From NCBI GenBank assembly GCA_030041255.1, contig JASHOF010000107.1:1-33857 (forward strand): a stretch of 33,857 nt of DNA, given 5' to 3'. Below are positions 1 through 33,857 of the stretch, one piece after another (the first letter of the stretch is position 1; each line of letters begins with the position of its first letter). The notes under the pieces are model-generated. The model saw nothing but the letters and a program-made list of their open reading frames with translations. It made no database searches and was not told where the DNA came from. Made by a program: the position numbers and the translations under genes. This stretch comes from Acetobacteraceae bacterium (GTDB taxonomy: Bacteria; Pseudomonadota; Alphaproteobacteria; Acetobacterales; Acetobacteraceae).

Positions 1-290
1 GCCGGCGCCGTGCCGGCCGCCCCGGCCCCGGTGGCCGGCGACACCGCCGTCGCCGTGGGTGCCGCCGTCACCGCCGGCGATGCCTCCACGATCGCCCTGA
101 GCGTGGCGATGAAGGCATCCCGGCTCTTCGGATTCTCGAGCACGCTGAGCGCCGCCGCCGCTTGCTCCCGGCTGATCGGAGGTTGCGGCCCCGGCGCCGC
201 AGCGGCCAGTCCCACCAACAGGAGAACCAGCACCGGGGCGCCCGTCCACGCCCGCCACGACGCCCTTCGAGCCGGGATCAACTCACGCAT
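1..290 (-). CDS. Mechanosensitive ion channel (MscS family), N-terminal part, runs off the window
   Basis: Reading the minus strand from ATG at 290 gives an open frame to the window edge (about 96 residues). It has a positively charged start, a hydrophobic stretch at about residues 18-35 that reads as a signal peptide or first membrane segment, then a helical segment with SREQAAAALSVLENPKSR and AFIATLRAIVEA. Similar heads occur in large MscS-type channels of Acetobacteraceae, where a periplasmic helical region precedes the pore. The tail is Ala/Thr/Pro-rich and low in complexity. A GGAGGGGA purine run lies directly in front of the ATG, so the spacing is tight and an in-frame TTG five codons in may be the real start. 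The pore domain is outside the window, so the family call is inference. Confidence 0.55.
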   Translation of the reverse strand, partial: MRELIPARRASWRAWTGAPVLVLLLVGLAAAAPGPQPPISREQAAAALSVLENPKSRDAFIATLRAIVEASPAVTAAPTATAVSPATGAGAAGTAP

Positions 291-475
291 TCCCCTCCAA
301 AATACACATCCACGGCGGGCCGGATCCGACCTATGTTCTGGTCTCCTTCCCCCGCCCGTTCATTGCCCGCGGCAACGACCGTGAGGGGATCAAGAGGTCA
401 CTGAAAACAAAGGGCGCGTATGCCGGGCAAGGACGTGCATCATGAATCTCAAGCGTTAGTGTAGGCACCCTAGCC

Positions 476-667
476 GTGCGGCTCATTCTCGTCATCCTCA
501 TCGGCCTCGCTCTCATTGCCACGCTCGGAGTTCTGTTCGCCGGGGTGATCACCCTCGCCCAACCGCAACACGATCCCAGGCGCTCCAATATGCTGATGCG
601 CTGGCGTATCGTGCTGCAGGGCACGGCGCTCCTGCTGCTGGCCCTCCTGTTCCTGGTGAGCCGTTAG
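476..667 (+). CDS. Twin-transmembrane HIG1-domain protein
   Basis: A 63-residue protein with two hydrophobic helices (about residues 2-25 and 45-61) joined by a short loop containing PRRSNMLMRWRIVLQG. This layout, with the polar RSNxLMRWR motif before helix 2, matches the small HIG1/hypoxia-induced proteins of alphaproteobacteria. Mitochondrial relatives associate with and tune cytochrome c oxidase. GTG at 476 is the first usable start after an in-frame stop at 443-445, and there is no clear Shine-Dalgarno. The gene diverges from the channel gene and converges on the carboxypeptidase gene. Its position beside ctaE and surf1 suggests a respiratory role, which is inference. Confidence 0.75.
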   Translation: MRLILVILIGLALIATLGVLFAGVITLAQPQHDPRRSNMLMRWRIVLQGTALLLLALLFLVSR

Positions 668-715
668 CCTCCGCGCCCTCTTGTCCGCAACCAATGCGGC
701 CGGAACGCGGCACGA

Positions 716-2206
716 TCAGGACAGGTAGCGCCGCGTCAGGTGCGCCTCGAAGGCAGCGGGATCGAGCGGCCGCCCCGTCACCTCCCGCAGCAGTCCGTTG
801 TAATCGAAGAGGCTTCCCTTGGCGTGGACATGGCCGGCAAGCCAGCCCGTGAGCGGAGAGAGATCCCCTTCTCCGAGCGCCATCTCCAGGCCCGGCAAGG
901 CCGCGCGCGCCGTCTCCATGAACTGCGCCGCCGCCATCGCGCCCAGGCTGTAGCTCGGGAAGTAGCCGAAGCTGCCGTCGTACCAGTGGATGTCCTGTAG
1001 GCACCCCAGGCCGTCATCGGGCGGAACGATCCCCAGCAGGGCCTCGATCCCGGCATTCCAGGCCGCCGGCAAATCCGGCGGCTCGAGGCCGCCCTCGATC
1101 AACGCCCGCTCGAGTCGGAACCGCAGGATCACGTGCGCCGGGTACGTCAGTTCATCGGCGTCCACGCGGATGAAGCCGCGTTCGACGCGCCGGCATAGAC
1201 GGCCGAGGTTGTCCGCGCCAAAGGCGGGATCGGGGGCAAAGACGCGGGAAAGCTCGCCGCCGAGCCAGCCCAGAAAAGCATCGGTCCGGCACGCCTGCAT
1301 CTCGACGATGAGAGACTGGCTTTCGTGCGCCGCCATCCCCGCCGCGGCTCCCACCGGCTGGCGGGCCCAGGCCGCCGGCAGGCCCCGCTCATAAAGCGCG
1401 TGTCCCGTCTCGTGCAGCACCGCAAACACTGCCCGCAGGGCATCCTTCTCGTCGTAGCGGGTGGTGATGCGGATGTCGGTCGGGTTGCCGCCGCAGAAGG
1501 GGTGGGTCGAGCGGTCAAGCCTGGCCTGGGCGAACGAAAGCCCGGCCCGCTCGATGAGCCGGCGGCAGAACGCCTCCTGCACCGCCACCGGAAACGAACC
1601 GGCGGGGCTCTGCGGCCTGGCAGGAATCGCCGCCCGCGCTTCCGCCTCGGGCAGGGCGCGGGCAAGGAAGCGCTCATAGCGGGCGAAGACGGGTTCGACA
1701 TCGGCCGCCTTGATGCCCGGCTGGAAGCCATCCATCAGCGCATCGTAAGGGCCGAGCCCCAGCGCCGCCCCGAGCGCCCGCGCCTGCTCGCGCGCGAGGC
1801 GGACCACCTCGGTGAAAGACGGCAGGACAGCCGCATAGTCCGCCCGTTCCCGCGCCTCCCGCCAGGTTTTCTCACAGGCCGAGTTCGCCCGCGCCACCGC
1901 CTCGACGAGCGCCCCCGGAACCGCCCGGGCGCGCCGCGCCGCGTGCCGCATGAGCCGGAGATTGGCCGCTCGCCAAGGATCGGCATCAGGCCCCGCCGCC
2001 TCGGCCTCCGCCAGGTCCGCGGCAAGCTCGGGCGCGGTCAGGATTTCATGTGCCAGCCCGGCCAGCACTGCGAGCTGGTCCCCGCGCGCCGGTCCGCCGC
2101 CAGGCGGCATCATTGCCGCCGCGTCCCACCAGAGCAGCCCCTCCGCCTCCCCGAGCACGGCCAGGCGGTGAAACCGTGCGGCCAGCCGGTCATAGGCCTC
2201 GCTCAT
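716..2206 (-). CDS. Carboxypeptidase Taq, M32 metallopeptidase
   Basis: This 496-residue cytoplasmic metallocarboxypeptidase has the usual M32 length. The zinc motif HETGH lies at residues 265-269, followed by a second conserved block HESQS at about 294. Upstream is the family block with HPF at about 235 and the following TDIRITTRY. M32 enzymes remove C-terminal residues of broad specificity from peptides and use a divalent metal. The start is ATG at 2206 (MSEAYDRLAARF), which aligns with the family N-terminus. The frame stays open further upstream but overlaps surf1. Only 10 bp separate it from the surf1 stop, so it is probably the last gene of the ctaE-surf1 run. It converges on the HIG1 gene. 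Confidence 0.9.
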   Translation of the reverse strand: MSEAYDRLAARFHRLAVLGEAEGLLWWDAAAMMPPGGGPARGDQLAVLAGLAHEILTAPELAADLAEAEAAGPDADPWRAANLRLMRHAARRARAVPGALVEAVARANSACEKTWREARERADYAAVLPSFTEVVRLAREQARALGAALGLGPYDALMDGFQPGIKAADVEPVFARYERFLARALPEAEARAAIPARPQSPAGSFPVAVQEAFCRRLIERAGLSFAQARLDRSTHPFCGGNPTDIRITTRYDEKDALRAVFAVLHETGHALYERGLPAAWARQPVGAAAGMAAHESQSLIVEMQACRTDAFLGWLGGELSRVFAPDPAFGADNLGRLCRRVERGFIRVDADELTYPAHVILRFRLERALIEGGLEPPDLPAAWNAGIEALLGIVPPDDGLGCLQDIHWYDGSFGYFPSYSLGAMAAAQFMETARAALPGLEMALGEGDLSPLTGWLAGHVHAKGSLFDYNGLLREVTGRPLDPAAFEAHLTRRYLS

Positions 2207-2216
2207 GGCCGGCCGC

Positions 2217-2963
2217 TCAGGCGCGAAGCCGCTGGCGGGACCAGATGCCGAACTCCAGTACCACCACGCCGGCAAGACCGAACCAGGTCAGCGCATATTG
2301 CAGATGGTTGTTCGGCGGGTGCGGCAGGTGCTCGGCCGGCATCGGATAGATTCCGGGTTGCCGCTCACCAAGTGCCATCAGCGTGAAGGGAGCAACGTCG
2401 GAGAGCCCGAGCGCAGCACCGATCCGCGCCGGATCGAGGGTGTAGAAGCGCCGCCCGGCCGGGTCGTCGGGAGCCGAGAAGAAGCCCGGACGAACAGCCG
2501 GCTCGATGTATCCGTTGATGACTGTGGGGCCCGTCGGAAGCCCGGCCGGACGTTCGTCCGCCAGCGGCACCCAGCCGAGATCAACCAGAATCGGCCGCTC
2601 CCTCGCCCGTTCGAGCGGCACGAGGAGCTGCCCACCCTGCACCGGCCCCGCCATCGTATCCTCCACCTCGTCCCCGTAAATCGCCGCCAGGTCGAGGCGG
2701 AGCCGCCCCTGCACGGCCACCTTGCTGAAGGGTCCCGCGTGCGCGGAAAGCGGAACGCCGGGACGCGCCTCCGCGGCCGCTATCTCGGCCAGGATGCCGA
2801 GCTTCCACTTCAGCCGATGGAGCTGCCAGACCCCGAGCCCGATCAGCCCCGCCACCAGCAATCCGGCCAGCAACCCGGGCAGCAGCAGCGCCCGCCAGCG
2901 TCCGCCCGCCCTGCCATCACCCGCGGCCATCGGTGAACCGCCCGCCAAAGCACGGCTTGTCAT
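2217..2963 (-). CDS. SURF1 family cytochrome oxidase assembly protein
   Basis: A 248-residue inner-membrane protein with the SURF1 layout: an N-terminal TM (about residues 26-48) ending in the family signature GVWQLHRLKWK, a large periplasmic domain, and a C-terminal TM (about 222-242) near the end. Internal SURF1 blocks are visible (GGQLLVPLERARERPILVDLGWVPL and NNHLQYALTWFGLA). SURF1/Shy1 helps insert haem a into subunit I of aa3-type oxidases. Its place 57 bp downstream of ctaE is the common bacterial order. The start is ATG 2963; an internal ATG at 2930 is possible, and neither has a strong ribosome site. The DUF983 gene often found between ctaE and surf1 is absent. Confidence 0.9.
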   Translation of the reverse strand: MTSRALAGGSPMAAGDGRAGGRWRALLLPGLLAGLLVAGLIGLGVWQLHRLKWKLGILAEIAAAEARPGVPLSAHAGPFSKVAVQGRLRLDLAAIYGDEVEDTMAGPVQGGQLLVPLERARERPILVDLGWVPLADERPAGLPTGPTVINGYIEPAVRPGFFSAPDDPAGRRFYTLDPARIGAALGLSDVAPFTLMALGERQPGIYPMPAEHLPHPPNNHLQYALTWFGLAGVVVLEFGIWSRQRLRA

Positions 2964-3020
2964 CGGTCCGGCGCCGGCCGCCCCGCCGCCCCGTCCCTGG
3001 CCGCCCTTCCCCGCCCGCCC

Positions 3021-3869
3021 TCAGCCGGCCGTGACGGCGCTCGCCCCCCAGAGATAGACGCAGGTGAACAGGAACAGCCACACCACGTCCACAAAATGCC
3101 AGTACCAGGCCGCCGCCTCGAAGCCGAAGTGGCGCTCCGGGCTGAACTGCCCCGCCCGGGCCCGGAAGAAGCAGACCGCCAGGAAGCAGGTGCCGACGAT
3201 GACGTGGAAGCCGTGGAACCCGGTGGCGAGGAAGAACACCGAGGGATAAATCCCGCCATGGAACGGGAACGGCGAGTGCGTGTACTCGTAGAGCTGGCCG
3301 AGCGTGAAGCAGATGCCGAGGAAAACCGTCAGCGCCAGCCCCGATACCAGCCCCTTCTGATCCTTCTCGAGCAGGCAATGGTGCGCCCATGTCACCGTGG
3401 TGCCCGAAAGCAGCAGGATCATCGTCAACAGGAACGGCACGCTGAAGGGATCGTCGGTATGGATGCCAACCGGCGGCCACTGCGCGATCTTGGCGAACGA
3501 GACGTGCTCGGGAAACAGGGCAAAATTGAAGAAGGCCCAGAAGAATGCGACGAAAAACATCACCTCGCTGGTGATGAAGAACAGCATCCCGTAGCGCAGG
3601 CCGAGTCGCACGATCGGCGTGTGCATGGCGGGCACGCGGCTCTCGCGTAACACGTCGCGCCACCACATCAGCATCACGAACAGCACGCCGAGCACGCCGA
3701 TGACGAGCAGCGTGTAATTGTCGAAGTTGCCGACCATGATGATGCCGACCAGGGTCAGCGCGCCGAACAGCGCGCCGACGATCGGCCAGGGGCTCGGGTC
3801 CACCAAGTGGTACGGCTGCTTCAGCCCCGAGCTGGTATAGAGTGGGCCCTCGTGCGTCTCGCTGCTCAT
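3021..3869 (-). CDS. ctaE: Cytochrome c oxidase subunit III
   Basis: A 282-residue, seven-helix membrane protein with the full set of subunit III landmarks: an N-terminus with YHLVDPSPWPIVGA, a third helix running into FFVAFFWAFFNFALFP, the HGxHVIVGT-type block (HGFHVIVGTCFLAVCF), and the terminal signature HFGFEAAAWYWHFVDVVWLF. Subunit III stabilises the aa3 oxidase and its proton-uptake path in the cytoplasmic membrane. In most alphaproteobacteria ctaE follows ctaC, ctaD, ctaB and ctaG. Here the gene directly upstream on the same strand is eipB, so ctaE appears detached from the rest of the oxidase operon. surf1 follows directly. Confidence 0.95.
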   Translation of the reverse strand: MSSETHEGPLYTSSGLKQPYHLVDPSPWPIVGALFGALTLVGIIMVGNFDNYTLLVIGVLGVLFVMLMWWRDVLRESRVPAMHTPIVRLGLRYGMLFFITSEVMFFVAFFWAFFNFALFPEHVSFAKIAQWPPVGIHTDDPFSVPFLLTMILLLSGTTVTWAHHCLLEKDQKGLVSGLALTVFLGICFTLGQLYEYTHSPFPFHGGIYPSVFFLATGFHGFHVIVGTCFLAVCFFRARAGQFSPERHFGFEAAAWYWHFVDVVWLFLFTCVYLWGASAVTAG

Positions 3870-3976
3870 GCGTGTTCCGTTCGCTCTCCGCCCCGCATCC
3901 CGCCGCGCGGCAGCGGCATCATCGCCAAAACGCCACGCGGTTCAAGAGCCGGCGGCGGAAGGCGCGGCACCGCCGC

Positions 3977-4810
3977 TCAGCAATGGCTCGGCAGGATGCT
4001 GAGATGGACCATCCGTCCCCGCATCGAGAAGTTGGTGAAATCCATCACCAGGTCGTCCGCCACCCCGTTCAGGAAATAGCGCATGCCGATCTGGAAGTCC
4101 GGCAGCATGGCCGACAGCTCATGGCCGAAGAAGGCAACCCTCACATACGTGCTCGGCATTTCCGCCAGTGCCGGGAAACGGGCCTCGATGCCCTGCGGCC
4201 GGGGCGGGTCCCAACCCTCGATCGCAACCGAACTCCACGAGGCACCGGTCGTATCCGTCCCGTCGAACAGCGGCGTTGCCATGAACTTCCTGCCGGCCCG
4301 GGCGGCCAGGATGATCGCCTCGGTCTGCGCCATCGGAAACAGCGTCCCCGCCGGCAGGGCGATCTTGCTGTGGGTGGGTTCGCTGTAGACCACCTCGCCG
4401 GGCCCTCCCGTCCTCTCCAGGCGCGCCTCGCCGGCGAGCCGGTCGGTGACATCGCCGTTCGTCATGTCCAGGGTGTGGAACCGGAATACCAGCCCGTTCT
4501 TCGCTTCCCAGGTTGCGTAATCGGACAGCGTGTGGGTCAGGGCACCCTCTGCACTGACGAGCGTCATCTCGAGCCGCTGGCGGACCGCCCATCCGTCGCA
4601 GGCATCCAGCACCTCGAAGCCCATCCGGCCGCTGCCGGCAACGACGCTGGTATCGCGTGGAGTCGTGAGCGCGAGCGTATAGAGGGCCCGCTGGCCGACG
4701 AAGGGCAGCGTCGAGCCGGCGGCCGGCGCGGCCGGCGCTGCGCGGGCAACCGAACCCGAAGCCAGGCCCAGAACGAGAAGGATCAGGATCAGATTCGGCA
4801 AATGGCGCAT
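3977..4810 (-). CDS. eipB: EipB-type envelope integrity protein (DUF1849)
   Basis: This 277-residue protein has a cleavable signal peptide (hydrophobic at about 6-22, AxA-type site near ARAAP) and then a beta-rich domain. Family landmarks are the early VGQRALYTLAL strand, the VLDACDGWAV block with Cys71, the threonine-rich middle, and a final Cys as the very last residue (Cys277). In the Brucella EipB family an intramolecular disulfide joins equivalent early and late cysteines, which agrees with what is seen here. EipB is periplasmic and supports cell envelope integrity. ATG 4810 was chosen because it starts the signal peptide; the frame is open further upstream but only as a shadow of aspS. 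It lies 50 bp after aspS and 107 bp before ctaE. Confidence 0.85.
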   Translation of the reverse strand: MRHLPNLILILLVLGLASGSVARAAPAAPAAGSTLPFVGQRALYTLALTTPRDTSVVAGSGRMGFEVLDACDGWAVRQRLEMTLVSAEGALTHTLSDYATWEAKNGLVFRFHTLDMTNGDVTDRLAGEARLERTGGPGEVVYSEPTHSKIALPAGTLFPMAQTEAIILAARAGRKFMATPLFDGTDTTGASWSSVAIEGWDPPRPQGIEARFPALAEMPSTYVRVAFFGHELSAMLPDFQIGMRYFLNGVADDLVMDFTNFSMRGRMVHLSILPSHC

Positions 4811-4860
4811 AAAGCCTCGCTCGTGCGTTGAGACAGGATAGTGAGGATCGGCGGCTCCTG

Positions 4861-6648
4861 TCAGCCCGTCTTCCGCGGCGCCGGCAGGGCAAGACGGATC
4901 GACAGCTCCCTGAGCCGCTCCGGCGCAACCTCGGCCGGCGCCCCCATCATCAGGTCCTGGCCCTGCTGATTGAGCGGGAACAGGATCACCTCCCTGATGT
5001 TCGGCTCCTCCGCCAGCAGCATGACGATCCGGTCGATCCCGGGCGCCGAGCCGCCATGCGGCGGCGCGCCATAGCGGAAGGCATTCAGCATGCCCCCGAA
5101 GCGCCGCTCCACCTCGGCCGCTGGGTAGCCGGCAATGGCGAACGCGCGCAGCATGATGTCCGGCCGGTGGTTGCGGATCGCCCCCGAGGACAGCTCCACC
5201 CCGTTGCAGACGATATCGTACTGATAGGCCTTGATCGTCAGCGGATCCTGCGTCTCGAGCGCTTCGAGCCCTCCTTGCGGCATGCTGAACGGATTGTGGC
5301 TGAAGTCGATCTCTCCGGTCTCCTCGTTCCGCTCGTACATCGGAAAATCGGTGATCCAGCAGAAGCGGAACGCATCGCGCTCGCAAAGCCCGAGCTCCTC
5401 GCCGAGCTTCGTCCTCACGGACCCCGCAAACTTTTCCGCTTCTCCCTTCTTCCCGGCGGCCAGGAAAACCGCATCGCCGGCCGCCAGCGCAAGCGAGGTG
5501 CGAATCGCCTCCGCCCGCTCCGCCTCGAGGTTGCGCGCGATCGGTCCCTTCGCCCCCTCGGCGCCGAAGATGATATAGCCAAGCCCGCCCGTACCCTCCG
5601 CCCGCGCCCATTCGTTCAGCTTGTCGAAGAAGCTCCGCGGCTGCCCTCCCGCCCCGGGAGCCGGGATGGCCCTGACCACCCCCCCCTCGGCAGCGATGCG
5701 CGCGAAGAGTGCAAACCCCGAGCCCGCGAATTCCGCCGTCACATCGCGGATGCGGAGCGGATTGCGCAAGTCCGGCTTGTCCGTGCCGTATTCGGCCAGC
5801 GCACGCTCATAGGGGATGCGCGGAAAGGGCGGGTTCGTGACCGCCCGGCCGCCCGCGAACTCGGAAAAAACCCCGGCCATCACCGGCTCGATGGCGGCGA
5901 ACACATCCTCCTGGGTCACGAAGCTCATTTCGAAGTCGAGTTGGTAGAACTCGCCGGGGCTGCGGTCCGCGCGCGACGCCTCGTCGCGGAAGCACGGCGC
6001 GATCTGGAAGTAGCGCTCGAACCCGGCCACCATGATGAGCTGCTTGAACTGCTGCGGTGCCTGCGGCAGCGCATAGAACTGACCCGGGTGCAACCGCGCG
6101 GGAACGAGGAAGTCGCGCGCTCCCTCGGGCGAGGAGGCGGTCAGGATCGGGGTTGCGAACTCGACGAATCCCGCCTCCGCCATGCGCCGCCGGATCGAGG
6201 CGATCACCGCCGTGCGCAGCATGATGTTGCGATGCATCTTCTCCCGGCGAAGATCGAGGAAGCGGTATTTGAGCCGCAAATCTTCCGGGAACTCCGCCTC
6301 GCCCGCCACCTGGATCGGCAGCATCTCCGCTGCCGACTGCACGAGAAGCGCCGTCACCCGAAGCTCGATCTCGCCCGTCGGCAGCTTCGGATTGGCGGTC
6401 CCCGGTGCGCGCGCCACCACCGTCCCGGTCAGCGTGACGACACTTTCGACGCGCAGCCGCTCCGCCTCCGCGAAAACCGCGTTCTCGCGGTCGAACACGC
6501 ACTGGGTCAGGCCGAAATGGTCCCTGAGGTCGATGAAGAGCAGCCCGCCATGATCGCGCTTGGCATGCACCCAGCCGGAAAGGCGGGCCACGACCCCGAT
6601 ATCGGCGGCACGAAGCGCGCCGCAGTGATGCGTGCGATAAGGATGCAT
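4861..6648 (-). CDS. aspS: Aspartate-tRNA ligase, probably non-discriminating (Asp/Asn)
   Basis: A 595-residue class II aminoacyl-tRNA synthetase of bacterial AspRS length. The N-terminal OB-fold anticodon domain holds [19 protein letters not shown] (about 28-46). Class II motif 2 is [11 protein letters not shown] (about 210-220) with FYQLDFE following, and motif 3 is [14 protein letters not shown] near the C-terminus. The GAD insertion lies between motifs 2 and 3. Residue His33 in RDHG matches the histidine of the Pseudomonas non-discriminating enzyme (H31), where discriminating enzymes such as that of E. coli carry Leu. That suggests this enzyme also charges tRNA-Asn and depends on GatCAB, which cannot be seen here. 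It is divergent from rnd, a common pairing in this group. Confidence 0.95.
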
Positions 6649-6753
6649 CGGTGGCTTCCGCTGCCGGCAAGGCCGGCAGAAGCGCCGCCAGTTCGCTGCC
6701 TGTCAAGCCGCCGCCGGCTTCCCCCTCCGCGAGGGCCCGTGTAGAAGCCCGGG

Positions 6754-7971
6754 ATGCCTCGTCCCGCCGACCGCCTCCCGGCCACGCCGGCGCCATCGCA
6801 AACCCCACCCTCATCGACCCCTCTCCTCAACACCACCGCGGAGCTCGCCACTTTCTGCGAGCGCCTCGCCTCCGAACACTTCATTGCCGTGGATACCGAG
6901 TTCATGCGCGAGCGCACCTACTGGCCGCGCCTCTGCGTGGTCCAGCTCGCCGGCGTGAACGAGGCCGCAGTGATCGATGCCATCGCCCAGGGTATCGACC
7001 TTTCTCCTCTCGGCCACCTGCTCGCCGACCGGGCGGTCACCAAGGTCTTTCACGCCGCCCGCCAAGACGTGGAGATCTTCCTCCTCCTGTTCGGTGCGGT
7101 GCCCGCCCCGCTGTTCGACACCCAGGTCGCGGCCATGGTCGCCGGCTATGGCGATCAGGTCGGTTACGACCAGCTCGTCGCCTCTCTCACCGGCGCCAGT
7201 ATCGACAAGGCTCACCGCTTCAGCGACTGGTCGGCCCGACCGCTCTCACCGGCCCAGATCGCCTATGCAGCTTCCGACGTGACGCACCTTTGCACCGTCT
7301 ATCAGCAACTCCGCGGCCGGCTCGAGCGCGAGGGCCGGCTCGCCTGGGTCGCCGAGGAAATGGCGGTCCTCGCCGACCCCGCGACCTACCGCAACGATCC
7401 GGAAACGGCGTGGGAACGCCTCAAACCCCGCACCGCCAACCGCCGCCTGCTCGGCACCCTGCGCGCCATCGCCGCCTGGCGGGAGCGCGAGGCACAGCGA
7501 ATCGACATCCCGCGCCAGCGTCTTCTGAAGGACGAAACGCTGCTCGAGATTGCGGCGACCGCGCCCGCCACCGCCGCGGCCCTGGCGCGCGCCCGCGGCC
7601 TCCCGCGCGGCTTCGCCGAGGGCAAATCCGGCACCGGCCTGCTCGCCGTGATCGCCGCCGCGCGCGGGCTGCCCGACTCCGCGCTGCCGCTCCCTCCCTC
7701 CGCATACAAGTCCGGCCGTCCCGCCCCGGGGCTGGTGGCACTCCTCAAGGTACTGCTCGCGGCGCGGTGCGAGGCCCATCACGTCGCACCTCGGCTGATC
7801 GCCTCCGCCGATGAGATCGACCGTCTCGCCGCCGAAGAGACGCCCGACATCCCCGCCCTCCATGGCTGGCGGCGCGAGGTTTTCGGCACCGACGCCCTGG
7901 CTCTCAAGGCCGGCCGGATCGCCCTTGGCATCGAGCGCGGCCGCATCAAGCTCCTGCCGATGGTGCCGTAG
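6754..7971 (+). CDS. rnd: Ribonuclease D
   Basis: A 405-residue 3'-5' exoribonuclease of the DEDDy type that trims stable RNA 3' ends, including tRNA. The exonuclease motifs are all present: Exo I with Asp47 and Glu49 in VDTEFMRERTYWP, Exo II with FHAARQD (Asp105), and Exo III YAASDVTHL with Tyr171 and Asp175. An HRDC-like helical region follows at about 225-300 (RLLGTLRAIAAWREREAQ), then a C-terminal helical extension. The first 22 residues are Pro/Ser-rich and unstructured; ATG 6754 is the first start after the divergent aspS promoter region. It converges on dgoK across paired hairpins. Confidence 0.93.
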   Translation: MPRPADRLPATPAPSQTPPSSTPLLNTTAELATFCERLASEHFIAVDTEFMRERTYWPRLCVVQLAGVNEAAVIDAIAQGIDLSPLGHLLADRAVTKVFHAARQDVEIFLLLFGAVPAPLFDTQVAAMVAGYGDQVGYDQLVASLTGASIDKAHRFSDWSARPLSPAQIAYAASDVTHLCTVYQQLRGRLEREGRLAWVAEEMAVLADPATYRNDPETAWERLKPRTANRRLLGTLRAIAAWREREAQRIDIPRQRLLKDETLLEIAATAPATAAALARARGLPRGFAEGKSGTGLLAVIAAARGLPDSALPLPPSAYKSGRPAPGLVALLKVLLAARCEAHHVAPRLIASADEIDRLAAEETPDIPALHGWRREVFGTDALALKAGRIALGIERGRIKLLPMVP

Positions 7972-8090
7972 CCCCTGGAGCAATTTCCGTTCGCCATGGC
8001 TCACGGTAACTGCTCCAGCTCTTTGTCTTGGCGAGCATCTTCACGCGATCAGCCGATTCCGCCTGATCGCGATCTGCTCTGGCATCCCGA
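7972..8090. terminator. Two hairpins between convergent rnd and dgoK
   Basis: The 119-bp gap holds two inverted repeats. The first pairs GGAGCA (7977-7982) with TGCTCC (8011-8016) around an imperfect inner palindrome centred on GCCATGGC. The second pairs CGCGATCAG (8044-8052) with CTGATCGCG (8063-8071) around a 10-base loop. No long T-run follows either. They sit between two converging genes, so a bidirectional terminator is likely. The second hairpin resembles short intergenic repeats I associate with this bacterial group; counting copies genome-wide would tell. Confidence 0.5.
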
Positions 8091-8972
8091 TCACCGGCTC
8101 CAGTCCACCCTCGCGCCGATCGCCGCCAATCCTTGCGCCGCCGCATCTTCGTCTCCCAGCCTGACCCTCCCGCCCATTCCTTCAACCGCCCGCGCGTATT
8201 GTTCGGTCAGGCGGGGCTCGCCAAGCACATGCACCACCGCCGGCTCCGGAAGTTCGGCCCGTACCTCGTGGCCGATCAGGAGGCCCGACAGGTAAGAGGC
8301 AGCGGCAGCCTCATCGAGCCGCCCGGCCAGGCCGAGCGCCCGTACTCCGAAGAGATGATGCAGCCAGCCACCAGGATCGCCGGCGCGGGCAAACCCGAGA
8401 TCGAACGCCGCCCAATCGGTCGGCCCCGGCCGCATCATCCGCCCGAGGATGCTGTGCTCCCTGAGCACGCCGAACACTTCCCCGCTCATGTGCGTGGCAA
8501 AGCCCGCAATACGGCCGTCCCGGCAGGTCACCCACTTGCTGTGGGTCCCGGGCAGGCAGACCAGCCCGCCTCCCCCAAAATGGGGCGCCAGCCCCACGAT
8601 CTTGGTCTCCTCCCCGCGCATGACGTCCGGCACACCCTCTCGATCCTGCGCCGAGACCCCCGCCACCAGCCTCACGCGCGCACCCTCGAACGGCACCGCC
8701 ACGATCGCGCCTGCCAACTCGGCGATACCGGCCGGACAGGGCACGTAGGGGGCCTCCTGCCAGCCCTGCCGGCTGCCGATCATGCCGCAAAGCAGCACCC
8801 GGTCCTCGCCGCCATCCAGCCAGGCGCCGATCTCACCCCGCAGCGTCTCGGCAAATTGTCTCCCGGCAACCTGGAGAATGCCCCTCGGCGCGAGGCGTCG
8901 CTCGAGGATCGCACCGTCAGGCGCCAGCCGGTATGCACGGAAATTGCTCGTGCCCCAATCGACGCCGATCAT
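8091..8972 (-). CDS. dgoK: 2-dehydro-3-deoxygalactonokinase
   Basis: This 293-residue sugar acid kinase begins with the family signature MIGVDWGTSNFRAYRL, an ASKHA-type phosphate-binding loop. Further DgoK blocks are RVLLCGMIGSRQGWQEAPYVPCPAG (about 79-103) and LVCLPGTHSKWV (about 157-168). The enzyme phosphorylates 2-keto-3-deoxy-galactonate in the De Ley-Doudoroff galactose pathway, in the cytoplasm. No other dgo gene (dgoA aldolase, dgoD dehydratase, transporter) is adjacent, so it stands alone here. A hairpin repeat lies just upstream. Confidence 0.88.
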   Translation of the reverse strand: MIGVDWGTSNFRAYRLAPDGAILERRLAPRGILQVAGRQFAETLRGEIGAWLDGGEDRVLLCGMIGSRQGWQEAPYVPCPAGIAELAGAIVAVPFEGARVRLVAGVSAQDREGVPDVMRGEETKIVGLAPHFGGGGLVCLPGTHSKWVTCRDGRIAGFATHMSGEVFGVLREHSILGRMMRPGPTDWAAFDLGFARAGDPGGWLHHLFGVRALGLAGRLDEAAAASYLSGLLIGHEVRAELPEPAVVHVLGEPRLTEQYARAVEGMGGRVRLGDEDAAAQGLAAIGARVDWSR

Positions 8973-9031
8973 CGCCCTTGCCCGAAGCCGCTACGCCGCC
9001 GCTTTATTCGCGCTTCCCCGCATTGGCTATA

Positions 9032-9105
9032 TCGTCGGCGGGCATGAATCGCGGGCTCGCATAAACCGCCAGACCCGTGTCGGGCTGATTGTGCAGCCAG
9101 AGGGA
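9032..9105. repeat. Dispersed hairpin repeat, copy 1 (head incomplete)
   Basis: The core from ATCGTCGG through GAATCGCGGGCTC to AGACCC aligns almost base for base with copy 2 at 14015-14119. The arm AGACCCGTGTCGGGCTG (9071-9087) is the exact complement of the 3' arm of the hairpin in copy 2. Its own partner arm is mostly lost, with only CAGCC (9094-9098) able to pair with GGCTG. The CGCGATCGCCCGAGGCGG head seen in the other copies is missing, so this looks like a decayed copy. It lies between dgoK and the secreted repeat protein gene. Confidence 0.6.
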
Positions 9106-9112
9106 CCCGCCC

Positions 9113-9910
9113 TCAACGCGAGGAGGTGCCGGTCGCGCTGCCGCTGCCGCCGTTGAACCCGCTCCAGTTCGACGAATAATCGTAGATGCCGGTGCCGGCG
9201 TTGTTGACCGTCGTCGTGTAGTTCGCCGTCTTGCCGTTCCCGAGCGTCGTCGAACCGGTGCGCGTCAGGTCATGATTCGCCGGATTGAACGTCTGGTCCA
9301 TCGTCTGCGTATAGGCTTTCCCGTCCGGCCCCACGTCCGTGTAGCTGTAAGCGTCGTTCCCGCGACTGGAACGGCTGAAATCGGTCGTGCCCGTCGTGGT
9401 CTTGCCGTTGAATCCGCTCGCGGTCATCGTCCGCGTGTAGCTGCCGTTGGCCGGGTTGAAGGTCTGGCTCAGGTCGGTCGTCGCGGTGCGTCCGCCAGGC
9501 CCGGTCACGCTCCGGTCATAAGTGTAGTCTCCGTATCCCGTCCGGCTGAACGTGCGGTCATCGCTCGCGCTTTGCCCGCCCGGCAGCCTCGTGGTGCGGC
9601 CGAAAGAGAAATTCTGCACGTGCGGATAGGGATTCCGCACCCCGAAGCCGGTGCCCGAAGGCGCGTGCGGGAACGGTGAGAAGCCACCCCTCCACGCATT
9701 CGCCGGGCGTGACCCGCCCTGCCAGCCGCCAGGCGTTGCGTGCCAGCCGCCCTGGCCGCCTTGTCCATGCCACCCGCCCGTCCAGCCGCCACCCGCCGGG
9801 GCGCGCACCGGGCCGGCAGCCAGCCCCGCCGGGGAAGCAGCGAAGCTCGCCACGCCGAGAAACGCGCCGATCAGGGCCATGCGACGCAACACGGAAGCAC
9901 GCCTTGCCAT
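9113..9910 (-). CDS. Secreted protein with Gly/Trp-rich head and two 58-residue repeats, function unknown
   Basis: I do not recognise this 265-residue protein. It has a twin-Arg-like charged start and a signal peptide (about 1-32, ending in GLAAG). Next is a low-complexity Gly/Trp/Gln/His segment (about 40-75). Two tandem repeats follow (about 118-175 and 176-233), each with an FSR start, an aromatic YTY or YSY, GPxGK/R, QTFNPAN and a TRT stretch ending in NGKT. A third partial unit may close the protein. The Tyr/Thr/Gly-rich repeats look like beta-strand hairpins of a surface or matrix protein. The start is supported by GGAG 9 bases upstream, and a TATAAA hexamer lies about 32 bases upstream on the minus strand. 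Confidence 0.75.
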   Translation of the reverse strand: MARRASVLRRMALIGAFLGVASFAASPAGLAAGPVRAPAGGGWTGGWHGQGGQGGWHATPGGWQGGSRPANAWRGGFSPFPHAPSGTGFGVRNPYPHVQNFSFGRTTRLPGGQSASDDRTFSRTGYGDYTYDRSVTGPGGRTATTDLSQTFNPANGSYTRTMTASGFNGKTTTGTTDFSRSSRGNDAYSYTDVGPDGKAYTQTMDQTFNPANHDLTRTGSTTLGNGKTANYTTTVNNAGTGIYDYSSNWSGFNGGSGSATGTSSR

Positions 9911-10089
9911 CGGCTAACTCCAAATAAACGCAACGGGACCGTTTTATAGTCCCAGTGCCCAGGGCATTCCATAAAAAAGTCGTTACGTCATGTAACCATG
10001 CCTCGCAGCTTCCCTGCTTCAGGTGTCGCACGCGAGATCGGCCAGCCCATCCGGCTTGGCCGGCAGATGGCCGAGCGGCGAAATGCACG

Positions 10090-10929
10090 TCAGAGACGAA
10101 TCATCACCATGCCGATCACGATCGCGCTAGCCGCCATCCAGCGCAGCGGCCGTACGCGTTCCTTGAGCGCAAAGCTCGCAATGCCTGCCGAGATCAGAAC
10201 GCTCGTCTCCCGAAGTGCCGCCACCTCCGGAATCGGCGCCTTGGTCATCGCCCAGATCGCGATCCAGTAAGCACCGAGCGAAAGCGCCCCGCCGAGCAGG
10301 GCCGGCGCGAAATGCACGCGGACCGATTCCACCAGCAGGCGTCCGCGGATGCTAAGCACCACCAGCGGCAGCGGCACCGCATCCAGCACGAACAAGAGCG
10401 CAGCATACGCGCTCGGGTTGCCCGAAACCCGCCCGCCCATGCCATCCACAATCGTGTAGCCCGCGATGATGCCCGCCGTCAGCAAGGCGAAGCCGATCGC
10501 CCCGCCGCCCGCGCCGATCACCCGGCTGCGTCCGGCCGGGATCAGCAACACCCCGCCCGCCAGCAGCACGACTCCGGCCAGTGCATGGGCCGGGATCCGT
10601 TCTCCAAGGACAATGAGCGCGACCAGCGTCGTGATCAGCGGCGCGCCGCCCCGCGCCACCGGATAGACCTCGCTCATCTCACCCCGGCGATAGGCTTCCG
10701 TGAGCGCCAGATAGTAGCCGAGATGCAGCACCACCGAGGCTGCGACATAGGGCAGCGCAGCCGGCCGCGGCATGCCGAAGGCCGCCAGCAGCGGCAGCCC
10801 CATCAGCCCGCCGGCCAGGGCGAGCAACGTCATCGCCATCAGCGGCTCGGCTCGCGCCTTTACGAGCGCATTCCAGCTCGCGTGCATGACGGCCGCGGCC
10901 AGCACCAGGCTGAACACCAACGTCGTCAT
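10090..10929 (-). CDS. EamA/DMT family membrane transporter
   Basis: A 279-residue, ten-helix integral membrane protein made of two EamA halves. Helix 1 contains VMHASWNALVKAR, and the first half ends with the typical YxVARGGAPLITTLVALIVLGERI block. The second half repeats the pattern with a shorter PEVAALRETSVLISAGIASFALKERV block, where the glutamate between helices is a family hallmark. Members export metabolites such as amino acids or move nucleotide sugars; the substrate cannot be read here. AAGGAGC sits at good spacing before ATG 10929. The gene is divergent from the aminotransferase. Confidence 0.85.
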   Translation of the reverse strand: MTTLVFSLVLAAAVMHASWNALVKARAEPLMAMTLLALAGGLMGLPLLAAFGMPRPAALPYVAASVVLHLGYYLALTEAYRRGEMSEVYPVARGGAPLITTLVALIVLGERIPAHALAGVVLLAGGVLLIPAGRSRVIGAGGGAIGFALLTAGIIAGYTIVDGMGGRVSGNPSAYAALLFVLDAVPLPLVVLSIRGRLLVESVRVHFAPALLGGALSLGAYWIAIWAMTKAPIPEVAALRETSVLISAGIASFALKERVRPLRWMAASAIVIGMVMIRL

Positions 10930-10997
10930 GCCGCTCCTTCCCGCTCGGGAACAGAGTAGAGTGGCATTGCAACCCGACTGTCACAATCGCCCGCAGA

Positions 10998-11052
10998 ACC
11001 CGGCCCGCCCCGCCCCATCGGAAAGAGCGCTGCTCTTCCCGGAGGGCCGGTT
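10998..11052 (+). promoter_or_regulatory. Nested inverted repeat in the leader of the aminotransferase gene
   Basis: Between the divergent EamA and aminotransferase genes an outer pair AACCCGGCCC (10998-11007) and GGGCCGGTT (11044-11052) encloses an inner hairpin. The inner arms are GGAAAGAGC (11020-11028) and GCTCTTCC (11032-11039), with loop GCT and one bulged A. The outer arms mismatch by one base. It lies about 80 bp before the aminotransferase ATG and could be an mRNA leader structure, a terminator from an unseen transcript, or an operator. No T-run follows, which argues against a simple intrinsic terminator. Confidence 0.35.
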
Positions 11053-11134
11053 CGCGGCCCCGACCTTGCCGAACCCCTCAACCGGTGCTCTATCCCGTTG
11101 CGAAACGGGCGCGCCGGAACAGGAGAGAAAGCCC

Positions 11135-12436
11135 ATGAACGGACGGACGCGGAGCGAGCGCGAACGGATGCTGGTCGAACTGGCACGCCGGGTGCTGCCC
11201 GCCGCAAGCTTCGGGAACACGGGGCTCGAAGTGGTGATCGCCGAGGGAAAAGGCGGCCGCGTCCGCGATGTGAGCGGCAACGAATACGTGGACTTCCTGC
11301 TCGGCTCGGGGCCGATGTTCCTCGGCCACGCCCACCCCGAAGTGCTCGCCGCCGTCGAAGCACAGGTGCCGCGCGGCACCACCTTCTTCGTCAACAGCGA
11401 GCCCGGCATCCGCCTTGCCGCGGCCATCGTCGATGCAGTGCCCTGCGCCGAGCAGGTGCGCTTCGTCTCCAGCGGCACCGAGGCCGACGCCTACGCCATG
11501 CGTCTCGCCCGCGCCTTCCGCCGGCGCGACAAGATCCTCAAGTTCGAGGGCGGCTATCACGGCATGAGCGACTATTCGCTGATGAGTCTTGCCCCGAAAC
11601 GACCCGGCAATTTCCCGCGCCCGGTGCCCGATTCCGCCGGCATCCCCGCCAGCGTCAGCGAAGAGGTCTTGATCGCACCCTTCAATGATGCCGCGCTCGC
11701 CGCCAGCCTGATCCACGAGCACCGCGACGAACTCGCCGGCGTGATCGTCGAGCCGCTGCAGCGCCTCCTGCCGCCGAAGCCCGGTTTCCTCGAAGCGCTG
11801 CGCAAGGTGACGGCCGAGCACGAGATCCCGCTGATCTTCGACGAAGTGGTGACCGGCTTCCGTCTCGCCTATGGCGGGGCGCAGGAATATTACGGTGTCG
11901 TTCCGGATATCTGCACGCTTGGCAAGATCGTAGGCGGCGGCTTCCCCCTCGCCGCGATCGCCGGACGGGCAGACATCATGGCCCATTTCGACCGCGCCCT
12001 GGTCGGCGACGAGCGCTACCTCATCCAGATCGGCACCCTCTCCGGCAATCCGGTGGCCGCCGCAGCCGGCCTTGCCTCGCTCGAGATCCTGAAGCGGCCA
12101 GGCGCTTACGAGCGCGTGTTCGCCACCGGGCGCGAACTGATGGAGAGCCTTTCGCGGAGCGTGCGTGAGGCCGGGCTCCCCGCTCGGGTGGTCGGCGTCC
12201 CTCCCCTCTTCGATCTCGCCTTCCGTTCGGGCGAAGTCTCGGACTACCGCGGCTGGCTCGCCCAGGACACCGGGATGCAGAAGCGCTTCAACCGCCGCCT
12301 GCTCGAAGAGGGCGTGCTGAAGGGCGAAAGCAAGTTCTATGTCTCGCTCGCCCATGACGCGGCAGATCTCCACCACACCATCGAGGCCTTCCCGCGAGCG
12401 GTCGAAGCGGCCCTGGAGGTCCCGGTCCCGGCCTGA
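11135..12436 (+). CDS. Class III PLP-dependent aminotransferase, glutamate-1-semialdehyde aminomutase-like
   Basis: A 433-residue fold-type I PLP enzyme. Visible landmarks are the cofactor phosphate site SSGTEA (about 112-117), YHGMSD, IFDEVVTGFR with cofactor-contacting Asp236, and TLGKIVGGGFP with the Schiff-base Lys264. The closest pattern is the HemL-like branch. A haem role is unlikely because alphaproteobacteria normally make 5-aminolevulinate by ALA synthase, and the family contains many enzymes acting on other amino acids or amino sugars. So I give no symbol. ATG 11135 follows AGGAGA by 8 bases; the frame is open upstream but without a ribosome site. A glycosyltransferase gene begins 4 bp later, so the two are likely co-transcribed. 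Confidence 0.85.
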   Translation: MNGRTRSERERMLVELARRVLPAASFGNTGLEVVIAEGKGGRVRDVSGNEYVDFLLGSGPMFLGHAHPEVLAAVEAQVPRGTTFFVNSEPGIRLAAAIVDAVPCAEQVRFVSSGTEADAYAMRLARAFRRRDKILKFEGGYHGMSDYSLMSLAPKRPGNFPRPVPDSAGIPASVSEEVLIAPFNDAALAASLIHEHRDELAGVIVEPLQRLLPPKPGFLEALRKVTAEHEIPLIFDEVVTGFRLAYGGAQEYYGVVPDICTLGKIVGGGFPLAAIAGRADIMAHFDRALVGDERYLIQIGTLSGNPVAAAAGLASLEILKRPGAYERVFATGRELMESLSRSVREAGLPARVVGVPPLFDLAFRSGEVSDYRGWLAQDTGMQKRFNRRLLEEGVLKGESKFYVSLAHDAADLHHTIEAFPRAVEAALEVPVPA

Positions 12437-12440
12437 ATCG

Positions 12441-13301
12441 GTGCGCCGCCGGGCACCGCCGCAACGCCTGGGCCCCTTCCCCCCGGTTCGGAACGGGGCG
12501 GCGGAGCCGCTCGTGACCTGCATCATGCCAACCTACGGCCGGCCTCAGTTCGCGCTCCAGGCCGCCCAGTATTTCCTCCGCCAGGACTATCCCAATCGCG
12601 AACTGCTCGTCCTCGACGACAGCCCCGACGATCTCTCCCCGGTGTTTGCTCGTGACTCCCGAATCCGCCATCTCCGCCTGCCGCGTCTTTCCATCGGCGC
12701 CAAGCGCAATCTCGGCTGCCGTCTCGCCGCCGGCGAGATCATCGCCCAGTGGGACGATGACGATTGGTACGGCCCCGGCCGCCTCTCCGCCCAGGTCCGC
12801 CCGCTGCTCGAAGGTCGCGCCGAGATCACCGGTCTCAAGGGCACCCTGATATTCGACCTTGCCGGCTGGCAGGCCTGGGCCTGCACACCCCGCCTGCACC
12901 GAATGATGTACCGCCACGACGTGCATGGCGGCACGCTGGTCTTCTTCCGCTGGTGCTGGGAGCAGATCGCCTGCTACCCCAATCGCTCGCTGGCTGAGGA
13001 TGCGCGCTTCCTCACCCGCCTCGTCCGCGCCGGCGCCAGGCTCGAGCGCATCGAGGACGAGCGCCTCTTCATCTATATCCGCCACCGCAGCAACACCTGG
13101 TCCTTCCGCTGCGGCCGCTTCCTCGACCCGGGCGGCTGGCGGAGCGTCGCAATCCTGCCTCTGCCCGCCGAAGACCGCCCCTTCTACCTCACCCGCGCCG
13201 CCGCCTCGGCAGCATCCCGCTCCGAGCCACTCCGGCTCACACCGGCCTTCCTGCGCCAGACGGTCATCCGGATGATGGCCGCCGAGCCCGACCGTAGCTG
13301 A
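12441..13301 (+). CDS. Family 2 glycosyltransferase (GT-A fold)
   Basis: The GT2 nucleotide-sugar domain opens with VTCIMPTYGRP, followed by ELLVLDDSPDD, the IGAKRNLGCRLAAGEIIAQWDDDDW block with the metal-binding Asp run, and a C-terminal GARLERIEDERLF and RHRSNTW. Length is 286 residues from GTG 12441, which starts 4 bp after the aminotransferase stop. A better ribosome site (GCGGAG) precedes a second GTG at 12513, which would give 262 residues starting right at the first beta strand. Acceptor and donor sugars are unknown. Linkage to the aminotransferase suggests a modified surface sugar or peptide, which is inference. A fragment of a second gene of this type lies near 14.2 kb. Confidence 0.85.
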   Translation: MRRRAPPQRLGPFPPVRNGAAEPLVTCIMPTYGRPQFALQAAQYFLRQDYPNRELLVLDDSPDDLSPVFARDSRIRHLRLPRLSIGAKRNLGCRLAAGEIIAQWDDDDWYGPGRLSAQVRPLLEGRAEITGLKGTLIFDLAGWQAWACTPRLHRMMYRHDVHGGTLVFFRWCWEQIACYPNRSLAEDARFLTRLVRAGARLERIEDERLFIYIRHRSNTWSFRCGRFLDPGGWRSVAILPLPAEDRPFYLTRAAASAASRSEPLRLTPAFLRQTVIRMMAAEPDRS

Positions 13302-13312
13302 ACTCTTGCCCT

Positions 13313-13328
13313 CCGCGCTGGCGCGCGG
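13313..13328 (+). terminator. Short GC hairpin after the glycosyltransferase gene
   Basis: CCGCGC (13313-13318) pairs with GCGCGG (13323-13328) around a TGGC loop, starting 12 bp after the glycosyltransferase stop. It is not followed by a T-run. It separates the transcription unit from the cytochrome gene, whose own ribosome site begins about 75 bp later. Confidence 0.3.
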
Positions 13329-13414
13329 CGCAATCGGGCCTTCGTCGGGAAACGAAACCGGCTAAAGTGGCACCAACGAGGAACGCCGCCACCGGCGCGA
13401 GGGAGGACACGCGA

Positions 13415-13975
13415 ATGAGCGCACGATCGAAATGCGCAACCATGACGGCCTTGACCGGCGCCGTTGCAATCCTGCTCGGCCTCTGCATCCGCCCGGCCCT
13501 GGCCGAAAGCCCCGAGGTGGCCCGCGGCCGATATCTCGTCGGCGTGATCAGTTGCAGCGACTGCCATACCCCGGGCGGACTTCTCGGCCGGCCCGACATG
13601 ACGCGGTTCCTGGGCGGCTCTGACGTCGGCTTTGCGATTCCGGGGCTCGGTATTTTCGTCGCCCCCAATCTCACGCCCGATCCCGCAACCGGGCTCGGAA
13701 AATGGACCGAAAAAGAGATCGTGACCGCATTGACCACGGGCGTCAGGCCCGACGGCCGGATCCTGGCCCCGATCATGCCTTGGCGCTCTTTCGCCCACCT
13801 CACACCTGACGACGCCGGGGCGATCGCCGCCTACCTCAAGAGCCTGCCGCCCGTCGTGCACAAGGTTGCCGGGCCGTTCGGGCCGAAACAGGTGGCAACC
13901 GTTCTGGTGGAAGCGGTCATCCCCGGCGCCCTCTACGCGACCCTGCCCCCACCCCCCGCGCCCGGCTCCAAGTAA
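13415..13975 (+). CDS. Secreted mono-haem cytochrome c
   Basis: A 186-residue periplasmic cytochrome with a signal peptide (about 1-30, ending ALA) and one haem site, CSDCH (Cys47, Cys50, His51). The likely axial methionine is Met121 in APIMPW. The blocks NLTPDPATGLGKWTEKEI and HLTPDDAGAIAAYLKSLPPV are typical of cytochromes that pair with periplasmic dehydrogenases such as alcohol or nicotinate type enzymes. The partner is not adjacent. The Pro-rich tail PPPPAPGSK is the part whose DNA is duplicated about 1.1 kb downstream. GGGAGGA sits 7 bases before ATG 13415. Confidence 0.88.
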   Translation: MSARSKCATMTALTGAVAILLGLCIRPALAESPEVARGRYLVGVISCSDCHTPGGLLGRPDMTRFLGGSDVGFAIPGLGIFVAPNLTPDPATGLGKWTEKEIVTALTTGVRPDGRILAPIMPWRSFAHLTPDDAGAIAAYLKSLPPVVHKVAGPFGPKQVATVLVEAVIPGALYATLPPPPAPGSK

Positions 13976-14014
13976 CCGCCTCACCGGTCCCGCCGGCGCG
14001 CACGCCCGCCGGCC
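13921..14014 (+). repeat. Segmental duplication, left unit: cytochrome c tail and following spacer
   Basis: From 13921 the sequence coding for the cytochrome tail, its stop and the start of the spacer matches 15042-15145 with few mismatches. The stretch reading CCAAGTAACCGCCTCACCG is identical in both copies. The second copy carries about a dozen extra bases in the spacer (AATAACGCCCGG). In this copy the match stops at 14014, resumes at 14120, and the hairpin element fills the interval. Confidence 0.85.
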
Positions 14015-14119
14015 CGCGATCGCCCGAGGCGGAATCGTCGGAGGGCGTGAATCAAGGGCTCAAATAAACAGCGAGACCCGCGGCGGGCTGCACAGCCAGC
14101 CCGACACGGGTCTCGCGCA
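14015..14119. repeat. Dispersed hairpin repeat, copy 2, with an empty site in the duplicated segment
   Basis: A 105-bp block present here but absent from the otherwise matching segment at 15145/15146, so its ends can be read directly. It starts CGCGATCGCCCGAGGCGG and ends GGGTCTCGCGCA, with CGCGA/TCGCG as short inverted ends. Inside, after the shared motif GAATCAAGGGCTC, is a strong hairpin: arms 14071-14090 and 14097-14116 (18 of 20 paired, one more as G-U) with a six-base loop CACAGC. No coding capacity. It behaves like a small non-autonomous mobile element or a REP-like unit. Confidence 0.7.
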
Positions 14120-14189
14120 CTTGCCAGCCTCCGATGCCGCGGCTTCACTCGCGCGCCAAACAACGGATGCGCGCATGACCAAGGCCCGC
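14120..14189 (+). repeat. Segmental duplication, left unit: upstream region and first codons of hyuA
   Basis: These 70 bases are identical to 15146-15215, including the ATG (14175) and the first codons MTKAR of the hydantoinase A gene. Here the reading frame then leaves hyuA and enters glycosyltransferase-like sequence. The exact identity argues for a recent duplication. Confidence 0.9.
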
Positions 14190-14318
14190 TTTGGCTACGC
14201 CGGGGCAAAGCTCGAGCAGATCGAGGACGAACGCCTCTCCACATTTGTCGGGCATGGCACCAATAAGCCAGCCGCTGCGCCAGAGCCGCTCCACGGAACC
14301 GCAACTCGCGACGCGTAG
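14190..14318 (+). pseudogene. Glycosyltransferase family 2 fragment fused to a duplicated hyuA start
   Basis: From ATG 14175 a 47-codon frame runs MTKAR, then GYAGAKLEQIEDERLSTFVG and HGTNK before an unrelated tail. The middle matches the C-terminal part of the family 2 glycosyltransferase 1.2 kb upstream (RAGARLERIEDERLFIYIRH) in the same frame, at roughly 70% DNA identity over about 70 bp. It is therefore a remnant of a second, diverged paralogue, joined to hyuA leader DNA by rearrangement. The chimera is unlikely to be functional. Bases 14319-14563 hold no gene I can support; they are visibly less GC-rich than the flanks. Confidence 0.55.
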
Positions 14319-14563
14319 GCTCCGAGTCGCTCCCGGCCCAGACTCGCCCCCTTTGTTCGGACCCCATCAACCGGGCCGCAGCGGCGGAAGGAACTAAGCC
14401 TGCGCGCCTCGTATCCGGCTTACTGCGCCGACCCGACAGCGGTGCACCAACGGTAGAGTGCAGCCGCAGGCATTTTTCTGCATTTCCAGCATCAAATATC
14501 CGCGACGTCACCTTGGAATTTCTGCTAACCAAGCGTAGCGTACACCAAATCGTTCGACCCAGG

Positions 14564-15016
14564 ATGAATATTCCAGCATCAAAAATGAGGGTAGCAGCGC
14601 GCCTTTTCGCATTCGCATTACCGCTTGTCTTGTCGGCGGGGCCAAGCCTCGCCCAAGGCAGCGGCGGATTCAACGAAAACGCTGAGGCTGAGCAGATCGC
14701 CCAGGGAATAAACGCGTCACAACTTGCAGTGGCCTGCCGCCTGCGTTCGAAGGACTGGTATAAACTTGTACTCACGGGCTACCTGGCCGCCGCACAGCTC
14801 GGGGTTGAAAGTGAGTTCCCGAACGCCGATGACGCCACGATTAGTAGCCACGTTCAGTCCCTGCTTTCGGCTGCAAAGGCGGAAGCCGCGCTGCACGCCG
14901 AATTCGGGTCGCCCACAAAGGCTCAGTGCGACAAGATGAGCTCCTCCCAGGAAATCAAAGAGCTCGACGCAGCTGCTAAGATTGGACTGCTCTTTAATTC
15001 GGCGAACTCGCAGTAG
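14564..15016 (+). CDS. Small secreted protein, function unknown
   Basis: A 150-residue protein with a clear signal peptide (RLFAFALPLVLSAGPSLAQ, cleavage near residue 33) and a mature helical domain. The mature part holds two cysteines, in VACRLR and KAQCDKM, that could form one disulfide. I do not recognise the family. Codon use is less GC-biased than the neighbours, and the gene lies between the two copies of the duplicated cytochrome/hyuA junction, so it was probably brought in by that rearrangement. ATG 14564 has AGG too close to be ideal; an ATG at 14585 would still leave the signal peptide intact. Confidence 0.65.
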   Translation: MNIPASKMRVAARLFAFALPLVLSAGPSLAQGSGGFNENAEAEQIAQGINASQLAVACRLRSKDWYKLVLTGYLAAAQLGVESEFPNADDATISSHVQSLLSAAKAEAALHAEFGSPTKAQCDKMSSSQEIKELDAAAKIGLLFNSANSQ

Positions 15017-15041
15017 CGACACGCGAAGACTTGCCGGCGAG

Positions 15042-15215
15042 CCCCGGCACCGTCTACGCGACCCCGCCCCCACCCCCCGCGCCCGCCTCCAAGTAACCGC
15101 CTCACCGAATAACGCCCGGCCCCGCCGGCGCGCCCGCCCGCCGGCCTTGCCAGCCTCCGATGCCGCGGCTTCACTCGCGCGCCAAACAACGGATGCGCGC
15201 ATGACCAAGGCCCGC
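15042..15215 (+). repeat. Segmental duplication, right unit (empty site)
   Basis: This unit joins a copy of the cytochrome c tail and spacer (15042-15145) directly to the hyuA upstream region and first codons (15146-15215). There is no hairpin element between them. It is followed by the intact hyuA. Comparison with 13921-14189 shows that this is the arrangement without the insertion. Confidence 0.85.
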
Positions 15216-17285
15216 CTCGCCGTCGATATCGGCGGCACCTTTACCGATCTCGCCCTCGAACATCAGGGACGTCGCACCACTCTCAAGGTCCTGACGACAC
15301 CGGCCGCTCCCGAGCAAGGCGTGCTCACCGCCGTCAGCGCCATTCTCTCCGAGACCTCCCTCCCACCCTCCGCCATCGGACTCGTGATCCATGGCACCAC
15401 GCTTGCCACCAATGCGATCATCGAGCGCAAAGGCGCCCGCACCGCGCTTCTGACCACCGCCGGCTTCCGCGACGTCCTCGCGATGCGCAACGAAAGCCGC
15501 TACGATCAGTACGATCTCAATCTCGTCCTGCCCGAGCCGCTGGTGCCGCGCCACCTCCGGCTCGCCATCCCCGAGCGGATCGACAACACCGGCGCCGTGC
15601 TCGCTCCCCTCGATGAGTCCGCCGTGCATGCCCTTCTGCCCACTCTGGCGCGCGAGCAGGTGGAAAGTCTCGCCATCGGCTTCCTGCACTCCTTCGTCAA
15701 CTCCGCGCATGAGGCGCGCGTGCGCGACATCATCGCCGCTCAGCGCCCCGATCTTCCGATCTCGCTCTCCTCCGAGGTCTCGCCCGAAATGCGGGAGTGG
15801 GAGCGGTTCTCGACCACCGTCGCCAACGCCTACGTGCAGCCTTTGATGGCGCGCTACCTCCGCCGCCTCGAATCCGAGCTTCGCGCACTCGGCCTCACGG
15901 CGCCGCTCTTCCTGATGCTCTCCGGCGGCGGCCTCACCACCATCGACACCGCCTGCCGCTTCCCGATCCGCCTCGTCGAGTCCGGACCCGCCGGCGGCGC
16001 CATCTTTGCCGCCCACATCGCGCGCGCCTCAGCACTTCCGCGCGTGCTCTCCTTCGACATGGGCGGCACGACTGCAAAAATCTGCCTGATCGACGATTTC
16101 CAGCCTCAAACCGCCAAGAGCTTCGAGGTGGCGCGCGTCGGCCGTTTCCGCAAAGGCTCCGGCATGCCGCTCTCCATTCCGGTCATCGAAATGGTCGAAA
16201 TCGGCGCCGGCGGCGGCAGCCTCGCCCGCGTCGATGCCATGGGCCGCATCACCGTCGGGCCGGAAAGCGCCGGCGCCGATCCCGGCCCGGCCTGCTACGC
16301 CCGTGGCGGCCTCGCCCCGGCCGTCACCGATGCGAATCTTCTCCTCGGTCGCTACGACCCCGCCCACTTCGCCGCCGGCAAGCTCCCCCTCGATCGCCCC
16401 GCCGCCGTTGCCGCGCTCGAGCGCGCAATCGCCCGCCCCCTCGGACTCTCACCCGAGATGGCCGCGCTCGGCATCGTCGAAATGGTGGACGAGACGATGG
16501 CGAATGCCGCCCGCGTGCACGCCGCCGAATCCGGCAAGCCCTACGCCGGCCGTACCCTGATCGCCTTCGGTGGCGGCGGCCCGGTGCATGCCTGCCGGCT
16601 CGCCGAGAAGCTCGGCATCCGTCGCGTGCTCGTGCCAGGCGGCGCCGGCGTCGGCAGCGCGATCGGATTCCTCGAAGCGCCGGTCGCCTACGAACTCGTC
16701 CAGAGCCTCTATCAGCGCATCGGCGCCTTCGATGTCGCCGCCGTGAGCGACCTGCTCGGCGCCATGGCGGCCGAGGCCCGCTCTCTCGTCGCCGCCGCCA
16801 GCCCCGCCACGCCGCCCGTCGAAACCCGTACCGCTTTCATGCGCTATGTCGGGCAAGGCCACGAAATCCCCGTGCCGCTGCCCGCCCGCCGCCTCGACCG
16901 GGACGATATCGGCACCATCCGGGCCGCCTACGAAGCCGCTTACACCCGCTTCTACGATCGCCCCGTGCCCGGTTCCGACATCGAGGTGCTGAGCTTTTCC
17001 GTGCTGGTCGCAACCGTTCCCCGATCCGAAACGGCATCCCAACGATTTCCGACCGCTGCGGCTGAATGCCAGCCCAGAGGCGCACCCACCCAGCGCGTGC
17101 GCGACAGTGCCACCGGCGAAGTGGCCGACTGGGCCGTTTTCTTTCGCACGACACTCCTTCCCGGCCAGCGCATCACCGGCCCGGCCATCATCGCCGAAGA
17201 CGAGACCTCGACCCTCATCTCCTCCGGCTGGAGTGCCGTCTCCGACCAATCCGGCTATCTTCTGCTCGACAAGGACGGCTTCTGA
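15201..17285 (+). CDS. Hydantoinase/oxoprolinase subunit A (HyuA type)
   Basis: A 694-residue ATPase subunit of the N-methylhydantoinase / 5-oxoprolinase / acetone carboxylase superfamily. The N-terminal domain opens with RLAVDIGGTFTDLALE, a sugar-kinase-like phosphate loop. Next are VIHGTTLATNAIIERKGA and the central hydantoinase A domain with SFDMGGTTAKICLI and EIGAGGGSLA. The C-terminal domain includes GFGGGGPVHACRLAEKLG-like sequence. These enzymes open cyclic amides using ATP together with a B subunit. ATG 15201 aligns with the family start. Its stop overlaps the hyuB start by one base (TGATG), so translation is coupled. The exact substrate cannot be assigned. Confidence 0.92.
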   Translation: MTKARLAVDIGGTFTDLALEHQGRRTTLKVLTTPAAPEQGVLTAVSAILSETSLPPSAIGLVIHGTTLATNAIIERKGARTALLTTAGFRDVLAMRNESRYDQYDLNLVLPEPLVPRHLRLAIPERIDNTGAVLAPLDESAVHALLPTLAREQVESLAIGFLHSFVNSAHEARVRDIIAAQRPDLPISLSSEVSPEMREWERFSTTVANAYVQPLMARYLRRLESELRALGLTAPLFLMLSGGGLTTIDTACRFPIRLVESGPAGGAIFAAHIARASALPRVLSFDMGGTTAKICLIDDFQPQTAKSFEVARVGRFRKGSGMPLSIPVIEMVEIGAGGGSLARVDAMGRITVGPESAGADPGPACYARGGLAPAVTDANLLLGRYDPAHFAAGKLPLDRPAAVAALERAIARPLGLSPEMAALGIVEMVDETMANAARVHAAESGKPYAGRTLIAFGGGGPVHACRLAEKLGIRRVLVPGGAGVGSAIGFLEAPVAYELVQSLYQRIGAFDVAAVSDLLGAMAAEARSLVAAASPATPPVETRTAFMRYVGQGHEIPVPLPARRLDRDDIGTIRAAYEAAYTRFYDRPVPGSDIEVLSFSVLVATVPRSETASQRFPTAAAECQPRGAPTQRVRDSATGEVADWAVFFRTTLLPGQRITGPAIIAEDETSTLISSGWSAVSDQSGYLLLDKDGF

Positions 17286-19018
17286 TGTCGCAACAATCGA
17301 CCGAACTCGCCGGGATCCACCGCCAGGTGATGTGGAACCGCCTCATCGCCGTCGTCGAGGAGCAGGCGCAGACGATGATCCGCACCGCCTTCTCCACCAC
17401 CGTGCGCGAGGCAGGCGACCTCTCGGCCGGGATCTTCGATCTCGAAGGGCGGATGATGGCCCAGGCCGTCACCGGCACGCCCGGCCACGTCAACTCGATG
17501 ATGGAGAGTGTCGGCCACTTCCTCCGGAAATATCCAGCCGCCACGATGCAGAAGGGCGATCATTTCATCACCAACGATCCCTGGCTCGGCACCGGCCATC
17601 TGCACGATCTCACCGTCGTGACGCCGGCCTTTCATCGCGAACGGATGGTCGGGCTGTTCGCCAACACCGCCCACGTGATCGATGTCGGCGGGCTCGGCAT
17701 GGGTCCCGAAGGCCGCTCCGTCTTTGAAGAAGGTCTCTATATTCCCATCATCCGCTGCTTCGCCCAGGGCCGCCCGAATGAGACCTTCTTCGACTTCATT
17801 CGCGCCGGCACCAGGCTTCCGGTCGAACTCGAGGGCGATATCTATTCGCTCTGCGCCTGCAACGATGCCGGTATCCGCCGCCTGGTCGAGATGATGGACG
17901 AATTCCATCTCGACGATCTGGCCCCGCTCGCCCGCTTCATTTTCGAGAACTCGCTCCGCGCCACCCGCTCCGAGATCGCGCGCCTGCCTCCGGGCCGCTT
18001 TGCTTCGGAGATCCGCTCCGACGGCTATGACGAGGAGATCACCCTCCGGGCAGCGATGACGATCGGCGACGATGAGATCACCGTCGATTATGACGGCACC
18101 TCGCCCTGCTCGATCCGCGGCATCAACGTGCCCGCAGCCTATACGCGCGCCTACTCCTGCTTCGGCATCAAGGTCGTGGTCGCCCCGGAGATCCCCAACA
18201 ACTGGGCAAGCCTCGCCCCGTTCCGCATCCAGATTCCCGAAAGCTGCATCCTCGATGCCAGGCACCCCGCACCGGTCTCCGTGCGCCATGTCATCGGGCA
18301 TCTCCTGCCGGATCTCATGATGGGCTGCCTCTATCAGGCGGTTCCCGACCGCGTGGCGGCCGAAGGCGCCTCTTGCCTTTGGAATCCGCCGCTGCGTGGT
18401 GGCTCCTCCGTCTCCGGGCCGCCGCGCGGCAACCGCCTCGCACTGCCGGATTTCGAAATCATCACCTTCAATTCGGGCGGCACCGGCGCCCGCCCCGGCC
18501 GCGACGGGCTCGACGCGACCGCCTTCCCCTCCGGCGTGCGCACCATGTCCGTCGAAGCAACCGAGAATGTCGCCCCGATCGTCTTCTGGCGGAAGGAACT
18601 CAGGCCCGACTCTGCCGGCGCCGGCTTGACCCGCGGCGGATGCGGCCAGATCATGGAGATCGGCGCCAAGGGCGATCTCGAATTTGCCTGCAACGCCATC
18701 TTCGATCGCGTCCAGAACCCGCCGAAAGGCCGCGCCGGCGGCAAGCCAGGCGCTGCCGGCCGCGTGGCCCTGAAGTCGGGCCAGGTCCTGCGCACCAAGG
18801 GCTTCCAGATCATTCCCGAAGGCGATCGTCTGATCCTCGAGCTGCCGGGCGGCGGCGGCATGGGCGATCCTGCCTCGCGCGACCCCGCCGCCGTCGCCCG
18901 CGACGTGCGCGACGGCCTCGTCTCACGCGAGGCCGCCCGTGATCTCTACAAAGTCGTGCTCAGCCCGGACGGAGCACCGGATCGAAAGGCCACCGCCGCA
19001 CTCCGCACCCGGAAGTGA
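17285..19018 (+). CDS. Hydantoinase/oxoprolinase subunit B (HyuB type)
   Basis: This 577-residue partner of the A subunit shows the usual B-subunit blocks: REAGDLSAGIFDLEGRMMAQ, TGTPGHVNSM, GDHFITNDPWLGTGHLHDLTVV (about 95-116) with probable metal-site His and Asp residues, and a C-terminal GGGGMGDP. The gene starts inside the hyuA stop codon. HyuB family members carry the ring-opening site while HyuA binds ATP. The nearby P1 aminopeptidase and aldehyde dehydrogenases would fit breakdown of cyclic or N-blocked amino acid derivatives, which is inference. It converges on the phosphoesterase gene with 22 bp between stops. Confidence 0.92.
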   Translation: MSQQSTELAGIHRQVMWNRLIAVVEEQAQTMIRTAFSTTVREAGDLSAGIFDLEGRMMAQAVTGTPGHVNSMMESVGHFLRKYPAATMQKGDHFITNDPWLGTGHLHDLTVVTPAFHRERMVGLFANTAHVIDVGGLGMGPEGRSVFEEGLYIPIIRCFAQGRPNETFFDFIRAGTRLPVELEGDIYSLCACNDAGIRRLVEMMDEFHLDDLAPLARFIFENSLRATRSEIARLPPGRFASEIRSDGYDEEITLRAAMTIGDDEITVDYDGTSPCSIRGINVPAAYTRAYSCFGIKVVVAPEIPNNWASLAPFRIQIPESCILDARHPAPVSVRHVIGHLLPDLMMGCLYQAVPDRVAAEGASCLWNPPLRGGSSVSGPPRGNRLALPDFEIITFNSGGTGARPGRDGLDATAFPSGVRTMSVEATENVAPIVFWRKELRPDSAGAGLTRGGCGQIMEIGAKGDLEFACNAIFDRVQNPPKGRAGGKPGAAGRVALKSGQVLRTKGFQIIPEGDRLILELPGGGGMGDPASRDPAAVARDVRDGLVSREAARDLYKVVLSPDGAPDRKATAALRTRK

Positions 19019-19023
19019 CGCCT

Positions 19024-19036
19024 CGCGCGGAGCGCG
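19024..19036. terminator. Minimal hairpin between converging hyuB and phosphoesterase genes
   Basis: CGCGC (19024-19028), loop GGA, GCGCG (19032-19036) fills most of the 22-bp gap between the two stops. It is short, with no T-run; position is the main argument. Confidence 0.25.
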
Positions 19037-19040
19037 CCGT

Positions 19041-20732
19041 TTACTGCCCCGAGGAGGGCTCGCCGGTCGCCGGATCGAGCGTGAGCGCCGGTGTCTTCCC
19101 GCCGGTGGACGTGAAGTCGAACATGTCCATGATCGATCCTGCGGTGGCGTCGAACGAGCCTTCGCCCAATCGCTTGCCGTCAAGCCAGTTGTCCTCGATG
19201 AAGCGGATCACCGACGCCTGGTCGATCTCGGAGTGACTGACATAGTTGGGCTTGGCCCAGGGCGAGATCACCAGGAAGGGAAGCCGCGGTCCGAGCCCGC
19301 AACGCCCGTTCACCGGCTGCCCGGAGATGCCCGGAAGCGGCGTGCCGATGCCGCACTTGCCCGGCCCGTCGAGCTGGTCCGCCACCTTGTCGAAGGACGG
19401 ATTCGTCGGCGCGGTGAAGCCATGGTCGTACCAGCCGTCCGAATCGTCGTACGTGATGATGATCGCAGTATCCTTCCAGTCCGGCTGCTGCATGACGAAG
19501 TTGACGACCTCCACGATCCCCCTCTGTTCATCGAGCGGGTTGGAGTAGCCGGCATGCCCGTCCTGGTAGGCCAAAAGCTTGATGAACGACACCGCAGGAA
19601 CATTGCCGGCCTTTACCGCATTGTAGAAATCCTGAAGCCCGTACTCGTGATTCGCCGGATCGCGCGTCCCGTCATGCGCGAAGCTGTAGCCGACATCCGC
19701 CAGCGAACGGGGCCGGGCATGCGTCGGGTTGGCGGTCAAGGCGTAGTACTGGAACCAGTTGTGATGCGGAATATAGTCCCTGATCGTCCGCTTCATCACG
19801 GTGGAATAGGTCGAGCGCTCGCATCCGGTGGTGCCGTTGGCGTTCTTCGTCTCGAGGATGAAGCCACCCATGAAGCCACCCCAGGTGATGCCGGCTTCAT
19901 TCAGGAGATCGCCGATATTGTCCCCGCCCATCATCACCTGGTTCGTGCGCGTGGAGCAGGGATCGTGGCCGGGATCGAGATCCTCGATCATCGTCAGCCC
20001 GCCGATCCCGTTTTCAACATAGGTAACGCCCGCCTTCGCCTTCTCGGTCTTGCTCCTGCCGACGAACCGCTCGCCGTTGGTCTGCCCCGACACCACTTCC
20101 AGCGCGCCCGGCGTCGACGGGCCGTAGGTATTCCCGTGCGCATTGTCGCCCATCGCGAAATGCTGGGCGTAATTCCAGAGCGCGGTCACCGTGTTGCCGT
20201 CGTAATAGCCCATCACGATGCCTCTTGTGCCGAGCACGCCCTTGCCGCCCAGTTCGGCCCGCCCGGTGTATTTCGGAAAAAGATCGGCCTTGCCGTGGTC
20301 ATAGGCAAGCTGCTCGGCCGTATAGCCGTGGTCCTGGTCGGAGGTCGCCGCCTGGCTGCGGTCGAGCCGGAACGGATTGGCAGCGTCCGGGCCGTTGGAG
20401 GGATTGGTGAAATTGGGATTGTTGGTCATCAGATGCGCGGTCACGAGGTTGCTCACCCACGGCGTGTCGGGCGCCGCCGTGAAGGCCGGCTCGCCCGGCG
20501 GATTGGTCGCCGTCGGATAGGTCGCGAAGTAATGGTCGAACGAGATATTCTCGTCGTAGATCACCACCAGGTGCTTGATCGGCGTCGCCGTCGTCACAGC
20601 CGCACCCGGCCCGATGCTGGCCGGCGCCACCGCCCCGCCCGCCGGCTGCGCGGGGAGCGGTCCCGCATAGCCGATGAGGCCCGCGATCATCGCACTGGCC
20701 GCTCCGAGACAGAGCATTCTCTTGCGTGTCAT
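19041..20732 (-). CDS. Secreted phosphoesterase, phospholipase C / acid phosphatase superfamily
   Basis: A 563-residue exported enzyme with a signal peptide (about 1-30). The family's metal and nucleophile region is IKHLVVIYDENISFDHYFATYP (Glu61-Asn62 and Asp66-His67), matching the ENxSFDHYFG pattern of PF04185 phosphoesterases. Later blocks are HGNTYGPSTPGALEVVSG, an alkaline-phosphatase-like IIITYDDSDGWYDH, and PFLVISPWAK. Members hydrolyse phospholipids or phosphate monoesters in the periplasm or outside the cell, and the sequence alone does not decide between them. It stands alone on the minus strand, divergent from the P1 aminopeptidase. Confidence 0.88.
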   Translation of the reverse strand: MTRKRMLCLGAASAMIAGLIGYAGPLPAQPAGGAVAPASIGPGAAVTTATPIKHLVVIYDENISFDHYFATYPTATNPPGEPAFTAAPDTPWVSNLVTAHLMTNNPNFTNPSNGPDAANPFRLDRSQAATSDQDHGYTAEQLAYDHGKADLFPKYTGRAELGGKGVLGTRGIVMGYYDGNTVTALWNYAQHFAMGDNAHGNTYGPSTPGALEVVSGQTNGERFVGRSKTEKAKAGVTYVENGIGGLTMIEDLDPGHDPCSTRTNQVMMGGDNIGDLLNEAGITWGGFMGGFILETKNANGTTGCERSTYSTVMKRTIRDYIPHHNWFQYYALTANPTHARPRSLADVGYSFAHDGTRDPANHEYGLQDFYNAVKAGNVPAVSFIKLLAYQDGHAGYSNPLDEQRGIVEVVNFVMQQPDWKDTAIIITYDDSDGWYDHGFTAPTNPSFDKVADQLDGPGKCGIGTPLPGISGQPVNGRCGLGPRLPFLVISPWAKPNYVSHSEIDQASVIRFIEDNWLDGKRLGEGSFDATAGSIMDMFDFTSTGGKTPALTLDPATGEPSSGQ

Positions 20733-21050
20733 AGGCTTTCTCTCCTCTCAACGGGCAGCACGACAGGTTGCCGCTTCCAACTCGGCCCGGCCGGTCGGCC
20801 GGCGAGCCATGCTGGATCGCGTCGGATGCCGCGTAAACCGCCCTGGTCCGCTCCAGCCCGCGATCGCCCGAGGCGGACCCGTCGGAAGGCGTGAATCGCG
20901 GGCTCAGACAATGTCCTGGACCCTTGTCGGACGGCCCGGTCGGACCGACAAGAGTCCAGGCGTGAATGTTCAAGGAATTTCCTTCTGTTCGGACCGGGCT
21001 CCTGATGCGCCGCAACACCACCATTCACCGCCCATCGGAGGATCGCTGCC
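20733..21050. other. Intergenic region between divergent phosphoesterase and P1 peptidase genes
   Basis: This 318-bp stretch holds no gene I can support; the frames that cross it are repeat DNA. Its central part is copy 3 of the dispersed hairpin repeat. Promoters for both divergent genes must lie here, but I see no convincing -35/-10 pair. Confidence 0.5.
20859..20961. repeat. Dispersed hairpin repeat, copy 3 (different stem)
   Basis: It begins with the same head as copy 2 (CGCGATCGCCCGAGGCGGA) and carries GTCGGAAGGCGTGAATCGCGGGCTCA. The hairpin that follows is unrelated in sequence: CCTGGACCCTTGTCGG (20915-20930) pairs with CCGACAAGAGTCCAGG (20945-20960), 15 of 16 matched, around a 14-base loop. 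So the head is constant and the stem varies between copies. It sits in the control region of two divergent genes. Confidence 0.7.
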
Positions 21051-22124
21051 ATGGCGCATGCGCGATTGCGTGATCTCGGCCTTTCCACGGGTTCTCTTCC
21101 CACCGGGCAGTGGAACGCCATCACCGATGTCGCCGGCGTTGCCGTCGGCTACGCAACCATCGCGACCGACCAGCCCCTCTCTCTGCGCACCGGTGTCACG
21201 GCGATCTGGCCGCGCGGACCCGAAATCTGGACCGACGCGGTATTCGCCGGATTCCATTCCTTCAACGGCAACGGCGAAATGACCGGCCTTCCATGGATCG
21301 AGGAGCAGGGGCTGATCGGCGCTCCCGTCGCGATCACCAATACCTTCTCGGTCGGGATCGTGCGCGATGCCATCGCCGCCCTCGCCGTCCGCACCGGTGC
21401 ACCGCAGCGCTTCCATCTGCCGGTCGTCGCGGAAACCTATGACGGCTGGCTGAGCGAAAGCGAAACCTTCCCGATCACCACCGCCCACGCATTCGCCGTG
21501 CTGGACGAAGCGCGTTCGGGCCCGCTCGCCGAGGGCAATGTCGGTGGCGGCACCGGCATGATCTGCCATCAGTTCAAGGGCGGCACCGGTACCGCTTCCC
21601 GCCTCGTTGAAGACAAAGAGGAAAGCTTTGTCGTCGGCGCCCTCGTGCAGGCCAACTACGGGGCGCGGGAGATGCTGCGCGTGGACGGCGTTCCTGTCGG
21701 GCGGGAGATCGGCCCGGATCTCGTTCCGCTTCCTCGGCCCCAAAGCGATGCCGGCTCCATCATCGTCGTGCTGGCAACCGATGCGCCGCTGTTGCCGATC
21801 CAGTGCAAGAGGCTCGCGCGCCGCGCTACGACCGGCCTTGCCTGGGCCGGCGGTCTCGGCGCCAACGGCAGCGGCGACATCTTCCTTGCCTTCTCGACCG
21901 CCAACCACATCCGCATCGGCGAACCCGCAACCGAGGTCAGGATGCTGGCTCCCGAGCGGATGACAAATCTCTTTCAGGCCGCGGCCGAGGCAACCGAGGA
22001 GGCGATCCTGAATGCCCTCACCGCCGCCGAGACGATGACCGGCCGCCAAGGTCGCACCGTGTACGCCCTGCCGCATGAGCGCCTCATTGAAGTCATGCGC
22101 CGCTTCCGCCCTCTACTCGGGTGA
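21051..22124 (+). CDS. P1 family aminopeptidase (DmpA type, self-processing)
   Basis: A 357-residue Ntn-fold-like peptidase. The N-terminal AITDVAGVAVGYATI and LRTGVTAIWPRGP, the middle GNVGGGTGMICHQFKGGTGTASR, and the GANGSGDIFLAFSTAN block are all P1 hallmarks. By analogy with DmpA, the chain is cut between Gly273 and Ser274, making Ser274 the new N-terminal nucleophile. Relatives release N-terminal D- or L-amino acids or beta-amino acids from peptides and amides. No signal peptide is visible. The start is ATG 21051, with GGAGG about 9 bases upstream. Position beside hydantoinase genes suggests a role in unusual amino acid or amide use. Confidence 0.9.
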   Translation: MAHARLRDLGLSTGSLPTGQWNAITDVAGVAVGYATIATDQPLSLRTGVTAIWPRGPEIWTDAVFAGFHSFNGNGEMTGLPWIEEQGLIGAPVAITNTFSVGIVRDAIAALAVRTGAPQRFHLPVVAETYDGWLSESETFPITTAHAFAVLDEARSGPLAEGNVGGGTGMICHQFKGGTGTASRLVEDKEESFVVGALVQANYGAREMLRVDGVPVGREIGPDLVPLPRPQSDAGSIIVVLATDAPLLPIQCKRLARRATTGLAWAGGLGANGSGDIFLAFSTANHIRIGEPATEVRMLAPERMTNLFQAAAEATEEAILNALTAAETMTGRQGRTVYALPHERLIEVMRRFRPLLG

Positions 22125-22128
22125 GCCT

Positions 22129-23574
22129 TCAGCCTCGATGCAGTGAGATCATCTTGAGTTCGGTCATCGCCTCCAGCGTCAGCTTGCCGCCGAGCCGGCC
22201 GACGCCGCTCCGTGTGCCGCTTCCCCCGCCAAACGGCAGGTGCAGCTCCCAGTAGGTGCTGGGGCCGTTGATGTTGACGATGCCGGCGGGAATCGCCTCC
22301 GCGACACGCAGAGCTCTGCTGGTGTCCCGGGAGAACACGCCCACGCTGAGCCCGTACTCACTGTCGAGCGCCAGATCCAGCGCCTCGGCGTCGTCGCGGA
22401 ACGAGAGCACGGGAACCACCGGGCCGAACGTCTCCTCCCGATTGATCTTCATCTCGCGCGTGACGCCGCTCAGCACCGTCGGCTCGAAATAAAGGTCGCT
22501 GCCGAGATCCGGCCGTTTCCTGCCGCCGACATGCAGCCTCGCACCGCGCGCCACTGCGTCCTCGACATGCTCGGCGATCTTCGCCGCCACTTTCGGGTTG
22601 TTGAGCGGCCCCATCGTGGTGCCCTGGTGCAACGGATCGCCGAGAACGACGGCGCGGGCATGTTCGACCACCTTGTCGACGAAGGGTTCGGCGACGCGCT
22701 GGTGCACCAGCACACGGCCGGTCGCGGCGCAGACCTGGCCCGCGTTGAAGAACGCGCCGCCCGCTGCCGCTGCGGCCGCACGGTCGATGTCGGCATCGTC
22801 ATAGACGATCACCGGGCCATTGCCGCCGAGTTCCAGCAGCATCGGCTTGCCGGCGCCGCGCTCCGCGATGCGCCGTCCGGTCGCGGCGCTGCCGGTGAAG
22901 CCGATGCCGTGCGTGTCCGGATGCACGACGATCTCGTCGCCGACCGCAGCGCCCTCGCCGATCACGAGGTTCAGCACGCCCGGCGGCAGGCCGGCCGCCT
23001 CGATCGCCTGCATGAGCGAAACGGCAACGACGGAGGTCGTCGGCGCCGGCACCCAGACGATGGCGTTGCCGGTCGCAAGACCGGGCGCGAGATACTCGAC
23101 CGGAATGTTGACCGGAAAATTCCACGGCGTGATCACGGCATAGACCCCGCGTGGCTGCCGGATCGTCATCACGAACTTGCCGGCATCCTCGGTCGGGATC
23201 GTCTCCCCCCGCATCTGCCGCACCAGTTCGGCGGCAAGGCGGAAGCCGTCTGCCGCCTTCGCCACCTCGCCGGTCGCTTCCGCGAGCGGCTTGCCCTGCT
23301 CCTCGCTCAGCGTGCGGGCGATCCTGGAGCGGCGCTCGTCGATCGCAGACCCGATGGCAATGCACATCGCGGCGCGCTCCCAGACCGGCCTCGCCGCCCA
23401 GCCCGCCGCCGCGGCCTTCGCGGCGGCGACCGCGCGCCCGGCGGTCTCGCGGCTGCTCCTCGGCAACAGGCCCAGCGTCTCGCCGGTGGCCGGGTTCCGT
23501 GCCGGCATCGTGTCCGGCTCGCGCTCCCAGGCGCCGCCGATGCAGTTCGCGTAGGTGGGGGGCTCTCTGGACAT
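22129..23574 (-). CDS. NAD(P)-dependent aldehyde dehydrogenase with atypical cofactor site
   Basis: A 481-residue ALDH superfamily enzyme with ITPWNFPVNIP, FTGSAATGRRIAE, the general base Glu248 in LELGGNGP and the catalytic Cys282 in AGQVCAATGR. Where most members have KP (the lysine that contacts the cofactor ribose/phosphate region), this one reads VWVPAPTTS, so Val175 replaces it. I chose ATG 23574 because GGGAG then lies 6 bases upstream; the ATG at 23580 directly abuts that purine run. Substrate is unknown; semialdehydes are common in this branch. It converges on the P1 peptidase with 4 bp between stops and is divergent from a second dehydrogenase. Confidence 0.88.
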   Translation of the reverse strand: MSREPPTYANCIGGAWEREPDTMPARNPATGETLGLLPRSSRETAGRAVAAAKAAAAGWAARPVWERAAMCIAIGSAIDERRSRIARTLSEEQGKPLAEATGEVAKAADGFRLAAELVRQMRGETIPTEDAGKFVMTIRQPRGVYAVITPWNFPVNIPVEYLAPGLATGNAIVWVPAPTTSVVAVSLMQAIEAAGLPPGVLNLVIGEGAAVGDEIVVHPDTHGIGFTGSAATGRRIAERGAGKPMLLELGGNGPVIVYDDADIDRAAAAAAGGAFFNAGQVCAATGRVLVHQRVAEPFVDKVVEHARAVVLGDPLHQGTTMGPLNNPKVAAKIAEHVEDAVARGARLHVGGRKRPDLGSDLYFEPTVLSGVTREMKINREETFGPVVPVLSFRDDAEALDLALDSEYGLSVGVFSRDTSRALRVAEAIPAGIVNINGPSTYWELHLPFGGGSGTRSGVGRLGGKLTLEAMTELKMISLHRG

Positions 23575-23721
23575 CGTCATCTCCCTTCGATCGGATGCGG
23601 GATCGCGGCGACGGCGCCCGGCCCGACCCCTCGCCGTTCCCTGTCCGCTATGGCGAGCCTGCGCGATCGCGCACCGCCTGCCAAGGGCGCCTGCCGTCCG
23701 GCTGGACTTGGACAGCTTCCG

Positions 23722-23747
23722 GCGTTATATCCCATTGGCTATAACGC
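23722..23747. promoter_or_regulatory. Perfect 8-bp dyad, probable operator, between divergent aldehyde dehydrogenase genes
   Basis: GCGTTATA (23722-23729) and TATAACGC (23740-23747) form a perfect inverted repeat with a 10-base spacer, in an A/T-richer patch that stands out from the GC-rich surroundings. It ends 14 bp before the ATG at 23762 and overlaps the place where a -10 box or the ribosome-site leader would be. Size and symmetry fit a dimeric repressor or activator site. No regulator gene is adjacent. Confidence 0.5.
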
Positions 23748-23761
23748 GGAGAGGAAAAGCC

Positions 23762-25258
23762 ATGGACGCATCCACATCCGAAGGACGACTGAGCAGCGGC
23801 GCGAAGGCGTTCATCGCCCGCCGCCACAAGTTGCTGATCGACGGACACTGGGTCGATGCCAGCTCCGGCAAGACCTTCGCGGTATTCGATCCGTCGAACG
23901 GCCAGCAGATTGCCCAGGTCGCGGAAGGCGGCCCTGAAGACGTGAATCGCGCGGTCGAGGCCGCTCGCCGCGCGTTCGAGGGCGGCCCGTGGGCGAAGAT
24001 GAAGCCCGTCGAGCGCGGCAAGATGGTGTGGAGACTAGGCGATATCCTGGAGGCGCATGCCGACGAACTCGCCGAACTGGAATCGCTCGACAACGGTAAG
24101 CCGGTTCGCGACGCACGCAGTGTCGATCTGCCGTTCGGCTGCGAACTGCTGCGCTACATGGGCGGCTGGTCCACCAAGATCTGCGGCCAGCAGATCCCGA
24201 TCTCCGCACCCGGCGAGTGGCACGCCTATTCGATCCGCGAACCGGTCGGCGTCGTCGGCCAGATCATCCCGTGGAATTTCCCGCTGCTGATGGCGGTGTG
24301 GAAGATCGCACCGGCGCTGGCCGCGGGCTGCACGATCGTGCTGAAACCGGCGGAACAGACGCCGCTCACCGCGATCCGGCTCGGCGAACTGATCGTCGAA
24401 GCGGGGTTCCCGCCCGGCGTCGTCAACGTCATCACCGGTGACGGCACGGCGGGCGCGGCGCTGGCGGCGCATCCGGACGTGGACAAGGTCGCCTTCACCG
24501 GCTCGACGGAGGTGGGCAGGCTGATCGTGCAGGCGGCCGCCGGCAACCTGAAGAAGGTGTCGCTCGAGCTGGGCGGCAAATCGCCGGCGATCGTGTTCCC
24601 GGATGCCGACCTGAGCGTCGCGATCCCGGGCACGGCATCCGGCATCTTCTTCAATATGGGCCAGTGCTGCACCGCGGGTTCCCGCCTGTTCGTCCACGAG
24701 CGCGTGTTCGACAAGGTGATGACGGGCCTGGCCGGCGAGGCGGCCAAGCTCAAGATCGGCCCGGGCCTCGACCCGGAGACGCGGATCGGGCCGCTGGTGT
24801 CGGACGAGCAGTTCCGGCGCGTAACCGGCTATCTCGAGTCCGGCCGCCAGCAGGGCGCCGAGGTGGTGACCGGCGGCAAGCGCCACGGCAACGCAGGCTA
24901 TTTCGTCGAGCCGACGATCATCACCAAGACGACGCCGGAGATGAAAATCGTGCGCGAGGAGATCTTCGGGCCGGTCGTCTGTGCGATCCGCTACAACGAC
25001 AACGATCTCGACCGTATCGCCAAGGAAGGCAACAACACCGAGTATGGTCTCGCGGCCTCGATCTGGACCCGCGATATCGGCATTGCCCACAAGCTGGCGC
25101 GCAAGCTGAAGGCGGGCTCGGTCTGGATCAATGTCCACAACTTCAATGACGTCGCGCTGCCGTTCGGCGGCTACAAGCAGTCCGGCTGGGGGCGCGAGAT
25201 GGGCTATGAGGCGATCGAGCTCTACACCGAAACCAAGGCGGTGGCGGCCCTTCTCTGA
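23762..25258 (+). CDS. NAD-dependent aldehyde dehydrogenase, phenylacetaldehyde/betaine-aldehyde type
   Basis: A 498-residue ALDH with complete catalytic machinery: IIPWNFPLLMAVWK, VLKPAEQTP with cofactor Lys195, FTGSTEVGR, the base Glu269 in LELGGKSP, and catalytic Cys303 in MGQCCTAGSR. Two adjacent cysteines are common in class 1/2 and phenylacetaldehyde enzymes. A C-terminal NVHNFNDVALPFGGYKQSGWGRE completes the fold. GAGAGGA precedes ATG 23762. The stop overlaps the start of the DUF2325 gene by one base, so the two are translated together. It differs clearly in sequence from the divergent neighbour, so the pair is not a recent duplication. Confidence 0.92.
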   Translation: MDASTSEGRLSSGAKAFIARRHKLLIDGHWVDASSGKTFAVFDPSNGQQIAQVAEGGPEDVNRAVEAARRAFEGGPWAKMKPVERGKMVWRLGDILEAHADELAELESLDNGKPVRDARSVDLPFGCELLRYMGGWSTKICGQQIPISAPGEWHAYSIREPVGVVGQIIPWNFPLLMAVWKIAPALAAGCTIVLKPAEQTPLTAIRLGELIVEAGFPPGVVNVITGDGTAGAALAAHPDVDKVAFTGSTEVGRLIVQAAAGNLKKVSLELGGKSPAIVFPDADLSVAIPGTASGIFFNMGQCCTAGSRLFVHERVFDKVMTGLAGEAAKLKIGPGLDPETRIGPLVSDEQFRRVTGYLESGRQQGAEVVTGGKRHGNAGYFVEPTIITKTTPEMKIVREEIFGPVVCAIRYNDNDLDRIAKEGNNTEYGLAASIWTRDIGIAHKLARKLKAGSVWINVHNFNDVALPFGGYKQSGWGREMGYEAIELYTETKAVAALL

Positions 25259-26508
25259 TGCTCGGCGGCCAGCCCTTCCACGTCTCCAGAGCGGCAGGGC
25301 TGGCCGCCCTCGACGGGCGCTTCATGCCGAACGCGGAGAGCGCTGCCCAACCCGCGTCGCGCCAGCGGCTGAAGCTGTGGCAACTCCCCGACTCCATGCA
25401 CTGCTCCGTCATCGGCACCTGCCTGACCACGGGCGAGCTGCGACAGGCCATGGCACGCGTGCTGCAAGCCGATGTATCGCTCATCAGCGATCACGACCTG
25501 CATGCGAGGGCCGTCGGATTGTGCGGCACGCAAACGGCTGCCAGCAAGGTGCTCAACAAGGCGCTGGATCAGCGGCACGAAGCGGCGATCCGGCAGTTCT
25601 CACGGCTCGAGACCGAAATCGCCGTGATGGGGAAATGGAACGAAGCGCGACGGGCCGGCGATATTCCCGGCGCATACTGGGCAGTCCTGACTCATCCGCG
25701 GGTCGGGTTCGAGGGCTCCCGGCAGGCGTTCGGCGATGTTCACATGCTCTCACACCTCGTCGGCGCAGCGAATCGCGCCGACATCCGGCGCCTGACGGCA
25801 TTGGAGGAGGAGAACGCCGCTCTCCGCTCGAAAGTCGAACGCCAGCAGGCGCGCTTGCAGGAGTTGGTGATTTCACGAGATGCCATGATCAGGCACCTTA
25901 CCGAACTCGCCGCCAGCCAGGTACAGGCCACTGCCCAGCCGGACGATGGCGAAACGCTTTCCGCGCTTCGCCACTTGGTATCTGGCTTGCACGAACGCCT
26001 GTCACAGGAACTCGGCAGGCACCAGCACCTGGAACGACGTGCGGCTGATGCCGCAGAGGTGAGCAGGCGGTGGGAACAGAGGGCCAGGAACGCCGAGGCG
26101 CGCTGCGCGGCGCTGGATCGCGAGATCGCATTGCTGGAGCGTCACGGGGGCACGCCCGATTCAGCGATCACAGCGCTGGATCTGCCGGCGGAACGCATCC
26201 TTTACGTCGGCGGCAGGCCAGGCTGCATCGAACAGATACGAGAGTTGATGGTGGCGGCCGGAGGGGAACTGTTGCGCCATGACGGCGGGCTGCATGATCA
26301 GCCTTCCCTGCTGCCTGGATTGATCAGCCAGGCTGATCGTGTCGCATTTCCGGTGGATTGCGTGAGCCACGATGCTGCGCTGACGGTCAAGCGTGTATGC
26401 CGGCAATTAGGCAAGGTGTGGTTGCCGCTGCGCTCCTCCGGCCTCGCTTCCTTCCTCACCGCCATGGCCGAGCCGGCCGCTGCTCAACGTTCATGCCTGG
26501 AACAATGA
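25258..26508 (+). CDS. DUF2325 protein with N-terminal Cys/His domain and coiled coil
   Basis: A 416-residue cytoplasmic protein of unknown function in three parts. The N-terminal domain (about 36-176) has HCSVIGTC (His48, Cys49, Cys55) and DHDLH (78-82). A long coiled coil follows (about 180-297). The C-terminal DUF2325 domain (about 314-405) begins LYVGGRPGC and includes HDGGLHD, FPVDCVSHDAA (Cys368, His371) and LPLRSSGLASF. The clustered His and Cys residues suggest metal or redox chemistry, which is inference. ATG 25258 overlaps the dehydrogenase stop (TGATG), so coupling is expected; an ATG at 25324 is an alternative. It marks the last core-like gene before the accessory island. Confidence 0.85.
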   Translation: MLGGQPFHVSRAAGLAALDGRFMPNAESAAQPASRQRLKLWQLPDSMHCSVIGTCLTTGELRQAMARVLQADVSLISDHDLHARAVGLCGTQTAASKVLNKALDQRHEAAIRQFSRLETEIAVMGKWNEARRAGDIPGAYWAVLTHPRVGFEGSRQAFGDVHMLSHLVGAANRADIRRLTALEEENAALRSKVERQQARLQELVISRDAMIRHLTELAASQVQATAQPDDGETLSALRHLVSGLHERLSQELGRHQHLERRAADAAEVSRRWEQRARNAEARCAALDREIALLERHGGTPDSAITALDLPAERILYVGGRPGCIEQIRELMVAAGGELLRHDGGLHDQPSLLPGLISQADRVAFPVDCVSHDAALTVKRVCRQLGKVWLPLRSSGLASFLTAMAEPAAAQRSCLEQ

Positions 26509-27000
26509 ACGACTGACCAATCAGCCGGTCATCGATAGGATTCTCTCCACCATCGCAACCGATGGTTGAAGAGCAGTGCGCGGAAGAACTCCGCCATGTC
26601 GGTGCAGTCCTCACCGCCGGACCGCACCGTGCACAACGCGATCGATCAGCGTCTCCAGCAGGCCGCGCCGCCCCGCATGACCCGTCCGCCGGTGCCGCAA
26701 CCCCTCGAAACAGGCCTTGAAGCCCTCCATCGCCGGCCCCTGCGTGACCAACCACAAGGGGTAAAATCGATTCGCCCCGACCCGGGCCAACCTGTCAAGC
26801 CAATTCCAAATGCGATTCCCCTGAGGAGACGAACCTTATTTGTTGCAAAACCCGTAAGAACGCCGTATCATACGGTGCGTGTCCCGGGAGCTGTCGTTTG
26901 CGAATGCGGAATGATCTACGGTGCGGTCATGCGCGCGTGGTTTGTGCACGCTGACTGTAGATTCCGCCGTTTCCTCCCACTCGTTTAGGAGTTGTCCGTC
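26509..27000. other. Gene-poor start of the accessory island
   Basis: A stretch of 492 bp without a gene I can support. GC drops visibly after about 26760. On the minus strand a 39-codon frame (26730-26611, starting MEGFKACFEGLRHRR) is followed in another frame by DMAEFFRALLFNHRLRWWRE. Together they could be the remains of a broken gene, but I cannot name it. The right-hand part holds a promoter candidate and the ribosome site for the next gene. Confidence 0.4.
26843..26871 (+). promoter_or_regulatory. Sigma-70-like promoter
   Basis: TTGCAA (26843-26848) and TATCAT (26866-26871) are separated by exactly 17 bp. The -10 box lies inside the small palindrome CCGTATCATACGG (26863-26875), which could also be an operator. 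It would give a leader of about 120 bases for the gene at 27001. This is the best promoter match in the window and is consistent with DNA acquired from a less GC-rich source. Confidence 0.45.
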
Positions 27001-27366
27001 ATGGCATCAGAGTCCGACCCGCTTCACACCTCTTTGGCAAACGTTGCCGACCTCGCGGAGTTCATGTATCAACTCCATGCACATCTGGGCGACCACGAGC
27101 TGAAGCCGGGCGAGGATCTCAAAGAACGAGCGGTCGCTCTCAAAATCCGGGTTCCGGACTTCCTTGCTGGTAAGCCGCTGATCTATGAGGTTCACGACCA
27201 CAAGGAAGAAGTCCTCGATGGTCGCGCGATTGTGCTTGTGCGCCCGGGCGATTCGAAAAACCCGGTATCGAGAAGAAAGATTATCTGTGGCAGTTGGGGC
27301 CGCTTCACCATCTGCCTGGAGTGTGGCTGGATTTGGTGTCAGATCGTCATCTACGGGCGGTTTTGA
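27001..27366 (+). CDS. Small protein with Cys-rich aromatic C-terminus, function unknown
   Basis: A 121-residue protein not recognised. Residues 1-60 look helical and acidic (ANVADLAEFMYQLHAHLGDH). A beta-like middle follows (KPLIYEVHDHKEEV, RAIVLVRPGD). It ends in a compact Cys/Trp segment with CGSWGRFTICLECGWIWCQ, including a CxxC and a further Cys four residues on. GGAG 9 bases before ATG 27001 is a good ribosome site. Codon third positions are less GC-biased than in the core genes. The frame stays open for 43 codons after the TGA, with four more Cys. It points toward the TIR genes, which lie on the opposite strand. A small zinc-binding protein or a modified peptide precursor are both possible; neither is shown. 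Confidence 0.65.
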   Translation: MASESDPLHTSLANVADLAEFMYQLHAHLGDHELKPGEDLKERAVALKIRVPDFLAGKPLIYEVHDHKEEVLDGRAIVLVRPGDSKNPVSRRKIICGSWGRFTICLECGWIWCQIVIYGRF

Positions 27367-27560
27367 GCCGACTGTGCGCCTCATCGGGAACTTTGCAACG
27401 GAGCCCTCTGGAACGCCATCGGCGATATCGTCGGCTGCTTCACTCCGGGCGAGTGCCGAAACGACATGCGTGACGCTCGATATTTCCAGTCGGGGTGACC
27501 ATGCTGCAGCCTTCGTTTCTGTAGCGGCACAGGTGGCCGGGCGCAGTCGAACCTCGGGGG

Positions 27561-28754
27561 TTAGCGGGCCCGCTCCCAGTCGGCCGCGCCGCGCTCCCAG
27601 GTCATCGTTACGCGATCGGCGCCGTCGAACAGGTAGCGGCCCGATGTCGGACAGCCGCCGCTCGGTGTTCGGTTCCAGTCACCGTTCTCGGCTCTGAAAA
27701 GTCCGTGCTCGCTATGTGATATCCGTAACCGGTAACTTCCGGACGCGGCGATTTCGAAATCGAATGAATAGTCGCTGCAATAATTACGCAACTGCCCGTG
27801 CCAGTGTCCGAAAACGCCGTCAGTCGGCTGGCCATAGAGATTGATCCACCAGAGCTGCGAGCGCAGTGTCATGCTGAGGTCTCCCGGCTTGCCGCCGTCG
27901 ATCGTTCCGTACTGCGTTCGCCATGATGATAATTCGTAGCCAAGAAGTACCGGTTTGCGGGTAAGGGCCGAGGTGAAGGTCAGTTTGCCGCAGACCTCGT
28001 TGGCAGCCCGGCAGGACGCTCCTGTTTCCGACACCGTACCGTAATCTTCGGCGGCGAGGCCGTAGCTGTATTGTCCGTCCGGCGCGACGTCGAACGCAGC
28101 GGCTAATTTCGGACCCGCGAGGGCGGCCTGCAAAAGCTCGCCCACCGTGCTGATATTGCCGCCCTCGTTGATGTCGAGCGTGACCTTCCTGGCGCGCCAC
28201 TTGCCGATGAAGCTCGGCGGCGGGACGGGACGAAGCAGGAGCCAGGCACCGAGCGCGACGAGAACGGCGACAGACGCGGCACCCGCCCGCAATACGCCGC
28301 GGCGGCGATGGAGGGGAAGCGGTGGGGGCGGCGCCGGATGCACCGCTGCACCGCCTTCGAGGATCTGCCTTACCACTCCTGCGAGATACCGCAGATGCCG
28401 CTCCAGCGGCGGCGTGAAGGCGTCGAGCCAATGCGGGGTGCTGAGAAAATATTCGAGCGACTTCGCCGGCAGCACATCCTCGATGCGCAGCGGAATGATC
28501 ACCAGCCCTTTATGGACCGCCCGCTCCACCTCGCGCTTGATCTGCACCGAAGTGTTGGCGTGCGCGGAAAACACCAGCACCATCATCCGCGCCCCCTCGA
28601 TCGCCGTGACGATCGACTCACCCCAGTCAGCCCCGGGGGCAATGTCGCGCGGTGCTATCCAGCAGCGGATGCCGGCCGCCTCCAGCGTCGCAGAGACAGC
28701 ATCGGCCGTCGGCTTGTCCTTCGAGGAATAACCCACAAAGACGTCGTGAGCCAC
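27561..28754 (-). CDS. TIR domain protein with membrane anchor and extracytoplasmic domain (paralogue 1)
   Basis: A 397-residue protein. The TIR domain (about 1-135) opens MAHDVFVGYSSKDKP and contains RCWIAPRDIAPGADWGESIV. Glu75 in QIKREVERA occupies the place of the catalytic glutamate of NAD-cleaving TIRs (SARM1 Glu642), with equal spacing to the following IIP strand. A Pro-rich linker and an RRR cluster (about 141-152) precede one TM (about 153-175), so the TIR should be cytoplasmic and the C-terminal 220 residues outside. That part contains two GxW-type beta-rich units (GKWRARK and GHWHGQL) that look lipocalin-like, and several Cys. It starts with GTG, 21 bp after the stop of the upstream paralogue. 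It lacks a clear own ribosome site, so it is probably in an operon. Confidence 0.85.
   Translation of the reverse strand: MAHDVFVGYSSKDKPTADAVSATLEAAGIRCWIAPRDIAPGADWGESIVTAIEGARMMVLVFSAHANTSVQIKREVERAVHKGLVIIPLRIEDVLPAKSLEYFLSTPHWLDAFTPPLERHLRYLAGVVRQILEGGAAVHPAPPPPLPLHRRRGVLRAGAASVAVLVALGAWLLLRPVPPPSFIGKWRARKVTLDINEGGNISTVGELLQAALAGPKLAAAFDVAPDGQYSYGLAAEDYGTVSETGASCRAANEVCGKLTFTSALTRKPVLLGYELSSWRTQYGTIDGGKPGDLSMTLRSQLWWINLYGQPTDGVFGHWHGQLRNYCSDYSFDFEIAASGSYRLRISHSEHGLFRAENGDWNRTPSGGCPTSGRYLFDGADRVTMTWERGAADWERAR
28194..28754 (-). repeat. Near-identical 561-bp TIR-linker-TM segment, copy 1
   Basis: Covers codons 1-187 of paralogue 1 and matches 29391-29951 almost base for base. The encoded proteins differ at only about five positions up to residue 180. 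Similarity then falls sharply within the GKW motif after the membrane segment. Confidence 0.9.
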
Positions 28755-28775
28755 TGTTGCGTCCCCACGCCCGTT

Positions 28776-29951
28776 CTATTGGACGCGCAGCCAAGTCAAC
28801 GAGTTTCGCTCCGAGGTCACGGTGACGAGGTTCGGACCGCTGAACGCATAGCTGCCCGAGTGCGGAGGGCCCATGCTGGGGTTTTGCGTCCAGGTTCCGT
28901 TCTTGGCTCGAAACAGGCCTTGCTCGTGGCGCAATACCTCGAGGCGATAGGTGCCGCCCGCGGATATGTCGAGAACGGGCGTGTAGCGATCATAGCCGAT
29001 CAGGAAATTCTTGTCGCGCCAGCTTCCGATGATCCCGGCGCTCGGCTTGCCGGCGAAATTCACCTGCCAATCCGGCCCGTCGATCAACAGACCGGCATCG
29101 CCGGATTCTCCGCCCGCCGGATAGACGGCGGCGTTGAAGGGGCCGGGAGGCAGTAAATCGTAGCTGGCCGAGATGGAGCTTCCGGTAATGGCGGAAGTGA
29201 AGGTCAGTCTTCGCGAGGACATCGCCACCTTCCCGTGGTCCTCGGCGGCAAGGTCGTAAGTATATTCACCGAGCTTCGTGACGACGAGGCTCGCGCTGAT
29301 CTTCGGGCCGTGAAAGGCGGCTGCCAGCAGGTCGGCGAGAGGCACGGCTATGACGCCTTGCGGTCCGACGTCGATCGAGACCTTAGTCGCCTGCCACTTG
29401 CCGACGAAGCTCGGCGGCGGGACGGGACGAAGCAGGAGCCAGGCACCGAGCGCGACGAGAACGGCGACAGACGCGGCACCCGCCCGCAATACGCCGCGGC
29501 GGCGATGGAGGGGAAGCGGCGGGGGCGGTGCCGGACGCACCGCTGCACCGCCTTCGAGGATCTGCCTTACCACTCCTGCGAGATACCGCAGATGCCGTTC
29601 CAGCGGCGGCGTGAAGGCGTCGAGCCAATGCGGGGTACTGAGAAAATATTCGAGCGACTTCGCCGGCAACACATCCTCGATGCGCAGCGGAATGATCACC
29701 AGCCCTTTATGGACCGCCCGCTCAACCTCGCGCTTGATCTGCACCGAAGTGTTGGCGTACGCGGAAAACACCAGCACCATCACCCGCGCCTCCTCGATCG
29801 CCGTGACGATCGACTCACCCCAGTCAGCCCCGGGGGCAATGTCGCGCGGTGCTATCCAGCAGCGGATGCCGGCCGCCTCCAGCGTCGCAGAGACAGCATC
29901 GGCCGTCGGCTTGTCCTTCGAGGAATAACTCACAAAGACGTCGTGGGCCAC
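28776..29951 (-). CDS. TIR domain protein with membrane anchor and extracytoplasmic domain (paralogue 2)
   Basis: This 391-residue tandem paralogue of the preceding gene has the same layout: TIR (about 1-135, with the same candidate catalytic Glu75), Pro-rich linker, RRR, one TM (about 153-175), then a beta-rich outer part. The outer domain keeps only scattered identity to its sister: GPK, LAAEDxG, YRLEVLRHEQGLFRAKNGTW, SGSYAF. It also lacks the Cys pair found there. GGAGGAA lies 2 bases from GTG 29951, so this is the first gene of the pair. The hairpin at 29995-30013 and a truncated helix-turn-helix ORF lie just upstream on the same strand. A defence or stress-signalling role is inference from TIR biology. 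Confidence 0.85.
   Translation of the reverse strand: MAHDVFVSYSSKDKPTADAVSATLEAAGIRCWIAPRDIAPGADWGESIVTAIEEARVMVLVFSAYANTSVQIKREVERAVHKGLVIIPLRIEDVLPAKSLEYFLSTPHWLDAFTPPLERHLRYLAGVVRQILEGGAAVRPAPPPPLPLHRRRGVLRAGAASVAVLVALGAWLLLRPVPPPSFVGKWQATKVSIDVGPQGVIAVPLADLLAAAFHGPKISASLVVTKLGEYTYDLAAEDHGKVAMSSRRLTFTSAITGSSISASYDLLPPGPFNAAVYPAGGESGDAGLLIDGPDWQVNFAGKPSAGIIGSWRDKNFLIGYDRYTPVLDISAGGTYRLEVLRHEQGLFRAKNGTWTQNPSMGPPHSGSYAFSGPNLVTVTSERNSLTWLRVQ
29391..29951 (-). repeat. Near-identical 561-bp TIR-linker-TM segment, copy 2
   Basis: This is the partner of 28194-28754. High identity ends at the same codon in both genes. That fits either a recent tandem duplication with exchange of the outer domain, or gene conversion limited to the cytoplasmic half. 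Confidence 0.9.
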
Positions 29952-29994
29952 TCTTCCTCCGTTGCTCGCACTCTTTTGTTCTTAGAGCATGGTG

Positions 29995-30013
29995 CCTCCT
30001 CTTGCTGAGGAGG
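29995..30013. terminator. Strong 7-bp hairpin in the TIR operon leader
   Basis: CCTCCTC (29995-30001), loop TTGCT, GAGGAGG (30007-30013). It lies 44 bp upstream of the first TIR gene and downstream of the helix-turn-helix ORF. It could end transcription from that ORF or act as an attenuator. On the minus strand it is followed within a few bases by mixed A/T sequence rather than a clean T-run. Confidence 0.35.
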
Positions 30014-30014
30014 C

Positions 30015-30122
30015 GGGATTATGCGAGATTGGCAGCGCTGGTCGCATCATCCAAAGCCGACCGATGTCGACGCGCTACGCCATGCTTCGTTCCGGCAACG
30101 ACACACGACTTCGCATAATCCC
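30015..30122. repeat. 108-bp element bounded by perfect 12-bp inverted repeats
   Basis: GGGATTATGCGA (30015-30026) and TCGCATAATCCC (30111-30122) are exact inverted copies. Just outside the right end a related ATGCGGAG-type motif follows at about 30127-30134 (minus strand), giving two ATGCGRAG words about 17 bp apart. Such arrangements resemble ends of recombinase-mobilised elements. No target duplication is evident. The right repeat overlaps the 3' part of the helix-turn-helix ORF and probably cut it short. Confidence 0.5.
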
Positions 30123-30311
30123 ACTCTCCGCATCATCGGTCAGGCGGACGATGCTTTGCTCGCCCGGGCGTACCCGGCCCGATGTCCAGCGCACCGCAAC
30201 GGACTTGTCCACACCGACCGCGTGCGCAAGCTGGACGCGGCTCAAGCTCAGCCGGTCGCACATCAAATTCAACTTTTCAGCGAGCTGCTCGATACTCGGA
30301 GAACGCGGCAT
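30075..30311 (-). CDS. Truncated helix-turn-helix (XRE-like) protein
   Basis: A 78-residue frame whose first 48 residues form a convincing XRE-like DNA-binding domain: helices EQLAEKLNLMCDRL, LSRVQLAHAVG, and the recognition region VDKSVAVRWTSGRVRP. From about residue 56 (ESGIMRSRVSLPERSMA) the sequence corresponds to the inverted-repeat element, so the natural C-terminus is lost. In relatives I know this domain heads a longer protein. It is on the same strand as the TIR genes and 123 bp upstream. AAGGG lies 8 bases before ATG 30311. It could be a remnant or a small repressor. Confidence 0.5.
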   Translation of the reverse strand: MPRSPSIEQLAEKLNLMCDRLSLSRVQLAHAVGVDKSVAVRWTSGRVRPGEQSIVRLTDDAESGIMRSRVSLPERSMA

Positions 30312-30604
30312 GGTTCGGCCCTTTTCCGTATGGACTGTACCATTTGCCGACTGTTACTGCAATTTATCGCGGCTTGACGCCCTGGCTCCAAGCCTCCCCG
30401 CAAGTCCCGTCAGCCATGCCCGGGCAGCTTTGTCGAGGCATCCATGTCGGGAAGACCCGCTTCGGTTGGCTTGGTCGGCCGCACTGAGCGGAGATAGCCG
30501 TCGTGCCTCATCGTGCAACTCTCTGCCCGTTGCTGCGACTTTTTTTTCCTGACGGAGCTCTTAGCGTGTTAACGGTAGCAAATTCCGGCTTCGGGGAGGG
30601 CTGG

Positions 30605-31198
30605 ATGGAGCCACGCCGCTGTGCAGCCGTCGGCGCCGTGCTGGCGATTGTTGCCGGTGGCGCGCTTCTCGCTTGGTCCGCGCGCGCAGAACAGAACGCG
30701 GCGCCCCAGGGCGCAGGCGCCCTGTTCGCCCGCATCGCGACCGTGCTGCGCAGCCCGCGCTGCCTGAACTGCCACACGGTCACGGACTTCCCGCGCCAGG
30801 GCGATGATCGCCACGCCCACATTTATTTCATCACCCGCGGACCCGATGACAGGGGCTTGCCGTGGGCTGGGTGCACCTCCTGCCACGGGGAGGCCAACAA
30901 CAATGCGACCGGCATTCCCGGCCGGCCGGATTGGCACATGGCGCCGCTCAGCATGGGCTGGGAGGGTCTGTCGGACACCCGGCTTTGCCACCGCCTCCTC
31001 GATCCGGCAGACAACGGACACCGCACGCCGGAGCAGATCTACGAGCATATTGCCTTCGACCGGCAGTTCGTTGCCTGGGCATGGTCGCCCGGCCGGAACA
31101 TCCAGGGTGTCCAGCGCACGGTGCCGCCGATTCCGCGCCACGCGTTCAGTCTCCTGGTCAAGGGATGGGTCGCCGCCGGGGCCCCTTGTCCGCCATAG
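30605..31198 (+). CDS. Periplasmic di-haem cytochrome c
   Basis: A 197-residue protein with a signal peptide or uncleaved anchor (about 5-28, ending SARAEQ) and two haem-binding sites, CLNCH (53-57) and CTSCH (90-94). Possible distal ligands are His70/His72 and Met112. The domain otherwise lacks the NLTP-type blocks of dehydrogenase cytochromes, so it belongs to a different cytochrome group. GGGAGG 4-5 bases before ATG 30605 supports the start; the frame is open further upstream without a ribosome site. It lies 27 bp before the quinoprotein gene, so it is likely the electron acceptor of that enzyme. The 293 bp upstream show only an eight-T run near 30540 and no gene. Confidence 0.8.
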   Translation: MEPRRCAAVGAVLAIVAGGALLAWSARAEQNAAPQGAGALFARIATVLRSPRCLNCHTVTDFPRQGDDRHAHIYFITRGPDDRGLPWAGCTSCHGEANNNATGIPGRPDWHMAPLSMGWEGLSDTRLCHRLLDPADNGHRTPEQIYEHIAFDRQFVAWAWSPGRNIQGVQRTVPPIPRHAFSLLVKGWVAAGAPCPP

Positions 31199-31225
31199 CC
31201 GCTTCGCGCAACCGAGGAGGAAACC

Positions 31226-33106
31226 ATGGCTTCGCGTGTCAGCCGCTCTCTTCCTGCGTTGCTTCTGGTGGCCGCCTCGCTCGCCTGTCCGATTGCCGCG
31301 AGTGCCCAGGAACCCGGCGATTGGTTTACGATGAACAAGGACTATTCTGCCCAGCGCTATGTGAATCTGGACCAGATCACGCCGGCGAACGTCGGTTCCA
31401 TGAAGGAGGAGTGTGAAATCCGGCTCGACGAGCCGGGTACCGCCGTCTTCACCAGCGGCCTCCTGATGGTCGGGCGCATGCTCTACGTCAACACGTTCCG
31501 CGCCGTCTACGCCATCGATGCCACTGACTGCGCGCTTCGCTGGCGCTACGTGACATCCTTCAACAGCGTGCCGAACCACCCCAGCAACCGCGGCTCCGGT
31601 TACCGGAACGGGAAGATTTATTTCGGGGCAGCGAACGGCGATTTGATCGCGCTCGACGCAGCCACCGGCAAGCCCGTCTGGGACGTGCCGAACGCCACCG
31701 GCAAGGGCGAATCCTTCATTTCTGCTCCCATCATCTGGGACGGCAAGGTGTTCATCGGGATCGGCGTCAGCGATCGGGGGATCCGCGGTCGGTTCATGGC
31801 TTTCGACGCGAACACCGGCAAGGAATTGTGGCGGTGGTACAGCATTCCGCTCGGCAACGAGCCCGGCGCGGATACCTGGAAGAGCGCATCCACGATACCG
31901 CCCGCGGGCGGCGGATTCTGGGCCAGTTCTTCGCTCGACCCGACGAGCGGCGAGGTGTTCGCTCCGGTTGCCAATCCATACCCCGATTACCTGCCCGGGC
32001 GGCGTCTGGGCGCCAACCTCTACACGAATTCTGTCGTTTCGCTGAACGTCAGCGACGGCAGGATGGACTGGTACTATCAGGCGGTGCCGAACGACCAGCA
32101 TGACTGGGACCTCGGCACGACGCCGGCCCTCTACACGGCGAGCAACGGCAGCAGAATGCTCGCCATTGCCGGAAAGGACGGTCTTGTCTACGGCATCGAC
32201 CGCGCGACCCACGATCTCATCTTCGCAACTCCCGGAACGACCCGGCAGAATGACGGGCCCTACGATAACAAAAAGCCCGCCCTGGTCTGCCCCGGCACGC
32301 TCGGCGGCGCGGAGTGGAACGGCGCTGCCTACGACCCCGGGACCGGCATGATCTACACCGGAATGGTCGATTGGTGCTGGTACTTCGGCAAACTAGGGGA
32401 CGAGGGCGCGATCGTCTGGAATTTCAGCGCGCCGCCGCGCGGCCAGATTACCGCGATCGACGGCGCCAACGGCGATATCGAGTGGCAGTATCGCGCCGAA
32501 GCCCCGGTCATCGCCGGGCTGGTGCCGACCAGGAGCGGCCTTCTCTTTGGCGGTGATGTGCGTGGCAACCTGCTCGCCTTCGATGCCAGGACAGGCGCCG
32601 TGCTCGACCGCATCGATACCGGCGGCGCACTCAACAACGGGCTGATCAGCTACGCGGTGGACGGCACCCAGTATGTCGCCGCCGCGGTCGGCGGCGTGGC
32701 GCTGAACACCGACGGTGTGGCCGGCGCTCTCCGCGTCAGTATCTTCGGCCTGCACGGCAGCGCCATGCCGAGGATCGTGCAGACCGCGCCGTTGCCGCTG
32801 CCCGGGCGCACGCCGGCGGAGAACGCCGCCTTCATGTATGGCTTCGTGTGCGCGGACTGCCACGGAGAGGACGCCCAGGGCCGCGTATACCCGGGCCTCG
32901 AGCGCCAGACACAGCTCGCCGGCAACCCCGCGGCGCTGAAGGCGTTTCTCGCCTATGTACCGCCGCCGATGCCGCGCCTCTATCCGGGCCTCCTGAATAA
33001 CGAGGACGTCGACCTGATCGCCAGGTACTTGAAGGCCGTGCTGAAGCCGCCCCCGGCGACGCCAGCGGCGCCGGCCACCGAATCGTCCGGCGTACCGGGT
33101 CCATAA
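31226..33106 (+). CDS. PQQ-dependent quinohaemoprotein dehydrogenase
   Basis: A 626-residue periplasmic enzyme: signal peptide (about 1-27), eight-bladed PQQ propeller with tryptophan-docking repeats (VYAIDATDCALRWRY, LIALDAATGKPVWDV, MAFDANTGKELWRWY), and a C-terminal cytochrome c domain with CADCH (542-546). Asn250 and catalytic Asp295 (HDWDLG) are kept. The position two after the catalytic Asp is Gly297, so the calcium rather than lanthanide type is expected. Two departures from the methanol/alcohol dehydrogenase pattern are seen. The adjacent-Cys disulfide before NRG is replaced by HP (118-119), and the metal-binding Glu of GAEYGVRG is Asp183 in VSDRGIRG. GGAGGAA precedes ATG 31226. The substrate is probably an alcohol or polyol, unproven. 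Confidence 0.9.
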   Translation: MASRVSRSLPALLLVAASLACPIAASAQEPGDWFTMNKDYSAQRYVNLDQITPANVGSMKEECEIRLDEPGTAVFTSGLLMVGRMLYVNTFRAVYAIDATDCALRWRYVTSFNSVPNHPSNRGSGYRNGKIYFGAANGDLIALDAATGKPVWDVPNATGKGESFISAPIIWDGKVFIGIGVSDRGIRGRFMAFDANTGKELWRWYSIPLGNEPGADTWKSASTIPPAGGGFWASSSLDPTSGEVFAPVANPYPDYLPGRRLGANLYTNSVVSLNVSDGRMDWYYQAVPNDQHDWDLGTTPALYTASNGSRMLAIAGKDGLVYGIDRATHDLIFATPGTTRQNDGPYDNKKPALVCPGTLGGAEWNGAAYDPGTGMIYTGMVDWCWYFGKLGDEGAIVWNFSAPPRGQITAIDGANGDIEWQYRAEAPVIAGLVPTRSGLLFGGDVRGNLLAFDARTGAVLDRIDTGGALNNGLISYAVDGTQYVAAAVGGVALNTDGVAGALRVSIFGLHGSAMPRIVQTAPLPLPGRTPAENAAFMYGFVCADCHGEDAQGRVYPGLERQTQLAGNPAALKAFLAYVPPPMPRLYPGLLNNEDVDLIARYLKAVLKPPPATPAAPATESSGVPGP

Positions 33107-33110
33107 ACCT

Positions 33111-33217
33111 GGGAAGCATCGGAAAGTGTGGAGCTGCTCTGGCCGTCGCCTCATCCCTCCAGGCTACCGCTTGCTCCGCCGCCTGTCCCTGCCACCCCAC
33201 ACTTTCCGCTGCTTCCC
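33111..33217. repeat. 107-bp element with 21-bp inverted ends, between converging genes
   Basis: Arms at 33111-33131 (GGGAAGCATCGG...) and 33197-33217 are inverted copies with 20 of 21 bases matching, around a 65-base non-repetitive centre. It fills the space between the quinoprotein stop and the GH17 stop, touching the latter. It could be a large bidirectional terminator hairpin or a miniature inverted-repeat element. No target duplication is obvious. Confidence 0.6.
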
Positions 33218-33690
33218 TACAGGATTCCTTTCGGCTTGCCTGTATTGTCGATCAAGCCGAAGTGGTAGTTGAACGGCGAGCTGATATCGACGCCAAATTG
33301 ATCATCGAACATATTGTGAATATACAGCACGACTTGCTCCGCCTGGACCCAGCCGATCACGCGCTGGAGATAGTCCCGCGCGTTGCTGATTCCGAGTGGA
33401 AATTGTTGCGAGCCGGTCGGTCCGAAGGTGGTTGGCCAGCCGGTCTCGGTGACCACGATCTGCCGTCCGGGATATTTCGACTTGATCTGGTTGTAGGTGG
33501 TGCTGAAAGAATTGAATCCCGTTTCCGGGTCGACCCCGATCGGCTGGTTGTTGGCGTCGGCCTGCTGCCAGTCCCAAGCCGGGTAGATATTGACGCCGAT
33601 GAAGTCGACAAGGGGGAGGATTTGCTCCGCGCGTGCGTCGGAGAGCCAGAAACTCGATGTCTGAGAGGCTGACCCGAAACGGATACCCAA
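33217..33690 (-). pseudogene. Glycoside hydrolase family 17 (beta-1,3-glucanase) fragment, 5' part lost
   Basis: The 157-residue frame is the C-terminal half of a GH17 TIM barrel: ILPLVDFIGVNIYPAWDW, the nucleophile strand IVVTETGWPT, then the YLQRVIGWVQ helix and the closing FNYHFGLIDNTGKPKGIL. The proton-donor strand, normally in the first half, is absent. Upstream the frame meets a TGA at 33703-33705, and about 80 bp further an IS5-type transposase gene begins, so insertion most likely removed the 5' half. The TTG at 33690 is only the edge of the open frame. These enzymes act on or remodel beta-1,3-glucans. Without its donor residue the product should be inactive. Confidence 0.8.
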
Positions 33691-33699
33691 CGAAGGATC

Positions 33700-33857
33700 G
33701 AGTCATCTCAGTTGGTTAGCGGTATAGGTTGCGTGATCCGGTCGGCTGCGATTCTCTCGTGTTTGCCAAGACAACGGGAGTTCGATCGTGGCCTGGACCG
33801 AGATCACGCGCCGCAAGTATCGGCGCGATGGACTGCGCTATGCAAGCGACACCACGG
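33700..33857 (+). mobile_element. Left end of an IS5-family insertion sequence
   Basis: The element appears to begin where GH17 similarity stops, about 33691-33705, and includes an 80-bp leader before the transposase start. The exact terminal repeat cannot be set because the other end is outside the window. Its position inside a GH17 gene explains the loss of that gene's 5' half. Confidence 0.6.
33788..33857 (+). CDS. IS5-family transposase, first 23 codons, runs off the window
   Basis: From GTG 33788 the frame reads MAWTEITRRKYRRDGLRYAS and DTT, the characteristic start of a group of IS5-family DDE transposases common in alphaproteobacteria. ACGGGAG gives a ribosome site 8-9 bases upstream. 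The rest lies beyond the window edge. Confidence 0.75.
   Translation, partial: MAWTEITRRKYRRDGLRYASDTT

Follow-up and report, generated by a model that had tools for sequence, protein, structure and literature searches.

Two adjacent genes in a 33,857-nucleotide stretch of DNA (the window, by which we mean the whole stretch analysed) encode predicted single-pass TIR proteins with nearly identical output halves and diverged outer halves. On the evidence of their substitution patterns, the output half has recently been copied or converted between two old genes, as in mammalian TLR1/TLR6. We propose that the two proteins, A and B, act as paired sensors with a homogenised TIR output, and that they would produce a signal derived from NAD+ for a receiver with a ryanodine receptor (RyR) domain; we put the probability of this whole explanation at about 0.5.

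Homogenised and diverged halves of a tandem gene pair

The initial annotation had described two adjacent same-strand genes 21 bp apart, and both were recovered at the same coordinates on the minus strand, each with a GTG start codon. Their parts are as follows.

28776..29951, minus strand: gene A, the upstream copy; 391 aa, with TIR, Pro linker, transmembrane (TM) helix and outer half
27561..28754, minus strand: gene B, the downstream copy; 397 aa, with the layout of A
28755..28775, no strand: intergenic gap of 21 bp, from the sequence
29394..29951, minus strand: homogenised tract of A, codons 1–186; dS to B 0.048
28197..28754, minus strand: homogenised tract of B, codons 1–186; dS to A 0.048
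29613..29939, minus strand: TIR_2 domain of A, including Glu75 (profile match)
28416..28742, minus strand: TIR_2 domain of B, including Glu75 (profile match)
29433..29492, minus strand: predicted membrane helix of A, residues 154–173 (full-length model and hydropathy)
28236..28295, minus strand: predicted membrane helix of B (residues of A carried over by ungapped alignment; hydropathy)
28779..29411, minus strand: outer half of A, two beta units that each open with GxW; predicted lipocalin-like
27564..28214, minus strand: outer half of B, by homology to that of A

The Pro-rich linker and the Arg triplet noted earlier are present, the latter within HRRRG, followed by the membrane helix predicted at residues 154–173. 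The genes are likely to share one transcript; promoter and terminator patterns around them were no better than chance.

The reported 561 bp of near identity held up, with 546 of 561 matches over positions 1–561 and 545 of 558 over positions 1–558. Codons 1–186, which span the TIR, linker and membrane helix, are 97.7% identical, and identity falls sharply at around codon 187. The 13 differences within positions 1–558 comprise 7 synonymous and 6 non-synonymous changes, and dN/dS in the tract is around 0.3. Comparing substitution rates along the pair, as had been recommended, gave a dS of 0.048 for codons 1–186 versus 1.125 from codon 187 onwards. Because synonymous sites differ at 7.0 of 150.3 in the first part and at 85.8 of 147.3 in the second, the likeness of the tract goes beyond chance and purifying selection: the TIR halves of these paralogues are alike at synonymous sites and the remainder is unlike, which is the TLR1/TLR6 pattern. 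The C-terminal halves had been said to keep only scattered motifs; divergent they are, but this understates their relationship, as they are 41% identical over the aligned length.

In the TIR tree, A and B are sisters (support 97/98). The outer-half tree, which has long branches and in which the composition of B was flagged, joined A and B with support of 47/22, with a Caulobacteraceae homologue (L022) in the same unresolved fork. By identity, the outer half of A is somewhat nearer to that of B (41–42%) than to that of L022 (34%), so that the two may yet form a pair. Given that the tree does not group the outer halves significantly more closely with one another than with L022, and that the TIRs are sisters, the output half was recently copied or converted between old genes.

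The initial annotation attributed this likeness to gene conversion. The homogenised output half, together with the age and conservation of the outer half next to it, agrees with that claim, but from this genome alone repeated gene conversion is indistinguishable from one-off copying of the N-terminal half. In the one-off case, the TIR–TM half would have been duplicated recently onto a pre-existing second outer half and, without selection for likeness, divergence would follow. The abrupt boundaries of the tract, one close to the start codon and one past the TM helix, the weak sister support of the outer halves and the joining of TIR–TM halves to unlike outer modules in other genomes are all consistent with such an event. 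Against it, both outer halves are members of a single rare family and lie in tandem, as old duplicates would, and two unrelated lineages show much the same pattern. We regard one-off copying as possible, if rather less probable than an even chance.

The recurrence comes from a search for other TIR–TM–outer tandems, as the initial annotation had proposed, in which eight tandem arrays including A/B were examined. Three of the eight, A/B among them, show the homogenised pattern and lie in unrelated lineages, and four lack it (besides A/B, we measured L135, L144, L145, L146, L147 and the G1031 pair; L148, with a partial TIR, was left out of the dS comparison). In a triplet from Mycobacterium sp. 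OAS707, dS is 0.08–0.26 in the TIR versus 0.74–0.84 in the outer part; in an adjacent pair from Lentisphaerae, TIR dS is 0.35 and the outer modules are unlike. Homogenisation as a general rule was rejected, as L145, L146, L147 and the G1031 pair, a related pair from Mycobacterium, are not homogenised. Outside this sample, a single ORF of G859 with two TIR matches is a further tandem candidate. The pattern occurs in three unrelated lineages; the genomes searched yielded no pair orthologous to A/B.

As described by Kruithof et al. 2007 (PMC2077338), gene conversion in the mammalian TLR1/TLR6 tandem keeps the TM helix and most of the TIR alike, and the ectodomain diverges in its other parts. A/B resemble this arrangement in being tandem single-pass receptors with a shared output half and diverged sensing parts, and differ in that their TIR is N-terminal and their outer half is C-terminal and lipocalin-like rather than made of LRRs. 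The A/B tract takes in none of the outer part, whereas the TLR tract includes the last LRRs in the same account.

A conserved TIR domain on a common membrane layout

Both TIRs match TIR_2 (E 5.8e-23 for A and 2.1e-21 for B) and score above the curated PF13676 cut-off of 28 bits (82.1 and 77.1). Both proteins have Glu75, as does every one of 73 relatives; it aligns with a Glu in Cat1 and one in TIR-STING, and its position is one that we take to be that of the catalytic Glu of TIR enzymes that consume NAD+. Fold matches include SPARTA, SARM1 and AbTir, which are NADases; TLR TIRs are adaptors. The TIRs of A and B are putative NADases. Trp32 and Trp109 are likewise found in all 73 relatives and are kept in B. 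The TIR of B carries Gly8, where 72 of the 73 relatives have Ser and one has Cys; B could therefore be a regulatory or decoy partner that joins the assembly of A through the same membrane half with an impaired TIR. The retention of Glu75, Trp32 and Trp109 and the tract dN/dS of around 0.3 argue against this, and we consider it distinctly improbable.

The likeness to Thoeris, which pairs the TIR protein ThsB with an effector, lies in a TIR proposed to convert NAD+ to a signal of the ADP-ribose type that a second protein would receive; A/B differ in being membrane receptors with an outer sensor and a proposed RyR receiver. The PADLOC (2023) ThsB model, in a collection in which newer types may lack a model, reached E 0.0097 in A and was unlisted for B, and the NCBIfam type III ThcB4 model gave 14.9 bits in A against a cut-off of 220. 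No ThsA-type effector appeared among the part of the window's ORFs scanned with Pfam. The PADLOC SAVED_TIR model of CBASS matches residues 3–80, the TIR part only, and the Pfam scan showed no SAVED family up to E 1.

The predicted helix and the bias of Lys and Arg residues support the single-pass topology put forward at the outset, with the N terminus inside and the C terminus outside. Among 60 proteins with one TM helix (A and B included), K/R residues are more numerous before the helix in 45, tied in 12, including B, and reversed in 3; one relative each carries the periplasmic-type modules SBP_bac_5 and Peripla_BP_6. The layout itself, thought unusual in the initial annotation, is common: a single TM helix is present in 60 of the 75 proteins examined, whose outer modules vary widely, and the TIR half has at least 419 relatives.

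A rare outer family with a predicted lipocalin-like fold

Two units in each outer half open with GxW, at residues 184 and 309 in A and 184 and 316 in B, with further GxW motifs at 169 (inside the helix) and 352/358. The suggested lipocalin-like character is supported as a predicted fold: a model of the outer half of A (pLDDT 88.4, pTM 0.82) had a lipocalin-family protein as its top VIA match (Z 11.6). Because the 80–81 matched residues are spread over model residues 1..211, both units contribute to the match, which does not distinguish two separate barrels; the VIA model ranges alone hint that the second barrel may be closed by the first outer strand, a reading that we do not claim. With Foldseek, this model had no match under E 0.001, the first row being ToxS (E 5.7e-3); the outer half had no Pfam match over the cut-off, and its profile found none under E 0.08 in a PDB sequence search.

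The co-component receptors ToxR/ToxS and VtrA/VtrC are reported to combine likewise a cytoplasmic output, a TM helix and a periplasmic lipocalin-like sensor from adjacent genes. The likeness is one of layout and, for ToxS, of predicted structure, and the A/B output is a TIR. That of ToxR/ToxS and VtrA/VtrC is a DNA-binding domain. The small beta-barrel of the CBASS receptor Cap15 (7n34) was also matched by the outer-half model, at a middling VIA Z of 7.3, and has an output unlike a TIR; Cap15 has a membrane anchor and a cytoplasmic barrel.

We rejected the view that the outer half is a degraded domain, which would have counted against the initial annotation, because it is kept in six relatives among 80 loci (L019, L022, L023, L024, L026 and L043, by iterated profile) and in L111 and L139. 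Sequence comparison identifies it as a rare conserved family present in five phyla. It is not a common module: a search of 395 genomes of the order (query A1) gave, besides the genome of the pair, two matches of marginal strength (E 0.002 and 0.006), and one of 398 genomes of the phylum (query A4) gave, besides that genome, a doubtful ORF of 2653 aa (matches at E 1e-4 and 0.006), both counts being lower bounds with at most seven candidates scored per genome. Viral contigs gave no match to the outer half.

A and B are set among metabolic genes. An origin in a phage, plasmid or provirus was rejected, as plasmids gave no match, phages one weak match and viral contigs two distant TIRs. At most 6 of 104 ORFs neighbouring relatives match a PADLOC model at 1e-10 (the two closest long ORFs at 52 of the 80 loci, after removal of those shorter than 7 kb and of all but one of eight Sphingopyxis-like loci), which makes a defence-island argument weak, and we rejected a defence island around these TIR genes. 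The metabolic surroundings, the scarcity of defence models and of mobile-element matches, and the ToxS-like and lipocalin-like structural matches would also suit a sensor of the envelope or of nutrients that has no part in phage defence, with the TIR as a scaffold. We think this unlikely, as the Glu at the catalytic position is invariant and related TIR genes are linked to RyR genes.

Related TIR genes are linked to RyR-domain genes

RyR-domain (PF02026) proteins are encoded in 37 of the 63 genomes that carry such TIR genes, 36 of them above the cut-off. In 15 genomes, around a quarter of the 63, an RyR gene lies within 5 kb of the TIR match, against 0.28 expected; one of these loci (L063, in G872) is sub-threshold, as its ORF lacks an RyR domain by Pfam and was seen through our own profile and a sub-threshold genome match. 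Judged by record titles, the linked loci span around eight phyla. At 12 of the 15, the TIR gene has one TM helix after the TIR, and at 9 a TrkA_N–RyR protein exceeds both cut-offs. This linkage fits a signal and its receiver, and the adjacency suggests an unrecognised signalling route.

Phage RyR-domain proteins were recently reported, in PMC13232231, as binders of TIR-made signals that bind or cleave 2'/3'cADPR through H75, W78, H100 and D117. The RyR domains beside related TIR genes retain most of these contact residues; all four columns (W or F allowed) are kept in the best domain at 10 of the 15 loci. The phage RyDEP family of that report consists of counter-defence enzymes or sponges, whereas those here are cellular proteins, fused to TrkA_N at 9 of the 15 loci. 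Among the literature matches listed, PMC13232231 alone bears on prokaryotic RyR domains, and a TIR–RyR link may have been mentioned earlier; 'TrkA' is absent from PMC13232231, and a term search found neither 'RyR' nor 'TrkA' in the main text of two eLife papers on bacterial conflict systems.

In the whole genome of A/B, a six-frame search gave a single RyR gene, which lies on contig C1 and encodes a 2TM–TrkA_N–RyR channel-like protein. The contig of the pair, C14, has no RyR gene and ends 3.9 kb beyond gene A. The C1 gene adjoins a different TIR gene, in which no outer module was seen, and has Asn in the D117 column. The RyR link proposed for this pair draws on its relatives. In a sample of 383 Pseudomonadota genomes, RyR domains occur in 8, with a recognised TIR nearby at 2 of the 8 loci, the TIR–TM profile occurs in 5 and both occur in 2, one being the own genome by design; these counts are too few to decide co-occurrence there.

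The TIRs could also kill directly, with clustering leading to NAD+ depletion and death without a messenger or an RyR receiver. The invariant Glu75, the fold matches to NADases and the 26 of 63 genomes with no RyR match agree with this, but the linkage of RyR genes to related TIR genes speaks for a signal and a receiver, and we consider direct killing doubtful.

Discussion

In the paired-sensor explanation that we favour, A and B would be single-pass inner-membrane receptors, each with its TIR in the cytoplasm and, in the periplasm, a sensor made of two lipocalin-like beta units. Their outer halves, as old relatives, may bind different ligands or partners, and the TIR–linker–TM half would have been overwritten recently, most likely by gene conversion, such that both proteins feed one response while the outer halves diverge. 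Binding or assembly outside would cluster the TIRs inside, which would then act on NAD+ through Glu75, as NADases or cyclases, to yield an ADP-ribose-type product. The most likely receiver would be an RyR-domain protein, typically a 2TM–TrkA_N–RyR channel-like membrane protein, that alters ion flow or otherwise halts growth, perhaps in response to phage or envelope damage. More tentatively, and at somewhat less than even odds, membrane TIR receptors with exchangeable sensors and RyR proteins may together form one widespread bacterial and archaeal system, in which a 2TM–TrkA_N–RyR protein reads a TIR-made cADPR signal, conversion in tandem copies keeps the output alike while the sensors diversify, and A/B use the only RyR protein of their genome.

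The pair would provide a bacterial case of the evolutionary behaviour of TLR1/TLR6, in which conversion holds the TIR output constant while the sensors diverge. It also points to a testable receiver: in many phyla, related TIR genes adjoin genes for RyR-domain proteins, which often carry TrkA_N and TM helices. If the link is true, this would be a prokaryotic form of TIR–cADPR–RyR signalling, a counterpart of the action of cADPR on ryanodine receptors, and would supply a pathway for a large receptor family that has so far gone unexplained.

Conversion-type pattern in a tandem TIR pair

The tandem genes A and B lie 21 bp apart, and each encodes a TIR domain, a proline linker, a predicted transmembrane helix (TM) and a C-terminal outer half.

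28776-29951, minus strand: gene A
27561-28754, minus strand: gene B
30075-30311, upstream: short HTH-like ORF, under Pfam cut-offs
27007-27384, same strand as B, downstream: 125-aa ORF with no family match in three libraries

Across codons 1-186, A and B match at 545 of 558 positions and diverge sharply beyond, bearing out the near-identical first halves and diverged C-terminal parts of the initial annotation. By the Nei–Gojobori method, this half has 7.0 synonymous differences in 150.3 sites (dS 0.048, dN 0.015), versus 85.8 in 147.3 for the aligned rest (dS 1.125, dN 0.558). Protein-level selection does not produce such a low dS, so copying or conversion of the first half took place long after the outer halves split; the conversion-type pattern, and with it the proposed homogenised signalling half, is well supported. 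A whole-genome search with A recovered only A and B as copies, and the genome holds four TIR_2 matches in total. An Acetobacteraceae MAG is among the related genomes, which makes this family the likely source. Metabolic functions prevail among the other scanned window ORFs (M32 and S58 peptidases, hydantoinase A and B, aldehyde dehydrogenase, class-III aminotransferase and PQQ dehydrogenase), and viral, phage and plasmid collections yielded nothing close.

A homogenised TIR half was found in three of eight arrays (window included; dS from all but L148), in three unrelated lineages. A Mycobacterium sp. OAS707 triplet has TIR dS of 0.081, 0.186 and 0.263 versus outer dS of 0.74-0.84. In Lentisphaerae, two adjoining TIR-TM genes (L135, 4909-9911) encode almost the same TIR (dS 0.349) but dissimilar outer modules without a convincing alignment, and a third copy lies on another contig. 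The tandem TIR genes of loci L145, L146 and L147 are not homogenised, nor is a Mycobacterium pair in genome G1031 (TIR dS 1.3). According to Kruithof et al. (PMC2077338), independent gene conversions keep the last LRRs, the TM and most of the TIR of TLR1 and TLR6 alike while other parts diverge; in A and B, too, the TIR-TM half is alike while the other part diverges.

A common layout with varied outer modules

A TIR-TM profile found at least 419 relatives, from which 80 loci were kept. With A and B counted and seven shorter loci set aside, 75 proteins reach 220 aa or more; one TM is predicted after the TIR in 60 of them, more than one in 11 and none in 4; the segment at 343 in L059 is probably not a membrane anchor. 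Outer modules in 73 relatives include TPR (up to seven members per model), FGE-sulfatase (6), Sel1 (4), SBP_bac_5 (1) and Peripla_BP_6 (1), the last two extracytoplasmic by family description. The 60 one-TM proteins and the varied modules indicate that the predicted TIR-TM-outer receptor layout is widespread and common, reversing its earlier description as non-standard. In the 60 proteins, which include related sequences, K/R residues are more numerous ahead of the TM than behind it in 45, balanced in 12 and more numerous behind it in 3 (ahead versus behind: A, 4 versus 2; B, 4 versus 4). Five acidobacterial TIR-TM proteins (L061, L067, L072, L074 and L075) carry a different two-unit, Trp-rich beta-like module in the outer half.

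In a full-length model (pLDDT 75.7, pTM 0.51; low confidence at 97-114 and 136-158), a TIR precedes a helix at 154-173, and the TIR part matches SPARTA, plant TIRs, PdTIR, SARM1 and AbTir. Glu75, Trp32 and Trp109 occur in 73/73 relatives. Position 8 is Ser in 72 of the 73 and Cys in one; B has Gly, and its TIR may be altered.

Old and rare outer halves

The outer half of A was predicted from an eight-row alignment (pLDDT 88.4, pTM 0.82); apart from a single short helix the model is all-beta, and its strands fall into two similar series. As to the lipocalin-like fold proposed earlier, VIA ranks Bacteroides proteins highest (by title, lipocalin family, Z 11.6; putative monosaccharide-binding, 11.2; lipocalin-like, 11.1), with ToxS (8.4) and Cap15 (7.3) lower; Foldseek returned nothing below E 0.001, its first row being ToxS (probability 1.00, E 5.7e-3) and its second a bile-acid-binding protein. 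Since the 80-81 residues aligned in the top VIA rows span the whole model, the split into two barrels is our reading of it.

An iterated profile found six further outer-half proteins among the 80 loci, and L111 and L139 bring two more; the records name Verrucomicrobiota, Planctomycetota, Gemmatimonadota, Myxococcota and Pseudomonadota. Pfam holds no matching model, and the family is rare, with any match in 3/395 and 2/398 sampled genomes (own genome counted in both). A tree built from ten outer halves, with long branches and a flag on the letter make-up of B, leaves A, B and the Caulobacteraceae L022 in a single unresolved fork (support for A+B 47/22), versus 97/98 for A+B in the TIR tree. The outer half of A is 41-42% identical to that of B and 34% to that of L022. 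Both outer halves are therefore old, without firm support for a mutual closeness beyond that to L022. A same-genus relative (L021, 5001-5800) has a TIR and an apparent single outer unit, its frame broken inside the unit in the assembly.

RyR genes beside related TIR genes

Among 104 neighbouring ORFs of such TIR genes, RyR was found in four members and TrkA_N in four. We surveyed 63 genomes behind the fetched loci (without second loci from the same genome, a number of Sphingopyxis and three other genomes). RyR (PF02026) occurs in 37 (36 above cut-off) and in 0/14 control genomes; RyR and TIR share a contig in 16. Fifteen of these 37 genomes have a RyR match no more than 5 kb from a TIR match (14 of them no more than 2.5 kb), versus 0.28 expected from random placement, a figure that ignores kinship although several genomes are closely related; among the 15, G872 has a sub-threshold RyR that Pfam does not confirm. 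As named in records, the 15 come from Actinomycetota, Chloroflexota, Verrucomicrobiota, Armatimonadota, Acidobacteriota, Syntrophobacterales, Bacteroidota and one archaeon. Their TIR genes have one TM after the TIR in 12 cases, several in L027 and none in L071; in L088 the TIR is placed behind a predicted TM. This archaeal 474-aa ORF (812-2233) has the Toll-like receptor order and lies 82 bp from a TrkA_N-RyR match.

TrkA_N-RyR proteins pass both cut-offs in nine of the 15 loci (L040, L049, L053, L058, L072, L076, L079, L081 and L088), eight with two predicted TMs and L076 cut by the contig end; in L084 TrkA_N falls just under cut-off. Other architectures are AAA-RyR-RyR (L081), RyR alone (L071) and RyR-TPR-S, the last in fusions about 2 kb from the TIR gene (L027, 2100-4976, also with a cyclase-like domain; L171, 1471-3267). 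Genomes with such TIR genes also contain RyR ORFs that stand alone and measure about 100-150 aa (L166, L168, L170 and L071, 3208-3654), a length that would suit a free protein hydrolysing or binding the signal.

According to a preprint (PMC13232231), 2'/3'cADPR is cleaved by a phage RyR-domain protein and bound by six of eight homologues, through H75, W78, H100 and D117. In our assignment by spacing and alignment (best domain per locus), the first two of these contact columns hold H and W/F, respectively, in all 15 loci (14 adjacent plus own genome), the third holds H in 11 and the fourth D in 14; all four are kept in 10. The own genome has one RyR protein, a 2TM-TrkA_N-RyR on another contig (C1); its fourth column is Asn, and a link between this protein and A and B is conjecture. 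On C1 (L195, G000:C1:3000-12720, 1-8663), the protein clusters with an nSTAND1-Sel1 protein and another TIR gene. Against a strict link, a profile-recognised TIR occurs in only 2/8 RyR loci of a Pseudomonadota sample, counted within the sequence stretch around each locus, which is short in some. The linkage between this TIR family and RyR genes, found outside the window, is the strongest new lead of the analysis.
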